Under the pieces are notes generated by a model. That model did not search any database, was not told the origin of the DNA, and was given only the letters and a program-made list of their open reading frames with translations. The translations under genes were made by a program, and so were the position numbers. From Brachyspira pilosicoli (lineage in GTDB: Bacteria > Spirochaetota > Brachyspiria > Brachyspirales > Brachyspiraceae): 64,000 nucleotides of DNA. This document shows, in pieces, positions 1 through 64,000 of the stretch (positions are counted from its first letter, which is position 1; each line of letters opens with the position of its first letter). The DNA lies in contig NZ_JAWLPU010000002.1 in assembly GCF_036997485.1 (NCBI RefSeq), positions 62,001 through 126,000 of the forward strand, in the 5' to 3' direction.

Positions 1-51
1 TTTTAGTATATCCGTTATGATGTACGTATTCATCTAATCTCATTTATAATA

Positions 52-1560
52 TTATTCTAATCCGCCGATAAATGTTTTAATGATACTCAAAGCATTTTTT
101 TCTTTATCTCTTGTATTTACTTTTATTAATACTTGAGTATGGTTAGCATCTAATATATTTGAAGTTAAATATACAGATTCAAAATTTTCAGTATATTCAT
201 CACCTATGCCGTATAAAGCTAAATTAGAATTTAATTCCAAATAAAATACAAAAGTGTTGTTTTTAGCTAAATTAACCTTATCTTCACTTAACTTAACATT
301 AGGTATTTCATTATTCATTATTTTTTCTATAATAGCAGGATTGCTGCTAATATAAAGTATAGAATCTTTAACATAACAAGTATTACCAGCAAGTGTGTAT
401 ACGTCATTATTAACATCATCAGCTAAAGAATCTAATATAATTTTAATTGTGTTTTCATCAGTAATAGAAGCAGAAATAAGTAAATCAGGGTCCTCGTTTT
501 CATTGCTGTCCCAAGCAGATACAAATATATCACCGCCCAAAAGTTCTATAAGTTTATAAACATCGATTCCATACTCTTCTAATTCAGCAAAATCTTCACT
601 AAATGGAAACTCTTCTCCAAACATAGTTTTTAAATGTTTAGAAAGTTCAGTGCTGTTGAAAGCTAATGATAAAAATCCGTAATTATTTTCGCCATTAACA
701 AAAGTATATATATTATCAGCTAATTCCTTTTTTAGTAATGAACTATCATAAGGATAATTTGGCGAGTAAGTATCTATAATTATATCAGCATTTCCAATAT
801 TAAAATTAACTTTAGCAGTCAATACAGCATCTTTATAACTTTCTTTGGATATTCCTTCATAACTTCTTCCAAATAAAAACTTTGTAAACTCATCAGTTTC
901 ATCAGAAAGTAAAGATAAATCTACCCAAGCATAAAAATCATTAGTTTGATTTTCTAATTCCATAAACTTTTCATTTGTAAGTGGAGAAGTAGTATCAAAT
1001 ATAGAATTAGCAATATTTATGATATCATTTTCTTTATTAAGCTCTTCATTATACCAATAAACATCATCTAATTTTGTTTCTACTGTAAATACTTCATCAT
1101 TCCAAGATATTAAAGTTGTATCATCAAGATAAAAATATCTATAAGCATTATTATCACTAAAAGATATTAATTTATCCTCTTGGCTTGCTATTTTTATCAT
1201 TATTCTATTTAATTCAGTTACATCTAATATATCAATCATTACTGCTATTTCTTGATAACTATTAAATGAAACTATTTTTGAAGGTTGAGAAAAATCTAAT
1301 ATCTGTTCTAATCTATTAGTCATGGCTTCTACTACATACACATCATCTCTATATGCAGCAAAATTATCAGCAAATTTTTGCATAAATAATTTATTAAGAG
1401 TCTTTTGTAAACTAATTTCAGCTTTTGACGATAATTCATTTAATTTTATAGAAAACACAGCTTGAGAAGTATTTGGAACATACTTTGTTTCTACTGCTTG
1501 TATTATTGAAGTTGAAAATAGAGTTATCATTAAAACAACTATAGATATTAAATTTTTCAT
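52..1560 (-). CDS. Exported protein of unknown function
   Basis: This 502-residue protein begins with a clear signal peptide: a Lys near the start, a hydrophobic stretch to about residue 20, then a likely signal peptidase I site after Gln-Ala near residue 22. No lipobox cysteine is present. The mature part opens with 'YVPNTSQAVFSIKLNELSSK', loosely like exported DUF3352/DUF4836-type proteins, but I do not recognise a family with confidence. It is acidic and free of cysteine-rich or repeat regions apart from one internal 'NTCYV'. A strong ribosome site (AAGGAGAG) lies about 10 bases before the ATG. The stop is at the left edge of the window, and its downstream neighbour is not visible. A periplasmic or outer-membrane-associated location is inferred from the signal peptide only. 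Confidence 0.75.
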   Translation of the reverse strand: MKNLISIVVLMITLFSTSIIQAVETKYVPNTSQAVFSIKLNELSSKAEISLQKTLNKLFMQKFADNFAAYRDDVYVVEAMTNRLEQILDFSQPSKIVSFNSYQEIAVMIDILDVTELNRIMIKIASQEDKLISFSDNNAYRYFYLDDTTLISWNDEVFTVETKLDDVYWYNEELNKENDIINIANSIFDTTSPLTNEKFMELENQTNDFYAWVDLSLLSDETDEFTKFLFGRSYEGISKESYKDAVLTAKVNFNIGNADIIIDTYSPNYPYDSSLLKKELADNIYTFVNGENNYGFLSLAFNSTELSKHLKTMFGEEFPFSEDFAELEEYGIDVYKLIELLGGDIFVSAWDSNENEDPDLLISASITDENTIKIILDSLADDVNNDVYTLAGNTCYVKDSILYISSNPAIIEKIMNNEIPNVKLSEDKVNLAKNNTFVFYLELNSNLALYGIGDEYTENFESVYLTSNILDANHTQVLIKVNTRDKEKNALSIIKTFIGGLE

Positions 1561-1746
1561 TTTAGTAAAACTCTCCTTAAATTTTATAAAGCAACTTAAT
1601 ATATTATATTAGACTAAAAATTAAAAGTCAAGTATATATAAAATAAATATTTTAATCTATTAAATAAAAAATATTCCAAATTTATAATGAAAAAATATTT
1701 CGAAGTGCATAGTTAATTAGTTATATATATGGGAGTATTATATAAA

Positions 1747-2370
1747 ATGAAAAGAATAACTAAAGTTTTTGCCTTATTGCTATTATTTATAGTATCATGT
1801 AATTCAAATATTAATGATAGAAAAGTAACTAAATCTGCTTTATTAAATGAGCACAATGCCTCTGTTGTAAATACAGAATTTAATGGTAGTAAAACAATTA
1901 TAGTATACTATTCTTGGAATGGAAATACAGAAATAGTTGCTAATAAGATTAAAAAGATTACAGGTGCTGATACATATAAAATTACTACAAAAATACCATA
2001 TCCAAATGAATATGATGATATGGTGCTTCAAGTAAAAGATGATATAGATAATGATAAGCTTCCAGAATTAAACGGCAGTGTTGATTTATCTAAGTATGAT
2101 AATATTATTATTGGATATCCAATATGGATAGGTGATATGGCTTTGCCTATGAAAAGCTTTTTATCAAAAAATGATTTAAAAGGTAAGAATATAGCACCGT
2201 TTATATTAAATGGCGGCTCAAGGGTATATAAAAGCATTTCTTATATAAAAGAAACATGCCCCGACAGCAAAGTATTAAATTATATATCTATAAAAAGAAA
2301 AGATGTATCCAATTTAGATGACAAAATAAATAATTGGATAAAAAAAATCAAAGTAGATATATCTAAATAG
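1747..2370 (+). CDS. Flavodoxin-fold lipoprotein
   Basis: Predicted FMN-binding flavodoxin anchored as a lipoprotein. From the ATG at 1747, which follows GGGAG, residues 1-18 form a lipoprotein signal ending in 'LLFIVSC' with the lipidated Cys at 18. An upstream ATG at 1729 is in frame but lacks a ribosome site and overlaps the GGGAG. The flavodoxin domain starts near residue 50: 'IIVYYSWNGNTEIVANKI' carries the phosphate-binding loop, followed by 'YDNIIIGYPIWIGDMALP' typical of the flavodoxin_4 group. Length (207 residues) fits a single domain plus linker. Electron donors and acceptors cannot be told from sequence. The lipid anchor would place the flavin outside the cytoplasm, which is unusual for a flavodoxin. 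It stands alone on the plus strand. Confidence 0.85.
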   Translation: MKRITKVFALLLLFIVSCNSNINDRKVTKSALLNEHNASVVNTEFNGSKTIIVYYSWNGNTEIVANKIKKITGADTYKITTKIPYPNEYDDMVLQVKDDIDNDKLPELNGSVDLSKYDNIIIGYPIWIGDMALPMKSFLSKNDLKGKNIAPFILNGGSRVYKSISYIKETCPDSKVLNYISIKRKDVSNLDDKINNWIKKIKVDISK

Positions 2371-2456
2371 TTTTTTAATATTATGTTAATATTTGCATAA
2401 AGAAAAAAAATAGTATACAATTTACATAATAATAATTGTTATTTGGGGATATATTT

Positions 2457-3386
2457 ATGAAAATGGAAAATAGAGTATTAATATCTGATGATGGACATAG
2501 AATGTATACTTATATTTTTATTCCAGATACTCAGCCTAAAGCAATAGTGCAAATAGTTCATGGACTTGGAGAGCATGCTGGAAGATATAAGGAATTAGCA
2601 AGTAAATTGGCAGAGAATGGTTTTTTAGTATGTGCCGATGACCATAGAGGGTTTGGAAGAAGTACTGTTAGTAAAGATGGTATTGGACATATTGCTGATA
2701 ATAATGGTGCTGATTTGATATTAGGAGATATGAAGCATCTTATGGTTACAGTAAAAGCTGATTATCCTAATATCCCATATTTTATGTTAGGGCATAGTAT
2801 GGGGTCTTTTTTAACAAGAGGCTTTTTAATAAAATATCATAAAGATTTAAATGGTGCTATTATAATGGGTACTAAGGGGAAACCTAATAAAATAGAAAGT
2901 ATAGGTAAATTAATAGCAAATGTTCAAAAATCTATTTTTGGAGGAAGAAAGAGAGCTAAATTATTAGATAAATTATCTGTTGGAGGATATGGAAAAAAAT
3001 ATTTCCCTAAAGATAAATCAGATTTAGCTTGGCTTACTTCAGATAAAGAAGAGATTAATAAAGTATTAGAAGATGAGTATTTTGCTAGTAAACCTGCCAG
3101 TATAGAAACTTATATACAATTATTTAATTTGATAGATAAGATTTCAGATAAAGATAATTATTCTAATATGAGTAAAGATTTCCCTATACTTTTAATCTCT
3201 GGAGATAAAGACCCTGTTGGAAATATGGGAAAGGGTGTAAAATGGGTATACGAGATGTATAAATCTTTAGGGCTTAATGATATTAATATAAGTTTATATA
3301 AAGACGGAAGACATGAAATATTAAATGATGTGCAGAGACATGATGTTATGAATGAAATACTCGAATGGCTTAATGCTCATATTTGA
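2457..3386 (+). CDS. Alpha/beta hydrolase, monoacylglycerol lipase / lysophospholipase type
   Basis: Serine hydrolase of the Hydrolase_4 group, likely acting on monoacylglycerols or lysophospholipids. The oxyanion region 'IVHGLGEHAGRY' is near residue 35, the nucleophile elbow 'GHSMGS' puts the catalytic Ser at about 114, the acid lies in 'SGDKDPVG' and the catalytic His in 'DGRHEILN' near the end. There is no signal peptide, so it is cytoplasmic. The start at 2457 is preferred over an in-frame TTG at 2436 because GGGGA sits at 2445-2449, seven bases before the ATG. A weak promoter (TTTGCA / TACAAT) may lie about 40-70 bases upstream. gmhA follows 35 bases later on the same strand. Substrate remains inferred. 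Confidence 0.85.
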   Translation: MKMENRVLISDDGHRMYTYIFIPDTQPKAIVQIVHGLGEHAGRYKELASKLAENGFLVCADDHRGFGRSTVSKDGIGHIADNNGADLILGDMKHLMVTVKADYPNIPYFMLGHSMGSFLTRGFLIKYHKDLNGAIIMGTKGKPNKIESIGKLIANVQKSIFGGRKRAKLLDKLSVGGYGKKYFPKDKSDLAWLTSDKEEINKVLEDEYFASKPASIETYIQLFNLIDKISDKDNYSNMSKDFPILLISGDKDPVGNMGKGVKWVYEMYKSLGLNDINISLYKDGRHEILNDVQRHDVMNEILEWLNAHI

Positions 3387-3421
3387 ATTAATGAAAGAAA
3401 TAAAGAAGGAAGTTATGTATT

Positions 3422-4045
3422 ATGGCGAATTTAATTGAGAGGTTTAGAGAATTAGAACCTATAAAAAACAATATAGATTTGGCAATAGAGTCTATAATTA
3501 ATTGTTATAAAAATGGAAATAAAGTTTTAATAGCTGGTAATGGCGGAAGTGCTTGCGACAGTGAACATATTGCGGGTGAATTATTAAAAAGCTTTGTAAA
3601 AAAAAGACCTATAAAAGAAGAGATTAGAAAAGAACTTTTATCTATGGAAGATGGAGAATATATTGCTGATAATTTGGAAGCTCCTCTTAGGGCTATTGCT
3701 TTAACTTCTCATATGGGGCTTTCTACTGCATATTTAAACGATAAAGACCCTTATTTAATATTTGCTCAGCAGTTATTAGCTTTTGGTGACAAGGGGGATG
3801 TTTTTATTGCTATAAGTACATCAGGCAACGCCAAAAATATTATACATGCTTCTAAAGTTGCTAAGGCTATGGGAATAAAAATAATATCTTTTACAAATAA
3901 TCATGGAGGTAAGCTTGCAGAAATGGCTGACATTGCTATAAAGGCACCTGCAAAAGAAACACATATTGCTCAGGAATATCATGAAGCGATTTATCATGAA
4001 ATTTGTATAAGAGTGGAAGAATATTTCTTTAAAGAAGATAGATAA
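3422..4045 (+). CDS. gmhA: Phosphoheptose isomerase (SIS domain)
   Basis: Converts sedoheptulose 7-phosphate to D-glycero-manno-heptose 7-phosphate, the first step of ADP-heptose synthesis for the LOS core. The SIS fold is shown by 'VLIAGNGGSACDSEHIAGEL' (about residues 35-55), 'ISTSGNAKNIIHA' and the C-terminal 'HIAQEYHEAIYHEICIRVE', which carries the metal-binding His residues of GmhA. At 207 residues it is slightly longer than E. coli GmhA because of an insertion of about 15 residues after the first motif. AAGGAAG lies nine bases before the ATG. It is followed 18 bases later by a heptosyltransferase-like gene, which supports the heptose assignment over the related DiaA proteins. Confidence 0.9.
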   Translation: MANLIERFRELEPIKNNIDLAIESIINCYKNGNKVLIAGNGGSACDSEHIAGELLKSFVKKRPIKEEIRKELLSMEDGEYIADNLEAPLRAIALTSHMGLSTAYLNDKDPYLIFAQQLLAFGDKGDVFIAISTSGNAKNIIHASKVAKAMGIKIISFTNNHGGKLAEMADIAIKAPAKETHIAQEYHEAIYHEICIRVEEYFFKEDR

Positions 4046-4063
4046 TAATATTTTATAAGGTTT

Positions 4064-5092
4064 ATGAAAATACTTTTAATCAAACAAACTTCTCTTGGCG
4101 ATGTGCTTCATGCAACACCTGTTATTAGGGCATTAAAAAAATGGAAAAGTGACTGCACTATAGATGTAGTAACAGATAAAAGAGCTTTGGGTATACTTGA
4201 AAATAATCCATATATCAATAAATTATATGTGCTTGATATATATAAATACGAAAAAGAAATATTTGCTTCGCCTTCTAAATTTTTCTCTACAATTAAAGAG
4301 TTTTTTTCTCATATTAAAGAAGTGAGAAAAGAAGATTATGATATAGCAATAGATTTACAAGGTCTTGAGAGGAGTGTTATATTTCTTTATTTGTGCCATT
4401 CAAAAAAGAAGTTTGCCAAAGGAAAATGGTTTGGAATTAAAAGTAATTATTATAAAGATATTAATGCTATAGTTGGACTTCTTTCTTTTTTAGATTTTAT
4501 TGACTGCCCAAGTGACGGTACAGATTTAGATTATTTTTTACCTAATGATATAGAATATACTTTTAATAAAAAGATAGAAAGCTTAAATATAAAATTAGAT
4601 AAAGATTATATAGTATTTTCTCCTTTTTCAAGATGGGATACTAAAGATTTATCTGTAAAAAAATCTATAGAGATAATTGAAGAGATAAGAAAAATAAGTA
4701 AAATACAAATAGTCATATCAGCAACAAAAGATTATAATGAAAAATGTATTGAAATAGCTGATGGTTTTGAAAATGTATTAAACACATCTAACTATTTTAA
4801 TTTAAATGACTTAGCTTATTTAATAAAAGAGTCATCGGCAATGATTACAGTTGATTCTTTTCCAATGCATACAGGCTGTGCTTTTAAAAAACCGCTTATA
4901 GCAATATTCGGTCCAACTAGTGAGGTTAGGGTAGGTCCTATAGCAGAAAACTCTGAAACTATTAGAGTAGAGGGTTTAGAATGTGCAAGATGCTACAAAA
5001 GAAAAAACTGCCCAAACAATCATGTATGTATAGAAGATATAGATGCAAAATTGGTGGCAAATAGGATACTTCAAAAAATAGGGTATTTATAA
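4064..5092 (+). CDS. Glycosyltransferase family 9, heptosyltransferase-like
   Basis: Probably transfers heptose from ADP-heptose to the LOS inner core at the cytoplasmic face of the inner membrane. The N-terminus 'KQTSLGDVLHATPVIRALKK' is the GT9 signature (S/G-D-V-L-x-T-P). Later motifs are 'DLQGLERS' near residue 105 and 'TVDSFPMHTGCAFKKPLIAI' followed by 'FGPTSEVRVGP' near residues 262-293. The C-terminal Cys cluster (C-x2-C-x5-C-x5-C) is shared with WaaF/WaaC-like enzymes. Length of 342 residues is normal for the family. It lies 18 bases after gmhA and is likely cotranscribed with it. Whether it is heptosyltransferase I, II or another GT9 enzyme cannot be decided. Confidence 0.85.
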   Translation: MKILLIKQTSLGDVLHATPVIRALKKWKSDCTIDVVTDKRALGILENNPYINKLYVLDIYKYEKEIFASPSKFFSTIKEFFSHIKEVRKEDYDIAIDLQGLERSVIFLYLCHSKKKFAKGKWFGIKSNYYKDINAIVGLLSFLDFIDCPSDGTDLDYFLPNDIEYTFNKKIESLNIKLDKDYIVFSPFSRWDTKDLSVKKSIEIIEEIRKISKIQIVISATKDYNEKCIEIADGFENVLNTSNYFNLNDLAYLIKESSAMITVDSFPMHTGCAFKKPLIAIFGPTSEVRVGPIAENSETIRVEGLECARCYKRKNCPNNHVCIEDIDAKLVANRILQKIGYL

Positions 5093-5138
5093 TATGTCTA
5101 TAAAAATGTTTTATCAATTTTTATATTTTTTAGATATA

Positions 5139-5188
5139 TTTGCAACTTTTTCCCGCCTTCGCTTTGCGGGTTTTGCCAAAGTTGCAAA
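5139..5188. repeat. Intergenic hairpin, copy A of a dispersed family
   Basis: Outer arms TTTGCAACTTT (5139-5149) and AAAGTTGCAAA (5178-5188) are perfect complements, and an inner CCCGC (5152-5156) pairs with GCGGG (5166-5170). The sequence CAACTTTTTCCCGCC and the following GTTGCAAAAAAT match the hairpin at 49577-49602, but this copy has about 18 extra bases in the loop. It lies between convergent genes, so it could end transcription from one or both sides, although no long T-run follows the stem. Confidence 0.6.
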
Positions 5189-5262
5189 AAATACAAATAT
5201 TTAGCTTTATATCTTTGGGATATGTATTAAACAAAGAGTAAAATTTTTAGTATATAATATTT

Positions 5263-8019
5263 TTACTGTTGCTGAGTATTATTTTCTGTTGTTTGCGTGT
5301 TATCATCATTTTCTGCATTATTATTTTCAGCTATATTTGCTCCTGTGTTTTGAGCAGCATCTGTCTCTTGTGCAGTAGTTTCTTCAGCAGTAGTATTTCC
5401 TTCTGTTGCAATATTTTCTTCTATTGCAAAATTTTCAACTTCCTCTTGAACAACTTTCAAATTGTCTATATCTTCTGCCTTAATATTTAAATCCATATTT
5501 CTTATTACTTTTTTGGCAGTTTCTATATCAACAGTTTCACCTAAAGCATCAACTAATGTAATCTCTGGGTCCTCATTTCTATACTGCTTCATTTCTAACA
5601 CATAGCCTTCTGCATCTTTTGCTATTGTTGTTTTATTTCTACCGTCATTTTCTATATCTATTGTAACGCCATTTGCTCTTACTTCATTAATAGTAGTTTT
5701 GCCGTCTGTTGTAGTTTTTGTAGTGGATGTGCTTCCGTCTGGCTCTGTGGTTGTAGTTTCTGTATTACCATAAACATCTTTTACAACAACTATACTGCTT
5801 CCATTTGGTTTTATTGTTGTTGTTACACTGCTTGAATCTGCAGCTACAACTTCTGTTACACTGCTTGAATCTTTATTAAGCGTAGTTGTTTCTTTTGAGC
5901 CGTCTTGTCTTATTATTCTTTTTATTGTAGTGCCGTTTGGCATTTTTATTTCGCTTATAGTGTCAGTGCCTACAGTGTCGGTAATTATAGTTCCATCAAC
6001 TTTTTTAGTTACAACTGTAAAAGAGCCATCTTCATTATATGTTTTTGTTATAATGCTTCCGTCATCAGCTTTTACATTATAAGAGAAAGTGCCGGCGCCT
6101 GCTCCTTGAGAATTTCTCTCTTCAACTCTTCCGTCTGGATAAACTATTTTTAAATTGCTCATTCCATTTGTATCAACCGTAGTAGTGCCTATACTTCCAT
6201 CAACATAATTAGCAACAACTGTGTAGCTTCCGTCTGGATTTTCTGTTTTTACTATTAAAGCTCCATCAACTCTTCTTGTTTCTGTGGTAATATTTCCTGA
6301 ATTATCTTCTATTCTTTTTACTTCTGTGCCGTCTAAACTTCTGCTGTAAAAAAATATTCCGTTTTCATCTTTATAATTTGTAGTAATAGAACCGTCTGAC
6401 CTTTCTACTACAAATGCTTTATTATTTTCAAAAGTTTTTCTATTTATAAAAGAACCATCTGGATATAAAGTATATTCATATATGTCGCCTGAAGATGTTT
6501 TAGTATTAATAGATTTTGAATTATCTATCATGTAAGTTTCTATTCTCTTATCTCCATTTTCTGAAACTATCTCTATTTCTCTTTTTCCATAAGGATATAT
6601 AGTGTCAGATACTTCATAATTGTTAGAATATATTTTTGTTTTTTCTATCTTTCCATTCTCATAAACTATTTTAACGCCATTAGGATATATTGTCTCTCTT
6701 TCATAATCAAAATTTGGAAATACATTTTCTGTAGTAATGCTTCCGTCATTGTTTGTCGTTACCCTGTAATTGTTTGTAAAAGGAATAAATTTTATAGATG
6801 TATCATTGCTTCTTATAAGAGATATAACTCTCTCTAAAGATTCTCTTTGATAATAATCACTTCCAACATTAGTTAAAAATATTTCATAAGATATTGCTGC
6901 ATTAGTGATGTCGCCCAAAGTTAAATAAGTATGCCCCATATTAAGATAAGCGCTATAGTATAATCCCCAAGTATTATATAAATCAACAGAAGCAACATTA
7001 GTTTTTATTGAAATTTCATTTCCATTAGTATCTGTTATATTTGTCATTATCATTATATTTGTTACTATATATGGGTTTTCTTCTGTTATCACATAGGTGG
7101 AACCTGCAGCAGTTGAATTCGTTGCAAGAATAGGCGAATTAGAATTTGTAGCATTTTCATTAGTAGCTTCTAAATTTGGAGGTAGGGTAGTTGCTGACAC
7201 TGTTGGGTCTACTACTTCCAACATAAAATTAGTATTTACTTCAAAAATTACAGTTGTGTTTGTGTATTCATATTCATTAGTGAATGTATTAGTTACAACA
7301 ACATTTGTAAATAATGGAAGTTTTGTAAATGTATTGTTTATAAGATTTTTTATGTTTTCATTTGATTGATTTAAATTATTTATAGCATTAGATATTGTTT
7401 CTGTTGTGTTAGTAAAAGTGTTTGTATTATTAGATGCTATTGCATTAGTTGTAATATTATTTGTGTTTAATAAAAAATCATTTGACATAACATCGTTTGA
7501 CAATGATAAATTAGTAATATTATCTGTGTTGTTATTATCAAGAATAAAAATAGTGTTTGTTACAACATTTTGTGATACTGTGTAATTAGTTAATATTTCA
7601 TAATTTAACTTTGCATTATATGGAGAATAAAGCCTCTCTATTGCTCTATTGTACCAAATTAAAGCTTCATCATAATTTTTTAATTGATAATAAGAATTGG
7701 CTATATTGTTACAAAAAGAATAAGAATCATTAATATCAAAAGCTAATTTATAATAATTTATAGCGTTTTCGTATTGCTTATCTTGGAAATAGCAAGCTCC
7801 TATATAATAATAAAGCATATCATTTGTTGATAGAGGTCTTCTTTTAAGATAAAGTAAAAAAGCTTCTCTTGCAAAATTATATTTTTTTTGAAAGAAAAGT
7901 TTTTCTGCATTATAGAACTCTCTATCTATATTTCTTTCATCATTTGGAGCAGCATTCTGAGAGAATATATTTACACAAGTAAAAATCAATACTAAAAAAG
8001 CTATAGCTATTTTTTTCAT
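5263..8019 (-). CDS. Large exported TPR protein with Asn/Thr-rich linker and DG-repeat domain
   Basis: This 918-residue protein has a signal peptide (residues 1-20, 'LVLIFTCVNIFSQ'), TPR units at about 30-135 ('AREAFLLYLKRRPLS', 'NNIANSYYQLKNYDEALIWY'), and a linker at roughly 150-345 very rich in Asn and Thr. One further TPR follows near 350-395. Residues about 425-800 are a repetitive beta-type region in which 'DGS', 'DGT' or 'NG' recurs every 10-12 residues, for example 'EDGSFTVVTKKVDGTIITDT'. The tail is Gln/Asn/Thr/Glu-rich and ends in three Gln. It resembles RHS/YD- or MORN-like strand repeats but I cannot name a family. AAGGA precedes the ATG. A surface or periplasmic scaffold or adhesin role is inference. 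It is convergent with the heptosyltransferase-like gene. Confidence 0.8.
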   Translation of the reverse strand: MKKIAIAFLVLIFTCVNIFSQNAAPNDERNIDREFYNAEKLFFQKKYNFAREAFLLYLKRRPLSTNDMLYYYIGACYFQDKQYENAINYYKLAFDINDSYSFCNNIANSYYQLKNYDEALIWYNRAIERLYSPYNAKLNYEILTNYTVSQNVVTNTIFILDNNNTDNITNLSLSNDVMSNDFLLNTNNITTNAIASNNTNTFTNTTETISNAINNLNQSNENIKNLINNTFTKLPLFTNVVVTNTFTNEYEYTNTTVIFEVNTNFMLEVVDPTVSATTLPPNLEATNENATNSNSPILATNSTAAGSTYVITEENPYIVTNIMIMTNITDTNGNEISIKTNVASVDLYNTWGLYYSAYLNMGHTYLTLGDITNAAISYEIFLTNVGSDYYQRESLERVISLIRSNDTSIKFIPFTNNYRVTTNNDGSITTENVFPNFDYERETIYPNGVKIVYENGKIEKTKIYSNNYEVSDTIYPYGKREIEIVSENGDKRIETYMIDNSKSINTKTSSGDIYEYTLYPDGSFINRKTFENNKAFVVERSDGSITTNYKDENGIFFYSRSLDGTEVKRIEDNSGNITTETRRVDGALIVKTENPDGSYTVVANYVDGSIGTTTVDTNGMSNLKIVYPDGRVEERNSQGAGAGTFSYNVKADDGSIITKTYNEDGSFTVVTKKVDGTIITDTVGTDTISEIKMPNGTTIKRIIRQDGSKETTTLNKDSSSVTEVVAADSSSVTTTIKPNGSSIVVVKDVYGNTETTTTEPDGSTSTTKTTTDGKTTINEVRANGVTIDIENDGRNKTTIAKDAEGYVLEMKQYRNEDPEITLVDALGETVDIETAKKVIRNMDLNIKAEDIDNLKVVQEEVENFAIEENIATEGNTTAEETTAQETDAAQNTGANIAENNNAENDDNTQTTENNTQQQ

Positions 8020-8071
8020 AATAACATAATCCTTTTTACTACTTTTTTAAGGACAATAATATTTAAAACTA

Positions 8072-8491
8072 TTAGTTTTTAATATAGTCAAAATAATGGT
8101 TAAATAATGAATAAATTATATATTCACTGTATCCTCTAACATTTTTATTTTTATCAAGAACATCATCTAAAAAATTAAAACTGTTTTCATCTGGATTTTC
8201 TAAATAGTATAATTTTTCTTTAGATATAGTATTTTCTTTTTTTAGAGCTCTTATTAAAGAAAGCTCCTTTTTTTTGTTTCTATTATCTTCTCTGCTTGCA
8301 TAATATGAAAATAATCTTTTACTCAAATTTTCAAACACAATTTTATTATATATAACAGCTCTCCTCACATCCATATCAATGCTTCCATCAAAATTATTTA
8401 ACTCACTATCGAATAAACTAATAGATATAGCAGAACGAATATCAGCAAAAACTGCCTTTTCTTCTTTTATCATAAATTTTTTATTAGACAT
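8072..8491 (-). CDS. Hypothetical protein
   Basis: About 139 residues, charged, without signal peptide or membrane segments. I do not recognise it. Features are a Lys-rich start, an aromatic pattern 'RLFSYYASREDNRNKKKELS', and a C-terminal helix ending 'YIIYSLFNHYFDYIKN'. The ATG at 8491 has AAAGAG about nine bases upstream. An in-frame TTG at 8536 would add 15 residues but has no ribosome site. It ends 52 bases before the start of the large TPR gene on the same strand, so the two may be cotranscribed. The cstA terminator lies just upstream and separates it from the cstA unit. Confidence 0.6.
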   Translation of the reverse strand: MSNKKFMIKEEKAVFADIRSAISISLFDSELNNFDGSIDMDVRRAVIYNKIVFENLSKRLFSYYASREDNRNKKKELSLIRALKKENTISKEKLYYLENPDENSFNFLDDVLDKNKNVRGYSEYIIYSLFNHYFDYIKN

Positions 8492-8572
8492 AAAACAGTA
8501 CTCTTTAATTAAAATATTTTTTTTAATTATCGACAAGAGTAAAATTTAGATTAGAGTAAAATTTAATGCAAT

Positions 8573-8603
8573 AAAAAACCCGCCTCTATTAAAGAAAGCG
8601 GGC
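8573..8603 (-). terminator. Intrinsic terminator of the cstA unit
   Basis: Read on the minus strand, CCCGC and GCGGG form a GC-rich stem around a loop of about 14 bases, and the stem is followed directly by six T residues (complement of 8573-8578). It lies about 27 bases after the cstA stop and before the next minus-strand gene, as expected for a Rho-independent terminator. Confidence 0.8.
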
Positions 8604-8629
8604 ATTAATATTAACTAAATGATTTTTTA

Positions 8630-10291
8630 TTATTTGTTTTTAATAGGGTCATTAGGATTAACAACACCATCTTTAGGTAATTTTTTAGCCCATTGACCGG
8701 TGATGAATAATTCTATAACAGCTAATATAATCATTACAATAGCAATAACAGCTAATACATAACCATCGAATGTAGCTTTTTTGAAGTTAGTGTAAACAAC
8801 TAAAGCTAAAGCAGAAAGAGTAACAGCAAACATGAATATTAAAGGTATAACGTTTTCCCAAGAAGTTCTGCCCTGACGATTTTTAATCCAAGCAGCAACA
8901 GCAAGTAATGATAAACCAGCTAATAATTGGTTAGCACTACCGAATATAGGCCATATTCTAGTATAACCATAAAGAGTAAATCCTAAAGATATAATAACTG
9001 TAATAGCAGTAGCAATATAAGGATTAGTAAGTATAGTTTTATGTACTTTACCATCAGCAGCAGTATATTCACCTAATTCTTGTATCAAATATCTTCCAAT
9101 ACGAGTAGCACTGTCTAAAGAAGTTAAAGCAAAAGAAGCAAAAGCCAAAGTAACAAAAGTTTGACCTATACCAAGAGGTACACCGAAAGAAGTCATGAAA
9201 GTAGCAACACCCAAAGCAAATCTAGCAGCAGGAGTACCAGTACTTTCTATAGCAGCAACACTCATTAAAGCAACTATAGCAACAATACCTTCAATAAGCA
9301 TAGCACCATAACCAACTAATTTAGCATCTTTTTCACTGTTAAGCTGTTTAGAGCTAGTACCAGAACTTACAAGTGAATGGAAACCAGATATAGCACCACA
9401 AGCTACTGTGATAAACAAAATAGGGAATAAATAGTTGCCTTCACTAGGAGTAAAGCTTGTAAATACAGGTGCAGTTACAGCAGGACGCATTATAATTAAA
9501 CCTAATACACCGCCTATAATCATAGCGTAAAGCAAGAAAGAAGATAAATAGTCCCTAGGCTGCAATAATATCCAAACGGGCATTAAAGAAGCTAATATAA
9601 TGTATATAGTTAATATAACTTGCCAAGGAGTTTTTTCTAAAGCAAGGAATGGGAATCTATCAGAGATAAATATAATAGCAGCTAATAATACAACACCTAT
9701 TATTGTAGAAAGAGCAACATTAACTCCTCTTCTATATACTAAGAAACCAAATAATAAAGCCAAAGCAATAAATAACATACTTGCAGTACCAGCAGCAGCA
9801 GATTCTCTGTAAGTGTCAACATTTACAGCAAATGTACTTGCAGTGATGTCTAAGAATGCAGCCACTACCAAACAAATAGTAATGAATGCATAAAGAGTAA
9901 ACATTATTTTACCCTTTTGACCAACATTATGTCTAATAACTTCTCCAATAGATTTACCTTCATGTCTCAAAGAAGCAATTAGAGAACCATAGTCATGCAC
10001 ACCTCCAAAGAATATACAGCCGAAAATAATCCATAAATAAACAGGAAGCCAACCAAACATAGTAGCAATAATAGGACCTGTAATAGGACCAGCACCAGCT
10101 ATAGAAGAGAAATGGTGACCTAATAATACTTTAGCATCAGTAGGTACATAGTCTCTGCCGTCTTTTAAAGTATGAGCAGGCGTTTGTCTTGAAGGATCAA
10201 CACCCCATTTTTTAGCTAAATATGAACCATATGTTATATAAGCTACAAAAAAGGCTATCATCCCAATGATTAATAATAGAAAAGCATTCAT
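8630..10291 (-). CDS. cstA: Carbon starvation protein A (pyruvate/peptide transporter)
   Basis: Polytopic inner-membrane transporter of the CstA family. In E. coli, family members import peptides (CstA) or pyruvate (BtsT). The family signature 'HHFSSIAGAGPITGPIIA' lies near residue 58, after the N-terminal helix and 'DYVPTDAKVLLG'. About 14-15 hydrophobic segments follow. At 553 residues it matches the shorter family members and lacks part of the C-terminal region of the roughly 700-residue E. coli protein. AAGGAG is placed about seven bases before the ATG. It lies 19 bases after a 174-residue unknown gene and is followed by a clear terminator, so the two form a bicistronic unit. Substrate cannot be fixed from sequence. 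Confidence 0.9.
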   Translation of the reverse strand: MNAFLLLIIGMIAFFVAYITYGSYLAKKWGVDPSRQTPAHTLKDGRDYVPTDAKVLLGHHFSSIAGAGPITGPIIATMFGWLPVYLWIIFGCIFFGGVHDYGSLIASLRHEGKSIGEVIRHNVGQKGKIMFTLYAFITICLVVAAFLDITASTFAVNVDTYRESAAAGTASMLFIALALLFGFLVYRRGVNVALSTIIGVVLLAAIIFISDRFPFLALEKTPWQVILTIYIILASLMPVWILLQPRDYLSSFLLYAMIIGGVLGLIIMRPAVTAPVFTSFTPSEGNYLFPILFITVACGAISGFHSLVSSGTSSKQLNSEKDAKLVGYGAMLIEGIVAIVALMSVAAIESTGTPAARFALGVATFMTSFGVPLGIGQTFVTLAFASFALTSLDSATRIGRYLIQELGEYTAADGKVHKTILTNPYIATAITVIISLGFTLYGYTRIWPIFGSANQLLAGLSLLAVAAWIKNRQGRTSWENVIPLIFMFAVTLSALALVVYTNFKKATFDGYVLAVIAIVMIILAVIELFITGQWAKKLPKDGVVNPNDPIKNK

Positions 10292-10310
10292 AAAATCTCC
10301 TTAATTTTAT

Positions 10311-10835
10311 TTAAAAATTCAAAAGAAGGTTTTTTAATTCCTTTTTTCTCATTTTAGGTAAATATACATTTTTATCTTTTATAGATACTATAGCATATTC
10401 AGTTTCTGACCAGCCATGAAATGATAATTTATAACTTACTCTATAAAAGAATTTTTTTACTATTTTTTCCCATTCTTTTTCTAAAGAAATATCAGTTATA
10501 ATGATTCCTGTGATTATACTTCTTTTATGAAATTTGTTAGGATTTGAAAGAATTGGTGTCAATCTAATTAACATGTCTTGAAATTCTTCTATATTATCTA
10601 AAGTACAATTTTTTATAAAACGAACAAGCATATGCTCAAATACAGAATATCCTTCATAAACCGTAGAAGTAGTAATAAAGGATTTAAAAAAATCATTCCT
10701 ATGAAAGGCATAGAGATCAAAATATTCATTCTCTTTACTAATTTGATATTCTAAGTCAAAATGTCTCATTAATTTTTCTGACAAAGAAAATATATATTTT
10801 TTCACCTCTTCATTATCAATATTTAATCTAGCCAT
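10311..10835 (-). CDS. Hypothetical protein upstream of cstA
   Basis: A 174-residue cytoplasmic protein that I do not recognise. It has no signal peptide or membrane span. The middle ('FEHMLVRFIKNCTLDNIEEF') and end ('MRKKELKNLLLNF') look helical. The ATG at 10835 is chosen: a GTG at 10847 is in frame but would lie only a few bases after the expected transcription start. It has its own promoter (10862-10889) and sits 19 bases before cstA, so a role linked to cstA expression or function is a reasonable guess and nothing more. Confidence 0.65.
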   Translation of the reverse strand: MARLNIDNEEVKKYIFSLSEKLMRHFDLEYQISKENEYFDLYAFHRNDFFKSFITTSTVYEGYSVFEHMLVRFIKNCTLDNIEEFQDMLIRLTPILSNPNKFHKRSIITGIIITDISLEKEWEKIVKKFFYRVSYKLSFHGWSETEYAIVSIKDKNVYLPKMRKKELKNLLLNF

Positions 10836-10861
10836 ATACAAACTCACAAATTACAACTACA

Positions 10862-10889
10862 AGTATATAAAAAATAATTGACCTGTCAA
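10862..10889 (-). promoter_or_regulatory. Promoter of the cstA unit with a palindrome on the -35 box
   Basis: On the minus strand TTGACA (10889-10884), a 16-base spacer and TATACT (10867-10862) form a near-consensus sigma-70 promoter. The -35 box is half of a palindrome, TTGACctGTCAA, at 10878-10889. This could be a repressor site, since a bound protein would cover the -35 element. Start of transcription would be near 10855. Confidence 0.6.
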
Positions 10890-10910
10890 GTTATTGTATG
10901 AAGTAATGAG

Positions 10911-10949
10911 AATTTTTTCTAAAAAAATATCATTTTTTTAGAAAAAATT
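10911..10949. terminator. Perfect 18-bp A/T hairpin after the pyr cluster
   Basis: AATTTTTTCTAAAAAAAT (10911-10928) and its exact complement (10932-10949) flank a three-base loop. It lies 49 bases beyond the stop of the minus-strand substrate-binding protein gene and upstream of the cstA promoter. The stem has almost no GC, so it is an atypical terminator, but its place at the end of the cluster suggests that job. Confidence 0.5.
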
Positions 10950-11007
10950 ATTATTTATTAGAAAATATTATTATTTGTTAGAAAATATTATTATTTGTTA
11001 GAAAATA
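10941..11007. repeat. Tandem 20-bp repeat across a gene end
   Basis: Units of 20 bases with the form gaaaatattattatttgtta follow one another at 10941, 10961 and 10981, with a partial fourth unit from 11001. The second and third copies are identical and the first differs at two positions. The repeats contain the last codons and stop (10998-11000) of the overlapping minus-strand gene and abut the 18-bp hairpin. There are no spacers, so this is not a CRISPR array. Confidence 0.8.
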
Positions 11008-11882
11008 TAATAAAAATCATCTTTTGGAATTTTATTTCCTATAAGATTTTTATCAAAATTGTATATAAAATTATAATAGTCGTTTAATTTTCTTTTCATA
11101 GTCTCATCATTATAAAAAGTAATGCCAATTCTATCTATACCGTAAATAACAGCCTTAGCATTAACCAATATAGAAGTTTGTTTAATTAAAGATTCTATTT
11201 TATCTTTGTTATTTAAAATATACTCAGTAGATTTTTTGTATTCATTTAATATTTCTTCTAATAAAGCATTATTATTTTCTATGAAACTTTGTTTTGCAAT
11301 AAGCATAGCAACAGGGTAGGGGGGGATATATTTTGAAATATCAACTACTATGTTTATATCTTTATTTTCTAATAAAGCTGAAGATAAAAAAGGTTCTGGA
11401 AGTATAGCAATATCAACATTTTTAGATGCTAATGCTTTTGATAAATCTAAATTACCAAGAGAATAATTTATATTTGCTCCTTTTATATTTTTAGTTTTTA
11501 TTAAATATTGAAGCATTAAATCTGGAGTTGATAATTTTAATCCGCAGTAAATAGTTTTGTTTTTTAAATCATCTATGCTTTTTATGTTTTTATCACTTGA
11601 AACTATAAATATTTTGGTTTCAGATACAACAGCCACTGCTTTATAATTTAATCCTCTATTATATATTATAGAAGCCATATTTGCAGGAACAGCAGCAATA
11701 TCAACTTCACCTTTTATTATGGAAGCCAATATATTATTTGGGGAGTTTATAATACTTATATTGATTTTTTTATAATCATTAATCATCTTTAGAGCACCTA
11801 TTGCACTAGGACCATTTAATAAACTCATCTCAAAAGCATACAAATTAAAAGAGATTAAAAAAATTATAAATATTTTTTTCAT
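10998..11882 (-). CDS. Periplasmic substrate-binding protein, NMT1/THI5 (SsuA/TauA)-like
   Basis: A 294-residue exported binding protein. The signal peptide is residues 1-16 ('FIIFLISFNLYA'), and there is no lipobox. The fold is indicated by 'GEVDIAAVPANMASIIYNRG' (residues 55-75), 'IKSIDDLKNKTIYCGLKLST' and 'ALASKNVDIAILPEPFLSSA', the pattern of NitT/TauT/THI5-type receptors. No permease or ATPase gene is near. It is the last gene of the pyrB-pyrC-nadD cluster, with seven bases between it and nadD. Some THI5-type relatives bind pyrimidines, so a pyrimidine-related ligand is possible, but this is inference from position. The C-terminus and stop lie within a 20-bp tandem repeat. Confidence 0.8.
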   Translation of the reverse strand: MKKIFIIFLISFNLYAFEMSLLNGPSAIGALKMINDYKKINISIINSPNNILASIIKGEVDIAAVPANMASIIYNRGLNYKAVAVVSETKIFIVSSDKNIKSIDDLKNKTIYCGLKLSTPDLMLQYLIKTKNIKGANINYSLGNLDLSKALASKNVDIAILPEPFLSSALLENKDINIVVDISKYIPPYPVAMLIAKQSFIENNNALLEEILNEYKKSTEYILNNKDKIESLIKQTSILVNAKAVIYGIDRIGITFYNDETMKRKLNDYYNFIYNFDKNLIGNKIPKDDFYYIF

Positions 11883-11889
11883 GACATTC

Positions 11890-12471
11890 CTATAAATATA
11901 AATTGTTTTCTTTTATATAATTATAAACTTTGTCTTTTAAGAAATACCTAAAAGCACCATTGTTTTTTATTCTTTCTCTAATTAAACTTGATGATATATC
12001 TATTCTTGGAGCTATTATAGTTTTTATGTTATATTTTTCTATGTTGCTGCTAATTAAATTGTTATTATCATCTCTATTAAGAGCTACAATATTAGATAAA
12101 TTAGAAATTTTTTCTGGCTCTCTCCATTTATCAAAATCTTTCACCAAATCAGCACCTATTATAAGAATTGGCTTATCTTCAAAATTGTAATTATTATAAA
12201 TATATTCTAAAGTTTTTATAGTATAAGACACGCAATCATTTTTTATCTCATAATCATCTAATATAAAGTTTTTATTATCTTCTATAGATAATTTTAGCAT
12301 ATTTATTCTGTCATCATCAGAAACTTTGCCGCTTATATTTTTATGCGGAGGTATTTTGCTTGGAATAAATAATATTTTATCGCATTTAAAATTATGCAAT
12401 ATAGTATCAGCCAATATTAAATGCCCCAAATGAGGAGGGTCAAAACTTCCGCCTAATATTGCAATCTTCAT
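11890..12471 (-). CDS. nadD: Nicotinate-nucleotide adenylyltransferase
   Basis: Joins nicotinate mononucleotide and ATP to form deamido-NAD in NAD synthesis. 'ILGGSFDPPHLGHLILAD' at the N-terminus holds the nucleotidyltransferase HxGH motif (HLGH), 'IPSKIPPHK' follows, and the C-terminal 'ISSSLIRERI' matches the (I)SSTxIR motif of NadD. Length of 193 residues is typical. The start is taken at the second in-frame Met (12471), directly before 'KIAILGGSFD'. It lies 73 bases after pyrC in the same direction and is probably part of the pyr cluster. The later enzyme of the pathway, nadE, is in this window at 51878-53758. Confidence 0.9.
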   Translation of the reverse strand: MKIAILGGSFDPPHLGHLILADTILHNFKCDKILFIPSKIPPHKNISGKVSDDDRINMLKLSIEDNKNFILDDYEIKNDCVSYTIKTLEYIYNNYNFEDKPILIIGADLVKDFDKWREPEKISNLSNIVALNRDDNNNLISSNIEKYNIKTIIAPRIDISSSLIRERIKNNGAFRYFLKDKVYNYIKENNLYL

Positions 12472-12544
12472 AAACACTACTGCACTGCCAAATAGAATTA
12501 TGTTAAAAGTTTAATTGTTAAATAATAATTTGCAAGCATATTTT

Positions 12545-13752
12545 TTATTTATAAAAAACTTCTTTCCCAAAACCTTCATAAAACTTGCCATTATTATAAA
12601 CTACATTGCCTCTCACTATAGTAGTTATAACTTTCCCCCCTCTTTTAAAACCTATATAAGGCGACCAAGAAGATTTTGTTATTATATCTTTCTCTTCTAT
12701 AATAGATTCATCATTCAAATCTACTACTGCAAAATCAGCATCAAATCCTTCTTTTAGTAAACCTTTGTTTTTTATTGCGAATATTTTAGCAGCATTTTCG
12801 CTCATAATTTTTGTTAGAAGTTTTATATCTATAGTTGAATCTTTAACTTTTTTTAACATCAATTCTAATGAATGTTCTACAGAAGGTATGCCAAAAGTAA
12901 GTTTTTCTAATTTCTCACTTAATAAATGCGGTGCATGGTCTGTTCCTATTGTGTCTATCGTGCCGTCTACAATAGCATTCCATAATGCTTTATTATCTGA
13001 TTTTTCTCTAAGCTCTGGTTTCATTTTAAGAAGCATTTTATTTTTATCATTTTTATTAACATCTTCAGTATTCAAAAATAAGTGGTGTGGGGTAGCTTCA
13101 CCATAAATTATCATACCAGAATCTTTTGCTTTTTTTAGAGAATTAATTTCACTTTCTAATGATAAATGACATAAATATAATGGAGTATTTGTTTGTTTTG
13201 CTATTTCTATTGCTTTATCAACTTTTTTTTCTTCTGCATGTACTGTTACAATTTTTGAAGCTTCAAATAATTTATATAAAATTTTATCATCTTCAACAAG
13301 CATGTTTCCAGTAGAGGCATTAAAGAAAATTTTTGTAGAGGCAGCTTTGTCTATAATTTGTTTTATGTCTTCGGTGTTATCAGCCTTGCTTCCTCCAAAA
13401 TGAAAACCATAATCAACATAAGACTTGCCAATCATCATATTCTTTTTTTCTTCTAAATTTTCTTTTGTTATAGTGTTTGGAATAGTGTTAGGCATATCCA
13501 AGAATGTTGTAACACCGCCTCTTGCAGCAGCTTTACTTCCAGAAGAAAAGTCCTCTTTATGTGTAAGCCCAGGGTCTCTCATATGAGCATGTGGGTCTAT
13601 TATACCACATAAAACATAATTGTAATTAGCATCTATTATATTACTATCTTTATAGATTTCAAAATTATTATTAAAGTCTATTTTTTTTATCTTCTCATTT
13701 TCTATAATTATAGATACTGCATTATTATCTGCTAATTTAGCATTTTTTATTA

Positions 13753-13756
<4 letters not shown>
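12545..13756 (-). CDS. pyrC: Dihydroorotase
   Basis: Cyclises carbamoyl aspartate to dihydroorotate, step three of pyrimidine synthesis. The metal-binding 'DPHAHMRDPGLTHKEDF' (HxH, near residue 54), 'TTFLDMPNT', a His in 'VTVHAEE', a His in 'YGEATPHHLFL' and 'GTDHAPH' identify a class I dihydroorotase of the amidohydrolase superfamily. Its 403 residues are slightly short of the usual 420-430. The reading frame overlaps the end of pyrB by four bases (ATGA type), so translation is likely coupled, which fits the known physical association of class I dihydroorotases with aspartate carbamoyltransferase in some bacteria. Confidence 0.93.
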
Positions 13757-14832
<1,076 letters not shown>

Positions 14833-14867
14833 TTTAACATCCCTTAATAATTATAATTTTACAGCAT

Positions 14868-14912
14868 AAAAAAAGGGAATAAAATCACAAAATAGCGATT
14901 TTATTCCCTTTT
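14868..14912 (-). terminator. Intrinsic terminator (attenuator) in the pyrB leader
   Basis: On the minus strand AAAAGGGAATAAAATC (14912-14897) pairs perfectly over 16 bp with GATTTTATTCCCTTTT (14886-14871), around a 10-base loop. The stem runs into seven T residues (14874-14868). It lies 36 bases before pyrB and there is no minus-strand gene upstream that it could serve. The leader ORF stop codon (14887-14885) sits at the loop/right-arm boundary, so a ribosome at the end of the leader would block the stem. The T-run on the plus strand side is only four bases, which fixes the direction. Confidence 0.9.
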
Positions 14913-14992
14913 AAAAATTCTGCATTGGTTAATTTAAACAAACATAGAAAATGCGGCAATAAGTAAAATATATTTTTTATTATACCATTCAT
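14885..14992 (-). CDS. pyrB leader peptide (35 residues)
   Basis: ATG at 14992-14990 is preceded by AGGAA six bases upstream and opens a 35-codon frame ending in TGA at 14887-14885. The peptide starts 'MNGIIKNIFYLLPHF' and ends 'GNKIAIL'. The message is U-rich in the second third (UUU, UUA, UUG codons), and the last 10 codons are inside the terminator hairpin. This arrangement matches the E. coli pyrBI leader, where low UTP slows RNA polymerase in a U-rich tract, the ribosome closes the gap and prevents the hairpin. The peptide itself probably has no function. Size, ribosome site and overlap are seen; the mechanism is inferred. Confidence 0.75.
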   Translation of the reverse strand: MNGIIKNIFYLLPHFLCLFKLTNAEFLKGNKIAIL

Positions 14993-15022
14993 AATATTTC
15001 CTACACTGTATAAATTATACTG

Positions 15023-15050
15023 ATTATAAATTATAATAAAAAAAAATCAA
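15023..15050 (-). promoter_or_regulatory. Probable pyrB promoter
   Basis: On the minus strand TTGATT (15050-15045), a 16-base spacer and TATAAT (15028-15023) form a good sigma-70 promoter. Start of transcription would be near 15016, giving about 24 bases before the leader ORF. Two other TATAAT hexamers (15035-15030 and 15019-15014) are near, but no comparable -35 element goes with them. Confidence 0.6.
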
Positions 15051-15169
15051 TAGATAATTTTTAATATTTTTTGTTTAAAAGCTAAGATGTTTTTTTATAA
15101 CTAAATCATTAATAATCTGAAAGATATACTACAAATCAATAAATAAATTAATTTTTTTATAGTTAGGTA

Positions 15170-15224
15170 TTGACATTATCTCTATATAAGTATATCATTA
15201 TATTATAATATACTTATATAGAGA
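15170..15224 (+). promoter_or_regulatory. Promoter/operator of the truncated sensor copy
   Basis: TTGACA (15170-15175), a 17-base spacer and TATCAT (15193-15198) form a promoter. A perfect 17-bp inverted repeat, TCTCTATATAAGTATAT (15179-15195) and its complement (15208-15224), covers the spacer, -10 box and start site with a 12-base centre. This is the placement expected of an ArsR/SmtB-family operator. It is a diverged copy of the site at 15411-15466. Confidence 0.75.
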
Positions 15225-15233
15225 TGTAGATTT

Positions 15234-15395
15234 ATGGAAAAGAATAATAAACAAAAAAACATTATAAAAAGCTATAAAAGTACTTGTAATGTAAATACAA
15301 AAGAAGAGAATATATCTTCTTATATACCAAAGCTTCCAAATGATGGTAAGTTTACAGTTTTAACTAAAGAATTATGCGTTCATGAATATGGTTAA
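15234..15395 (+). pseudogene. Truncated tandem copy of the SmtB-type sensor gene
   Basis: A 53-codon frame whose first 43 codons match the start of the intact sensor gene downstream ('TKEENISSYIPKLPND' is identical). It then lacks about 21 codons, including the DNA-binding helix region 'SVFSDPTRLKIISVLSE', resumes in frame with 'KELCVHE' and stops two codons later. The recognition helix and the zinc site at the C-terminus are absent, so it cannot act as a normal repressor. The ribosome site TAGGA of the intact copy is changed to TAGAT here. Its promoter and operator are well kept. It is best read as the remnant of a tandem duplication of promoter plus gene start. Confidence 0.8.
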
Positions 15396-15410
15396 TTTTT
15401 ATGATAGGTG

Positions 15411-15466
15411 TTGACATTATTTATATATAACTATATCATTATATTACAATATAGTTATATATAAAT
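15411..15466 (+). promoter_or_regulatory. Promoter/operator of the zinc sensor-ATPase operon
   Basis: TTGACA (15411-15416), a 17-base spacer and TATCAT (15434-15439) form the promoter. A perfect 18-bp inverted repeat, ATTTATATATAACTATAT (15419-15436) with its complement (15449-15466), lies over it with a 12-base centre. Against the upstream copy, three positions differ in each arm and all three changes are matched in the partner arm. Repression by the gene product and release by metal are inferred from the family. Confidence 0.8.
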
Positions 15467-15477
15467 AGGACTATCTT

Positions 15478-15870
15478 ATGGAAAAAAATAAAAAAAATAA
15501 TAAACAAAAAAATATAATAGAAAGCTATGAAGACAATTGTGAAACCAACACAAAAGAAGAGAATATATCTTCTTATATACCAAAGCTTCCAAATGATGAT
15601 GAGTTTACAGTTTTAGCTAATTTCTTTTCTGTGTTTTCTGACCCAACCAGATTAAAAATAATATCTGTTTTAAGCGAGAAGGAATTATGCGTTCATGAAT
15701 TAGTATCTTTGCTTGATATGAAGCAGCCTTCTGTATCTCAGCATTTAAAGATGTTATGGCAGGCTAGGGTGGTAAAGAAGAGAAAAATTGGGCTTCATGT
15801 ATTTTACAGGCTTGATGATGAACATATAGAAAAAATTTATGCTTGGGGGTATGAGCATGTTAAAGAATAA
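15478..15870 (+). CDS. ArsR/SmtB-family zinc-responsive repressor
   Basis: A 130-residue winged-helix metal sensor that should repress its own operon and leave DNA when it binds metal. The core is 'FSDPTRLKIISVLSEKELCV', the recognition helix 'KQPSVSQHLKMLWQA', and the wing 'KRKIGLHVFYRLD'. The C-terminal helix has D114-x-H116 and H127-x2-E130, exactly the spacing of the alpha-5 zinc site in SmtB/CzrA. C71-V-H73 in the third helix and C21 near the N-terminus could form an alpha-3N type site as in CadC. Zinc is therefore the likeliest signal, with cadmium or lead possible. TAGGA is seven bases before the ATG. The gene overlaps the start of the ATPase gene by 14 bases. Confidence 0.9.
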   Translation: MEKNKKNNKQKNIIESYEDNCETNTKEENISSYIPKLPNDDEFTVLANFFSVFSDPTRLKIISVLSEKELCVHELVSLLDMKQPSVSQHLKMLWQARVVKKRKIGLHVFYRLDDEHIEKIYAWGYEHVKE

Positions 15871-17800
15871 AGAAAAAGTTTTATTTATTGGAGAAATTAC
15901 TATTTCTTTAATTGTTTTAATTTTAATGCATTTTTTGCATGATAAGATTCATGGTGTAATAGAATATATAATATTTTTTATACCTTATTTTATTTTGGGA
16001 AGAGACGTTTTTAAAAATGCTATTTTAGATTTTGTGCATGGAAAGTTTATGAGAGAGAGTTTTCTTATGAGCATTGCTACTATTGGCGCTATAATACTTC
16101 ATCAATTACCTGAAGCATTGGCTGTACTTCTTTTTTACAGAATAGGTGAATATTTTGAGGATATGGCAGTTGATAAATCTAAAAGAACAATAGCAGCACT
16201 CATGTCTATAAGAGCAGATTTTGCTAATATCATAAAAGAAGATGGAACTATAAAAAAAGTTGATATTTCAAAAGTTAATATAAATGACAATATATTGATT
16301 AATCCTTTTGAGAAGGTGCCTTTAGATGCTGTTATTTATGAAGGAGAGAGCTGGCTTGATACTAAGGCTTTAACTGGAGAGAGCATGCCAAAAGATGTAA
16401 AGGTTAATGATGAAATTTTAGCTGGCACTATAAACGGAGAGAGTAGCATAAAAGCAAAAGTTATTAGAGTGTATGCAGAGTCATCAATAGCAAAGATATT
16501 AAAATTAGTTCAAGAATCTCAAAACAGAAAAGCAAACATAGAACAGTTCATTACAAAGTTTGCTGGAATATATACTCCTATAGTTGTATTTGGAGCTATT
16601 TTACTTACTATAATACCTACAATAGTATATGGAAGAGAGTTTTTTAATGATTGGTTTGCCCGTTCACTTACATTGCTTGTAGTTTCTTGTCCTTGTGCTT
16701 TTATGGTTGGTATTCCATTAACATATTTTGCTTCTATAGGACGAGCTTCAAAGTTTGGTATAATGGTTAAAGGCGGAGTATTTTTAGATTTGCTTGCTCA
16801 AACTAAAAAAGTAATATTCGATAAAACAGGAACTCTCACTAAAGGTAAGTTTTATATAAGAGAAATAGAAAATGCTGGTATATATGATGATGATACATTA
16901 ATTAAATATGCAGCTTTGGCAGAAATAGGCTCTTCACATCCTATAGCAATATCTATAGTAGAGCATTATAAAAAAAATCATAACATAAATGAAAGCTTAA
17001 TAACATCACATAAAGATATTAGAGGTAAAGGTTCAGCATCAATTATTGAAGGAAAAAATATTTTAATAGGAAAGCTTGATTTATTAAAACAAAATAACAT
17101 AAATCTTCCAGATAATATTAATAATAAGTTTAATGTTTATATTTCAATAGATGGCGAATATGCTGGTGCTTTTTATATTGATGATATTATAAAAGATGAT
17201 ACTAAAGAGGCTATTGATTTATTAAATTCTATGAATATAGAAACTGCTTTAATTAGCGGCGATAATATAGAACGCGTTACTTCATTTGCAAAAGAGAATA
17301 ATATACAATCATTTAATGGAGGATGCTTACCAGAAGAGAAAGTAAATGTATTAGAAGGCATGATGAAAGAGAGTAAAGTTTCAATATTTGTAGGCGATGG
17401 AATAAATGATGCTCCTTCTTTGGCTCGTGCGGATATTGGTATTGCTATGGGAGGGCTTGGTTCTGATGCGGCTATAGAAAATGCTGATGTTATTATAATG
17501 GACGATAAGCCTTCTAAAGTAGCTGCTATTATTAAGCTTGCTAAAAAGAATCATATTGTTGTTTTAGAAAATATATTGCTCGCATTAGTAATTAAATTTG
17601 GTGCTATAATACTTGGAGCTTTTGGACTTGCTTCTATAGCTCTTGCTATATTTGCTGATACTGGTGTTACTGTTATAGTTGTACTTAATGCTTTAAGGCT
17701 TCTTTATCCTATAGGGGAGAAATCAAATGTTGAAAATGTAAGTGCTAAAAATATAGATATAAAAGTAACAAGCTGTAATTGCGGGCATCATAGCCATTAA
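15857..17800 (+). CDS. P1B-type heavy-metal ATPase (zinc/cadmium/lead exporter)
   Basis: Pumps Zn(II)-type ions out of the cytoplasm. Motifs in order: actuator 'LTGES', transmembrane C278-P-C280, phosphorylation site D322-KTGT, 'SSHPI' of the nucleotide domain, 'GDGINDAP', and an Asp in the last membrane segment region ('FADTGVTVIVVLNALRLL') that binds zinc in ZntA. Length is 647 residues. No N-terminal HMA domain is present, but the C-terminus ends 'SCNCGHHSH', a short Cys/His tail that may bind metal instead. The start at 15857 follows GGGGG by seven bases; ATGs at 15839 and 15851 lack usable spacing. It overlaps the repressor gene, so the pair is one operon. Confidence 0.92.
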   Translation: MLKNKEKVLFIGEITISLIVLILMHFLHDKIHGVIEYIIFFIPYFILGRDVFKNAILDFVHGKFMRESFLMSIATIGAIILHQLPEALAVLLFYRIGEYFEDMAVDKSKRTIAALMSIRADFANIIKEDGTIKKVDISKVNINDNILINPFEKVPLDAVIYEGESWLDTKALTGESMPKDVKVNDEILAGTINGESSIKAKVIRVYAESSIAKILKLVQESQNRKANIEQFITKFAGIYTPIVVFGAILLTIIPTIVYGREFFNDWFARSLTLLVVSCPCAFMVGIPLTYFASIGRASKFGIMVKGGVFLDLLAQTKKVIFDKTGTLTKGKFYIREIENAGIYDDDTLIKYAALAEIGSSHPIAISIVEHYKKNHNINESLITSHKDIRGKGSASIIEGKNILIGKLDLLKQNNINLPDNINNKFNVYISIDGEYAGAFYIDDIIKDDTKEAIDLLNSMNIETALISGDNIERVTSFAKENNIQSFNGGCLPEEKVNVLEGMMKESKVSIFVGDGINDAPSLARADIGIAMGGLGSDAAIENADVIIMDDKPSKVAAIIKLAKKNHIVVLENILLALVIKFGAIILGAFGLASIALAIFADTGVTVIVVLNALRLLYPIGEKSNVENVSAKNIDIKVTSCNCGHHSH

Positions 17801-17818
17801 AAGTATTATATAGTTTTT

Positions 17819-17866
17819 AAATATGCTCTGTGTAAATTTAAAATATTTATATAGGGCATATTTTTA
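17819..17866 (+). terminator. Probable terminator of the metal operon
   Basis: AAATATGCTC (17819-17828) pairs with GGGCATATTT (17854-17863) with one G-T wobble, and the stem runs into five T residues. The loop is long (25 bases) and AT-rich, so strength is uncertain. Position just after the ATPase stop fits. Confidence 0.6.
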
Positions 17867-17887
17867 TATACAAAATTTTTATAATAT

Positions 17888-17915
17888 TTGCTTTAAAAAT
17901 TAAATATATTATACT
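17888..17915 (+). promoter_or_regulatory. Promoter of the 17.9-kb barrel gene
   Basis: TTGCTT (17888-17893), a 16-base spacer and TATACT (17910-17915). Transcription would start near 17921-17923, at or just before the first ATG of the gene, so the leader would be almost absent. Confidence 0.5.
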
Positions 17916-17922
17916 AATCGAT

Positions 17923-18504
17923 ATGAAATTTTTAATCATGTTGAAAAAAATAACAATATATTTAATTTTTGCTATCTTAGTTTATAGTGCCTCAAGTAAA
18001 AATCTGTTTTCATATTTTCCAACAGGTTCAGCATTGGGATTTTCTTTAAGGTTTAGTTTTCCTCTACAAACTTCATTATCGGTAACAGGAAAATTTGAAG
18101 GAATACCTTTTATGTTTGGAGGAATACTAAATATTGGCATATCTGGCAAAGGAGCATCTTGGTTCGGTTTTAGTGCTAGTGCTGATTGGTGGGGATATAC
18201 AACTAGATTGGGTCAATTAGGTAATTCTGATGTAATGCTATATTTGGGCCCTGGAATAGAAGCTATTTTTAATTTTGGAAATAAGTATGTAAACATAGAA
18301 GCAGATTTTAGAATACCAGTTGGAATATCGTTTATAGTGGAAAAAGATTGGGAAATATTTTTTCAGTTTTCACCAGCATTAAGTGTTATATCTATAGGAA
18401 GCAGAGGTTTTGCTACATTCGGCTGGTATCCAGGAAATAGTGGTTGGGTATTTAATGACTTCTTTAGGTTTTATGGTGATTTTGGCTTTAGGTATTGGTT
18501 CTAA
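17923..18504 (+). CDS. Predicted outer-membrane beta-barrel protein
   Basis: A 193-residue protein with a signal peptide (hydrophobic to about residue 24, 'IFAILVYSASS') and a mature part rich in Gly, Phe, Trp and Tyr with alternating hydrophobic residues, for example 'GKGASWFGFSASADWWGY'. It ends in '...FGFRYWF'; a terminal Phe after alternating aromatics is the usual barrel-assembly signal. An eight-strand barrel would fit the length. I do not recognise a named family. The first ATG (17923) and a second Met (17938) are both possible starts, and neither has a clear Shine-Dalgarno sequence. It stands alone between the metal operon and the phosphohexomutase gene. Confidence 0.7.
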   Translation: MKFLIMLKKITIYLIFAILVYSASSKNLFSYFPTGSALGFSLRFSFPLQTSLSVTGKFEGIPFMFGGILNIGISGKGASWFGFSASADWWGYTTRLGQLGNSDVMLYLGPGIEAIFNFGNKYVNIEADFRIPVGISFIVEKDWEIFFQFSPALSVISIGSRGFATFGWYPGNSGWVFNDFFRFYGDFGFRYWF

Positions 18505-18638
18505 AAGCGTATGGAAGTTTATTTTAAGATAAAATATATATTCCGATAATGTATATTATGTTAACTTATATGTGTTGTTTTTTTATATAATAATTATTCA
18601 TTATAAATAGCATTAATTTCACTTGGCAATATTTTTCC

Positions 18639-18667
18639 TTGACAAAAGATTATTCATAAATTATTAT
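18639..18667 (+). promoter_or_regulatory. Promoter of the phosphohexomutase gene
   Basis: TTGACA (18639-18644), a 17-base spacer and TATTAT (18662-18667), a near-perfect sigma-70 promoter about 57 bases before the start codon. Confidence 0.7.
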
Positions 18668-18723
18668 GTTTAAAAATTAAATTAAAAATAAAAAAATAAA
18701 TATAAATATTGGAGTTTAATAAA

Positions 18724-20091
18724 ATGCCAACTTTAAAAACAAGCATATCAGGAATTAGAGGTATTATTGGTGATGGTTTAGATATAAGTACTATAGTAGA
18801 TTATACTTCTGCATTTGCATCTCTTTTTCCAAAGAAAGCAAAAATTTTAGTAGCAAGAGATACAAGAATAACAGGAGAATCTATATTAAATGCTGTTGCA
18901 GCTACATTAATGGCATCTGGAATAAATGTAATAGATATAGGAATAGCTCCAACACCAACTGCATTATATATGGTTGAAAAACTAAAAATACATGGCGGAA
19001 TTATAATATCAGCGAGCCATAATCCTATAGAATGGAATGCTTTAAAACTTATAGGAAAAGGCGGGCATTTTTTAGATGAGAAAGCGGTTAATGAGCTTAT
19101 GAAGCTTTATGATAAAAAGACTAAAAGATTTGTGAAAGCATTAGAAACTGGAACTTATCAAAAAATAGATAATGCTATAGAAGAGCATATAAAACGCATT
19201 TTAAGATTTATAAACGTTGAAAAGATAAAAAAAGCTAATTTCAAAGTAGCTTGTGATTATGTTAATGGAACGGGTTTATTTGCTACACCTCCATTACTTA
19301 AAGCATTAGGAGTTAAAGAAGTTTCTATAAATAAAGAGCATACTGGCAAGTTTGCACATGTTGCTGAACCTTCTCAAGCAAGTATGAAGAGTTTATCTGA
19401 GTTAGTAAAGAAAAACAAAGTGAATATAGGATTTACTCAAGACCCTGATGCTGACAGACTTGCTTTAGTATTAGATGACGGTACTATAATAAGCGAAGAG
19501 TATACTTTAGCTTTATGTGCTAAATATTTATGGCTATCAGGAAAAGGAAATGCCGCTGTGAATTTATCTACTTCAAGAATGATAGATGATTTGGCTAAAG
19601 AAAAAGGATATTCAGTTGACCGCACAAAGATTGGTGAAATAAATGTTTCTTCTCATATTGTGAAAAATAAATTATATTTTGGAGGAGAAGGAAACGGAGG
19701 AATAATAGTTCCTGCTGTAACACCTGGGAGAGATTCACTTTTAGGTATTGCTTTAATATTAGAATTAATGGCTGCTACTGGAAAAACTATAAAGGAATTA
19801 GTAAATGAAATACCAAAATATGAGATAGTAAAAGAAAAATTGGAAGTTTCAAAAATTGATGAAAATAATTTCTTAAAGCAAATAAAAGAAAAATATCCTA
19901 AATCTAAAATAACTACTATTGACGGAATAAAAATAGATTTAGAAAACTCTTGGCTTCATGTACGTTCATCAAATACAGAGCCTATAGTTCGTATTATTGC
20001 TGAGGCAAAAACCAAAAAAGAAGCTAAAGAGCTAATTTCTATAGCTATTAATATGATAAATGATAATAGTAAATCTAAAAAAAATAAATAA
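18724..20091 (+). CDS. Phosphohexomutase (phosphoglucomutase/phosphomannomutase, GlmM-like)
   Basis: Moves phosphate between C1 and C6 of a hexose or glucosamine phosphate. 'GGIIISASHNPIEWN' (near residue 97) holds the phospho-serine, 'DPDADRLAL' the Mg site, 'GGEGNGG' the sugar-binding loop, and 'RSSNTEPIVRI' the phosphate-binding loop. All four domains of the family are present in about 455 residues. The start at 18724 follows GGAG; the in-frame TTG at 18709 overlaps that ribosome site. 'ISGIRGIIGDG' at the N-terminus resembles GlmM and archaeal-type PGM/PMM proteins, so glucosamine, mannose and glucose phosphates are all possible substrates. Confidence 0.88.
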   Translation: MPTLKTSISGIRGIIGDGLDISTIVDYTSAFASLFPKKAKILVARDTRITGESILNAVAATLMASGINVIDIGIAPTPTALYMVEKLKIHGGIIISASHNPIEWNALKLIGKGGHFLDEKAVNELMKLYDKKTKRFVKALETGTYQKIDNAIEEHIKRILRFINVEKIKKANFKVACDYVNGTGLFATPPLLKALGVKEVSINKEHTGKFAHVAEPSQASMKSLSELVKKNKVNIGFTQDPDADRLALVLDDGTIISEEYTLALCAKYLWLSGKGNAAVNLSTSRMIDDLAKEKGYSVDRTKIGEINVSSHIVKNKLYFGGEGNGGIIVPAVTPGRDSLLGIALILELMAATGKTIKELVNEIPKYEIVKEKLEVSKIDENNFLKQIKEKYPKSKITTIDGIKIDLENSWLHVRSSNTEPIVRIIAEAKTKKEAKELISIAINMINDNSKSKKNK

Positions 20092-20214
20092 AAAGCTTCC
20101 GCTACCCTACTCTATTTATATTTTTTATATGTAATAATATGTTTATAAAATTATCATTGATAAAAAATATATAATATGGTATTATTGTAAAAAATAATTT
20201 GGGAGAAATATTTA

Positions 20215-20442
20215 ATGGGAAGAACAAGTAAAAATCCTTTTCTTGTTGAAGTAGAGAGAAAATTTGGAAAAGATAGTTTTGAATTCTCAGCATTTATGCG
20301 TGGAAGTAAAAAATTTAGAATAACAAAAGATGAGATAGATGATAGATACGGTTTAACATTAAAAGAGTTTGCATATTATGCTCAAGTATCTGGTTTTAAA
20401 GTATTATCTGATGATGATACTTTAATTATATTTAAAGAATAA
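20215..20442 (+). CDS. Small conserved-looking protein
   Basis: 75 residues, preceded by GGGAGA at good spacing, starting 'MGRTSKNPFLVEVERKFG' and ending 'SDDDTLIIFKE'. It is charged, without membrane spans or signal peptide, and predicted mixed alpha/beta. I do not recognise it. It precedes the pyridoxamine kinase gene by 33 bases on the same strand and may be cotranscribed with it. Codon use and the ribosome site argue that it is real. Confidence 0.65.
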   Translation: MGRTSKNPFLVEVERKFGKDSFEFSAFMRGSKKFRITKDEIDDRYGLTLKEFAYYAQVSGFKVLSDDDTLIIFKE

Positions 20443-20475
20443 GATTGTGTAAAAATAAAGTTAATAAAAAAAATA

Positions 20476-21303
20476 ATGATGAAAGATTCTAATGTACTTC
20501 TTATAAATGATATATGTTCTTATGGTAAGGCTTCTCTAACAGTTAATATACCAGTTCTCTCTGCTTTTGGTATTAAAGTATCTCCTTTAATAACAGTATT
20601 ACTTTCAAACCATACTGCTTTTGAATCTTTTTGTGCTTTTGATTTAACATCACAATTAAAACAAATAGTAAATGAGTTAAAAAAAAGAGAGGCAAAATTT
20701 GATGCTTTATACATAGGTTGGCTTGCCTCCGATGAGCAAGTGGATATAGTAATAGATATAATAGAATATTTTAAAATAAAAATTATATTATTAGATCCTA
20801 TATTAGGAGACAATGGTAAATTATATTCTTCTATGACTGAAAGGCATATAAAATCACTTAAAAGAATACTAAAATATGCTACAATAGTAACACCTAATAT
20901 TACAGAATTATGTTTACTTTTGGATAAGGACCCAAGTAAAAAATATACAGAAGATAATGTAATAAAGATGGCTCAAGAATTATCAAATATAACTTCAGAA
21001 AATGTAGTTGTAACAAGTGTAGAGAAAGATAATCAATTTGGTTCTTTAGTATATAATAAAAAAAACAATGATATTATAACAAGCTATTTTAATAAAATAA
21101 ATATAGCAATGCCTGGTACTGGTGATGCTTTTGCTTCAGCATTATTAGGCTATATATTAAATGACTATTCTATAGAAGACTCATTAAAAAAAGCAACCAA
21201 ATTTATTTATACAGCAATAGAACTGTCTGTAAAAGAAAATGACAATAGAATATACGGTATATCAATAGAAAAAAGACTTAATCTGCTAAAAGACTTATTT
21301 TAA
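20476..21303 (+). CDS. Pyridoxamine/pyridoxal kinase (ribokinase fold)
   Basis: Phosphorylates pyridoxal, pyridoxine or pyridoxamine to feed pyridoxal 5'-phosphate salvage. 'NDICSYGKASLTVNIPVLSA' at the N-terminus is close to the PdxY/PdxK group start, then 'VLLSNHTAF', 'LLDPILGDNGKLYSS', 'VTPNITELCLLL' and the anion-hole and catalytic base motif 'MPGTGDAFASALLGYIL'. Length of 275 residues is normal. The 3' end overlaps the convergent TPR gene by nine bases. It is not adjacent to psuG (38.1 kb), so a pseudouridine kinase role is not favoured, and the N-terminal motif also argues for vitamin B6. Confidence 0.85.
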   Translation: MMKDSNVLLINDICSYGKASLTVNIPVLSAFGIKVSPLITVLLSNHTAFESFCAFDLTSQLKQIVNELKKREAKFDALYIGWLASDEQVDIVIDIIEYFKIKIILLDPILGDNGKLYSSMTERHIKSLKRILKYATIVTPNITELCLLLDKDPSKKYTEDNVIKMAQELSNITSENVVVTSVEKDNQFGSLVYNKKNNDIITSYFNKINIAMPGTGDAFASALLGYILNDYSIEDSLKKATKFIYTAIELSVKENDNRIYGISIEKRLNLLKDLF

Positions 21304-24045
21304 TAGTTTATTTAATATATCCTCTATTTCTTTTTCAATATATTTTTTATCATTCATATCTTTACCCCAAACAGATTTATTTAATGCGGTTTTATATAAT
21401 TGCAAAGATTCTTTTAAAAGAGTATTTGTATTTCTATCTATATAACTTTCAGCTCTCAATTTATATATTCTTGCAAGTAAAGCATATCCACTTGCATCAT
21501 CTGGAAGAAGCGAAATATAATTTAGGGCATATTTTTGAGCTTTGGCATAATCTCTAAAATAATTTAATGCCACAATAGAAGCTCTGTAATTAGCAGCGGC
21601 TTGATTTTTATTAATTCTAATAATATTCTCATATCCTTCTAATGCTTCACGAGTATTACCTGTAATTTCATTTATATAAGATATTTGGTATAAATAGTCA
21701 AGATTATCGCCATTAATTAAAACGGCTTTATTAGCATATCTCATAGCGGCTTCATTATTGCCAAGCTTAACGTTTAATTTTGATAATGCATAAAAATCCC
21801 TATCAGACTCATATTCTTTATTTAAATTAAATAAGGATAAAGGATAAGATGAAACATTAACAATACTATCTACTTTCCAAAGTAAATCTACATCTATGTA
21901 TTTAGAAGCCCTATCAAAAGCATTGATAGAATATCCATATAATCTGCTTTTGCTGTAAATCCTTCCTAAAATAGCATCTTTTGCCCCAGCAACATTAACA
22001 TACTTAAAAATATTGTAAGTTATATCATAAGCACTGCTGTCATATTCATACGCCAATGATTCTGCTAAAGCTATAACATTATTCATATAAGCAGGTGCTA
22101 TTCTTAAAACCTCTCTTCTAACATCAGAAAACTTTACATACCCATTAACATTATTATAATTGCCCATAGAAGCTAAATAAGAATCAATATATATTTTATT
22201 TTTTATAGCTATAGCATCATAATTCTCTCTATTAATTCTCATAGCTAAATTGGCAATATTTTTTGATTTATCATATTCTTTTGTATTATACAAATATGAA
22301 GCATAATATCCATATATTATAGAGTTTATTTTCTTTATATAAGGGTCTTTAGTATCAATATTCCTAAATCCATCTATATAATTAATAGCATCATCATATC
22401 TATCAAATCTTAAATATTCAAATACTTTATCTGTTATTAGAGAAGTATTGTACTTTAAATCATCTTCCCAAAATAAAGTAGATTTTATATCTGTAAGGTA
22501 TATTTCTTTTTGATAATCAGAAATATCATTTGATTTTACTCTTATACCTAATAATTCTCTTAGTAATACAACATTATTAATACTTATCGCATTATCATCA
22601 AAAGCTTTTTTTAAAATTTTAATTGCTTCATCTGTAGAACCCAATTTAGAATAACTGCTTGCAATATACCATAATCTTCTTTGCTCATCATAATCCTCAA
22701 ATCTGCTATTCATAATCAAATTGATAACATCAACATATAATCCATTGTTGTATAAATAATCAACTCTATCAAGAACTACATTGTTTTCAAGTGACTTTAT
22801 TAAATTTCCAACTGTACTTCTATAAGCTTTAACACTAACTAATATTTCTCTTGCTTTTTTATATTCTCTTTTAAATATTAGATATCGGGCATATTCTATC
22901 TTATTTTCATCAGATATATCATACATTCCAATAATTTGAGAGATTATTTCATTTGGATAATATAAATATCCATAATTATAAAGCATATTAGCAAGCGTTT
23001 CATATAATCGAGGTTTGTTATAAGAATATTTTAATCCATCTTCCAATATATTAATGGCATCTCTTTCTTTGCCATCATATAAAAATATCTGAGCAAGTAT
23101 AGCATAAGCCTCATCAAAATCTTTATACTCTTTTACGAATCTATTAAGTATAGCTTTAGCATCATTATAATTTTTCATTTTAAAATAAGTTTTAGCTAAA
23201 GCAAGTTTTATTTCAGGATAATCTTTTGTATAGTTAGAAAGAGAATCTAATTTACTTATAGCATTGTTATAATCATTAGACATTATTAAATTATTCCAAA
23301 TATAAAGTTCTTTTTGAACAGCAGCATTAGATATTTTAGAGTTTATTCTAATTAAATTATTATTATTAGAAGCATTTGCCCTAACAGCCACATTGTAATT
23401 ATTTAGAGCATCATCATATTGCTTTTTAAAAATACTAATATCTCCAAAGCCTTCATATCCATAATCGCTTCCATTTTGAATGCATAAGCTATAATATTTT
23501 TCAGCACTCTTTATATCAAAATTTCTAAAAGCAATATCGCCAGCTAAATATAACCAATAATTATCATTATATATTTTATAAGCAGATATATAAGTTATTA
23601 AAGCATATTCATACTCATTGATTTTATAAAATAAATCTGCTATATTATTATGCACTTCTCTATCATTAATATACCAATTTATAATTTTACTAAAATCTAA
23701 AGAAGCATAATATAAATCTCCTCGCCTATAATAAGCAAGTCCCCTTGTATAATAAATATCATAATAATCCTTATAGCTTTCTTCTAATAAATTACAAATA
23801 TTAATAGCTTCGTTATATTTAGACTCATCTATTAATAATTTAGCTTCATTTAATTGGTTTATGATATTTATTTTAACATCTTCATTTGCATTGTTAAAAA
23901 AACCATTTGTAATAATATTGACATTTTCTATGTTAATATTTAAATTTCTATCAGATACAGTTTTTTGTGAATATTGTAAAATATCTTTGGAATATGCCGA
24001 AATATATAGCATAAAAATAGCAAGTAGTATCTTTATTAATTTCAT
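21295..24045 (-). CDS. Large exported TPR-repeat protein
   Basis: A 916-residue protein with a signal peptide ('ILLAIFMLYISAYS', residues 5-19) followed by TPR-like units over almost the whole length, e.g. 'YDIYYTRGLAYYRRGDLYYA', 'PEIKLALAKTYFKMKNYNDA', 'RLWYIASSYSKLGSTDEA' and 'SDRDFYALSKLNVKLGNNEA'. I count at least 15 plausible units. No enzymatic domain is seen. Probably a periplasmic or outer-membrane protein-interaction scaffold. The first ATG directly precedes the signal peptide. It is divergent from a glycosyltransferase gene with only 79 bases between them, so their promoters must lie close together or overlap. Confidence 0.85.
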   Translation of the reverse strand: MKLIKILLAIFMLYISAYSKDILQYSQKTVSDRNLNINIENVNIITNGFFNNANEDVKINIINQLNEAKLLIDESKYNEAINICNLLEESYKDYYDIYYTRGLAYYRRGDLYYASLDFSKIINWYINDREVHNNIADLFYKINEYEYALITYISAYKIYNDNYWLYLAGDIAFRNFDIKSAEKYYSLCIQNGSDYGYEGFGDISIFKKQYDDALNNYNVAVRANASNNNNLIRINSKISNAAVQKELYIWNNLIMSNDYNNAISKLDSLSNYTKDYPEIKLALAKTYFKMKNYNDAKAILNRFVKEYKDFDEAYAILAQIFLYDGKERDAINILEDGLKYSYNKPRLYETLANMLYNYGYLYYPNEIISQIIGMYDISDENKIEYARYLIFKREYKKAREILVSVKAYRSTVGNLIKSLENNVVLDRVDYLYNNGLYVDVINLIMNSRFEDYDEQRRLWYIASSYSKLGSTDEAIKILKKAFDDNAISINNVVLLRELLGIRVKSNDISDYQKEIYLTDIKSTLFWEDDLKYNTSLITDKVFEYLRFDRYDDAINYIDGFRNIDTKDPYIKKINSIIYGYYASYLYNTKEYDKSKNIANLAMRINRENYDAIAIKNKIYIDSYLASMGNYNNVNGYVKFSDVRREVLRIAPAYMNNVIALAESLAYEYDSSAYDITYNIFKYVNVAGAKDAILGRIYSKSRLYGYSINAFDRASKYIDVDLLWKVDSIVNVSSYPLSLFNLNKEYESDRDFYALSKLNVKLGNNEAAMRYANKAVLINGDNLDYLYQISYINEITGNTREALEGYENIIRINKNQAAANYRASIVALNYFRDYAKAQKYALNYISLLPDDASGYALLARIYKLRAESYIDRNTNTLLKESLQLYKTALNKSVWGKDMNDKKYIEKEIEDILNKLLK

Positions 24046-24124
24046 AATATTTCCTCACAAATACTGCTAAAAATATCGGAAATAATGATATTAATTTTTA
24101 ATAAAGATAATATAAAAATTAATT

Positions 24125-25171
24125 ATGAAAGAGATAATAATATTAGTATCAAATATAACAATAAAAAATAAAACAAATATCTTTATACTAAATTTGATAG
24201 ATTTATTATATAAAAAAGGCTTAAAAGTAACATTATATTCAAATAAATTTCCAAAGACTTTCTATGGATATATTACAAAGAAACATCTGCCATTAAAACT
24301 TACAAATTTCAAAGAAATAGTAATGCAATCAAAAAATGCATACGCAATAATAGCTGTAGATTACCCAATGAATATAATAGCATACAAAATAAAAAATATG
24401 TTTAATAAAATTAAAATAAAATCCCCTTTAATAATATGGTATTCAATAAACTTTCAAAAAAAAATATATATAAGTAATAATAGAAGAAAATTAAAAGAAG
24501 ATTATAAAAGCCTTTCTAATATAGATATAGTATTATGTTCAAATGAAAAGACAAAAAATATGTTAGAATATATTTATAATAACAAAACTATAGAAATTAT
24601 ACGGGCATATTATTCTCCATATATTTCAAATAATAATAATAATAAAGAAAAAAAATATATACTTACTTTTTTTAATGCAGAGAATAGCATATATAAATGT
24701 ACATCTGCATATTGTGAATACGTAAATACTTCAATAAAAAATAATAAAAAGATACACAAATTAATAATAGTTGGATACAATAAATATTTAGAAGATAATA
24801 TAAATAAATTAAAAATAAGAGACTACGTAGAGTTAGTTGATTACAATTTTAATATAGAAGAGATAATATCAAATGCCTATACAATTCTAATACATAATAT
24901 AGATGATCCATTTTATACAGAGCTAATATCTGCTTGGAATAATAAAATAGTACCAATAATAGACTCTAAAACCTCATCTGCAGAAATTAGTACAGATAAT
25001 AAAAATGCTCTAATATATAATTCTCAAAACCCAGTGTCTCTATGTAATAAATTAACAGCACTCATAGAAAATAAAAAATTCTATAACAGTCTTTCATCTT
25101 CAATAGAAAATATTCCAAGCATTGAAGATAGTGCAAATCAAATATTAGAAATAATAACAAAGAAATTATAA
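24125..25171 (+). CDS. Glycosyltransferase, GT-B fold (GT4-like)
   Basis: 348 residues with the two-domain layout of GT-B enzymes. The N-terminal domain starts '[20 protein letters not shown]'. A second Rossmann-like half starts near residue 178 with '[12 protein letters not shown]' and '[20 protein letters not shown]', followed by '[20 protein letters not shown]' and '[15 protein letters not shown]', the usual donor-binding region of GT4 proteins, although the classic E-x7-E is imperfect. No membrane span is present. Very AT-rich, with many Lys, Asn and Ile codons. Sugar and acceptor are unknown. The stop overlaps dnaJ's stop by six bases in convergent orientation. Confidence 0.7.
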
Positions 25172-26296
25172 ATTATTTCTATTAGGTTTTCTTAATTTTG
25201 GCTCTTCATTATTTGGTATAACTTTTTTAAGTTCATTAAATAATCTTTTTTCTTCGGAAGATAATTTATTATTAACATCAATATTCACTATAACAAATAA
25301 ATCTCCTCGAGATGATCTATTAATATGATAAGCACCATTTCCTTTTAATTTAAAAATTTGTCCGCTATTAGTACCAGCAGGAATTTTTATTTTTACTTTC
25401 TTTTTGTCTAATGTTTCTATAAATATCTCATCACCGAGAGTAGCTTGCACTATATTAATACCTACTTCAGTAATTAAATCAATACCCTCTCTAATAAAAT
25501 ACTGATGTGGTGCTACATGTATATAAAGATATAAATCTCCATTTACGCCTCCAGCAATAGCTTCACCCTCTCCAGATATTCTTAACTGAGTATTATCATC
25601 AATTCCCTTAGGTATATTAACAGATATAGTTTTAGGTTTTTTAATAGTACCGCTTCCATGACATTTTTTACAAGGTGTAGTAACAATAGAGCCAGTACCA
25701 TTACATCTGCTGCAAGTTCTTCTCACACTAAAAAATCCTTGAGCCATTCTCACTTCACCTGTACCATTACAAGAAGGACAAGTTTGAGTTTTTGTACCCG
25801 GTTCAGCTCCGCTTCCATGACAAGCATCACAAATATCTTTTTTATCTAATTTAATCTCCATCTTTCTGCCAAATACAGCATCTTCAAGAGAAAGTGTAAT
25901 ATCATGTCTTAAATCATTTCCTCTTCTCTGCCCTCTTGAACTCCTAGAAGAAAATCCGCCTCCAAAAAAAGAACTAAATATATCATCTAAATCTCCAAAA
26001 CCGCCAGAGCCTCCGAACATTTGTGAAAAGTCAAATCCGCCTCTTCCATAAGCATCAGCAAAATCACTATGAACGCCCTGAAAACCAAACTGGTCATACT
26101 GGGCACGTTTCTTTTCATCAGATAATATTTCATAAGCTTCGGTAGCTTCTTTAAATTTCTCTTCTGCTTCTTTATTTCCTGGATTTCTATCAGGGTGATA
26201 TTGCATAGCTAATTTTCTATATGCCTTTTTAATTTCATCAGCACTTGCTGTTTTATTTACTCCTAATACTTCGTAATAATCTCTTTTGTTTGCCAT
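25166..26296 (-). CDS. dnaJ: Chaperone DnaJ
   Basis: Co-chaperone that stimulates the DnaK ATPase and binds unfolded proteins. The J domain spans residues 1-70 with HPD in '[11 protein letters not shown]'. A Gly/Phe-rich region follows ('[17 protein letters not shown]'), then four zinc motifs 'CDACHGSG', 'CPSCNGTG', 'CSRCNGTG' and 'CKKCHGSG', and the C-terminal substrate domains. Length of 376 residues is standard for a class I DnaJ. dnaK and grpE are not in this window. A second J-domain gene lies 65 bases upstream on the same strand. Confidence 0.96.
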
Positions 26297-26361
26297 TTTT
26301 AATACGTCCTCATTAATAAAAAATACATAAAAAATAAAAGCTTATATATAAAATCAAAAAA

Positions 26362-26643
26362 TTATTTTCTTCTCTTGCTTCCAACTATTATACTAATGCC
26401 TAATCCTAAAGCGGCTATTCCTGTAATAACATATTTATTATTAGCTAAATACTTAATATTATATTCCATTCTCTTTTTTTTGTCAGATAAAACATTATAA
26501 GCCTCAGTAATCTCTTTAAACTTATCAGCAGATATATCAGCATTTCTGTCGGGGTGATATAACTTTGCTAACTCCCTATAAGACTTTTTTATTTTTTCTT
26601 CACTTGCAAATATATTAACATTAAGTATTTTATAATAATCCAT
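26362..26643 (-). CDS. Mini J-domain protein with C-terminal membrane anchor
   Basis: A 93-residue class III J protein. Residues 2-63 form a J domain with HPD in '[12 protein letters not shown]' and the typical '[15 protein letters not shown]' helix IV. The remainder is a short linker and one hydrophobic segment, '[18 protein letters not shown]', ended by SKRRK. This is a tail-anchor layout, with the J domain in the cytoplasm, which would bring DnaK to the inner membrane. It precedes dnaJ on the same strand. The partner is unknown. Confidence 0.85.
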
Positions 26644-26701
26644 AAAAATATCCTTAAATTATATATATAAAAATAATTTTCATCAATACAAAAAATTGCA
26701 A

Positions 26702-27394
26702 CTAATTATCAAAAAACATTAAACTTTCAACTATAAGCAATAATCCGCTTGCTATCCATATACTTTTAGTACCTAAAACATTGGTAAAAAAACTTCCAAA
26801 AAATGCTCCACACATAAAACATATTAAAATGCTTAAATATATAAGACCATTTTTTAATCCTGTTTTATCTTTATTAAATAAGAACTTAAAAAAATTTTCT
26901 GAAGCAGATCTTAAATTACCTGTACACATATTCGTAACATAAGCGAGCCCTTCTACTCTGTTAAAAGTTATCATTAAAATAGCAGACATAAAAGCTATAA
27001 AACTAATAACTAAAGTATCAAATAAATTTTTAGGTAAAATACCAACTATAAAAAGTATAACAGCATTTATAAGTATTACTAAATATTCTAATTCCATCAA
27101 TTTTTTTCTATTGAGGATTTTTTTTACATATAAAGCAAACCAAATCCCAATTACAAATACAAAAATAGATATTAAATAATGCATAGCTCCAAAAAAATTT
27201 TTTTTAGCTATATTCATAGCAAAAAATATTATATTTCCTGTTTGGGCATAAGCGAATACTCCGTCTCTTGTAATATAAGTATATGAATCAACAAAACCAC
27301 CTATAATACTAAATATAGATGCTACATAAATAGTTTGTGTTGTATGTATTGATTCATTCTTCCTTTTAATGAAAGAGATGATATTGCTTTTCAT
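26702..27394 (-). CDS. DUF1275 (YoaK) family membrane protein
   Basis: 230 residues with about six transmembrane segments. The family pattern is 'VASIFSIIGGFVDSYTYITR' near the N-terminus, then 'FAYAQTGNIIFFAMNIAKK', and 'YVTNMCTGNLRSASENFFKF' near residue 155. The function of DUF1275 proteins is not established. It is divergent from cheW with a 270-base gap, and is followed 58 bases later by the mini J-domain gene on the same strand. Confidence 0.88.
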   Translation of the reverse strand: MKSNIISFIKRKNESIHTTQTIYVASIFSIIGGFVDSYTYITRDGVFAYAQTGNIIFFAMNIAKKNFFGAMHYLISIFVFVIGIWFALYVKKILNRKKLMELEYLVILINAVILFIVGILPKNLFDTLVISFIAFMSAILMITFNRVEGLAYVTNMCTGNLRSASENFFKFLFNKDKTGLKNGLIYLSILICFMCGAFFGSFFTNVLGTKSIWIASGLLLIVESLMFFDN

Positions 27395-27555
27395 ATAAAA
27401 AATATTCCCACAAAATTTAATTGCAAATATTATAACATAAAATATTATTTTTAGAAATATATTGAAATTATATCACTCAATTAAAAAACATTATAATTTA
27501 TTTAATAGTTTTTATCTTAAGTTATTTTTTTATTTGTAGTATTACCATTGTATCT

Positions 27556-27578
27556 ATAGTAATTTCTGAAACTACTAT
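27556..27578. promoter_or_regulatory. 23-bp palindrome between DUF1275 and cheW
   Basis: ATAGTAATTTC and GAAACTACTAT flank a single T. The arms pair at 10 of 11 positions (one A-C mismatch). It lies 32 bases upstream of the cheW -35 box in a divergent intergenic region, the usual place for a transcription-factor site. No protein can be assigned. The rest of the 270-base gap (27395-27664) holds no other gene that I can see. Confidence 0.45.
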
Positions 27579-27609
27579 GTATGGGGCTTTAAACACATAA
27601 TAAATGTAC

Positions 27610-27637
27610 TTGACTTATAATATTTATATATTATAAT
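27610..27637 (+). promoter_or_regulatory. cheW promoter
   Basis: TTGACT (27610-27615), a 16-base spacer and TATAAT (27632-27637), followed by AAGGAG at 27654-27659 and the cheW ATG. This is a strong sigma-70 arrangement; no flagellar-type sigma-28 sequence is seen. Confidence 0.75.
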
Positions 27638-27664
27638 TTTGTAGTACATTTTTAAGGAGTTAAT

Positions 27665-28144
27665 ATGAGCAGCACTACATCAAATCAAATACTTGTATTT
27701 AAAATAAATAATGAATTATATGGTATGGATATTCTTAAAGTTCAAGAGATTTTGAGTTTTATGGCTCCTACTCCAATACCTAACTCTCCTGAATATTTTA
27801 AAGGAATTATAAATTTAAGAGGTACTATCATATTAGTAATAGATTTAAGATCCAGATTTCATTTTGATAAACCAATGGATCCAGAAAATTGTGTAATAGT
27901 TGTAGTTGCTATAGGGAATAAAAAATATGGTCTTGTAGTTGATTCCGTTTCTGATGTACTTACTATCAATAATGAAAATATACAATCTGAAATAGATATA
28001 CATTCTGGAATAGACAGCAGATACATTAATGGTTTGGTAAAAGCTAATGAACAAATGATTATATTAGTAGATATAGATAAAGTATTTTTAGAAAATGAAC
28101 TTGATAGTTTGACAAATAAAGTAAATAATTCAATAGTGCAGTAA
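27665..28144 (+). CDS. cheW: Chemotaxis coupling protein CheW
   Basis: Links methyl-accepting chemoreceptors to the histidine kinase CheA. The 159 residues form one CheW domain: 'QILVFKINNELYGMDILKVQ', 'PTPIPNSPEYFKGIINLRGT', 'ILVIDLRSRF' and 'NKKYGLVVDSVSDVLTI' match the family closely. It has its own promoter and an excellent ribosome site. The downstream gene rbfA begins six bases after the stop, so a chemotaxis gene heads a ribosome-maturation and RNA-turnover unit. Other che genes are not in the window. Confidence 0.95.
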   Translation: MSSTTSNQILVFKINNELYGMDILKVQEILSFMAPTPIPNSPEYFKGIINLRGTIILVIDLRSRFHFDKPMDPENCVIVVVAIGNKKYGLVVDSVSDVLTINNENIQSEIDIHSGIDSRYINGLVKANEQMIILVDIDKVFLENELDSLTNKVNNSIVQ

Positions 28145-28149
28145 AATAT

Positions 28150-28518
28150 ATGTCATCACATAGAATACTTAGAGTTAATGAAAATATAAAACAAATATTA
28201 TCAACTATTCTTTTAAGAGAGATAGAAGACCCTCGTATAAAAAACAACCTGGTTACTATAACTCGTATTGATACAGCTAAAGATTTAAAAGAGGCTAAAG
28301 TATATTTTGTATGCTTAGACCCTAACAAACAAAACGAAGTATTAAACGGGCTTAATAGTGCTAAGGGAGTTATATTCTCTTATTTAAGAAAACAGCTTAC
28401 TATAAGATATGTTCCTAATCTTACTTTCTATTATGATAAAACATTAATGGAAACCAATAAAGTATTAAGCGACATAAGAAACTTAGACATAAAAGAAGAT
28501 AGTCAAGAAGAAGAATAA
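28150..28518 (+). CDS. rbfA: Ribosome-binding factor A
   Basis: Assists late 30S maturation, acting on the 16S rRNA 5' region. 122 residues with the KH-like RbfA fold: 'HRILRVNENIKQILSTILLR', 'EIEDPRI', 'DLKEAKVYFVCLDPN', 'LRKQLTIRYVPNLTFYYDKT'. It lies directly after cheW and 17 bases before nrnA; rbfA-nrnA neighbours are common in bacteria, often with truB, which here is elsewhere (46.5 kb). The acidic tail 'KEDSQEEE' is unremarkable. Confidence 0.93.
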   Translation: MSSHRILRVNENIKQILSTILLREIEDPRIKNNLVTITRIDTAKDLKEAKVYFVCLDPNKQNEVLNGLNSAKGVIFSYLRKQLTIRYVPNLTFYYDKTLMETNKVLSDIRNLDIKEDSQEEE

Positions 28519-28535
28519 AAAATATCGGAGTAAAA

Positions 28536-29552
28536 ATGCCTATCAAATCCAATACAGATAGAAAAAAAATAACAGCTACAAAAAGAGATATATTAAAAAG
28601 AATATCAAATGCTAAAAACATAACAATCACAGGTCATAGAAATCCTGATGGGGACTGTATATGTTCAGGACTTGCTTTATCACTGCTTATAAAAAAAGTA
28701 TTTAAAAAGAAATCTTATGTTGTTAATACAGATAAGATGCCAAAAGAATTAAAAAATGTATTAAATATAGATAAAGTTATTTTTGAAGTTAATGAAAACA
28801 ATTTACCTAAAAAGGATGTGCTTATAATACTTGATTCTGGAGATATAGAAAGAATTGGCTGGATTGCTGATATTACTAGCGAGTATAATGAAGTAATATT
28901 TATAGACCATCATAAAGTAAGAAATATTAATGGCGTTACTATGTTTTATGATGATACTAAAGCTGCTGCTACCTGCGAGATAATATTTGATATATTTTCA
29001 TCATATCTTAAAAACATGGATTCTACTATAGCTACCCTACTCTACTGCGGACTTTCAACAGATACAGGCGGATTTGTTTTCAGCAACACTACAGAGAGAA
29101 CATTGCTTTTCGCTTCAAAAATAATGTCTAAAAAAGTTAATATAGAAGATTTAGGCAATGTTGTGAGGAAGAGATATTCTAAAACTGATGTAGAAGCATT
29201 AGTTTACATGTATAATGAAATGGTGATAGATGAAGATAAAAAGATTGGTTATTTATGCTTAAAAGAAGAGATTAACGGGCATAATTTAAAAGATATTAGT
29301 GTAAGTGCATCTGACACTCTCATACAAATGCAAGATGTATTAATAGGTTTTATAGTACATGAAAGCGATTATAATTTTAGAGTTAGTATAAGAAGCAGAT
29401 GTAAAAAAGATATAAGGGAAATAGCAGAATCATTTGGAGGCGGAGGTCACCCTAAAGCTTCAGGATTTACAGTATCAAAAGAAAAATATAAAACTAAAGA
29501 AGAATTGGTAAAAGACATAAAAGAAAAGATAATTTTATTACTAGAATCTTAA
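28536..29552 (+). CDS. nrnA: DHH-family phosphoesterase, NrnA-like oligoribonuclease/pAp phosphatase
   Basis: Likely degrades short RNA oligonucleotides and/or adenosine 3',5'-bisphosphate. DHH motifs: 'GHRNPDGDCICSGLA' (near residue 34), 'ILDSGDIERIG', 'FIDHHK' (the DHH motif), and the DHHA1 glycine motif 'GGGGHPKASGF' near residue 300. Length 338 fits NrnA. GGAG precedes the ATG. Position after rbfA and before rnhA fits a role in RNA turnover. The exact substrate choice in this lineage is inferred from the family. Confidence 0.88.
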   Translation: MPIKSNTDRKKITATKRDILKRISNAKNITITGHRNPDGDCICSGLALSLLIKKVFKKKSYVVNTDKMPKELKNVLNIDKVIFEVNENNLPKKDVLIILDSGDIERIGWIADITSEYNEVIFIDHHKVRNINGVTMFYDDTKAAATCEIIFDIFSSYLKNMDSTIATLLYCGLSTDTGGFVFSNTTERTLLFASKIMSKKVNIEDLGNVVRKRYSKTDVEALVYMYNEMVIDEDKKIGYLCLKEEINGHNLKDISVSASDTLIQMQDVLIGFIVHESDYNFRVSIRSRCKKDIREIAESFGGGGHPKASGFTVSKEKYKTKEELVKDIKEKIILLLES

Positions 29553-29559
29553 ATCAAAT

Positions 29560-30051
29560 ATGCAAAAAGAAAATATCATAATCTACACAGACGGCGGATG
29601 CAGAGGAAACCCTGGTATAGGAGCTTGGGGAGCCATATTATTGAGTGAGAAACATAATTTAAGACTCGAAATAGGCGAAAGCGAAGAGCATACGACAAAT
29701 AATAAAATGGAGATGCAAGCGGCAATTAAGGCTCTTGAAAGACTTAAACATTCTCATAATATAAAATTATATAGTGATAGTGCTTATTTAATTAATGGCA
29801 TGAATAGCTGGATTTATTCTTGGCAAAAAAATAATTGGATTAAAAGCGATAAAAAGCCTGTTGAAAATAAAGATTATTGGCTAAAATTAATAGAACTATC
29901 AAAAAAACATAGTATTGAGTTTATAAAAGTAAAAGGACATTCATCAAACAAAGAAAATAATCGTGCTGATGAGATAGTAAATATATTAATGGATGAACAT
30001 ATAAAAAACGGCAGTACAGCTGAGTTTTACAGCAAAACTGATATAAACTAA
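29560..30051 (+). CDS. rnhA: Ribonuclease HI
   Basis: Cuts RNA in RNA-DNA hybrids. Catalytic acids are in 'IIYTDGGCRGNPGIGAW' (first Asp), 'NNKMEMQAAIKAL' (Glu), 'LYSDSAYLINGM' (second Asp) and 'ENNRADEIVN' (last Asp). The basic handle 'WQKNNWIKSDKKPVENKDYW' is present. 163 residues, slightly longer than E. coli RnhA due to a C-terminal tail. It follows nrnA by seven bases and is the last gene of the unit before a 238-base gap. Confidence 0.95.
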   Translation: MQKENIIIYTDGGCRGNPGIGAWGAILLSEKHNLRLEIGESEEHTTNNKMEMQAAIKALERLKHSHNIKLYSDSAYLINGMNSWIYSWQKNNWIKSDKKPVENKDYWLKLIELSKKHSIEFIKVKGHSSNKENNRADEIVNILMDEHIKNGSTAEFYSKTDIN

Positions 30052-30215
30052 AGATTTTAAGTTTGTCAAAATATTCCTAATATATAAAATATTTACATTT
30101 TGCATTTTTTTTAATTTTGACGAAGTCCACAGAGTGAAGGCGTAAAAAAGTGGAATAAAATAAAAACTTATAAAATATAGCTATTTATGTATAACCAAAA
30201 ATGCTAAAAAATAAC
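30052..30215. other. Intergenic stretch with a possible degenerate repeat copy
   Basis: No gene is seen between rnhA and the next promoter. Around 30105-30170 the motif 'gacgaagtcc...gaaggcgtaaaaaagtgg' followed by an AT-rich 'ataaaacttataaaatatagc'-type tail looks like a worn relative of the dispersed hairpin family, but the stem is too weak to be sure. Confidence 0.3.
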
Positions 30216-30243
30216 TTGAAAAAAGGTTTATTAGTGATAAAAT
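30216..30243 (+). promoter_or_regulatory. Promoter of the cNMP-binding gene pair
   Basis: TTGAAA (30216-30221), a 16-base spacer and TAAAAT (30238-30243), about 46 bases before the ATG at 30290. AAGGA lies seven or eight bases before that ATG. Confidence 0.55.
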
Positions 30244-30289
30244 TAACTTTAGTAATAAGAAATATCCAAAATATTTTAAGGAAACAATA

Positions 30290-31294
30290 ATGCAAACAAG
30301 AGTATATAAAGCAGGATCTATAGTATATTTTGCTGGAGATAATTCTGATAGAGTTTATATTCTAAAGCAGGGTCAAGCCCAGAGCATATTTTTGTCGGAA
30401 GAGACAGGGCATGAAACTAGAGAATTAATTAATATAGGTGAGTTTTTTGGAGTAAAGAGTATATTAGGTACTTACCCTCAAGAAGATACTGTTCAATGTT
30501 TAACAGATTGTGTTATCATTATTTTAACATATAGTGAGTTTGAAAGTTTAGTTTCAAAAAATAAGCCAATAATTATAAAAATGCTTAAAGTATTTTCAAA
30601 TCAATTAAGAAGAATAAATAAAAAAGTAGGCATATTAGTAGAAAATACAATAGATGAAGAAGGTCCTTCACCATTGGAAGGATTATATAATATCGGTGAG
30701 TTTTATTTCAAAGCTAAAAAATATAAAAACGCACTATATGCCTATAAAAGATACATACAATCTGCCGATGAAGATTCTGTATTTTATCACACTGTAGAAC
30801 AGAGAATAAAGGAATGTAAAAATCTATTAAATATCACAGATGATAGTAATATAGCTCCATTAGAAGACAACACAACAGAAGAACAAAAAATAATAAAACC
30901 GAATACCTCTATAGAAAATCACTCTATTAACAATAAAGATTATGACAGAGCCTTAGAGTTTTATGAGAGAGGAGATTATGTGAATGCTATAAAATCGTTC
31001 AATGCTCTTATAAAAAATGAAGATAAAGATGTGGCAGAAAACTCAATATTTTATATGGGAAAGGCATATTATTATATTAATAAATATGATAATGCTAATA
31101 AGGTTTTATTATCAGCAATAAAAACTTATCCTAAGTCAAAAAATGTAAAAGAGGCTATATTATATTTGGGAAAAAGTTTTGCAAGTATTGGAGATAAAGA
31201 TAAGGCAAAGGCATATTATCAAAAAGTTATGTCTATACCTCCTATGGATAGCTTATCACAAGAGGCTAATGACAGCATACAAAAACTTAATTAA
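30290..31294 (+). CDS. Cyclic-nucleotide-binding domain fused to TPR domain
   Basis: 334 residues. Residues 1-120 form a cNMP-binding (CRP-type) beta-barrel domain: 'AGSIVYFAGDNSDRVYILKQ', 'IGEFFGVKSILGTYPQEDTV', ending 'FESLVSKNKPIIIKMLKVFS'. Residues 135-175 and 220-334 hold TPR units like those of YbgF/BamD-type proteins, e.g. 'ALEFYERGDYVNAIKSFNAL' and 'EAILYLGKSFASIGDKDKAK'. There is no helix-turn-helix and no signal peptide, so it is probably a cytoplasmic ligand-responsive scaffold. The phosphate-binding Arg of cAMP-binding CRP is not evident. It is nine bases upstream of a second cNMP-domain protein that does have a DNA-binding part. Confidence 0.8.
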   Translation: MQTRVYKAGSIVYFAGDNSDRVYILKQGQAQSIFLSEETGHETRELINIGEFFGVKSILGTYPQEDTVQCLTDCVIIILTYSEFESLVSKNKPIIIKMLKVFSNQLRRINKKVGILVENTIDEEGPSPLEGLYNIGEFYFKAKKYKNALYAYKRYIQSADEDSVFYHTVEQRIKECKNLLNITDDSNIAPLEDNTTEEQKIIKPNTSIENHSINNKDYDRALEFYERGDYVNAIKSFNALIKNEDKDVAENSIFYMGKAYYYINKYDNANKVLLSAIKTYPKSKNVKEAILYLGKSFASIGDKDKAKAYYQKVMSIPPMDSLSQEANDSIQKLN

Positions 31295-31303
31295 GGATAA
31301 AAG

Positions 31304-31933
31304 ATGGATAATATATATTCACATACAAAAAAATATGAAGCTGATGATATAATATTTTTGGAATTTGAAACAGGTAATAAATTTTATATGGTTCAAAGCG
31401 GTTCTGTAAAAATAACCAAAGTAATAAAAGATGTAGAAAAATTATTAGATATAGTTTACCCTGGAGATTTCTTTGGAGAGATGGCTATACTTGAAGGTAC
31501 AACAAGAAGTGCTTCTGCTATAGCAAATGAACCTACTACATTGCTTGAATTAACAAAAGAAAACTTCCAAACAATATTAGGAAACAACACAGCTATGGCA
31601 TTAAAATTATCTAAAATGCTTGCAAAAAGAATATTTGATGCCAAAAGAAGATTATTAATACTTCAATTACCAGAAACTGATTTGAGAGTTTATGATTGCT
31701 TATTATTATTGGCTGAACTTCAAAATATACCAAGAGACCATTATTATGACCCTCAAGAATTAAATGCTACTATAGCTGATATAGCTAATTGGTGCGGTAT
31801 AAATATTAATGATGTACAGAAAGTATTAAATAATTTAATTAAATCTGGTAAAATTGATGTATATACCAATACAATAAAGGTAAGAAACTTAAAAGAAATA
31901 CAAAGACAAATAGATTTAAAAAGAAAAAAATAA
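31304..31933 (+). CDS. CRP/FNR-family regulator
   Basis: 209 residues. The sensor barrel spans about 1-115 ('FYMVQSGSVKITKVIKDVEK', 'LDIVYPGDFFGEMAILEGTT' then 'RSASAIANEPTTLLELT'); the PGDFFGEMA...TRSA segment matches the phosphate-binding cassette of cAMP-type domains, with Arg after T. A dimer helix follows and a winged helix near 155-205 ('TIADIANWCGININDVQKVL', 'NLIKSGKIDVYTNTIKVRNL'). It is likely a DNA-binding regulator, but the recognition helix is atypical for CRP. It follows the cNMP-TPR gene by nine bases and both are presumably cotranscribed. Confidence 0.83.
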   Translation: MDNIYSHTKKYEADDIIFLEFETGNKFYMVQSGSVKITKVIKDVEKLLDIVYPGDFFGEMAILEGTTRSASAIANEPTTLLELTKENFQTILGNNTAMALKLSKMLAKRIFDAKRRLLILQLPETDLRVYDCLLLLAELQNIPRDHYYDPQELNATIADIANWCGININDVQKVLNNLIKSGKIDVYTNTIKVRNLKEIQRQIDLKRKK

Positions 31934-32034
31934 TTTTTCTTTTATACTATTCGATAAATTGCTAAAAGATTTTTAGTATATAATAATTCTATATTATTAC
32001 TCTTGTATTATATTTAAATAAAGGAAATACAGTT

Positions 32035-32985
32035 ATGCTTGAATTTGAACCTATAAGCTTAGATAAACAAAAATTATATAATAAATATTTTTCTATTACT
32101 CCAGAACAGTCTGCAGACTATACTTTTATGAACCTATTTGGTCTTAAAGATATATATATGCTTGAATGGGCTTTTACAGAAAAATTAGTATGGATTAGAC
32201 AGCGCTCGCCGTACACAATATATTGGGCGCCTGTCGGAGATTGGTTTAATACTAATTTTTGTAATGAGATGAGTCCTTGTGAAATATCGAAAGAATCTAT
32301 AATTAGAATACCTAAAGAATTAGCTTTATTTTGGGAAAAATACACTAAAATAAGTGTTAAAGAAGTGAGAGATGAATGGGAATATTTATATGATGTTGAT
32401 GAATTAATTAATTTAAGCGGCAAAAAATTTCATAACAAAAAAAACTTATATAATCAATTTATAAAAAATGATTTTGAATATAAAAATATAGATATAGAAA
32501 ATGAAGAAATGATTAAAGATATATTTGAGTTTGAAAAAAAGTGGGAAATAAATGAAATAGAAAGCAATAATAATAACGAAGAGATAAAAACAGAATGTGA
32601 AGCTTTTGACAAAAATAAATTATTAACACATGAAGTTCGTGCTGAGGCAGATATTATGATGATAAATAGTCTTATAAATAATTGGAGAGAAATTGACGGC
32701 ATAACTGGCGGGGTTATATATATAAATAAAAAAATAGCAGCATACACTATAGCAGATTTTACTATGAGAGATACTATAGTAGTGCATTCTGAGAGAGGAG
32801 ACAGAGATTATAAAGGAAGCTATCAGGCTATAAATAGACTATTTTTAGAAAACAATAAAAGAGAAGGATATAAGTTTGTAAATAGAGAGCAGGATGTTGG
32901 TGATTTAGGACTTAGAAAAGCCAAATTGTCTTATAACCCTGTTAAGTTTGTAGAAAAATATTCTGGATTTTGTACTGGAAAATAA
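32035..32985 (+). CDS. DUF2156 / phosphatidylglycerol lysyltransferase C-terminal-like protein
   Basis: 316 residues with the GNAT-like double fold of the DUF2156 family. It opens 'FEPISLDKQKLYNKYFSITP' and 'SADYTFMNLFGLKDIYMLEW', then 'VIYINKKIAAYTIADF' and 'VHSERGDRDYKGSYQAINRL', ending 'NREQDVGDLGLRKAKLSYNP' and 'VKFVEKYSGF'. Soluble: there are no membrane helices, unlike MprF, whose catalytic part is related. Known relatives transfer aminoacyl or acyl groups; the substrate here is unknown. AAGGA precedes the ATG by eight or nine bases. A strong two-way terminator follows. Confidence 0.82.
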   Translation: MLEFEPISLDKQKLYNKYFSITPEQSADYTFMNLFGLKDIYMLEWAFTEKLVWIRQRSPYTIYWAPVGDWFNTNFCNEMSPCEISKESIIRIPKELALFWEKYTKISVKEVRDEWEYLYDVDELINLSGKKFHNKKNLYNQFIKNDFEYKNIDIENEEMIKDIFEFEKKWEINEIESNNNNEEIKTECEAFDKNKLLTHEVRAEADIMMINSLINNWREIDGITGGVIYINKKIAAYTIADFTMRDTIVVHSERGDRDYKGSYQAINRLFLENNKREGYKFVNREQDVGDLGLRKAKLSYNPVKFVEKYSGFCTGK

Positions 32986-33000
32986 GGAAAATAAATAAAC

Positions 33001-33032
33001 AAGCCCTATAGATTTTTTAACCTATAGGGCTT
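33001..33032. terminator. Bidirectional terminator
   Basis: AAGCCCTATAG (33001-33011) and its exact complement CTATAGGGCTT (33022-33032) flank a 10-base loop. It sits between two convergent genes (stops at 32985 and 33045). Both flanks are A/T-rich, but neither has a long T-run. Confidence 0.75.
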
Positions 33033-33044
33033 TATATATATAAA

Positions 33045-33905
33045 TCAAACACATACTTTGTCTAAATAAAGCTCTTTAGCTTTAGAGTACAACTCTGAAG
33101 CTTTGTCATAATTACCATTAATAAATTCAATGTTTCCTAAATGGAAATAATCGCTTGATTTTGGAGAATGTTTTATATTATCTAAATATTCTTTTTTGCT
33201 TTTTTCTATATTAGGGTAATTATCTTCTAATTTTCTGTTTCTTAAATTTTTTAAAGCTATAGTTTCAGGGCTATCAGCAGGATACATTTCTAAAGCCTGT
33301 AAATACATGTTTTCTGCCCTCTTATAATCTTTTAATTCATGCAAACAAACTCCATAATAATGATAATCATTATAATCAGCTAAGTTATTATCAACTAAAA
33401 CCTCATAAAATTTCATAGCCTCTTTATACTTCTTGTTAGCAAAAAAATAATTAGCCAAAAATACCAAAGCTATTCTATCTCTATTGTCTATTTTTAATAT
33501 ATATTTAGCTGTGTCTACTCCCTTATCCTCTTCTTTTAAAATATTACATAAAGATAAAAACTCATAATAAGGTACAAGATCATCTCCATTATATAAAGCA
33601 ACACCCTTTTTATAATGTTCAAAAGCCTCTTGCAATTTGCATTCTTTTTTGGAAATAGAGCCTAATATAAAATAAGCTTCAGCTGCCATCCAATATTCTA
33701 AGAAAGTATTTAAGAAAACCTTAGCATGCTCATAATCTCCATTATTAAATAAAGTAATAGCTATTTTTAAATAAGATTTCATATCTTCACCATTACTTAA
33801 TCTAATACTTCTTTTCAATGCCTCTACTGCTTCAGTATTAATTCCTTTCTTCAATAATTCTTCGGCAAGATTACTCAACTTTATAGCTTTAGTATTGATA
33901 GACAC
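33045..33905 (-). CDS. TPR protein
   Basis: 286 residues made of TPR units from start to end, without signal peptide: 'LAEELLKKGINTEAVEALKR', 'LKIAITLFNNGDYEHAKVFL', 'YFILGSISKKECKLQEAFEH', 'FANKKYKEAMKFYEVLVDN', 'YHYYGVCLHELKDYKRAENM', 'YFHLGNIEFINGNYDKASEL'. Likely a cytoplasmic interaction protein. It lies 23 bases downstream of the LamG/FnIII gene and may be cotranscribed with it. Its function cannot be told. Confidence 0.8.
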   Translation of the reverse strand: MSINTKAIKLSNLAEELLKKGINTEAVEALKRSIRLSNGEDMKSYLKIAITLFNNGDYEHAKVFLNTFLEYWMAAEAYFILGSISKKECKLQEAFEHYKKGVALYNGDDLVPYYEFLSLCNILKEEDKGVDTAKYILKIDNRDRIALVFLANYFFANKKYKEAMKFYEVLVDNNLADYNDYHYYGVCLHELKDYKRAENMYLQALEMYPADSPETIALKNLRNRKLEDNYPNIEKSKKEYLDNIKHSPKSSDYFHLGNIEFINGNYDKASELYSKAKELYLDKVCV

Positions 33906-33928
33906 AGTATTTCTCCTTAAATTATATA

Positions 33929-35350
33929 TTAGTGAAAAGGTCTAGCATAAACTTCGCTAGAAAATTCACTTTCTATATCTCCGCCTTCACCACCTATAGT
34001 TGTTACCCTAAAGTAGTAAAGCTTACCATATTCTAAATTATTAATAACATACTCAGTTTGATTGCCATTAACTATAATAGGATTATAATCATTATATATT
34101 CCAGATTTAGTGCCGTAATATATTTTATATCCGCTTACATTTTCATGACTTCCTTCCCAATTTAAAACTATAGAATTATTAGCAACAATAGCCTTCAAAT
34201 TAGTAGGTGCCTGAGGAGTTCTTCCTTCATGATAAACTATCTCAACCTTATTTAATAAAGGACTATATTCCATAGATGAATCACTTTCTAATAATGCTTT
34301 GACTTGAATATATTTTATCTTAGGACTCATTATAATATTATTGGTTGAATCTAAAAGTGTCCATTCTATATTGCTGTCTTCTTCAGAGAAATATTCATTA
34401 GAAGTTCTATAATAAACATATACTCCTGTAGCATTATTAGTTTTAGCTATGTAATTTATCTCGTCTATAAAAATATTATCATTATTAAATTGCATTACTT
34501 TGCTTAATACTTCTCCGTTTGGCAAATATTTTTCTAAATTAAAATCTCTTTTATAGTCAGGACTAAAATAAAAACCATCCATACCGCCTATAAAACCCTG
34601 ACCTAAATATATTGGTGCAACGCCAATATTACTTGTATCCAATACATACGGAGAACCCATTCTATCTCCTGTACTAGTTAAATAAATAACCTGATCTTCA
34701 AGCCCATCTATGTATTTTACTAACTTTCCTGTTTTAGAATCGAAACTAATGCTATGATGTCTCCATTCATTTTCTTTTAAATATTCCCCTTCAGATAAAG
34801 TAACATTAGTATATTTTCCATTATACATGAATAAATTATTAAACTGCCAAACTAAACGGCCGTCTATTATATTAGCTCTAATACCAGCATATTTGATAGT
34901 ATCACCATCTTTATATATAGATGTCTTAGATAATACTTTTGAATTCATTCTCATCTTATATGGATTTAAATAAAACTCTATTGTAAAACTATTTAATAAT
35001 AAATTATCAAAAAATGAATAACCTTTATTTTCTATCTTAACAAAAGATTTTATGTTTGGAAATAAAATTCCTATTCCCGCATTCGCTCCTTCCATAAACT
35101 TTATATCTTTACTATAAGTTATACCAGAATAATTTACTTTGTTCATTATATCTTTTGAAAACAGACTCGATATATTTTTATTATAAGATACACTTCCTGT
35201 ATTATTTAAACTAAAACTATTAGTTATATTATTAAGACTGCTAGAATATATATTGTTGGTATCTGCAAATATGTTATAGATGCTTTGAGCAGCATTAATA
35301 TTTAAAGCAAAACTTAGTGTAAAAGCCATAAAAATAGCTATATATCGCAT
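33929..35350 (-). CDS. Exported LamG-like and fibronectin type III protein
   Basis: 473 residues from the ATG at 35350 (an in-frame ATG at 35362 would add four). The signal peptide is residues 1-20 ('IAIFMAFTLSFALNINAAQS'). Residues about 85-260 resemble a LamG/concanavalin-A-like lectin fold: 'FTIEFYLNPYKMRMNSKVLS', 'ENEWRHHSISFDSKTGKLVK', 'YIDGLEDQVIYL'. Residues about 380-470 are a fibronectin type III domain: 'PQAPTNLKAIVANNSIVLNW', 'GYKIYYGTKSG', 'YVINNLEYGKLYYFRVTTIG'. This combination is found in surface and carbohydrate-binding proteins; the ligand is unknown. Glycoside hydrolase residues are not recognised. Confidence 0.8.
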   Translation of the reverse strand: MRYIAIFMAFTLSFALNINAAQSIYNIFADTNNIYSSSLNNITNSFSLNNTGSVSYNKNISSLFSKDIMNKVNYSGITYSKDIKFMEGANAGIGILFPNIKSFVKIENKGYSFFDNLLLNSFTIEFYLNPYKMRMNSKVLSKTSIYKDGDTIKYAGIRANIIDGRLVWQFNNLFMYNGKYTNVTLSEGEYLKENEWRHHSISFDSKTGKLVKYIDGLEDQVIYLTSTGDRMGSPYVLDTSNIGVAPIYLGQGFIGGMDGFYFSPDYKRDFNLEKYLPNGEVLSKVMQFNNDNIFIDEINYIAKTNNATGVYVYYRTSNEYFSEEDSNIEWTLLDSTNNIIMSPKIKYIQVKALLESDSSMEYSPLLNKVEIVYHEGRTPQAPTNLKAIVANNSIVLNWEGSHENVSGYKIYYGTKSGIYNDYNPIIVNGNQTEYVINNLEYGKLYYFRVTTIGGEGGDIESEFSSEVYARPFH

Positions 35351-35432
35351 ATTTAAACCCATATTAAAATATTACTATATAACTATTCGGATATAATTAA
35401 TTTTACATTATTAAAAAAATATGTTTTTTATG

Positions 35433-36116
35433 TTAAACATCTAATACAATTAAATGGCTGTCATCACTATCAAAATTATCGCACATATAGATTTTATGAT
35501 TATTTTTTTCTATAACTGTATTTACTTTTACTCTATTATGTCCTACAACCTGATTATAATCAAAACATCCATCTTCTTGCAAATCACCAATATCTGCCCA
35601 TAGTATGCCAGCAAACTTATTCATTCCTCCCCTTCTATAAGAGGCAATATTACAATCTTCTTTGCAATTTGAATAAACCATATTAATGTTTTTTGTTATA
35701 TCAGTAAAATCTTTAATATCATATTTTTTCTTTATATAGTTAATCCAACCATTTGTAATTCCAGCATGAGTAAATATATAATCTTTTAATACATAAACTA
35801 CATTAAATATATCTTTATTATCATTAAAAATTTTATTAAGTTCACAAGCATAACTTTTTCTATATCTGCTTGCTGTAGGATATCCAACTATATACTGAAA
35901 ATCATGATTTCCTATAAGAAGCTCAACTTTAGAATTATTATTTCTTTTAAACTCTATAACATCTTTTAAATTATCAAGAATCTCTTTATCTGTAAAACTA
36001 ACCCAGCTATCATCACTATAATCACCTAAAAAAACTATCTTATCAAAATTATTATCTTTTAATAAATCTTTCCAGCAAGACTTGCCATGTAAATCCCCAA
36101 TAGCAGCAACCTTCAT
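35433..36116 (-). CDS. Calcineurin-like metallophosphoesterase
   Basis: Two-metal phosphoesterase. From the ATG at 36116 the protein starts directly with the family's first motif, 'KVAAIGDLHGKSCW' (DxH), then 'VFLGDYSDD' (GDxxD), 'LLIGNHDFQY' (GNHD), and 'FTHAG' with a late 'VVGHNRVK' (GH). The longest frame reaches 36188, but its first 24 codons ('MLDFSLLCNYTL...') precede the domain and lie in the divergent promoter region, so the shorter 227-residue form is preferred. No ideal ribosome site is seen for it. Substrate is unknown; the size and motif order resemble ApaH/PrpE-type serine/threonine phosphatases. Confidence 0.8.
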   Translation of the reverse strand: MKVAAIGDLHGKSCWKDLLKDNNFDKIVFLGDYSDDSWVSFTDKEILDNLKDVIEFKRNNNSKVELLIGNHDFQYIVGYPTASRYRKSYACELNKIFNDNKDIFNVVYVLKDYIFTHAGITNGWINYIKKKYDIKDFTDITKNINMVYSNCKEDCNIASYRRGGMNKFAGILWADIGDLQEDGCFDYNQVVGHNRVKVNTVIEKNNHKIYMCDNFDSDDSHLIVLDV

Positions 36117-36219
36117 ATTATATCTGTTATCCCCCAAAAAATGAATAATATTTAAAGTATAATTACATAATAATGAAAAATCAAGCATATTTCCATATAA
36201 CCATTACATATATAATTTA

Positions 36220-36248
36220 TTGACAGAGTATAATAAAAGATTTATAAT
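36220..36248 (+). promoter_or_regulatory. Perfect consensus promoter
   Basis: TTGACA (36220-36225), exactly 17 bases, and TATAAT (36243-36248). The TTG that opens the longest downstream frame is the -35 box itself, so translation must begin later, at 36271, which follows AGGA (36261-36264) by six bases. The untranslated leader is about 15 bases. Confidence 0.85.
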
Positions 36249-36270
36249 CACTAATCAATTAGGAATGTTA

Positions 36271-37368
36271 ATGTATAAAATAAATATAAATAAAAATCTT
36301 ATAATAGCTATTGGTTTTATTCTAATAATTTCCATTATTTATATAGTGCCATTTGTTACAATAGATATTTATAAACTTACAAACAATTTATATAATTTGG
36401 AAATATTTTTTAACAGTGAATTTGTTTTGCTTTTAAAAATATTATTTTCTTTTTTGATACCGATTAGTTTTTTTATATTTAGCTTTTTATTCTCAATCAA
36501 TAAAATATGCTTAAAATCAATAATTATAACAGCAATAATAATATTTATAATATCAATTTATTTATATAATTTACCGTATGAACTATTAACAAAAATGAGT
36601 ATATCAAAAGAATATATAAGATTATTAATTCATATATTCTCAGCCAACATGCTTATTATTTTTGCATTGTCTCTTTCATATATTAAATATAATATAAAAC
36701 AAATATCTAATTTATATGATTTCTACACTATGATAGCTGAAATTATTATATGGGCTTTTTTATTATATTTTATATTATTTGCTATTTTTATATCAATATT
36801 TTCTTTAATGAAATTTAATAATAAACTAGACATAAAGAAACTAACTATATTTTTACTAAAAAACAATATGCTCAACTTAAAAATATTTTATAGTATATTT
36901 ATTATATTAAGCTCTTCTATAATATATTTTGCTTATTCACTATATAATAAAATGACAAACACCAAATTATCAATAACAATATCAAGAACTATAAGTATAT
37001 TTATATCAATAAGCTCTCTATCATTGATAATATTAAATTTCAAAAACAATGTATTATTATCTCATAAATTATTTTTTTATTTATATATTTTATTTTTAAT
37101 TTTATTTATAAAAATAATTTTCTTGTTTAGAGCAGATAAAAAATTAGATAAATATGAATATGTTTGTTATATAATATCAAATGCATTTATTATTCTATTT
37201 TCTTTATTTCTAATAATAAAAGATGCTTCTAACATGAAATTTTTTATAGTAATTATACTATTTAATGCAATATACAATATAATTTTATCTATAATAAAAA
37301 AAAGAGAGTTTCTACTTTATTACAATTTTATTTATATAATTTTATTTACTATTTTGTTATTTACTTGA
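36271..37368 (+). CDS. Polytopic membrane protein of unknown function
   Basis: 365 residues with about 10-11 hydrophobic segments, beginning 'MYKININKNLIIAIGFILII'. Composition is extreme (Ile, Leu, Phe, Asn, Lys), and base content is even more AT-rich than the neighbours. I recognise no family. Loops are short and no catalytic motif stands out. It has a consensus promoter of its own and ends 43 bases before a barrel gene, whose -35 box overlaps its stop codon. Confidence 0.7.
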   Translation: MYKININKNLIIAIGFILIISIIYIVPFVTIDIYKLTNNLYNLEIFFNSEFVLLLKILFSFLIPISFFIFSFLFSINKICLKSIIITAIIIFIISIYLYNLPYELLTKMSISKEYIRLLIHIFSANMLIIFALSLSYIKYNIKQISNLYDFYTMIAEIIIWAFLLYFILFAIFISIFSLMKFNNKLDIKKLTIFLLKNNMLNLKIFYSIFIILSSSIIYFAYSLYNKMTNTKLSITISRTISIFISISSLSLIILNFKNNVLLSHKLFFYLYILFLILFIKIIFLFRADKKLDKYEYVCYIISNAFIILFSLFLIIKDASNMKFFIVIILFNAIYNIILSIIKKREFLLYYNFIYIILFTILLFT

Positions 37369-37393
37369 CTTTTAAAATAGTTATATTAAACTA
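37365..37393 (+). promoter_or_regulatory. Possible promoter of the 37.4-kb barrel gene
   Basis: TTGACT (37365-37370) overlaps the stop of the preceding gene, and a weak -10 (TAAACT or AAACTA near 37387-37393) follows. An imperfect hairpin of AAATAGTT and AACTATTT lies over the spacer and -10. GGGAG precedes the ATG. Confidence 0.35.
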
Positions 37394-37411
37394 TTTAATT
37401 GGGAGAGAACA

Positions 37412-38101
37412 ATGAAAAAGGTATTTTTGTTTGTATTATTAATTAGTTCAATATTCTACTATAATCTTAGTGCTGTTAGTTTAAGCTTAGGATTCATAGC
37501 TCAATTTGGTATGAGCGGTGCTGTTGCTGATTCATCTTCGATGCTGCCGTCAAGTTTTAGAGATTTTGATATGGGTTATTCTTTTTTAGTTGGAATGAGA
37601 AATGATATAACTGACAATACAGCCATATCAATACTTGCAGATATTGGGTATTATCATGATTCTTATGCTTTAAAATATGATATAAATGGAAATAGAGCAA
37701 CTGAAAATTATCAATTTGATAGTTTTATGATAGGAGGAGTATTTAAGTTTCATTTCTTTTTTATGTCTTTATCTGGAGGCGGCGGAGTGAAAATTCCTAT
37801 TAGCGGTACTTATCGTTTAGAAAATAGTTCTTTAGAATATGCATATAATAGAAAATATTATCTTGATAGAGGCGATATAAGTGATATTTTTGAAAATGCT
37901 TTAATACCGTATGTGAAATTTTCTTTAGATTTCCATATATTAAATTATCTGCTTATAGGACTATATGTTAATTATGATTTCGCTTTAAATTTCAACAACA
38001 ATGGTTATTTAAGCGATATTAGAATTGCAAATAAGTCTATAAGTTCATTAGATATAGGATTACAATTTGGATATTTTTTCAATTTTATTGGAAACAGGTA
38101 G
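37412..38101 (+). CDS. Predicted outer-membrane beta-barrel protein
   Basis: 229 residues with a signal peptide ('VFLFVLLISSIFYYNLSA', cut near residue 21) and alternating aromatic/polar strands: 'GYSFLVGMRNDITDNTAISI', 'FMIGGVFKFHFFFMSLSGGG', 'LLIGLYVNYDFALNF', ending 'SLDIGLQFGYFFNFIGNR'. This fits a small eight- to ten-strand barrel of the OmpA/OmpW-like size. No named family is recognised. GGGAG precedes the ATG. psuG starts 11 bases after the stop, so cotranscription is likely despite unrelated function. Confidence 0.7.
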   Translation: MKKVFLFVLLISSIFYYNLSAVSLSLGFIAQFGMSGAVADSSSMLPSSFRDFDMGYSFLVGMRNDITDNTAISILADIGYYHDSYALKYDINGNRATENYQFDSFMIGGVFKFHFFFMSLSGGGGVKIPISGTYRLENSSLEYAYNRKYYLDRGDISDIFENALIPYVKFSLDFHILNYLLIGLYVNYDFALNFNNNGYLSDIRIANKSISSLDIGLQFGYFFNFIGNR

Positions 38102-38112
38102 GATATTAATAA

Positions 38113-39039
38113 ATGAATAAATTAGATAATTTTTTGGATATTAGTGAAGAGGTAAAAACTTCCTTAGATGAAAAAAAGGCAGTAGTTGCATTAGAAAGCA
38201 CAATAATATCGCATGGTATGCCTTATCCTGAAAACATAGAAAGTGCTTTAAATTGTGAAAAAATAATTAGAGAAAATAATGCTGTACCAGCTACTATTGC
38301 AATAATAAAAGGCAAAATAAAAATAGGTTTAAACAAAGATGAGCTTGAATATATGGGAAGCACCAAAGATATCATTAAGGCAAGCAGGAGAGATTTACCT
38401 GCAATACTTGCTTTAAAAAAAGATGGTGCTACAACCGTAACTACAACTATGATAGCTTCTTCTCTTGCCGGAATAAAAGTATTTGCCACAGGAGGAATTG
38501 GCGGAGTTCATAGATATGCACAGGATACTTTTGATATATCGGCAGATCTACAAGAACTTGCTAAGACAAATGTTGCTGTTGTATGTGCGGGTGCTAAATC
38601 AATATTAGATTTGGGACTTACTTTAGAATATCTTGAAACTTTTGGGGTACCTGTACTTGGTTATAAAACTTCTAAATTCCCTAATTTTTATACAAGAGAC
38701 AGCGGTTTTGATGTTGATTATAAAATAGACTCAATAGAAGATATAGCAAATATTCTTCACACAAAATGGTCTTTAGGTTTAGATGGTGGAGTTGTTGTAT
38801 GCAATCCTATACCTGAAGAATACGAAATGGATAAAAGCTATATAGACAAAGTAATAGAAAATACTGTAAAAGAAGCAAAAGATAAAAATATATCTGGTAA
38901 AAAAGTAACTCCTTTTATATTGGCTAAGCTTCATAGTGTAACAGAAAACAAGAGTCTTAAAGCTAATAAAGAGTTAGTTTATAATAATTGCCGTGTGGCT
39001 GCTAATATAGCTTATAATTATTCAAACTTACAAAAATAA
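38113..39039 (+). CDS. psuG: Pseudouridine-5'-phosphate glycosidase
   Basis: Splits pseudouridine 5'-phosphate into uracil and ribose 5-phosphate, reversibly, in pseudouridine salvage. 'VVALESTIISHGMPYPENIE' near residue 22, 'GATTVTTTMIASSLAGIKVF', 'ATGGIGGVHR', 'DISADLQELAKTNVAVVCAG', 'AKSILDLGLTLEYLETFGVP' and 'KVTPFILAKLHSVTENKSL' are family blocks, including the Mn-site Asp region and catalytic Lys. 308 residues is normal. The usual partner kinase PsuK is not adjacent. Confidence 0.95.
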   Translation: MNKLDNFLDISEEVKTSLDEKKAVVALESTIISHGMPYPENIESALNCEKIIRENNAVPATIAIIKGKIKIGLNKDELEYMGSTKDIIKASRRDLPAILALKKDGATTVTTTMIASSLAGIKVFATGGIGGVHRYAQDTFDISADLQELAKTNVAVVCAGAKSILDLGLTLEYLETFGVPVLGYKTSKFPNFYTRDSGFDVDYKIDSIEDIANILHTKWSLGLDGGVVVCNPIPEEYEMDKSYIDKVIENTVKEAKDKNISGKKVTPFILAKLHSVTENKSLKANKELVYNNCRVAANIAYNYSNLQK

Positions 39040-39065
39040 TAAATATATTTTCGGATTTTATTCAT

Positions 39066-41066
39066 ATGGAAAGTTTAAATATTAAAGATTTTCTAAATTT
39101 TACTTTTTTATCTAATATAGAACTTTCAAAAGATAGTAAAAATTTATTATTTATAAAAAGCAATCAAGATTATGAGAAAAACAACTATATCTCTGATGCT
39201 TTTATTTATAATATTGAAAAAAATAAAATATATAAACTCACTTCAGTAAAAGATGCTTCTCTTGTTTCTTGGCTTAATAATGATACAGTAATATTTAAAT
39301 CATCATTAAGAGATGAAGAATTAAAAATGAAAAAAGATGAAGAGTTTATTGACTATTCTTTGTTTTATTCTATAAATATTAATGGAGGAGAAGCAGAGAG
39401 TTTATTTAACATTGAGCTTGAAGTAGTAGATTTATACTCAATAGATGAAAACAATTTTTTAATAAAAGCAATTTATGATATTAATAGAGAGAAAAAAAGA
39501 AAAGAAGAAAATTATTTAGAATGGGCAAAAGAAGAAGTTGATTATGAAGTGTTTGATGAAATTCCATTTTGGTTTAATAATGTAGGAATTACAAATAAAA
39601 AAAGAGAGAGGCTTTATCATTACAATAAAAAAGAAAACAAATTAACTGCCATTACAGATGAATACAGCAATGTTAATTCTTTTAAATATAAAGATGGAAA
39701 AGTAATATGTATTATAAACTCTTTTAAAGACAAAGCTCCTACAACTTCGGAACTTCGCTTATATGATATAAATGACCTTGATAATATAAAAGAAAAAATT
39801 ATTATAGATTCTAATAAATATGCAATATACTTTGCTGATTTTATAATTGATAATGATAATAAAGAAAAAATTATCTCTGTTATGACAGACATGAAAAAAT
39901 ACGGACTTAATGAAAACAGCAGTTTCTATTTAATAGATGAAAATAATAATATTAATTTTATATATTATTATGATAATGGATTTGGAAATATGATAGGAAC
40001 AGACTGTTCTTTTGGAGGCGGCAACTATATTAAAGTTTATAAAAATCAAATATATTTTGTAGGAACGGAAAATGAAAATGCTCATATTAAATGCTTGGAT
40101 TTAAAAGGAAATATAAAAAATATCACTAATAAACAAGGAGCAGTTAATTACTTTGATGTTTCTGATGATAATATATATTTTATAGGTTTTAGAGATTTGA
40201 AACTTGAAGAAATATATTGTATTAATAAAGAAACAGAAAAACAATTAACTCATTTCAATGAAGATATTTTAAAAGATAAAAGTTTATCAATACCGGAGAA
40301 AGTTTCATTCAAGACTCCTAATAATTTTGAAATAGATGGCTGGGTATTAAAGCCAATAAATTATGATGAAAATAAAAAATATCCTGCAATACTTGATATA
40401 CATGGCGGGCCAAAAACAGATTATGGAGAAATATTTTTCAATGAAATGCAGGTTTGGGCTAATATGGGTTATTTTGTATTTTTCTGCAATCCTCGAGGAA
40501 GCGAAGGAAAAGGAAATGCATTTGCTGATATAAGAAAAATATACGGAACTATAGATTATGAAGACATGATGAAGTTTACGGATATCGTTCTTGATAAATA
40601 TACCAATATAGATAAAAATAAACTTGGAGTGACAGGCGGTTCTTACGGAGGGTTTATGGTTAATTGGGTAATCGGTCATACTGATAGGTTTAAATGTGCA
40701 GTTTCTCAGCGTTCTATATCAAACTGGATAGATGATTTCGGCACTACTGATATAGGTTATTATTTCAATCCTGATGAGTTAGGCGGAGATGTATGGAAGG
40801 GTTTTGATAAGTTATGGGAACAGTCTCCATTAAAATATGCTAATAATGCTAAGACTCCTACCCTATTTATACATAGCGAAGAAGATTATAGATGTTATCA
40901 AACTCAAGCCTTTCAAATGTTTACCGCTTTGAAATATTATGGTGTTGATTCAAGATTATGCTTATTTAAAGGCGAAAATCATGAACTTTCAAGAAGCGGA
41001 AAACCAAAACATAGACTTAGAAGGTTAAAAGAAATTACTGATTGGTTTGAAAAATATTTAAAGTAA
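39066..41066 (+). CDS. S9-family serine peptidase (prolyl oligopeptidase / acylaminoacyl peptidase type)
   Basis: 666 residues. The first 400 or so form a beta-propeller-like domain with no signal peptide, followed by an alpha/beta-hydrolase domain: 'KYPAILDIHGGPKTDYGE', the nucleophile in 'VTGGSYGGFMVNWVIGHTDR' (GGSYGG), an acid near 'LFIHSEEDYRC' and the His in 'FKGENHELSRSG'. These match S9C acylaminoacyl/oligopeptidases that trim short peptides in the cytoplasm. It begins 26 bases after psuG. Glu/Lys-rich stretches in the propeller are notable but within normal limits for this AT-rich genome. Confidence 0.9.
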   Translation: MESLNIKDFLNFTFLSNIELSKDSKNLLFIKSNQDYEKNNYISDAFIYNIEKNKIYKLTSVKDASLVSWLNNDTVIFKSSLRDEELKMKKDEEFIDYSLFYSININGGEAESLFNIELEVVDLYSIDENNFLIKAIYDINREKKRKEENYLEWAKEEVDYEVFDEIPFWFNNVGITNKKRERLYHYNKKENKLTAITDEYSNVNSFKYKDGKVICIINSFKDKAPTTSELRLYDINDLDNIKEKIIIDSNKYAIYFADFIIDNDNKEKIISVMTDMKKYGLNENSSFYLIDENNNINFIYYYDNGFGNMIGTDCSFGGGNYIKVYKNQIYFVGTENENAHIKCLDLKGNIKNITNKQGAVNYFDVSDDNIYFIGFRDLKLEEIYCINKETEKQLTHFNEDILKDKSLSIPEKVSFKTPNNFEIDGWVLKPINYDENKKYPAILDIHGGPKTDYGEIFFNEMQVWANMGYFVFFCNPRGSEGKGNAFADIRKIYGTIDYEDMMKFTDIVLDKYTNIDKNKLGVTGGSYGGFMVNWVIGHTDRFKCAVSQRSISNWIDDFGTTDIGYYFNPDELGGDVWKGFDKLWEQSPLKYANNAKTPTLFIHSEEDYRCYQTQAFQMFTALKYYGVDSRLCLFKGENHELSRSGKPKHRLRRLKEITDWFEKYLK

Positions 41067-41135
41067 ATTATATACTTGACAGATTTTTATTTTGATATAT
41101 ATTGTTTTATTAAATTGATTGGGAGATTAAAAACT

Positions 41136-41375
41136 ATGCCTACTTATGAATATAAATGCAAAAAATGCGGACATGAGTTTGAAGAGTTTCAGTCTATTAC
41201 TGCTGAACCTAAGGCTAAATGTCCTATATGTAAAGGAAGTGCTAAAAGAATAATTTCTTTAAACGCTGGAGTAATATTTAAAGGTTCTGGCTTTTATGTT
41301 AATGATTATAAAGGAAAAAATAGTACATCTTCATCTTCTTCAAGCAGTTCAAATAAACCTAAGACAAGCTGCTGA
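41136..41375 (+). CDS. FmdB-type zinc ribbon protein
   Basis: 79 residues. 'MPTYEYKCKKCGHEFEEFQS' then 'KCPICKGSAKRI' give a CxxC...CxxC zinc ribbon of the FmdB/CxxC_CxxC_SSSS family, and the Ser-rich tail 'SSSSSSSSNKPKTSC' is also typical. The start at 41136 follows GGGAG (41121-41125); a longer frame from 41076 is not supported. Family members have been proposed as regulators of amidase/formamidase genes, but function is uncertain. rlmN follows. Confidence 0.88.
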   Translation: MPTYEYKCKKCGHEFEEFQSITAEPKAKCPICKGSAKRIISLNAGVIFKGSGFYVNDYKGKNSTSSSSSSSSNKPKTSC

Positions 41376-41439
41376 GGAGTTTGATTAATAAGCTTATAGG
41401 TTATAAGCTATAAAAATATATAATAAAAAATTAAGTTGT

Positions 41440-42468
41440 ATGCCAAAAAAAATATCTATAATGAATGTATCAGAAGAGGATTTATCTAAATTCTGTATTG
41501 AAAATAATTTTCCTAAGTTTCATGCATCTCAAATACTAAATTGGATATATAAAAAATATGCTATCTCTTTTGATGAGATGAGTAATATTCCAAAAGATTT
41601 AAGAGCATTATTAGATGAAAATTATTTTATACATAATTCTAAAATAGAATCTATTACAGAAGATGAGTATGGTACAAGAAAATTACTTATATCATTATAT
41701 GATAAGAAAAAAATAGAATCTGTAATACTCGGCAAAAATGACAGAGTAACTTTTTGTTTATCATCGCAGGTTGGTTGCGGATATGGATGTGCATTCTGTG
41801 CTACTGGAAGCATGGGATTATCTCGAAATCTCACTGCTGATGAAATACTTGCTGAGTTTATATTAATGCGTGCTGTTACAAAAAAAGTTAATTCTATAGT
41901 TTTTATGGGTATGGGCGAACCTTTGGCTAATACAAAAAATTTATTTAAAGCAATAGATACTATTAACTCCTATAAGGGATTTAATTTAGGAATAAGACAT
42001 ATCACAATATCTACATCAGGAGAAGTTGCTGGGATAAAACAATTAATAGATAGAGATTTAGATTGCAGATTGGCAGTTTCCTTGCATTCACTTAAAAATG
42101 AAGTTCGTGATAAAATAATGCCTATAAATAAAAGATACCCTATAGAAAACCTTATAAATATACTTAAAAGATACAGTAAAAATGGTAAAAGAATGATTAC
42201 TTTTGAGTGGGTTTTAATAAAAGATGTTAATGATTCTGTTAATGATGCTTATAGATTAGTAAATTTAAAAAAAGAGTTTCCTTTTAAAGTAAACATTATA
42301 CCTATGAATCCAGTAGAGCATGCCCCAGAGCTTCAAAGACCAAATAAAGATATTATATTGAGATTTAAATCTATATTAAAAGATAATGGAATAGAAGTTG
42401 TTGAAAGATTCAAACAAGGTCAAGAAATTTTAGCAGGCTGCGGACAGCTTGCTATAAAAAATCAATAA
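41440..42468 (+). CDS. rlmN: 23S rRNA (adenine2503-C2)-methyltransferase / tRNA methyltransferase
   Basis: Radical-SAM enzyme that methylates C2 of A2503 in 23S rRNA and of A37 in some tRNAs. 'SSQVGCGYGCAFCATGSMGL' holds the Cx3Cx2C cluster motif near residue 112, 'VFMGMGEPLAN' the SAM-binding GEP region, and the C-terminal 'EILAGCGQL' the Cys that forms the methylene intermediate. 342 residues is typical. Stop lies 16 bases from the convergent PHP gene. Confidence 0.95.
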   Translation: MPKKISIMNVSEEDLSKFCIENNFPKFHASQILNWIYKKYAISFDEMSNIPKDLRALLDENYFIHNSKIESITEDEYGTRKLLISLYDKKKIESVILGKNDRVTFCLSSQVGCGYGCAFCATGSMGLSRNLTADEILAEFILMRAVTKKVNSIVFMGMGEPLANTKNLFKAIDTINSYKGFNLGIRHITISTSGEVAGIKQLIDRDLDCRLAVSLHSLKNEVRDKIMPINKRYPIENLINILKRYSKNGKRMITFEWVLIKDVNDSVNDAYRLVNLKKEFPFKVNIIPMNPVEHAPELQRPNKDIILRFKSILKDNGIEVVERFKQGQEILAGCGQLAIKNQ

Positions 42469-42484
42469 TATTATAAAATAATAC

Positions 42485-43198
42485 TTAATTTCTATTTCTA
42501 TTATTTAGATAATTCATTAGCCTGTCAAAATCAGCATTTAGAACTAAATCTTCTGGGAAATTAATAGCTTCAAGCATGTTCAAAGCCGCTTCATGATTAC
42601 CTACATTGTACTTTGAATGAGAATCTGAAGTCACTACAATATTTAAATTATATTTTTTACACAATAATGCCACTTCTCTGCAATTTTTATCGCTTCCTTT
42701 TCTTACTTTAAAAGAGGCAGAATTTATTTCTATCAGCTTATTGTATTCTTTACAAAGTTTAACTATCTTTTCCATATCAAATACAAATTTGGGATTACCC
42801 ACATGCCCAAGACAATCAATATAATTATTTTTAATTAAACCAATATATCCATTAGTATGTGATTCCATATTTGAAGGTGTAATACAATCTTCATGATAAG
42901 AAGCTATAACAAAATCCAAACATTCAAGCGTATTCTTTCTCAAATCAATATTTCCATCATAATCAATAATATTAGCTTCAGCTCCTTTAAGTACTCTAAT
43001 TCCGCGTACATATTCAGGTATATTATGCATAGAACCAAAATGTATGGGTTTAGCACCATCACTAGATTTAGGCCCATGATCTGTAATAGCAATAGCTAAA
43101 AAATCTCTTTCTTTGGCGGCATTTATAATTTCATCTACAGTACTAAAAGCATGCTGGCTTACTATTGTATGTGTATGCAAATCAGCTATTATTTTCAT
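42485..43198 (-). CDS. PHP-domain phosphoesterase (YcdX-like)
   Basis: 237 residues with the trinuclear-metal PHP fold: 'ADLHTHTIVSQHAFSTVDEI' at the start (HxH and third His), 'AITDHGPKSSDG', 'KGAEANIIDYDG' and 'VTSDSHSKYNVG'. YcdX-type enzymes hydrolyse phosphate esters; the physiological substrate is not established. It starts 13 bases after the stop of the cytidylate-kinase-like gene on the same strand and ends close to convergent rlmN. Confidence 0.85.
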   Translation of the reverse strand: MKIIADLHTHTIVSQHAFSTVDEIINAAKERDFLAIAITDHGPKSSDGAKPIHFGSMHNIPEYVRGIRVLKGAEANIIDYDGNIDLRKNTLECLDFVIASYHEDCITPSNMESHTNGYIGLIKNNYIDCLGHVGNPKFVFDMEKIVKLCKEYNKLIEINSASFKVRKGSDKNCREVALLCKKYNLNIVVTSDSHSKYNVGNHEAALNMLEAINFPEDLVLNADFDRLMNYLNNRNRN

Positions 43199-43211
43199 TT
43201 GTTGTAAATCC

Positions 43212-43826
43212 TTATATATTTTTAGCCATATCTACTATAATATCTTCTACTTTTTGAAGTCCTATATAATCGCTATTAAAACAAGCATGATAATTTCTTG
43301 CATCTCCCCATACTCTTCCAGTATAATAATTATAATGTTTAGCTCTTAATTTATCTCTATCTTTAAGGATTTTTTCTACACTGCTGCTATCTAATTTATA
43401 TTCATTAACTGCCCTATTTATTTTATTTTGCATATCTGAATGTATAAATACATTGATGCAATTTTCAAATTTTTCTAAAACATAATCAGCGCATCTTCCA
43501 ACTATTACGCAAGAATGTTTACTAGCAATCTCCTTAATAACGTTGCTCTGAGCAAAAAACATAGTATCTTGTAAAGATTCTCCATTACCAAATACCATAT
43601 TACCAGCATAAGAACCAGATATAGCAAAGTTAAAAAGAGAAGGCGAGGTTAATTTTTGTTCATTTTCTTTAATATAATCTTCTGAAAATCCTGTTTTATC
43701 AGAAGCCATTTCAATAATAGCCTTATCATAAAAAGCTATACCTAATTTTTTAGCAACATTTTCTCCTATATATCTTCCTCCGCTTCCAAACTCTCTGCTA
43801 ATAGTAATAACGATTTTTTTATCCAT
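43212..43826 (-). CDS. Cytidylate kinase-like family protein
   Basis: 204 residues of the P-loop cytidylate-kinase-like family (Cmk-like, distinct from Cmk itself). 'VITISREFGSGGRYIGENVA' is a P-loop variant (GSGGR instead of GxGKS), then 'YDKAIIEMASDKTGFSEDYI', 'CVIVGRCADYVLEKFENCIN' and 'GRVWGDARNYHACFNSDYIG'. The start at 43826 follows GGAGG by about seven bases; a longer frame to 43841 overlaps that site. Substrate is not known for this family. It is in a run of minus-strand genes with a flavodoxin upstream and PHP downstream. Confidence 0.82.
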   Translation of the reverse strand: MDKKIVITISREFGSGGRYIGENVAKKLGIAFYDKAIIEMASDKTGFSEDYIKENEQKLTSPSLFNFAISGSYAGNMVFGNGESLQDTMFFAQSNVIKEIASKHSCVIVGRCADYVLEKFENCINVFIHSDMQNKINRAVNEYKLDSSSVEKILKDRDKLRAKHYNYYTGRVWGDARNYHACFNSDYIGLQKVEDIIVDMAKNI

Positions 43827-43847
43827 AAAGATTTCCTCCAATAATTT

Positions 43848-44279
43848 TTAATCGCTTAGCAAATCAATTCCTACTTTTTTTATTTTTAATAATATATCAT
43901 CAGTAGGTTTATCTTTTGCTATGATAGGTTCTCTAAATAAAATAATACCATTGTTTTTTGCATCACAAACCCAATCTCTCATCCATTTTCCATCTCCCCA
44001 GCTATAAGAGCCAAACAAAAATACTCTTTTATTTTTAAGAACCGGTTTTATATTATTATACATAGGCAAAAACTCGCTCTCTTCTAAAGTTTCAGCCCCC
44101 ATAGCAGGACAGCCTAAAGCTATTATAGAATACTCCCCAGCTTTATTTTTATCAAAATTATAAGCTTTAAACATGTCTGCTTGATACTTTTGAAGCTCTA
44201 TAGATTCTTTAAGAGCATTTGCCATAAGCTTAGTATTACCTGTTTTACTCCAGAAAACTATAGCTATTTTTTTATTCAT
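43848..44279 (-). CDS. Flavodoxin
   Basis: 143 residues. 'IVFWSKTGNTKLMANALKES' is the FMN phosphate loop, 'IALGCPAMGAETLEESEF' the 50s/60s loop, and 'KRVFLFGSYSWGDGKWMRDW' the 90s loop with the stacking Trp/Tyr. Short-chain flavodoxin electron carrier in the cytoplasm, with no lipobox, unlike the lipoprotein flavodoxin at 1.7 kb. It ends 21 bases before the cytidylate-kinase-like gene. Confidence 0.92.
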   Translation of the reverse strand: MNKKIAIVFWSKTGNTKLMANALKESIELQKYQADMFKAYNFDKNKAGEYSIIALGCPAMGAETLEESEFLPMYNNIKPVLKNKRVFLFGSYSWGDGKWMRDWVCDAKNNGIILFREPIIAKDKPTDDILLKIKKVGIDLLSD

Positions 44280-44283
44280 AAAT

Positions 44284-44601
44284 TTATTTTTTTAAATTTT
44301 CTTTTGCTTCTTCTATAGATTTTGACGCCTCTTCTAAAGATTTACTTAAAGTATCTTCAGCATTTTTCTTTACATCTTCTATAGTTTCGCCTGCCTTATC
44401 CAAGCTATTGTCTATAGCTTCCTCTGCCATATCTAAACTATTGTCTATAGCATCATTAGCAGTATTTAATCCTTCATCTATTTTTTCATCAACATTTTCA
44501 AGTAATTTATCAACTTGTTTTTCTATATTTTTTTTATCTTTCTCACAAGAAACAAAAAAGATTAAAGACATAATGGATAATACAAAAAATATTCGTTTCA
44601 T
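44284..44601 (-). CDS. Small lipoprotein with hendecad (11-residue) helical repeats
   Basis: 105 residues. Lipoprotein signal with the lipidated Cys at 19 ('LIFFVSCEKDKK'), a nine-residue linker, then seven perfect 11-residue units from 29 to the C-terminus, such as 'AIDNSLDMAEE', 'AIDNSLDKAGE', 'TIEDVKKNAED', 'TLSKSLEEASK'. Position 2 of each unit is always Ile, Val or Leu and position 9 mostly Ala. Eleven-residue periodicity makes amphipathic or right-handed coiled-coil helices, as in LEA, apolipoprotein and synuclein-like proteins. The gene shows matching 33-bp DNA periodicity. Function unknown; a membrane-surface or peptidoglycan spacer role is a guess. Confidence 0.8.
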   Translation of the reverse strand: MKRIFFVLSIMSLIFFVSCEKDKKNIEKQVDKLLENVDEKIDEGLNTANDAIDNSLDMAEEAIDNSLDKAGETIEDVKKNAEDTLSKSLEEASKSIEEAKENLKK

Positions 44602-44671
44602 ATAAAAAGTCCTTATCTAAGATATTATAATTATATTAATAATATACTATTTGTCAAGATAATATAACTTT

Positions 44672-45298
44672 TTAATCTATCCAAACCTGTCCAGTCTGAC
44701 AAGCCCCTATAAACATTATAGTTATTTTATCATTAGTCATTAATTTACCTAATTCTTCTGATTCAAATTGAAAACCTTCTTTTCCTTGCAAGTAAAAATC
44801 TATTGCGAACCAAATTCCATCTTCAATATTTTTTACATTGTTTTCTTTAGTGGCATCTAACAGATATAATACTGGGTCGTTTTTTAAACTGCATCCTATA
44901 TTAGCTAAAAATACATCAAATTTCACCTTAAAAGCAGTATAAACATCATTAGTGGATATTGGAGAAGTTGGTCTTGTTCTCCATTTTGATTTTAATGACA
45001 TAGATAAAGGTACAGCCGGCAAAGGATCAGGAATTGATTTATATATAAAATCAGTAAATACTTCTTTTACTTCCTTTGGTGTATGTGGAACCTCAAAAGA
45101 TAAAGCAGGTATTTGGCTATTAATATGATTTCTGGTTATAGTAATTATTCCATTATTAGTAACAAAATTTGTAATATAAATATAATTAGTTTCCGGATCA
45201 GTTATAATATTCTCTGGAGCAAGTATATTAGGACGCTGTTGTTGACACGATGAAATAGACATCATAAAAATAAATAAAATAAAGGCAACACGTATCAT
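44672..45298 (-). CDS. Predicted lipoprotein, unknown function
   Basis: 208 residues from the ATG at 45298 (an in-frame ATG at 45310 adds four and lies across the GGGAG). The signal 'FILFIFMMSISSCQQQ' gives a lipidated Cys at about residue 18. The mature part starts 'RPNILAPENIITDPETNYIY' and ends 'TIMFIGACQTGQVWID' and is otherwise featureless to me. An 11-bp inverted repeat lies directly upstream. Not obviously linked to its neighbours. Confidence 0.7.
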   Translation of the reverse strand: MIRVAFILFIFMMSISSCQQQRPNILAPENIITDPETNYIYITNFVTNNGIITITRNHINSQIPALSFEVPHTPKEVKEVFTDFIYKSIPDPLPAVPLSMSLKSKWRTRPTSPISTNDVYTAFKVKFDVFLANIGCSLKNDPVLYLLDATKENNVKNIEDGIWFAIDFYLQGKEGFQFESEELGKLMTNDKITIMFIGACQTGQVWID

Positions 45299-45313
45299 AG
45301 CTCCCTCCATAAC

Positions 45314-45367
45314 TTTACATACTTATTATAAGTAAATTATAATGCATCTACTTTAAAAGTATGTAAA
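45314..45367. promoter_or_regulatory. Inverted repeat upstream of a lipoprotein gene
   Basis: TTTACATACTT (45314-45324) and its exact complement AAGTATGTAAA (45357-45367) are separated by 32 bases that contain TATAAT-like sequences on the minus strand (candidate -10 boxes) and further TACTT/AAGTA half-sites. Operator use by a dimeric or looping regulator is possible. Confidence 0.4.
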
Positions 45368-45474
45368 TATTTTAGAAAAAAGCAACCATTATATAATTAA
45401 ATTTGTGTTAAAATTGATTTCTAAGAAACTAATAAAATATTTTATACAAAATTACATAATACTGTTTTAATGCA

Positions 45475-45828
45475 TCATATTTGAATATTGCTATAATCAT
45501 CTATATTTCTTACCGTTATTATAGTAATTGTTTTTAATGCATTATATTCTTTTACAAAATATTTTTTTAACAATCTTTTATTTTCTATAAACATAGTTTT
45601 TATTTTTTTATCTTGTTTTTTTATGTAGTTCTCTATTTTTAAAGCAATATTAATGTTTTCAACTCTCCAAGCTGATAAAAATTTAATAGGTTTATGTGCC
45701 TTAGTATATTTTGCCCCTTTGCCTTTACTATGTTTTATAAACCTCTCTTTTAAATTGTTTGTCACTCCAGTATAATAACTCCCATCTTCACAGAGAAGTA
45801 TATAAACATAATAAAACTCATTTTCCAT
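45475..45828 (-). CDS. GIY-YIG nuclease-domain protein (YhbQ-like)
   Basis: 117 residues. 'YYVYILLCEDGSYYTGVTNN' with 'LKERFIKHSKGKGAKYTKAH' gives the GIY-YIG fold of the UPF0213/YhbQ type, including the Tyr pair, the Arg in LKERF and the Glu of 'KIENYIKKQDKK'. Stand-alone proteins of this type are small nucleases of uncertain function. Its first 11 bases overlap the end of the SpsF-like gene, so the two are translationally coupled. It lacks any other domain. Confidence 0.85.
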   Translation of the reverse strand: MENEFYYVYILLCEDGSYYTGVTNNLKERFIKHSKGKGAKYTKAHKPIKFLSAWRVENINIALKIENYIKKQDKKIKTMFIENKRLLKKYFVKEYNALKTITIITVRNIDDYSNIQI

Positions 45829-46498
45829 TTTTTATGTCTCTTATAATATCATCAACATCAACATATATATCATTATTATATTTTTTAAAAATACTGCATA
45901 CATTATTATAATCTTCTATTGTATCTACAGTAGTTCTCAATTCTGGCATTCTAAAACTCTCTTCAGCTTCTGGATTTTCTATTTTAAATTTATTAGGATT
46001 TCTATAATGATACTGAGTAATATGTTCATGCTCAAAAGAATCATTAGAATTATCATTAGCATATTTTAAAGCCTCATAATTAATAACTTCCACACCGCTG
46101 CCATAAGGAAGCAAATCATAATGACTTAAATCTGCATTTGTTTTTATATGATGTTCTATTATAGAATCCAATGCCTTTATACTCACTAATGGATTATCTC
46201 CAGTAGCACGCACTATAATATCTCCATTAAACTTTTCTGCAGCTTTCACATATCTATCTAAAACATCTTCTTCGCTTCCTACAAAATAATTGCATTTGAG
46301 ATTTTCAAATATTTTACTAAACTCATTATAAGATTTCTCTTCTGTAGCAACTATAACATCATTAGCCATTTTAGAACTTCTTAGCCTTTTTATAATAAGC
46401 TCAAGCATAGTGCTGCAACCTGCCATAGGTTTTAATGCCTTTCTTGGAAGCCTTGTAGAGCCAACCCTCGAAGCAAGTATAATAATTATCTTTTTCAT
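45818..46498 (-). CDS. SpsF-like cytidylyltransferase family protein
   Basis: 226 residues of the nucleotidyltransferase group that includes SpsF and relates to NeuA/KdsB. 'IIILASRVGSTRLPRKALKP' is the CTP-binding motif, then 'VDVDDIIRDIK' near the end and 'DIIVRATGDNPLVSIKALDS' in the middle (metal-binding D in GDNP). 'HEHITQYHYRNPNKFKI' is typical of SpsF. Probably activates a sugar acid or other substrate for glycan synthesis; KdsB itself has a different C-terminal region. It is 29 bases after truB. Confidence 0.85.
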   Translation of the reverse strand: MKKIIIILASRVGSTRLPRKALKPMAGCSTMLELIIKRLRSSKMANDVIVATEEKSYNEFSKIFENLKCNYFVGSEEDVLDRYVKAAEKFNGDIIVRATGDNPLVSIKALDSIIEHHIKTNADLSHYDLLPYGSGVEVINYEALKYANDNSNDSFEHEHITQYHYRNPNKFKIENPEAEESFRMPELRTTVDTIEDYNNVCSIFKKYNNDIYVDVDDIIRDIKNGK

Positions 46499-46527
46499 TT
46501 TTTAATTCCTCATTATAAATTAAATAA

Positions 46528-47388
46528 TCACACATCTATAAAAGAGTATCTATTAGAATCATTAATATTACTTATAATAGCTAATAAATTATTATCTCTA
46601 TCAACTAAAGCTAAATATTTATTTTTTATATTTATATTTTCTATTAATTTTGTGTTTCCAGAGAGTATTTGCTTTATATCTTTTTCATCTTCTATTAAAA
46701 GTTTATCAAAGTTTTTAAACATATCAAAAAAAGAAATGATATTATTAGTATTTATATTTTCTAAATTAATAGCGTTATCAATATTATAATCGCCAATAGA
46801 AGTTCTTATTAAATCTTTTGTGTAAGCAAGATTATTAGTAAGCTTTCCAATATCTCTTACTATTGCCCTAATATAAGTACCCTTACTCACAGAAGTTTTA
46901 ATCGTAAAATAAGGATAATCGTATTCTAATAACTCTATATTATTTATAAAAACATTCACGCTATTTAATTGAAACTCTTTATTTTCTCTTGCTAAATCAT
47001 AAGCCCTTTTGCCGTCAATTTTTTTAGCACTATATATTGGAGGTTTTTGAAAGATACTGCCTAAAAAATTATCCTTTATCAATGTTTCTAATTCATTAAA
47101 ACTTAGTATATTTTGATTTTGTATTATTTCTAAAGTTTTACCATCAACATCATCAGTATCCCTACTCTCTCCAAAAACGCCTCTTGCAATATATTCTTTA
47201 TATAAATCATCAAATAAAAAAAATAATTTAGTGTATCTTCCCAAAGCTATTATTAAAACCCCAGAAGCAAAAGGGTCAAGCGTACCGACATGCCCTATTC
47301 TTTTTTCTTTTAATATAGGTTTTAATTTTCTTATAACATCAAAAGAAGTAATGCCTTTGGGTTTATTTACTATCAGAAAGCCTTTCAT
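46528..47388 (-). CDS. truB: tRNA pseudouridine55 synthase
   Basis: Makes pseudouridine 55 in the T arm of tRNAs. 'GFLIVNKPKGITSFDVIRKL' at the start, the catalytic Asp in 'RIGHVGTLDPFASGVLIIAL', 'KPPIYSAKKIDGKRAYDLAR' and 'VSKGTYIRAIVRDIG' are diagnostic. 286 residues from the second Met (47388), directly before the conserved KGFL. The C-terminal PUA-like part is short and divergent. rbfA, often a neighbour, is far away here. Confidence 0.94.
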   Translation of the reverse strand: MKGFLIVNKPKGITSFDVIRKLKPILKEKRIGHVGTLDPFASGVLIIALGRYTKLFFLFDDLYKEYIARGVFGESRDTDDVDGKTLEIIQNQNILSFNELETLIKDNFLGSIFQKPPIYSAKKIDGKRAYDLARENKEFQLNSVNVFINNIELLEYDYPYFTIKTSVSKGTYIRAIVRDIGKLTNNLAYTKDLIRTSIGDYNIDNAINLENINTNNIISFFDMFKNFDKLLIEDEKDIKQILSGNTKLIENINIKNKYLALVDRDNNLLAIISNINDSNRYSFIDV

Positions 47389-47416
47389 AAACATTTACAC
47401 TCAGCAACAAACAAAT

Positions 47417-48154
47417 TTAAGTAACTATTATCTGAAGAGAATTAAAATATATATTAATAATATTAGCAGATATGTTTGGAATATCGCTATATCTTTTGTT
47501 TGATATATTATTTCCTATAGAAAGCACCAAATCCGAAATGGTATTCATATTATGTCTTAAGGCTTCTATTTGCTGTGCAGATAAATCTAATAATTGAATA
47601 TTACTTCTATCGAATTCTGTTAATGCATTTTTTACAGCAGAATCTAAAAGCTGATAAACTACTATAAGTCTATTTTCTTCTGTTTCTGTGAGAACTGTGG
47701 TATTAAGTCCATATATCTTTGAAAGCTCATTCATTCTATTTGCTGTTTTATATATAGCGTTAATATTATCTACAAACCAATTAATATTATTTCTTTTTCT
47801 CATATCTGATAATACATATTTAATATCATGAAGTATAGAATAGCCCGCACTCTCATCTTCTCCGCTTGCTATATAATAATGCGAACGTATTAAAATATCT
47901 TGCAAACTATCAAAATCTGTTTTCCATTGAGGGTCTTCACTATTAGCATTATAATATTTTTTTTTGAAAGCATTCCAATCTATTATAAATCTCTCTATAC
48001 TCTCTTTTCTATTTTGATTATTAATATTCGCAGTATAAAGCAATGTTCTTATATAAGATTTGTCAAGCAATGCCATATCTTCAAGTAAAGTATTTTCTTT
48101 TTTACCGCAAGAGATTAATAATACTAAAACAATTAAATATACTCTATTTCTCAA
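47417..48154 (-). CDS. Predicted lipoprotein, helical
   Basis: 245 residues with lipoprotein signal 'LIVLVLLISCGKK' (Cys at residue 16). The mature part looks all-helical ('LLDSAVKNALTEFDRSNIQL', 'LSAQQIEALRHNMNTISDLV') without recognised domain. It lies 28 bases upstream of truB on the same strand and divergent from another lipoprotein gene with 62 bases between them. Confidence 0.72.
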   Translation of the reverse strand: MRNRVYLIVLVLLISCGKKENTLLEDMALLDKSYIRTLLYTANINNQNRKESIERFIIDWNAFKKKYYNANSEDPQWKTDFDSLQDILIRSHYYIASGEDESAGYSILHDIKYVLSDMRKRNNINWFVDNINAIYKTANRMNELSKIYGLNTTVLTETEENRLIVVYQLLDSAVKNALTEFDRSNIQLLDLSAQQIEALRHNMNTISDLVLSIGNNISNKRYSDIPNISANIINIYFNSLQIIVT

Positions 48155-48216
48155 TTAAATATTCCCATTCTTTTTTTATTTATTGATTAATATATTAAAA
48201 TAATGTAATATAAATT

Positions 48217-48843
48217 ATGGAAAAAAACAAGATATATTTTTTAATAATATTATTATTAACAATTGTTTCATGCAAAAAGAATAACATAGAAAAAGGAATA
48301 CTATATTCTACTGGCTATAGCGATTTAAGTTATGAAGCAAGCAGAGAAAAAGCAATAGAAAATATGTACTATTATATAGCTGAAAAAACTGCTCCAAGCA
48401 TTAATAGAAACGACTATAATGTTGTAGGCGTATTTTTAAAAGATTCTAATATAATAGACTTTAATAATAAAGAAATAACAAAAATAAAAAATTACAAAAA
48501 AAATGATAATTATTATACAGATATAAAAGTGGAAGACTCTTCTATATACACAAACTCTCTGCAGGCTTTAAATAAAATAGTAAGAGAAGGAAAAATAGAA
48601 GGCAATATTTTTAGAGCAACTGCCTCTATACAATTAACAGAAAATGCAAAACTAAGTCCTTATACAAGGCAAATGCTTACACAAAATGCATTAAAAAGAG
48701 CTTACGAATCTTTATATTATATGTTATTAAAAGAAGGAATAGATGTTAATAAAGTTGTAGAATTAACTAACAATGCTTATATATCAGAAGAGAGCTATAG
48801 CGAAAATGAATATAATGTTGTGATAGAAACAGAAATAAATTAG
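48217..48843 (+). CDS. Predicted lipoprotein, LPP20-like
   Basis: 208 residues with lipoprotein signal 'LIILLLTIVSCKKN' (Cys at residue 19). Near the start 'YSTGYSDLSYEASREKAIEN' has the Gly-x-(S/G)...A...A-x-x-N pattern of LPP20/FlgT-like proteins, where a small alpha/beta domain follows. Assignment to that superfamily is tentative. An ExbB/MotA-type gene starts 57 bases downstream on the same strand. Confidence 0.68.
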   Translation: MEKNKIYFLIILLLTIVSCKKNNIEKGILYSTGYSDLSYEASREKAIENMYYYIAEKTAPSINRNDYNVVGVFLKDSNIIDFNNKEITKIKNYKKNDNYYTDIKVEDSSIYTNSLQALNKIVREGKIEGNIFRATASIQLTENAKLSPYTRQMLTQNALKRAYESLYYMLLKEGIDVNKVVELTNNAYISEESYSENEYNVVIETEIN

Positions 48844-48900
48844 TAATGATTGATTTTTTATGTATATACAATTATAATTATTAGAAACGGAGAATATAAA

Positions 48901-49530
48901 ATGAATAATGTTATAAATGGAATTTTTGGAGCTACTTCTTTGCTTAATGTTGCTATGATAATATGTTGGATAGCTTTATTATTATGTTCTCTAATAGCAC
49001 TAACAGCAATAGTTGATAGGTTTATTTATTTTAATAAAGTAAAAGCACAAGATGATGCATTAGCACCAAAACTCCATGCTCTAATAAAAGATAATGATAT
49101 AAAAACAGCAATAGCATTATGTGAAACAAGCAATTCTCCATTATCAAACATAGTATTAGAAGGTTTAAAAAATATAGAAATAATAAAAGAATCAATGATA
49201 ATGCAGTCAAATAAAGAGCTTCCAAAATTAGAGAGATTTATTTCTACGCTATCTACAATATCAACAGTAGCACCGCTATTAGGACTTCTCGGCACAATAC
49301 TTGGTATGATAGAATCTTTCGGAGTGATGGCATCTGTTGGAAGCGGTAATCCTATAGCTCTTGCAAGCGGTATAGCAAATGCACTTCTTACAACAGCAGC
49401 TGGTCTTGTTATAGCAATACCTACAGTTGTTTTTTATAACTATTTCGTAAATGCTCTAAACTCAAGAATAAGTTTTATGGAAAATGTTTCTAATGAGATT
49501 TCAGACTATTTAAGCAAGAAAGATAAATAA
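48901..49530 (+). CDS. MotA/TolQ/ExbB proton-channel family protein
   Basis: 209 residues with three membrane helices: one near 17-38 ('MIICWIALLLCSLIALTAIV') and two forming the family core ('TISTVAPLLGLLGTILGMIE' and 'ASGIANALLTTAAGLVIAIP'). These match ExbB/TolQ better than MotA. With an ExbD/TolR partner such proteins turn the proton gradient into work on outer-membrane systems. No ExbD, TolR or TonB gene follows; the next gene is convergent. The start at 48901 follows GGAG; a longer frame from 48850 is not supported. Confidence 0.88.
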   Translation: MNNVINGIFGATSLLNVAMIICWIALLLCSLIALTAIVDRFIYFNKVKAQDDALAPKLHALIKDNDIKTAIALCETSNSPLSNIVLEGLKNIEIIKESMIMQSNKELPKLERFISTLSTISTVAPLLGLLGTILGMIESFGVMASVGSGNPIALASGIANALLTTAAGLVIAIPTVVFYNYFVNALNSRISFMENVSNEISDYLSKKDK

Positions 49531-49576
49531 TTTTATATATACATAAACAACTATATTTTCTCATAGTTTTTTTCTT

Positions 49577-49690
49577 CAACTTTTTCCCGCCGCAAAAAGT
49601 TGCAAAAAATGCAAAATGATTTAATTTTGTACGTTATAAATATATATAAAATATAAGATAATGCTTATATTTTTGTTAAAAATGAAGTTC
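49577..49690. repeat. Dispersed hairpin element, copy B
   Basis: CAACTTTTT (49577-49585), loop CCCGCCGC, AAAAAGTTG (49594-49602), followed by CAAAAAATGCAA and, about 36 bases on, 'atataagataa', 'tatattttt' and 'ttaaaaat'. Copy C (58063-58180) has the same blocks at nearly the same spacing with a different but still complementary stem. It lies in the 275-base gap between convergent genes, which holds no gene that I can see. Confidence 0.65.
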
Positions 49691-49739
49691 TTTTGCTTCT
49701 TTTATTAATATAGAAGAAGTGTGGCTTTGCCCAATAAAT

Positions 49740-49783
49740 AAAAAACATACAAGAATTTTTAACAAACTTAAAAATTCTTGTAT
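49740..49783 (-). terminator. trpS terminator
   Basis: ATACAAGAATTTTTAA (49747-49762) and its exact 16-base complement (49768-49783) flank a five-base loop. On the minus strand the stem is followed by G and six T residues (49745-49740). It lies 22 bases beyond the trpS stop. Confidence 0.85.
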
Positions 49784-49805
49784 ACTTGAACAAAACTATT
49801 GAAGA

Positions 49806-50810
49806 TTATTTTCTCTTGCGGTCATTAAGCCCCATCAAATCGCGTACTTCATAAAGTGTCTTTTCAGCTACTTCTGAAGCATTCTTTGCCCCCTCTTTAA
49901 GAACATCATAAACATAATCTAAATCATTAGAATATTTATTTATATTTTCTCTTATGGGAGCTAATTCTTTATTAATATTTGCTGCGAGCATTCTCTTACA
50001 TTGTACGCATCCAATAGAAGCATTTTTACAGCCTTCGCAAACTTCTTTTTGTTCCTCTTCGCTTGAGAAAATTTTATGATAAGAATAAACATTACAAATA
50101 TCAGGATTACCTTTATCCGTTTTTAATTTTCTATTAGTGTCTGTCATAGCTTTTTGCATTATTAGTTTTTCTGTTTCTTCTGCTGTAAGCGATAATGCTA
50201 TGTGATTATTTAATGACTTACTCATTTTGTTTACGCCGTCAAGACCTAATATTCTTAACACCTTACCATGATAAGTGTCTGGCTCTTTAAAATATTCTCC
50301 AAATCTATTATTAAACTTTCTTACTATCATTCTTGTAAGCTCAACATGCTGTTCTTGGTCTTCACCAACAGGCACTATATCAGGGTGATAAAGTAAAATA
50401 TCAGCAGCCATTAATGACGGATATGTAAGTAAAGCTGCATTAATATTTTCAACATTCTTTCTTGATTTATCTTTGTACTGTGTCATTCTTTCTAATTCTG
50501 CTACAGGTATAATAGAATTAAATATCCAAGCAAGTTCAGTATGAGCCCTCACATCAGACTGCACAAATATAGAACATTTTTTAGGATCAAGTCCTGAAGC
50601 TAAATATTCTACAGCAGCATTAATTATTCTTTTTTGCATCTCTTTTACATCATATTCTATAGTAATAGCATGATAATCAACTATACAAAAAAAGCCATAA
50701 TACTCATCAAGTATATCAGCCCAATTTTTCAAAGCTCCAAGATAGTTACCTATATGAAGCGAACCTGTAGGCTGTATTCCGCTTAACATTATTTTTTTAT
50801 TATTATTCAT
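49806..50810 (-). CDS. trpS: Tryptophanyl-tRNA synthetase
   Basis: Class I synthetase charging tRNA-Trp. 'SGIQPTGSLHIGNYLGALKN' carries the HIGH-type motif (HIGN), 'DQEQHVELTR' and 'NKMSKSLNNHI' the KMSKS motif. 334 residues matches bacterial TrpRS. An inserted Cys cluster, 'CEGCKNASIGCVQCKRML', as in several bacterial TrpRS proteins, could bind metal. It is 33 bases after the PSP1 gene in the same direction. No T-box or Trp-rich leader is visible in that short gap. Confidence 0.95.
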   Translation of the reverse strand: MNNNKKIMLSGIQPTGSLHIGNYLGALKNWADILDEYYGFFCIVDYHAITIEYDVKEMQKRIINAAVEYLASGLDPKKCSIFVQSDVRAHTELAWIFNSIIPVAELERMTQYKDKSRKNVENINAALLTYPSLMAADILLYHPDIVPVGEDQEQHVELTRMIVRKFNNRFGEYFKEPDTYHGKVLRILGLDGVNKMSKSLNNHIALSLTAEETEKLIMQKAMTDTNRKLKTDKGNPDICNVYSYHKIFSSEEEQKEVCEGCKNASIGCVQCKRMLAANINKELAPIRENINKYSNDLDYVYDVLKEGAKNASEVAEKTLYEVRDLMGLNDRKRK

Positions 50811-50843
50811 AACTATAACTCCAAATATTAATCATTAATATTA

Positions 50844-51797
50844 TTATTCTGCCTTTATATTAGCAACCAAAACACCATTTTGATTTTCTAACTCATTAGC
50901 ATTTATATAAAATAATCTCTTATCTTCTGTTTCAACTAATAAAGTTTTATTTAAAGGATTCAAATCTTTTATAGAAGCAGGAGTATTATTAAATATTAAT
51001 TTAGTTCCTACTTTAGGCAAATCCTTTTTAAGAGCACAATAAGCTTTATATTCATGAGCCAAACAGCACATAAGTCTTCCGCATTGTCCTGATATTTTCA
51101 TTGTATTTAAAAGCATGCTTTGCTCTTTTGCCATTTTTATAGTGATAGTTTCAAACTTGCCGTTTTTTACCCTGCAGCATAATTCTCTGCCGCATATTCC
51201 GCATCCTCCTATAGCCCTAGCCTCATCTCTAACTCCAATCTGCCTTAATTCTATGCGTGTCTTAAAATGTGCTGCCAAATCTTTTACAAGCTCCCTAAAG
51301 TCAATTCTTTCCTCTGCTATAAACTCAAATAATAATTTTGCCCTATCAAGAAAATAATAAGAGCTAATAAGTTTCAAATCTAAATTATGATTATTAACTT
51401 TTTCTTTGCAGATTTTAAAAGCCTCAACAGCATCTTCTTTATTTTTACTATGCTGTTTTAAATCATCTTCTGTTGCTTTTCTTACTATATTAAATATTTT
51501 ATTTTTTTTAGGTTTTACTATATGAGCTTCATCATCCACCATATCTTTCATCTCTTCAGATATCTCTTCGTCAGTTGTAGTGTCTTCAGACATATTTTCT
51601 TGACTGCTATCTTCTACATTGTTACTATTAAATGCTTCCATATCTATATCTTCAAAATTAACAATATATCCCAACTCAATCCCCTCATCAGTCTCTACAA
51701 TACAAGCATCTTTTATATTTATGTTTTCTATATGTGCATGTTCAAACTTGCCAAAATTGGAATCTCTAAACTTTACATGAGCTACATTTTTTATCAT
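50844..51797 (-). CDS. PSP1-domain protein (YaaT/RicT-like)
   Basis: 317 residues. The conserved PSP1 core at about 155-250 includes 'YYFLDRAKLLFEFIAEERID', 'FRELVKDLAAHFKTRIELRQ', 'GVRDEARAIGGCGICGRELC' and 'MLLNTMKISGQCGRLMCCLA'. The six or more Cys residues match YaaT/RicT, which in Bacillus is part of an Fe-S-containing Y-complex that affects RNA processing, sporulation and competence. An acidic insertion ('EENMSEDTTTDEEISEEMKD'-like region near 70-95) is extra. It precedes trpS. Confidence 0.88.
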   Translation of the reverse strand: MIKNVAHVKFRDSNFGKFEHAHIENINIKDACIVETDEGIELGYIVNFEDIDMEAFNSNNVEDSSQENMSEDTTTDEEISEEMKDMVDDEAHIVKPKKNKIFNIVRKATEDDLKQHSKNKEDAVEAFKICKEKVNNHNLDLKLISSYYFLDRAKLLFEFIAEERIDFRELVKDLAAHFKTRIELRQIGVRDEARAIGGCGICGRELCCRVKNGKFETITIKMAKEQSMLLNTMKISGQCGRLMCCLAHEYKAYCALKKDLPKVGTKLIFNNTPASIKDLNPLNKTLLVETEDKRLFYINANELENQNGVLVANIKAE

Positions 51798-51877
51798 CTA
51801 TAAACCTCTATTTTTATGTTGTAAGTCAAAAATAAATTATTAAATATTTTATTTTTAAGTTAATATAATTGCAAGTA

Positions 51878-53758
51878 TTATTTATTTAATATTTCATTCT
51901 TTAGTTGTAAATATCTTGCAGTATAATAAACACCATTTTGAGCCTCTTTACTTCCATTTCCAAAAGCCCTCTTACTAATTGAAAGTATAGGAGGAGCCTG
52001 TATTCTTTTTGAAACACCCATTCCAGTATATTGCTTCCACCATTTCTCTAAATCCTCTATAAACTCAATATCAGTTTTAAAATATTTTTTTAATAATCCT
52101 TTTTTACACCCAATCTTCTCTTCCAAAACACCATCAATATACCACCCTAAAACATCTTCAGGTATGACTCTATTCCATGATTCAAACATAGTTTTAAATA
52201 AATAATCATGATAATCATATTTTACAGGGTCCCCCTTGCCTTCATCTACAGCCTGTGCAGTTGAAAGCTCAGCACTTGGAACGATATTTATTGTACCCTC
52301 TGGAATAACTTCTCTTTTATAAACTTTATCATTAACATATCTTGCAAGTCCATATATTTGATACTTCCATAAATCACCTAAACAAGCAAAAAAACCAGCA
52401 CTATCTCCATACATAGTAGAATAACCAATAATAGTTTCTGTTTTGTTTGCATTACAGGTAAACACTCCTCCAAAACTTGCAGCTATGGCAGCGAGTATTC
52501 TTGAAGAGCGGTCTCTTGCCTGTATGTTTTCTGTAACAAATGATGATACTTTCAAGAAACTTTCTTTTCCATCTCTAATCATAGGAGAAGTTTCAAGTTG
52601 TTTTATAGTATAATCAACAGACTCTTGTATAGGCATTACCATATAAGCACAGCCTAAATTATCAGATAAACTCTTTGCAAGGTTTTTTGTTGTATTAGAA
52701 TTAAACTTGCTAGGCATATTCACAAGTAAAACATTATCAGCACCTAAAGCACTAACATACATTGCAGATGATAATGCAGAATCTATTCCTCCAGACACCC
52801 CTATAACTACTCTATTCATTCCAATAGATTTCATAAACTTTCTTATGCCGTAAATAACTGTATCGTATATTAGCTTGTATTCATTTTCTTCTTTTACTGT
52901 TATCTCTTCTTTTGCTTTTTTATTATCATCAAACTCTATATAGTATACTTCTTCTTTATATCTATCACCCTTCAAAAGTAGTTTACCTTTTTCATCATAT
53001 ACTCTGCTGCTTCCGTCAAAAGTAAAAACGTTCTTACCATTGTTTTGAATGCCTACATTATTAGCATATATTAATGGCTTATTATATTTTTTTGCTATAT
53101 CAGAAAACATATTATTCTTTTTTGTTTCATTTTCTAAAACATAAAAAGAACTAGATATATTAATAAACATATCAACATCATCTTTCATTATTTCCATAGG
53201 GTTTACATTATAATTTTTATCCCACATATCTTCGCATATAGTTAAGCCTAATTTTATTTTTTGTTTATTAATTTCTATCTCTAATGGTTTTAAATATTTT
53301 TTTATGCTAACATCATTTTCTAAAGCTAAATCTTTTAAGCTATAAAAATGTCTGCTGTCATCAAACTCTTTATAATTTGGAAGAAGAGTTTTTATAAAGA
53401 AATTATATTCTGTTGTATTATTGTCTATAAGTTTTCCATCTTTTGCTACAAACAATGCATTATATTTTCTCACTCTTCCGTCAAAGTTTTTTTTAGCTTT
53501 ATCTAAAGCAATATTACCAAAAATAACATATATATCTTTAGAAGCTTTTATTATCTCTTCTCCAAGTCTTTCGCATTCTCTTACAAATGACTCACTCTCC
53601 CACATATCTCCAACCATATACCCAGAAACAGAAAGCTCTGGAAAAACAATGATATCTGAATTATTTTCCCTTGCTTCTTCAATATATTTAATCATTTTAC
53701 TGGCGTTTATCACCGGCATAGAAGGTATTATTTCAAATTGGCTTATAGCTATCTTCAT
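51878..53758 (-). CDS. nadE: Glutamine-dependent NAD+ synthetase
   Basis: Final step of NAD synthesis, amidating deamido-NAD with ammonia from glutamine. The N-terminal nitrilase-type glutaminase spans about 1-270 (Glu in 'IVFPELSVSGYMVG', Cys in 'LTICEDMWDKNYNVNP'). The C-terminal synthetase has the PP-loop 'GVSGGIDSALSSAMYVSALG', 'NIQARDRSSRILAAIAASFG', 'CNANKTE' and 'YGDSAGFFACLGDLWK'. 626 residues fits the two-domain form. nadD is also in this window. It is divergent from a PNPOx-like gene. Confidence 0.95.
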   Translation of the reverse strand: MKIAISQFEIIPSMPVINASKMIKYIEEARENNSDIIVFPELSVSGYMVGDMWESESFVRECERLGEEIIKASKDIYVIFGNIALDKAKKNFDGRVRKYNALFVAKDGKLIDNNTTEYNFFIKTLLPNYKEFDDSRHFYSLKDLALENDVSIKKYLKPLEIEINKQKIKLGLTICEDMWDKNYNVNPMEIMKDDVDMFINISSSFYVLENETKKNNMFSDIAKKYNKPLIYANNVGIQNNGKNVFTFDGSSRVYDEKGKLLLKGDRYKEEVYYIEFDDNKKAKEEITVKEENEYKLIYDTVIYGIRKFMKSIGMNRVVIGVSGGIDSALSSAMYVSALGADNVLLVNMPSKFNSNTTKNLAKSLSDNLGCAYMVMPIQESVDYTIKQLETSPMIRDGKESFLKVSSFVTENIQARDRSSRILAAIAASFGGVFTCNANKTETIIGYSTMYGDSAGFFACLGDLWKYQIYGLARYVNDKVYKREVIPEGTINIVPSAELSTAQAVDEGKGDPVKYDYHDYLFKTMFESWNRVIPEDVLGWYIDGVLEEKIGCKKGLLKKYFKTDIEFIEDLEKWWKQYTGMGVSKRIQAPPILSISKRAFGNGSKEAQNGVYYTARYLQLKNEILNK

Positions 53759-53827
53759 AAGAACACTCCAACTTTTAAAATAAAATTAAATAAATATCGA
53801 GTAATATAATATAAGAAAATAAATAAT

Positions 53828-53856
53828 TTGTCAAAATATATGTTGTATGATACAAT
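53828..53856 (+). promoter_or_regulatory. Promoter of the PNPOx-like gene
   Basis: TTGTCA (53828-53833), 17 bases and TACAAT (53851-53856), about 28 bases before the ATG at 53885. GAGG lies nine or ten bases before the start codon. Confidence 0.65.
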
Positions 53857-53884
53857 CTAATTAAATTATAATGAGGCAGTAAAA

Positions 53885-54478
53885 ATGAGAAGAAAAGAGT
53901 TTAATTTTAATAATAAAAAAGAAATAGAAAATATGCTAAATACTATAGAATATGGTGTTATGGCATTGCCAGATAAAATACCTTACGCTGTCCCTATAAG
54001 TTTTTGCTATAAAGACAATGAAATATATTTTCACGGAGCTCCAAGCGGAAGAAAATACGAAATATTAAAGACTAATCCTAAAATATCTTTTACAGCTTCA
54101 AAAACATACTCATATATGCCGTCAACATTCAAAAATAATACTATGACACCAACACAATTTTATTTTTCAATATATATTGAAGGAGAAGTAACTCTAATAG
54201 ATATAAACGAAGTTGAAAGAAGAAAAAATATATTATATGAATTAGTAAAAAAATATGAAAAAGATAACACTAGTTTGTCAATAGAACACAAAATGTTTGA
54301 ATATGCTCATAAGCCAATGTTAGTAGGAGTAATAAAAATAGAAAACATCACAGCAAAGGCAAAATTCGGACAAAATATGAGTGATGAAGAAATAAATATA
54401 TTAATAAAAGACTTAGAAAAAAGAGGCGAAAAAATAGACTTAGAAACAATAGAGATGATGAAAAATGTAAGAAAATAA
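53885..54478 (+). CDS. Pyridoxamine 5'-phosphate oxidase-fold protein (NimA-like)
   Basis: 197 residues with the split-barrel flavin-binding fold: 'LNTIEYGVMALPDKIPYAVP', 'ISFCYKDNEIYFHGAPSGRK', 'NPKISFTAS', 'SIYIEGEVTLIDINEVERR', 'EYAHKPMLVGVIKIENITAK'. The 'FCYKDNEIYFHGAPSGRK' block is typical of the 5-nitroimidazole resistance (Nim) subfamily. Relatives bind FMN, heme or F420; activity here is unknown, and resistance should not be assumed. Own promoter. Confidence 0.85.
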   Translation: MRRKEFNFNNKKEIENMLNTIEYGVMALPDKIPYAVPISFCYKDNEIYFHGAPSGRKYEILKTNPKISFTASKTYSYMPSTFKNNTMTPTQFYFSIYIEGEVTLIDINEVERRKNILYELVKKYEKDNTSLSIEHKMFEYAHKPMLVGVIKIENITAKAKFGQNMSDEEINILIKDLEKRGEKIDLETIEMMKNVRK

Positions 54479-54509
54479 TGAATATCTTATGTAAAGTTTG
54501 GAAAAAAAC

Positions 54510-54538
54510 TTGAAATATTTTTTGCTTTGTTGTATAAT
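54510..54538 (+). promoter_or_regulatory. Promoter of the gmk operon
   Basis: TTGAAA (54510-54515), exactly 17 bases and TATAAT (54533-54538), 33 bases before the gmk ATG. Confidence 0.75.
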
Positions 54539-54570
54539 CAATAAAACTATCTATTGGGTATCTTTTTTAT

Positions 54571-55122
54571 ATGAGTAATATAGTAGTAATAACAGCTCCA
54601 TCGGCAGCTGGTAAAACAACTTTAATAAAAAAATATATGTCAAAACACTCAAATGCAATGTTCAGTGTGTCTCATACAACTAGAAATATTAGAGAAGGTG
54701 AAGTTGACGGAAAAGATTACTACTTTATAGATAAAGATACTTTCCAAAAAATGATAGATAATGGCGATTTTATTGAATGGGCTAATGTTCATGATAATTA
54801 TTATGGCACTTCTTTTAAAGAATTAGAAAAAGCTAATGATGAAAAAGTTATATTAATATTAGATATAGACATACAAGGAGCTTTATTCTTAAAAGAAAAG
54901 GGTATACACGCCAATTATATATTTATAGAGCCTCCTTCTATAGATGATTTGAAAGCAAGATTAGAGGCAAGAGGAACTGAATCTGAAGAAAGTATGAAAA
55001 TTAGAATACAGAATGCTAAAAGAGAATTAGAATATAAAAATAAATTTGATATTATTATAAAAAATGATGAAATTGATGTAGCTTATAAACAATTAGAAGA
55101 AGCTATAAATTCAAAATTATAA
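54571..55122 (+). CDS. gmk: Guanylate kinase
   Basis: Phosphorylates GMP to GDP. P-loop 'ITAPSAAGKTTLIKKY' at the N-terminus, GMP-binding 'SVSHTTRNIREGEVDGKDYY' and 'FIEWANVHDNYYGTSFKEL', and 'ILDIDIQGALFLKEKG'. 183 residues, slightly short at the C-terminus but complete. It heads a four-gene run (gmk, omega-like, miaA, Pr6Pr-type gene). gmk-rpoZ pairs are common in bacteria, which helps identify the next gene. Confidence 0.95.
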   Translation: MSNIVVITAPSAAGKTTLIKKYMSKHSNAMFSVSHTTRNIREGEVDGKDYYFIDKDTFQKMIDNGDFIEWANVHDNYYGTSFKELEKANDEKVILILDIDIQGALFLKEKGIHANYIFIEPPSIDDLKARLEARGTESEESMKIRIQNAKRELEYKNKFDIIIKNDEIDVAYKQLEEAINSKL

Positions 55123-55140
55123 TAAATGGAGTATTTATAT

Positions 55141-55545
55141 ATGGGAATAATACCACTAAAAAAACTTATTGAATATAAAGGTAATCGTTATGAACTTAGT
55201 AAGGCTATGATAGAACTTGCTAAATCTGGCGAAAAATTATTAAAAGCTGAAACTAAATATAGAAATGGTAAATATATACCTACAGTAATAAAAAATATAC
55301 TTGATGGTACTATTAAATATGAATACGAAAAAGATACTCAAATGACAGTAGATGAAGAAGCACCTTTCAAACATACTGAGGCTACATATAATGATGCTGA
55401 ATATGTTACTGATGATGAAGTTGAAGAAACAGAAGAAACTATTATAGAAGATATTGATGACGATGATGAAGAGATAACAGATAGTTATGAGGAAGAAGAA
55501 GAAAAGCCAAAAAGAAAAAAAAGAGCTTCTAAAAAATCTGAATAA
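55141..55545 (+). CDS. rpoZ: RNA polymerase omega-like protein with charged tail
   Basis: 134 residues. The first 60 ('MGIIPLKKLIEYKGNRYELS', then 'KAMIELAKSGEKLLKAETKY') look like the RpoZ core, where 'NRYEL...A..A..L' is conserved. The rest is an acidic segment ('DDDDEEITDSYEEEEE') and a basic end ('KPKRKKRASKKSE'), beyond the usual 70-90 residues. Position directly after gmk supports the omega call, since gmk-rpoZ is a widespread pair. GGAG precedes the ATG at 55141; an ATG at 55126 overlaps it. A dedicated domain search would settle the family. Confidence 0.7.
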   Translation: MGIIPLKKLIEYKGNRYELSKAMIELAKSGEKLLKAETKYRNGKYIPTVIKNILDGTIKYEYEKDTQMTVDEEAPFKHTEATYNDAEYVTDDEVEETEETIIEDIDDDDEEITDSYEEEEEKPKRKKRASKKSE

Positions 55546-55554
55546 TATTAAATT

Positions 55555-56493
55555 GTGAAAAAAATAGTTTTTATATCTGGAGCTACTGCTTCTGGAAAAA
55601 GTGATTTTGCACATAAACTCATAGATAACTATTTCAATAACGCCGCCATATTATCTATAGACTCTATACAGGTTTATAGATATATGGATATAGGCTCTGC
55701 TAAACCATCCAAAGAAGAAATAAAAAAATATAATTATAAAATGATAGATCTAATTGAGCCTTCAGTTAATTTTAATGTCAATGATTATCTTGATATATTA
55801 AAAAATACTGTTGACAACATAGATAATACACCTATATTTGGAGTTGGAGGCACTGGTTTTTATATTGATTCTATAAAATATGGGCTTTTTGAAGAAGAAA
55901 ATGAGGATAAAGAAAAAGCTTTCAAAATAAGAAAAGAGCTTTATGAGAAAATAGAAAAAGATGGATTAGAAAGTCTGTATTTGGATTTACTTAATATAGA
56001 TAAAGAAGCTGCTTTAACTATAGACAGATTTAATTCAAGAAGAGTTGTTCGTGCTTTGGAAGTTTATTATAATACTGGAAAAAAGTTTTCTGAATTAAAA
56101 AAGCAGAGAAAAAGAAAATTAGATATTGAATATATTAGCTATATTATAGATATTGAAAGAGAAGAGCTTTATAATAATATTAATAAAAGAGTTGATAATA
56201 TGTTTGATAAAGGGCTTCTTGATGAGGTAAAATATATTATTAATAATTACAATGTTGATAAAACAAACACTTCAATACAAGCTATAGGCTATAAAGAATG
56301 TTATGATTATATAGTTAATAATGCTATGAGTTTAGATGAGCTTAAAGAATTAATAAAGAAAAACACACGCAACTTTGCCAAAAGACAGCTAACTTGGTTT
56401 AGAAAAGATGAAAAATTAGAAAACATAAAAAGAATAAAACCAACAGATATAGAAAATACCGCAAAAGAGATAATGGATTTTTATAAGCAATGA
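55555..56493 (+). CDS. miaA: tRNA dimethylallyltransferase
   Basis: Adds a dimethylallyl group to A37 of tRNAs reading UNN codons. P-loop 'FISGATASGKSDFAHKLIDN', 'ILSIDSIQVYRYMDIGSAKP' and 'FNSRRVVRALEVYYNTGKKF' are family motifs; the C-terminus has 'SIQAIGYKECYDYI' and 'RNFAKRQLTWFRKD'. 312 residues. It uses GTG as start (55555), nine bases after the omega-like stop, and no good ribosome site is seen, so coupling to upstream translation is likely. Confidence 0.95.
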   Translation: MKKIVFISGATASGKSDFAHKLIDNYFNNAAILSIDSIQVYRYMDIGSAKPSKEEIKKYNYKMIDLIEPSVNFNVNDYLDILKNTVDNIDNTPIFGVGGTGFYIDSIKYGLFEEENEDKEKAFKIRKELYEKIEKDGLESLYLDLLNIDKEAALTIDRFNSRRVVRALEVYYNTGKKFSELKKQRKRKLDIEYISYIIDIEREELYNNINKRVDNMFDKGLLDEVKYIINNYNVDKTNTSIQAIGYKECYDYIVNNAMSLDELKELIKKNTRNFAKRQLTWFRKDEKLENIKRIKPTDIENTAKEIMDFYKQ

Positions 56494-57104
56494 AAAAAAT
56501 AATTTATAAATTGATAATAATTATATTAGGCTTATTTGCTGTAATTAGTGGACTCATAACAATAGACAAAAAAATAGATACAGAAACATTGTATTATTTT
56601 ACCTATCAAAGCAATATTTTAGTGATAATTTATTTTATTATAGATATAGTGTATTTAATAAAAAAGCAAAAAACATTTATGCCAAGATTAAAAGGCACCA
56701 TAACAATGTCTATCACAGTTACATTTTTAATATATCACTTTTTACTCAGCGGAGGCTACGAGAGCATAACAGATATTATAAGAAGCACAATACTTCATTA
56801 TATAGTGCCAATTATGACTATAGTTGATTATATTTTATTTGACAAAAAAGGAATATATAAAAATATTGACCCTATACTATGGCTTATCATACCTCTCATT
56901 TACTTTTTGTTTATATTTATAAGAGCAAAACTTGGAGGCGAATTATCCAACGGAAGTTATTATCCGTACTTCTTTATAGATATAAACAAATACGGAGTAA
57001 AAACTGTATTAAAAAATGCATTCTTTATTACTATAGCTTTTACAATATTAGGATATATTGAACTTTTTATAGATAGAATAATATTAAAACTATCAAAAAA
57101 ATAA
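56490..57104 (+). CDS. Pr6Pr-family membrane protein
   Basis: 204 residues with six membrane segments, overlapping miaA by four bases (ATGA). Family signs are 'YYFTYQSNILVIIYFIIDIV', 'TVTFLIYHFLLSGG', 'HYIVPIMTIVDYILFDKKG' and 'NGSYYPYFFIDINKYG', matching Pr6Pr/FAR-17a-like proteins with conserved His and Asp in the membrane. Function unknown. Its stop is three bases from the stop of convergent kdsA. Confidence 0.75.
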   Translation: MKKIIYKLIIIILGLFAVISGLITIDKKIDTETLYYFTYQSNILVIIYFIIDIVYLIKKQKTFMPRLKGTITMSITVTFLIYHFLLSGGYESITDIIRSTILHYIVPIMTIVDYILFDKKGIYKNIDPILWLIIPLIYFLFIFIRAKLGGELSNGSYYPYFFIDINKYGVKTVLKNAFFITIAFTILGYIELFIDRIILKLSKK

Positions 57105-57107
57105 TAA

Positions 57108-57923
57108 TCACATATTTTTTACTAATTCATTTATTTTTAATACATCTCTCCACAAATCTTCAACCTTATCAAGTTCAAATATAGTATTAGAATCTGAAAG
57201 ACTTTCTTTAGGATTAGGATGCACTTCCATAAATACTCCGTCAATAGATAAAGCAACAGCAGATTTTAATAAAGCAGGGATAAACTCTCTAGCCCCTCCC
57301 GAAACACCATTAGCAGCAGAAGGCATCTGCAAAGAATGTGTAGCATCATAAACAACAGGAGCATAATCTTTCATTATTTCCATATTCTTCATATCAACAA
57401 CTAAATTGCCGTATCCAAACATAGTACCCCTTTCACATAGTAAAAACCTTTTTTCTTCTATTGCATCGATACATTTATCTGCTATATACTTACAATCATA
57501 TCCGCTTATAAACTGACCTTTTTTTACATTAATAGCCTTTTTAGTTTCGCAAGCAGCCCTAAGCATATCAGTCTGTCTGCATAAAAATGCAGGTATCTGA
57601 AGAAAATCAACATACTTAGCAGCAACTTCAGCCTCTGTAGGCACATGTATATCTGTGATAGTTAAAAGTCCAAGCTCTTTTCCTATGTTTTGTAATATCT
57701 CAAGCCCCTCTTTCATTCCTAATCCTCTATAAGAAGATAAAGAAGTTCTATTAGCTTTGTCATAACTTGCTTTAAATATTAATTGTATATTGAGTCTATC
57801 TTTTATCTCTTTTAATTTTTTAGCGATATTCATAGTCATCTCTTCACTTTCTATAACGCAAGGGCCTGCTATAAATATTAATTCTTTGTTTTTATTTGTA
57901 ATGCCTTTATAATCAAAAGTCAT
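57108..57923 (-). CDS. kdsA: 3-deoxy-D-manno-octulosonate 8-phosphate synthase
   Basis: Condenses arabinose 5-phosphate and phosphoenolpyruvate to Kdo 8-phosphate for the LOS inner core. 'FIAGPCVIESEEMTMNIAKK', 'IFKASYDKANRTSLSSYRGL', 'IPAFLCRQTDML', 'VKKGQF', 'CERGTMFGYGNLVVDMKNM', 'DATHSLQMPSA' and 'MEVHPNP' are diagnostic. 271 residues from the ATG at 57923, which follows AAGGATT; the frame extends to a TTG at 57983, but that TTG belongs to the -35 box. With gmhA and the GT9 gene it supports LOS synthesis. Confidence 0.95.
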   Translation of the reverse strand: MTFDYKGITNKNKELIFIAGPCVIESEEMTMNIAKKLKEIKDRLNIQLIFKASYDKANRTSLSSYRGLGMKEGLEILQNIGKELGLLTITDIHVPTEAEVAAKYVDFLQIPAFLCRQTDMLRAACETKKAINVKKGQFISGYDCKYIADKCIDAIEEKRFLLCERGTMFGYGNLVVDMKNMEIMKDYAPVVYDATHSLQMPSAANGVSGGAREFIPALLKSAVALSIDGVFMEVHPNPKESLSDSNTIFELDKVEDLWRDVLKINELVKNM

Positions 57924-57955
57924 ATTTTTTAATCCTTTTTTTAAATTATATATAA

Positions 57956-57983
57956 ATAATACATTAATAATAATTAAAGTCAA
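57956..57983 (-). promoter_or_regulatory. kdsA promoter
   Basis: On the minus strand TTGACT (57983-57978), 16 bases and TATTAT (57961-57956). Transcription would start near 57949, 26 bases before the ATG at 57923. It rules out the TTG at 57983 as start codon. Confidence 0.65.
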
Positions 57984-58062
57984 TTATTAAATATATGAGT
58001 AGTAATTTTTATCATTTAGAGTTATTATATATTAAAAATTTTATATTTTGTAATTTTTTATT

Positions 58063-58180
58063 GTTCTTTTTCCCGCCGCAAAAAGAACCAAAAAGTGCAA
58101 GTAAATTGGAATAGTAAAATCATAATAATTATGCTTTATATATAAGATAAATTCTATATTTTCATTAAAAATTGGCGGGT
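58063..58180. repeat. Dispersed hairpin element, copy C
   Basis: GTTCTTTTT (58063-58071), loop CCCGCCGC, AAAAAGAAC (58080-58088), then CAAAAAGTGCAA and, about 37 bases on, 'atataagataa', 'tatatttt' and 'ttaaaaat'. The stem differs from copy B (CAAC/GTTG against GTTC/GAAC) but pairing is kept. Here the element lies between divergent genes, so it is not simply a terminator. The remainder of the 345-base gap 57924-58268 holds only the two promoters. Confidence 0.65.
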
Positions 58181-58208
58181 AAAGCAATAGATAATATGAA
58201 CTTTACTT

Positions 58209-58237
58209 TTGACAAAATATAATTATTTAGGTATTTA
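58209..58237 (+). promoter_or_regulatory. Probable murF promoter
   Basis: TTGACA (58209-58214), 17 bases and TATTTA (58232-58237), 32 bases before the ATG. The -35 is perfect, the -10 weaker. Confidence 0.5.
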
Positions 58238-58268
58238 AATAACAAATAAACACAAGGACTTAACTAAT

Positions 58269-59615
58269 ATGGGACAAACTTCTGTAAAAGATATAATAAA
58301 AATAGCTAAAGAAACTAATTCAAAATATCTATTCAACGCCACTGATGAAAATAAAAACTTAGAAATATCCACAGACAGCAGAGAAGACTTTAATGAAAAT
58401 AAATTGTTCTTAGCTATAAAAGGCGATAAGTTTAACGGCAATGATTTTGCTTTAGATACATACAATAAAGGATGCAGATTTTTTATACTTTCAGAAAATA
58501 TTAATATGCCAAAAGATGCTAATGTGGTTTATACTGATGATAGTGTATTATTTTTTATAAAGTTAGCGAGAGAATATAGAAGAAGGTTCAATATAAAAGT
58601 AGTATCAATCACAGGAAGCTGCGGAAAAACTACTACAAAAGAATTAACAGCGTTATTTTTAAGCACAAAATATAAAACATTAAAAACAGAAGGCAATTTT
58701 AATAATGAAATAGGAGTGCCAAAAACAATATTTAATTTAGATGACAGTTATGAGATGGCAGTAATAGAAGCTGGAATGAATCATAAAAATGAACTCTTAA
58801 GAATATCTGAGGCAATAGAAGCTGATACTGTTATAATTAATAATGTTGAGCCTGTGCATATTGCTTTTTTGGGCTCTTTAGAAAATATAGCTCTTGCTAA
58901 AAGTGAATTATTTAACAATGCAAAAGAAAATGCTATTATAAATAAAAACACAAACAAAGTAGATATATTATTAAGCGAAGCAAAAAACAAAAAAATAAAA
59001 AACATCATAGAGGCAGATATAAAAGAAATAAAAAAGATAGATGATAATAGTTTTGTTTATAAGAATGTAACATTTAATCATAATTTAATTGGGGATTTTA
59101 ATTTACAAAATATATTAATGGCTTTAAAAACAGCAGAACTCTATAACGTAGATTTAGAAGAATGTGCAAAAGCTTTAACTAATTATCAAAATCAAAAAAA
59201 CAGAATGCAGATAATAAAAATAAATAACTGCTCTATCATAAATGACTGCTACAATTCAAACCCTACAGCATTAAAAAATATGCTTATATATTTATCTAAA
59301 AGAGAAGAAAAAAGAAAAATAGCAATTATTGGTGATATGCTTGAAACAGAAACTGAAAACTTTTCTTTTCATAAAGATATAGGAACATTTATAAACTCAT
59401 TAAAAAACATAGATGAAGTTATTACAGTTGGAGATAATTCAGAAAAAATAGATAATGAGGTTACATGCACTAAAATGCATTTTAAAAAAGTAGAAGATAG
59501 TATAAACACTATAATTGATATTATAAAAAACACTAATGAAGAGACAGCAATTTTAATAAAAGCTTCATTAGGTATGCGTTTTAATATGATAATAGAAGCA
59601 ATAAATAATATATAA
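58269..59615 (+). CDS. murF: UDP-MurNAc-tripeptide D-alanyl-D-alanine ligase
   Basis: Adds D-Ala-D-Ala to UDP-MurNAc-tripeptide in the last cytoplasmic step of the peptidoglycan precursor. 'LEISTDSREDFNENKLFLAI' (substrate domain), P-loop 'SITGSCGKTTTKELTALFLS', 'EGNFNNEIGVPKTIF', 'AVIEAGMNHKNELLRI', 'IINDCYNSNPTALKNML' and 'IAIIGDMLE' are MurF motifs. 448 residues is normal. It stands alone on the plus strand; the stop is seven bases from the convergent mlaE stop. No other mur genes are in view. Confidence 0.93.
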   Translation: MGQTSVKDIIKIAKETNSKYLFNATDENKNLEISTDSREDFNENKLFLAIKGDKFNGNDFALDTYNKGCRFFILSENINMPKDANVVYTDDSVLFFIKLAREYRRRFNIKVVSITGSCGKTTTKELTALFLSTKYKTLKTEGNFNNEIGVPKTIFNLDDSYEMAVIEAGMNHKNELLRISEAIEADTVIINNVEPVHIAFLGSLENIALAKSELFNNAKENAIINKNTNKVDILLSEAKNKKIKNIIEADIKEIKKIDDNSFVYKNVTFNHNLIGDFNLQNILMALKTAELYNVDLEECAKALTNYQNQKNRMQIIKINNCSIINDCYNSNPTALKNMLIYLSKREEKRKIAIIGDMLETETENFSFHKDIGTFINSLKNIDEVITVGDNSEKIDNEVTCTKMHFKKVEDSINTIIDIIKNTNEETAILIKASLGMRFNMIIEAINNI

Positions 59616-59622
59616 TATTTTA

Positions 59623-60429
59623 TTACATGCCAAACATACCAAGTATTGAAACTAATAGATAGTCTGTTATAAGTATTAGCATAAAACTATAAACCACGCT
59701 AATAGTAGTAGCCTTACCAACACCTTCAGCTCCGCCATTAGTTCTAAATCCATAGAAACAGGAAATCAAAATAACTTCAGCACCAAAAATAGTAGATTTT
59801 ATTAAACTTCCAATAAAGTCTCCAAGTGAAATAACGGCAATAGCTCTGTCAAAATAAATAGCAGGGTCATTATGAAGCACAAATACAGTTACTAAAGCCC
59901 CGCCAAGCACCCCTATTATATCGGCAGAAACAGTAAGCATAGGTAAAGATATAACAGCCGCCCAAAATCTTGGCACAGCAACATATTCTATTGGGTTGGT
60001 ATACAATGTTTTTAAAGCGTCCAATTGCTCGCTTACCTGCATAGTACCAATCTCAGCAGTAACAGAACTGCCTACCCTACCCGCAAATATTAAAGCAAGA
60101 AGCATAGGAGATAATTCCTTAACCATAGCCTTACCAACCATAGAACCAACGAACTGCGATATGCCTTTCAATACACTATCCAAAACCACCGCTATCTGAA
60201 GCGACATTACCATTCCCGTACAAAGCACCGTTACAGCAGCAACAATAAAAGATTCTACTCCCATTCTTACTATTTGATCAGTTAAAAGTTTAAAAGAAAA
60301 ACTCGGTCTAAAAGTATATTTAAATATTTGCATTAATAAAGAAGCAAATTCACCTAATGTATCAAGTAAAATGATTATTTTGTTCTTTATGCCCTTTCTA
60401 ACTTCTATCTTAACATCAAATAATTCCAT
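59623..60429 (-). CDS. mlaE: MlaE-family ABC transporter permease
   Basis: Inner-membrane permease of a phospholipid (Mla) type ABC system. 268 residues with five to six hydrophobic segments and the family signature 'LIFAGRVGSSVTAEIGTMQV' 'SEQLDALKTLYTNPIEYVAV', ending 'GVGKATTISVVYSFMLILIT'. The cytoplasmic N-terminus is typical. No ATPase (MlaF) or MCE protein (MlaD) gene is adjacent; the gene follows dnaB by 17 bases. A role in outer-membrane lipid balance is inferred from the family. Confidence 0.9.
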   Translation of the reverse strand: MELFDVKIEVRKGIKNKIIILLDTLGEFASLLMQIFKYTFRPSFSFKLLTDQIVRMGVESFIVAAVTVLCTGMVMSLQIAVVLDSVLKGISQFVGSMVGKAMVKELSPMLLALIFAGRVGSSVTAEIGTMQVSEQLDALKTLYTNPIEYVAVPRFWAAVISLPMLTVSADIIGVLGGALVTVFVLHNDPAIYFDRAIAVISLGDFIGSLIKSTIFGAEVILISCFYGFRTNGGAEGVGKATTISVVYSFMLILITDYLLVSILGMFGM

Positions 60430-60446
60430 AGGTAAAAGTCCTTATT

Positions 60447-61841
60447 TTAATTATTAACATTAATATTTTCAAATCTTGTCTGGTCAGCAATAAAATTAAG
60501 CGGCAATCCTTCAAGTATAGCACCATTTCTATGTTTTGCAAGTATAACTTCAACTTGATTATTTTTTTCATCTATCACTTCTTCATCTTTATCTTCTTTA
60601 TTTGCTTTTTGCCTATGAAGAAACATAACAATATCAGCATCTTGCTCTATAGAACCAGATTCACGTAAATCAGAAAGCCTTGGTTTATCTTGTCTTTGTT
60701 CAACTGCTCTCGATAACTGTGCTAATGCTATAACTGGTACATTCAATTCTTTTGCTAATGCTTTAAGCCCTCTTGATATATCTGCTATTTCTTGTTCTCT
60801 TGTGCCGTTTCTTCTTGTATTGGCATTAGAATGAATGAGCTGTAAATAATCAACAACTATTAATTTTAAATCTATTGGTTTTCCCGTGGTTTTAGCAATT
60901 TCAGCAAATTTATATTTCATCTGCCTAGCCTTACCTCTTATCTCCATAATGGTTAATTGGCTAGAATCATCTATTAACAAATTAGCCTGTGATAAACTAT
61001 TGAAAGTCTGACCTAATTTAGTCCATTCTGGTTTCTCTAAATCTCCAGACCTTACACGAGACAAACTAATTCTTGCCTTGCTTGCAATAAGTCTCTCTAC
61101 AAGCTGCATACTGCTCATTTCTAAAGAGAAAAAACCAATTCCATAATTCATAGATTCAATATTAGTTATAACATGTTCAACTATATTTAGAGCAAAGCTG
61201 GTTTTACCAACAGAAGGACGTGCTGCAAGTATGATTAAATCTGATGGCTGGAAACCATGAGTAACCTTATCAAGACCAATAAAACCAGAAGGCACTCCTG
61301 TAACAGTACCTTTATGTTTTTTTCTGTTTTCTATAGTGGTTAATGCTTCATAAAGTAAATCTCTTATATGTATAAAATCATTATCAAGTCTTCTTTGAGT
61401 AACTTCAAATATTCTTTTTTCTGCAAAATCGGCTATTTCTTTTGTTTCAGAGTCTTTAGCTTCATAAGCTGAGTTTTGTATGTCTTGAGTTGCAGTTATC
61501 AAATCTCTCAATAAAGATTTTTCTGCTATAATTTCTGCATAATATTTGGCATTTTGATGAAAAGGACTTCCGTCTATTATTTTCATCAAATATACTTCAT
61601 CATTTTGAATTATTTTGTCAAAAAGTCCGTTTTCTTTGAGATATCTTAAAATAGTTTCAGCATTAACTGCAATCCCCCTATTATGCATTTCAAGTATGCA
61701 TTCATAGAGTAATCTGTTTCTTTCACTATAAAAATCTTTTGATACTATTTTGGAAATTGCTGCAGATATAGCCTGAGAGTTTTGAAGCATTGCTCCAAGT
61801 AGAGACTCTTCAGCCTCTATGGAGCATGGAGTATTATTCAT
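60447..61841 (-). CDS. dnaB: Replicative DNA helicase
   Basis: Hexameric helicase at the replication fork. N-terminal domain 'CSIEAEESLLGAMLQNSQAI', RecA-type ATPase with Walker A 'AARPSVGKTSFALNI', Walker B 'LIVVDYLQLIHS', 'VPVIALAQLSRAVEQRQDKP' and 'SDLRESGSIEQDADIVMFLH'. 464 residues, no intein. Its ATG overlaps the rplI stop by one base (TAATG), giving tight coupling; rplI-dnaB order is conserved in many bacteria. Confidence 0.97.
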   Translation of the reverse strand: MNNTPCSIEAEESLLGAMLQNSQAISAAISKIVSKDFYSERNRLLYECILEMHNRGIAVNAETILRYLKENGLFDKIIQNDEVYLMKIIDGSPFHQNAKYYAEIIAEKSLLRDLITATQDIQNSAYEAKDSETKEIADFAEKRIFEVTQRRLDNDFIHIRDLLYEALTTIENRKKHKGTVTGVPSGFIGLDKVTHGFQPSDLIILAARPSVGKTSFALNIVEHVITNIESMNYGIGFFSLEMSSMQLVERLIASKARISLSRVRSGDLEKPEWTKLGQTFNSLSQANLLIDDSSQLTIMEIRGKARQMKYKFAEIAKTTGKPIDLKLIVVDYLQLIHSNANTRRNGTREQEIADISRGLKALAKELNVPVIALAQLSRAVEQRQDKPRLSDLRESGSIEQDADIVMFLHRQKANKEDKDEEVIDEKNNQVEVILAKHRNGAILEGLPLNFIADQTRFENINVNN

Positions 61842-62362
61842 TAATTATTTTCTTCTGTTGTATTAGCAGTTTCAGTATTTTCTGTATTAGCTTCAACATT
61901 ATTAACGCTATCAATGTTGTCAATATTAACAACTTTAATTTTGATATTAGCATTAACGCTATGATATAATTTTATTTCAACATCATATTCGCCAAGTTCT
62001 TTAATATGTTTTTCCATATGAACATCGCGTTTATTGATATCTATTTCTTTTTCTTTTAAAGCATCAACTATTGTCTGCTGACTAACAGAACCATATAGTT
62101 TACCATTATCAGCAACTTTAGCAGGTATTATTACGCTTATATCAACAATTTTTCCCTTAAGTATTTCTGCTTCCATTTTTCTTTTAGCTCTTTTTTTCTC
62201 TAAGCTTTTTTGCATTTGAGCTAAAGTTTTTAAGTTAGCAGCATTTTTTACAACAGCTATACCTCTTGGAATAAGAAAATTTCTTGCATAACCGTTTTTT
62301 ACTTTACATATATCTCCTTCATAGCCAAGTGATATAAAATCTTTCTTTAAGATAATTTCCAT
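61841..62362 (-). CDS. rplI: 50S ribosomal protein L9
   Basis: Binds 23S rRNA with its N-terminal domain: 'MEIILKKDFISLGYEGDICK' 'VKNGYARNFLIPRGIA' is the L9 signature. A long helix follows, then the C-terminal domain ('GKLYGSVSQQTIVDALKEKE'). 173 residues, about 20 more than usual, owing to an Asn/Thr/Glu-rich tail ('NVEANTENTETANTTEENN'). GGGAG precedes the ATG. The usual upstream rpsF-ssb-rpsR genes are not adjacent. Confidence 0.95.
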   Translation of the reverse strand: MEIILKKDFISLGYEGDICKVKNGYARNFLIPRGIAVVKNAANLKTLAQMQKSLEKKRAKRKMEAEILKGKIVDISVIIPAKVADNGKLYGSVSQQTIVDALKEKEIDINKRDVHMEKHIKELGEYDVEIKLYHSVNANIKIKVVNIDNIDSVNNVEANTENTETANTTEENN

Positions 62363-62484
62363 TGGTAAAACTCCCTATCATTTACTATATTTATACACAT
62401 TCTATAACTTTTAGTCTATTAATTATAACATATTATAAATATTATATCAATACTTTACATATTATTTAATTGTTTAGAATTTAT

Positions 62485-63093
62485 TTATTCTAATTTACAA
62501 ATATTGCTAAATCCCGCAACAGGAATTCCTAATCCCCTTATAAGCCTAGCCCAATAATTAACTTGTGCCGCTGTTGAAGCTAATATTAATATAGCCCTTT
62601 CAGAATATTCTTCTTTTACTTTGTTTATTAATTCTTCTGATATTGTTATAGGAGTTTTTGTTATGGCGGATATATATTTTAATGCTATTTTCTCTTTTTT
62701 TGATAAAGATGGGCAATTATCTACATCTTTATTTTGTAAAGCTTTTATTTCTTCATCTGTTACATTTTCTTTGTCATACTCAAAACTATTCATATCAATA
62801 CAAAAAGGACAAGATACATCTATAGAAATTTGTATTCTTATGAGCTTTAATAATCTTTTAGGTACTTCCTTATCATCATGTGTTATTAGAGATTCCATTA
62901 TGCCAGAACTAATAGCCGTTTTTGGATTCCAAGCTAAAACCTTTGCAAGGAGTAAATCTTTTTTTACCTTTTTGCTTGCTATCCATATTGGAAACCTTAA
63001 AAAAAATGGTATTCTTTTAGGAGGATTAATATATGCTTTATCTTGAGATTCAAAATAATTATTTTTATCTTTAATATTAAATTTAAACATCAT
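62485..63093 (-). CDS. Carboxymuconolactone decarboxylase / AhpD-like protein
   Basis: 202 residues with an all-helical AhpD-type fold. 'CPFCIDMNSFEY' gives the CxxC redox pair with a following acidic/His-like position, near residue 95, and 'ERAILILASTAAQVNYWARL' 'IRGLGIPVAGFSNI' is a typical C-terminal part. Such proteins act as thiol-based peroxide-defence partners or as decarboxylases; with the CxxC pair the first is more likely. It is 18 bases after the nuclease gene on the same strand. Confidence 0.8.
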   Translation of the reverse strand: MMFKFNIKDKNNYFESQDKAYINPPKRIPFFLRFPIWIASKKVKKDLLLAKVLAWNPKTAISSGIMESLITHDDKEVPKRLLKLIRIQISIDVSCPFCIDMNSFEYDKENVTDEEIKALQNKDVDNCPSLSKKEKIALKYISAITKTPITISEELINKVKEEYSERAILILASTAAQVNYWARLIRGLGIPVAGFSNICKLE

Positions 63094-63111
63094 CTATTCC
63101 TTAATAAAAAA

Positions 63112-64000
63112 TTATCCTAAAAATATTAAATCTATATATACTTCTCTATTAATATTAAATGTTTTTTTTAAAATATCTCTATACATTTCAAGCTGTGCTA
63201 TATATTTCTCTTCTTTTTCTTTAGAATATTTTGTAGTTTTATAATCTAAAACAAAATATTCATCGTTTGTGTTTTTTGTAATTATATCTATTTTAGCATT
63301 AGTAATTTGCGGTATATTTTCAACTAATTTTCTATTTTGAAACTTATGCTCCCTTGAAACAATTAGCTCTTTTTCGTTTATAATATTTATTATATGCTTA
63401 TTGTTTAAGAAGTTTATAAAATATTTATCAAGCTTATTTTTTAAGTCTTTTTCATCATAATGTTTATTTTGTTTTATAGCATAATCTTTTATTTTTTCTA
63501 TATAATTATCTTTACTTATTTTATATTCATCGAAATCAAAATGCTCAAGCAAGTCATGCATCAAAGTACCCATATCTATTGCTTTTATTGTTTCAAAATT
63601 TTCCAAATCAAAGTTTTTATCATCATCTAAAGATATAGAAATATTTTTATTTAATAATCTGCTAATAACATTTTTATCAAATTCTGTTTCAAACACCTCT
63701 GAAGGATTAACATACTTTATTTTTTCTATTTTTTCTTCTATAGCGTTATTTATATTTATAGAATCTATTTTTTTATTTATTTTCTCTAAATTCTTAATAT
63801 ATAATTCATTTAAATCATAATTAGTATTTTTTGATATACCATAAGAATAATAATCCATAAACTCATTGGTATTATCATCAATATGAATTAAATCATCTGT
63901 TGTATCTATCTGATTTTCTATATCAAAATGATGATAAGACTCTACATAATTTCTATAAGATTTAGGCTTATCAAATTTTTTATATCTATCCTCACCAGAT
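63112..64000 (-). CDS. AddA/RecB-type nuclease, C-terminal part (runs off the window)
   Basis: The frame stays open to the window end, so about 295 C-terminal residues of a longer protein are present and the Met at 63858 is internal. It carries a PD-(D/E)XK nuclease domain of the RecB type: 'MGTLMHDLLEHFDF' (H and LE motif), 'NAKIDIITKNTNDEYFVLDY' followed by 'KTTKY' (D and DYKT motif), and 'KYIAQLEMYRDILKK' (QxxxY). In AddA or RecB this part follows a UvrD-like helicase and processes double-strand breaks. The helicase half is outside the window, so AddA, AddB or a stand-alone nuclease cannot be told apart for certain. Confidence 0.8.
   Translation of the reverse strand, partial: SGEDRYKKFDKPKSYRNYVESYHHFDIENQIDTTDDLIHIDDNTNEFMDYYSYGISKNTNYDLNELYIKNLEKINKKIDSININNAIEEKIEKIKYVNPSEVFETEFDKNVISRLLNKNISISLDDDKNFDLENFETIKAIDMGTLMHDLLEHFDFDEYKISKDNYIEKIKDYAIKQNKHYDEKDLKNKLDKYFINFLNNKHIINIINEKELIVSREHKFQNRKLVENIPQITNAKIDIITKNTNDEYFVLDYKTTKYSKEKEEKYIAQLEMYRDILKKTFNINREVYIDLIFLG

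Follow-up and report, generated by a model that had tools for sequence, protein, structure and literature searches.

The leader of pyrB in Brachyspira pilosicoli is probably a UTP-sensing transcription attenuator that would work through transcription–translation coupling, in the manner of the E. coli pyrBI operon. This reading draws on a 64-kb stretch of DNA (the window), in which pyrB and its upstream elements lie on the minus strand (Table 1), and on a sample of 26 Brachyspira genomes, 24 of which carry a true pyrB. Sequence comparison supports the shared architecture, selection for an open leader, a covarying terminator with no other conserved structure beside it, and a conserved AATTT and T-run.

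Table 1. Features of the pyrB region, in coordinates of the window.
Feature	Positions	Strand	Remarks
Promoter, sigma-70-type, TTGATT-16-TATAAT	15023..15050	-	TTGATT 15050-15045, 16-nt spacer, TATAAT 15028-15023
AATTTA, predicted transcription start and candidate UTP-slippage tract	15011..15016	-	6 nt 3' of -10
Leader Shine-Dalgarno AGGAA	14998..15002	-	read from sequence
Leader ORF, 35 codons (MNGIIKNIFYLLPHFLCLFKLTNAEFLKGNKIAIL)	14885..14992	-	ATG 14992, TGA 14885
T5-6 run (GAATTTTT(T)AAAA), conserved, candidate UTP-dependent pause	14913..14917	-	directly 5' of stem
Terminator hairpin (attenuator), 18 bp, 6-nt loop	14871..14912	-	fold and covariation
Terminator T7 tract	14868..14874	-	read from sequence
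pyrB Shine-Dalgarno AAGGG	14841..14845	-	read from sequence
pyrB, aspartate carbamoyltransferase catalytic chain with extra C-terminal tail	13753..14832	-	PF02729 and PF00185
pyrC-like dihydroorotase, overlapping pyrB end	12545..13756	-	amidohydrolase PF01979

The promoter, Shine-Dalgarno sequence, 35-codon leader ORF, hairpin and T7 tract were found where a preliminary description of this DNA had placed them; the stem is likewise present, but folding gives it 18 bp and a 6-nt loop, against the 16 bp first described. The hairpin (ΔG -23.9 kcal/mol, z = -9.8 in a single-sequence fold) is an intrinsic terminator standing between promoter and pyr gene, as in pyrBI, with the pyrB ATG at 14832, 38 nt 3' of it, and the leader stop 52 nt 5' of pyrB. 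A scan of 60 gene starts in the window gave two that closely follow a terminator on the same strand, and of these pyrB alone also had a leader ORF entering it. pyrB and the pyrC-like gene are presumably co-transcribed. The PyrB protein (359 aa) is ∼50 aa longer than the usual catalytic chain, similar to PyrB of Fusobacteriota (353–359); its tail (13753-13860) is Cys-rich (CQNKKC...CYYC) and resembles the zinc-binding end of PyrI, with no PyrI match found in PyrB by Pfam. Divergent from pyrB, at 15478-17800, lie an ArsR-type regulator and then a heavy-metal P-type ATPase-like gene.

The promoter, Shine-Dalgarno sequence, start codon and hairpin were kept in all 24 Brachyspira genomes with pyrB, and the promoter hexamers and their 16-nt spacing are conserved in the genus. 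The preliminary description had proposed comparing relatives for an open leader frame and for stem covariation, and both comparisons came out in favor of the attenuator. The leader frame is open as far as the stem in 24/24 species, while the other two frames contain 1–6 stops in most cases. Because a shuffled leader remains open in ∼10% of shuffles, any single leader is weak evidence; conservation of the open leader across the genus, by contrast, is strong evidence. Distances from start codon to stem (84, 88, 89, 90, 91, 94, 97, 99, 100 nt and others) are not constant modulo 3, so the stem is entered in varying frame and openness is the feature that is kept. Pairwise substitutions among 18 leaders, in which pairs are not independent, fell on codon positions 1/2/3 in the numbers 726/709/1312, and for the same non-independent pairs a dN/dS-like ratio of 0.67 was obtained in the leader frame versus 2.5 and 2.2 in the others. 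By these measures the leader is under selection to stay open, with coding-type substitutions, as would be expected of a pyrBI-type leader translated into its terminator, translation here being predicted.

Since the N-terminal half of the leader peptide is conserved among Brachyspira, the ORF might be regarded as a stand-alone small protein gene with its own terminator, with pyrB read from a separate promoter. However, conservation of the peptide ends at the genus, the ORF often passes the terminator or reaches pyrB, and the gap between terminator and pyrB (only ∼38–68 nt) holds no conserved promoter; we therefore consider this explanation very improbable. The position of the leader stop varies. 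It lies within the loop or at the right-arm edge in L001, L004, L006, L007 and L024, within the left arm in L005, and past the stem in the remaining Brachyspira leaders, some of which overlap pyrB. The preliminary description, which placed the stop at the loop/right-arm edge, was thus right for the source genome, but only a minority of relatives share this arrangement, which the genus as a whole does not conserve. L010 and L013 have leaders that extend over the pyrB start, as might be expected if the leader served mainly to couple translation to pyrB or to allow reinitiation there, and if the terminator acted as a constitutive but leaky brake. The stop lies far 5' of pyrB in the source genome and most Fusobacteriota, however, and pyrB retains its own Shine-Dalgarno sequence, leaving little probability to a coupling role of this sort.

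Analysis of 22 leaders with RNAalifold recovered the terminator as the sole conserved structure; neither a competing antiterminator nor an antiterminator/anti-antiterminator pair was present in the consensus. A single-sequence fold paired the 5' end with the leader over a long range, but this pairing was missing from the consensus and was discarded. Within the stem, 20 cells were changed on both sides, compared with 7.3 in shuffles (0/500 shuffles as high), and 95.5% of cells were paired versus 43–63% in slid alignments. Double changes occurred at 11/16 stem positions with Fusobacteriota included, where the use of single-sequence folds biases the count towards pairing. The leader had no Rfam match at the gathering score, weaker matches being attributable to chance.

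The element had been described as operating without PyrR. This proved wrong for the protein, whose gene was identified in 22/26 Brachyspira genomes including the source genome (∼187–194 bits, cut-off 138; 191 bits at G000:C3:1125-1643); only its RNA-binding site (Rfam RF00515) was not found, in any of the 26 genomes, by a search that does match in B. subtilis, Lactococcus and Thermus. In one genome (L166) the PyrR gene was located away from the pyr genes. The presence of the protein lends some weight to the alternative that PyrR, another RNA-binding protein or a ligand-binding RNA governs the terminator and that the leader ORF is a bystander; PyrR could act via an undescribed site. We nevertheless judge this unlikely: the known site was not found in the 26 genomes, no Rfam family was matched, the terminator alone is structurally conserved, and an open leader with codon-type substitutions would be left unexplained. 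The PyrR-dependent pyr attenuators of B. subtilis (RF00515) resemble the Brachyspira locus in having a terminator before pyr genes, and in the PyrR protein itself, but in Brachyspira neither the binding site nor the antiterminator/anti-antiterminator pair was found, and the locus has a leader predicted to be translated instead. PyrR of Brachyspira may serve only as uracil phosphoribosyltransferase.

An attenuator of the pyrBI kind would have a U-rich pause region between leader start and terminator. Mean T content of the leaders was 0.46 versus 0.325 in coding sequence of the window, a moderately unusual value, with ∼2% of sequence segments as high (7% for the L001 leader alone). Enrichment of T within A+T was weak (0.547 vs 0.453), and AT-rich DNA makes U-rich tracts cheap. 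The T5-6 run before the stem was retained as DNA in A1/A3, despite indels that shift the reading frame, and was missing in L024. Adjacent to the stem, GAATTTGGAATTTTTTAAAA encodes NLEFFK in one set of species and RIWNFLK in another; one DNA stretch read in two frames implies that the bases rather than the peptide are conserved there. The T5-6 run is a candidate UTP-dependent polymerase pause. These observations also bear on an amino-acid-sensing attenuator of the trp/his type, in which the ribosome would stall at particular codons of a translated leader before a terminator. The leader is rich in Phe, Leu, Ile and Lys, but no single control amino acid occurs in a run, species differ in the frame used for the peptide's second half, an alternative antiterminator hairpin was not found, and the function of the genes is pyrimidine synthesis. 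The chance that amino acid supply is the signal appears to be slight.

A second potential UTP-sensing device, missed by the preliminary description, was found at the promoter. Six bases past the -10, AATTT was invariant in 23/23 aligned promoters with variable flanking positions, and was followed by A or G (AATTTA in the source genome, AATTTG in several relatives); the 24th promoter (L024) has TATTT in its place. Transcription is predicted to begin at AATTT[A/G]. A reiterative start calls for an initial A with three or more T behind it, normally spaced from the -10; all 23 promoters have such a sequence, the start position being predicted. AATTT does not behave as a general start motif: of 32 TTGA-type promoter matches in the window, the pyrB promoter alone has it at such a distance. 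Three consecutive T after an E. coli start cause UTP-dependent slippage (PMC6245113), which this review treats in detail for carAB P1; it lists pyrBI with the operons in which slippage was first found. The E. coli pyrBI promoter reads TATAAT-GCCGGAC-AATTTG, placing AATTTG 7 nt past the -10, and the Brachyspira start would match this second sensor of pyrBI if slippage takes place. The UTP-dependent reiterative starts of E. coli carAB P1, codBA and upp likewise have a T-run directly after the start (PMC6245113), but are combined with other controls, whereas Brachyspira pairs its candidate start with an attenuator, as pyrBI does.

From these elements we infer the following sequence of events. A ribosome would load onto the leader ORF; at low UTP, RNA polymerase would slow at U-rich tracts, the last being the T5-6 run before the stem, allowing the ribosome to catch up, shield the hairpin's left arm and so act as antiterminator, and pyrBC would be transcribed. 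At high UTP, polymerase would outrun the ribosome, the hairpin would form and transcripts would end in the T7 tract. A second sensor may be supplied by the AATTT start, with high UTP promoting slippage and abortive AAUUUn RNAs. Coupling-dependent, UTP-sensitive attenuation of this kind has been described for E. coli pyrBI (PMC4491880, PMC5021804), with which the Brachyspira locus shares a promoter, a predicted AATTTG-type start, a Shine-Dalgarno sequence, a leader ORF, a T-rich stretch, and a terminator hairpin with T run before pyrB. The peptide and stem sequences are unrelated, however, and the Brachyspira stem is AT-rich; E. coli pyrL passes the terminator and ends 3 nt before pyrB, whereas the leader in the source genome stops in the stem; and pyrB is followed by pyrC in the source genome rather than by pyrI. 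The proposal that pyrBI-like logic operates here is strengthened by the covarying stem and the open leaders, with UTP sensing itself the inferred part. The leader peptides are by inspection unrelated to PyrL, which makes it unlikely that the Brachyspira and enteric elements are akin; descent from the latter is not supported, in keeping with the earlier suggestion of independent evolution.

Other pyrimidine genes of Brachyspira provide evidence on both sides. In front of carA (L176–L182, L198–L201) lies a separate leader ORF that enters a terminator; nine regions were scored open and two more were read by eye. The carA stem (AAGATTGG...CCAATCTT) differs from that of pyrB. For pyrK, the first gene of a pyrD-pyrFE run, a terminator was seen by eye in L193, L196 and L197 and none in L192 (the source genome) or L195; the leader passes through the terminator in L197 and ends 10–13 nt short of the stem in L193 and L196. 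Inspection by eye of eight regions upstream of pyrG revealed no leader terminator. The stems of pyrB, carA and pyrK have different sequences and no loop in common, which argues against a single stem-binding protein, and hence against PyrR or a similar RNA binder, and for blocking by the ribosome. On the other hand, the pyrK leaders that end before the stem, together with a carA leader that shows no coding constraint (dN/dS-like 1.8, few pairs), count against the coupling mechanism.

The pyrB attenuator is not an invention of Brachyspira, judging from the sequences of the nearest Fusobacteriota pyrB genes, most of which carry a related stem and layout. Brachyspira PyrB clusters with Fusobacteriota PyrB with 100/100 support (in a tree without Firmicutes), and a tree uniting it with other Spirochaetota was rejected (AU p = 0.00026). 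A terminator was present in 49 of 64 regions upstream of pyrB in Fusobacteriota, and under a strict rule 30 also had a leader ORF. Both occurred in 25 of the 30 closest regions, and in 23 of these 25 the stop fell -7 to +2 nt from the right-arm start, as in the source genome. Stems of the two groups are alike (GGAAT...ATTCC); both groups have a leader ORF and a T-rich leader, and a stop in the loop or right-arm edge is shared with the source genome. The peptides differ, the layout is missing in some families, and no AATTT start was seen by eye in Fusobacteriota pyrB regions, implying that this start is not essential to the attenuator. In other Spirochaetota, the detector found leader plus terminator in 0/40 upstream regions. 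Inspection by eye did reveal a pyrB terminator overlapped by a leader ORF in two other Spirochaetota families (L046, L049), with unrelated peptide and stem, possibly reflecting independent origins.

UTP-sensitive attenuation is, to the best of our knowledge, textbook enteric biology, and the few papers examined that deal with it are on E. coli. We tentatively propose, as a possibility that we rate below the attenuator itself, that in Brachyspira and Fusobacteriota much pyrimidine regulation (pyrBC, carAB and, in some species, pyrK-pyrD-pyrFE) proceeds through leader-ORF attenuators responding to UTP and polymerase speed, without a dedicated regulator; that the Brachyspira slippage start would complete the two-sensor design of E. 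coli pyrBI; and that the pyrB attenuator may have moved between phyla with its gene. A conserved version in two further phyla would also make it possible to test directly whether a slippage start at AATTT and the attenuator evolve in concert. If true in these two other phyla, UTP-sensitive attenuation would be a widespread solution that evolved repeatedly, and tight transcription–translation coupling would be implied in spirochaetes and fusobacteria.
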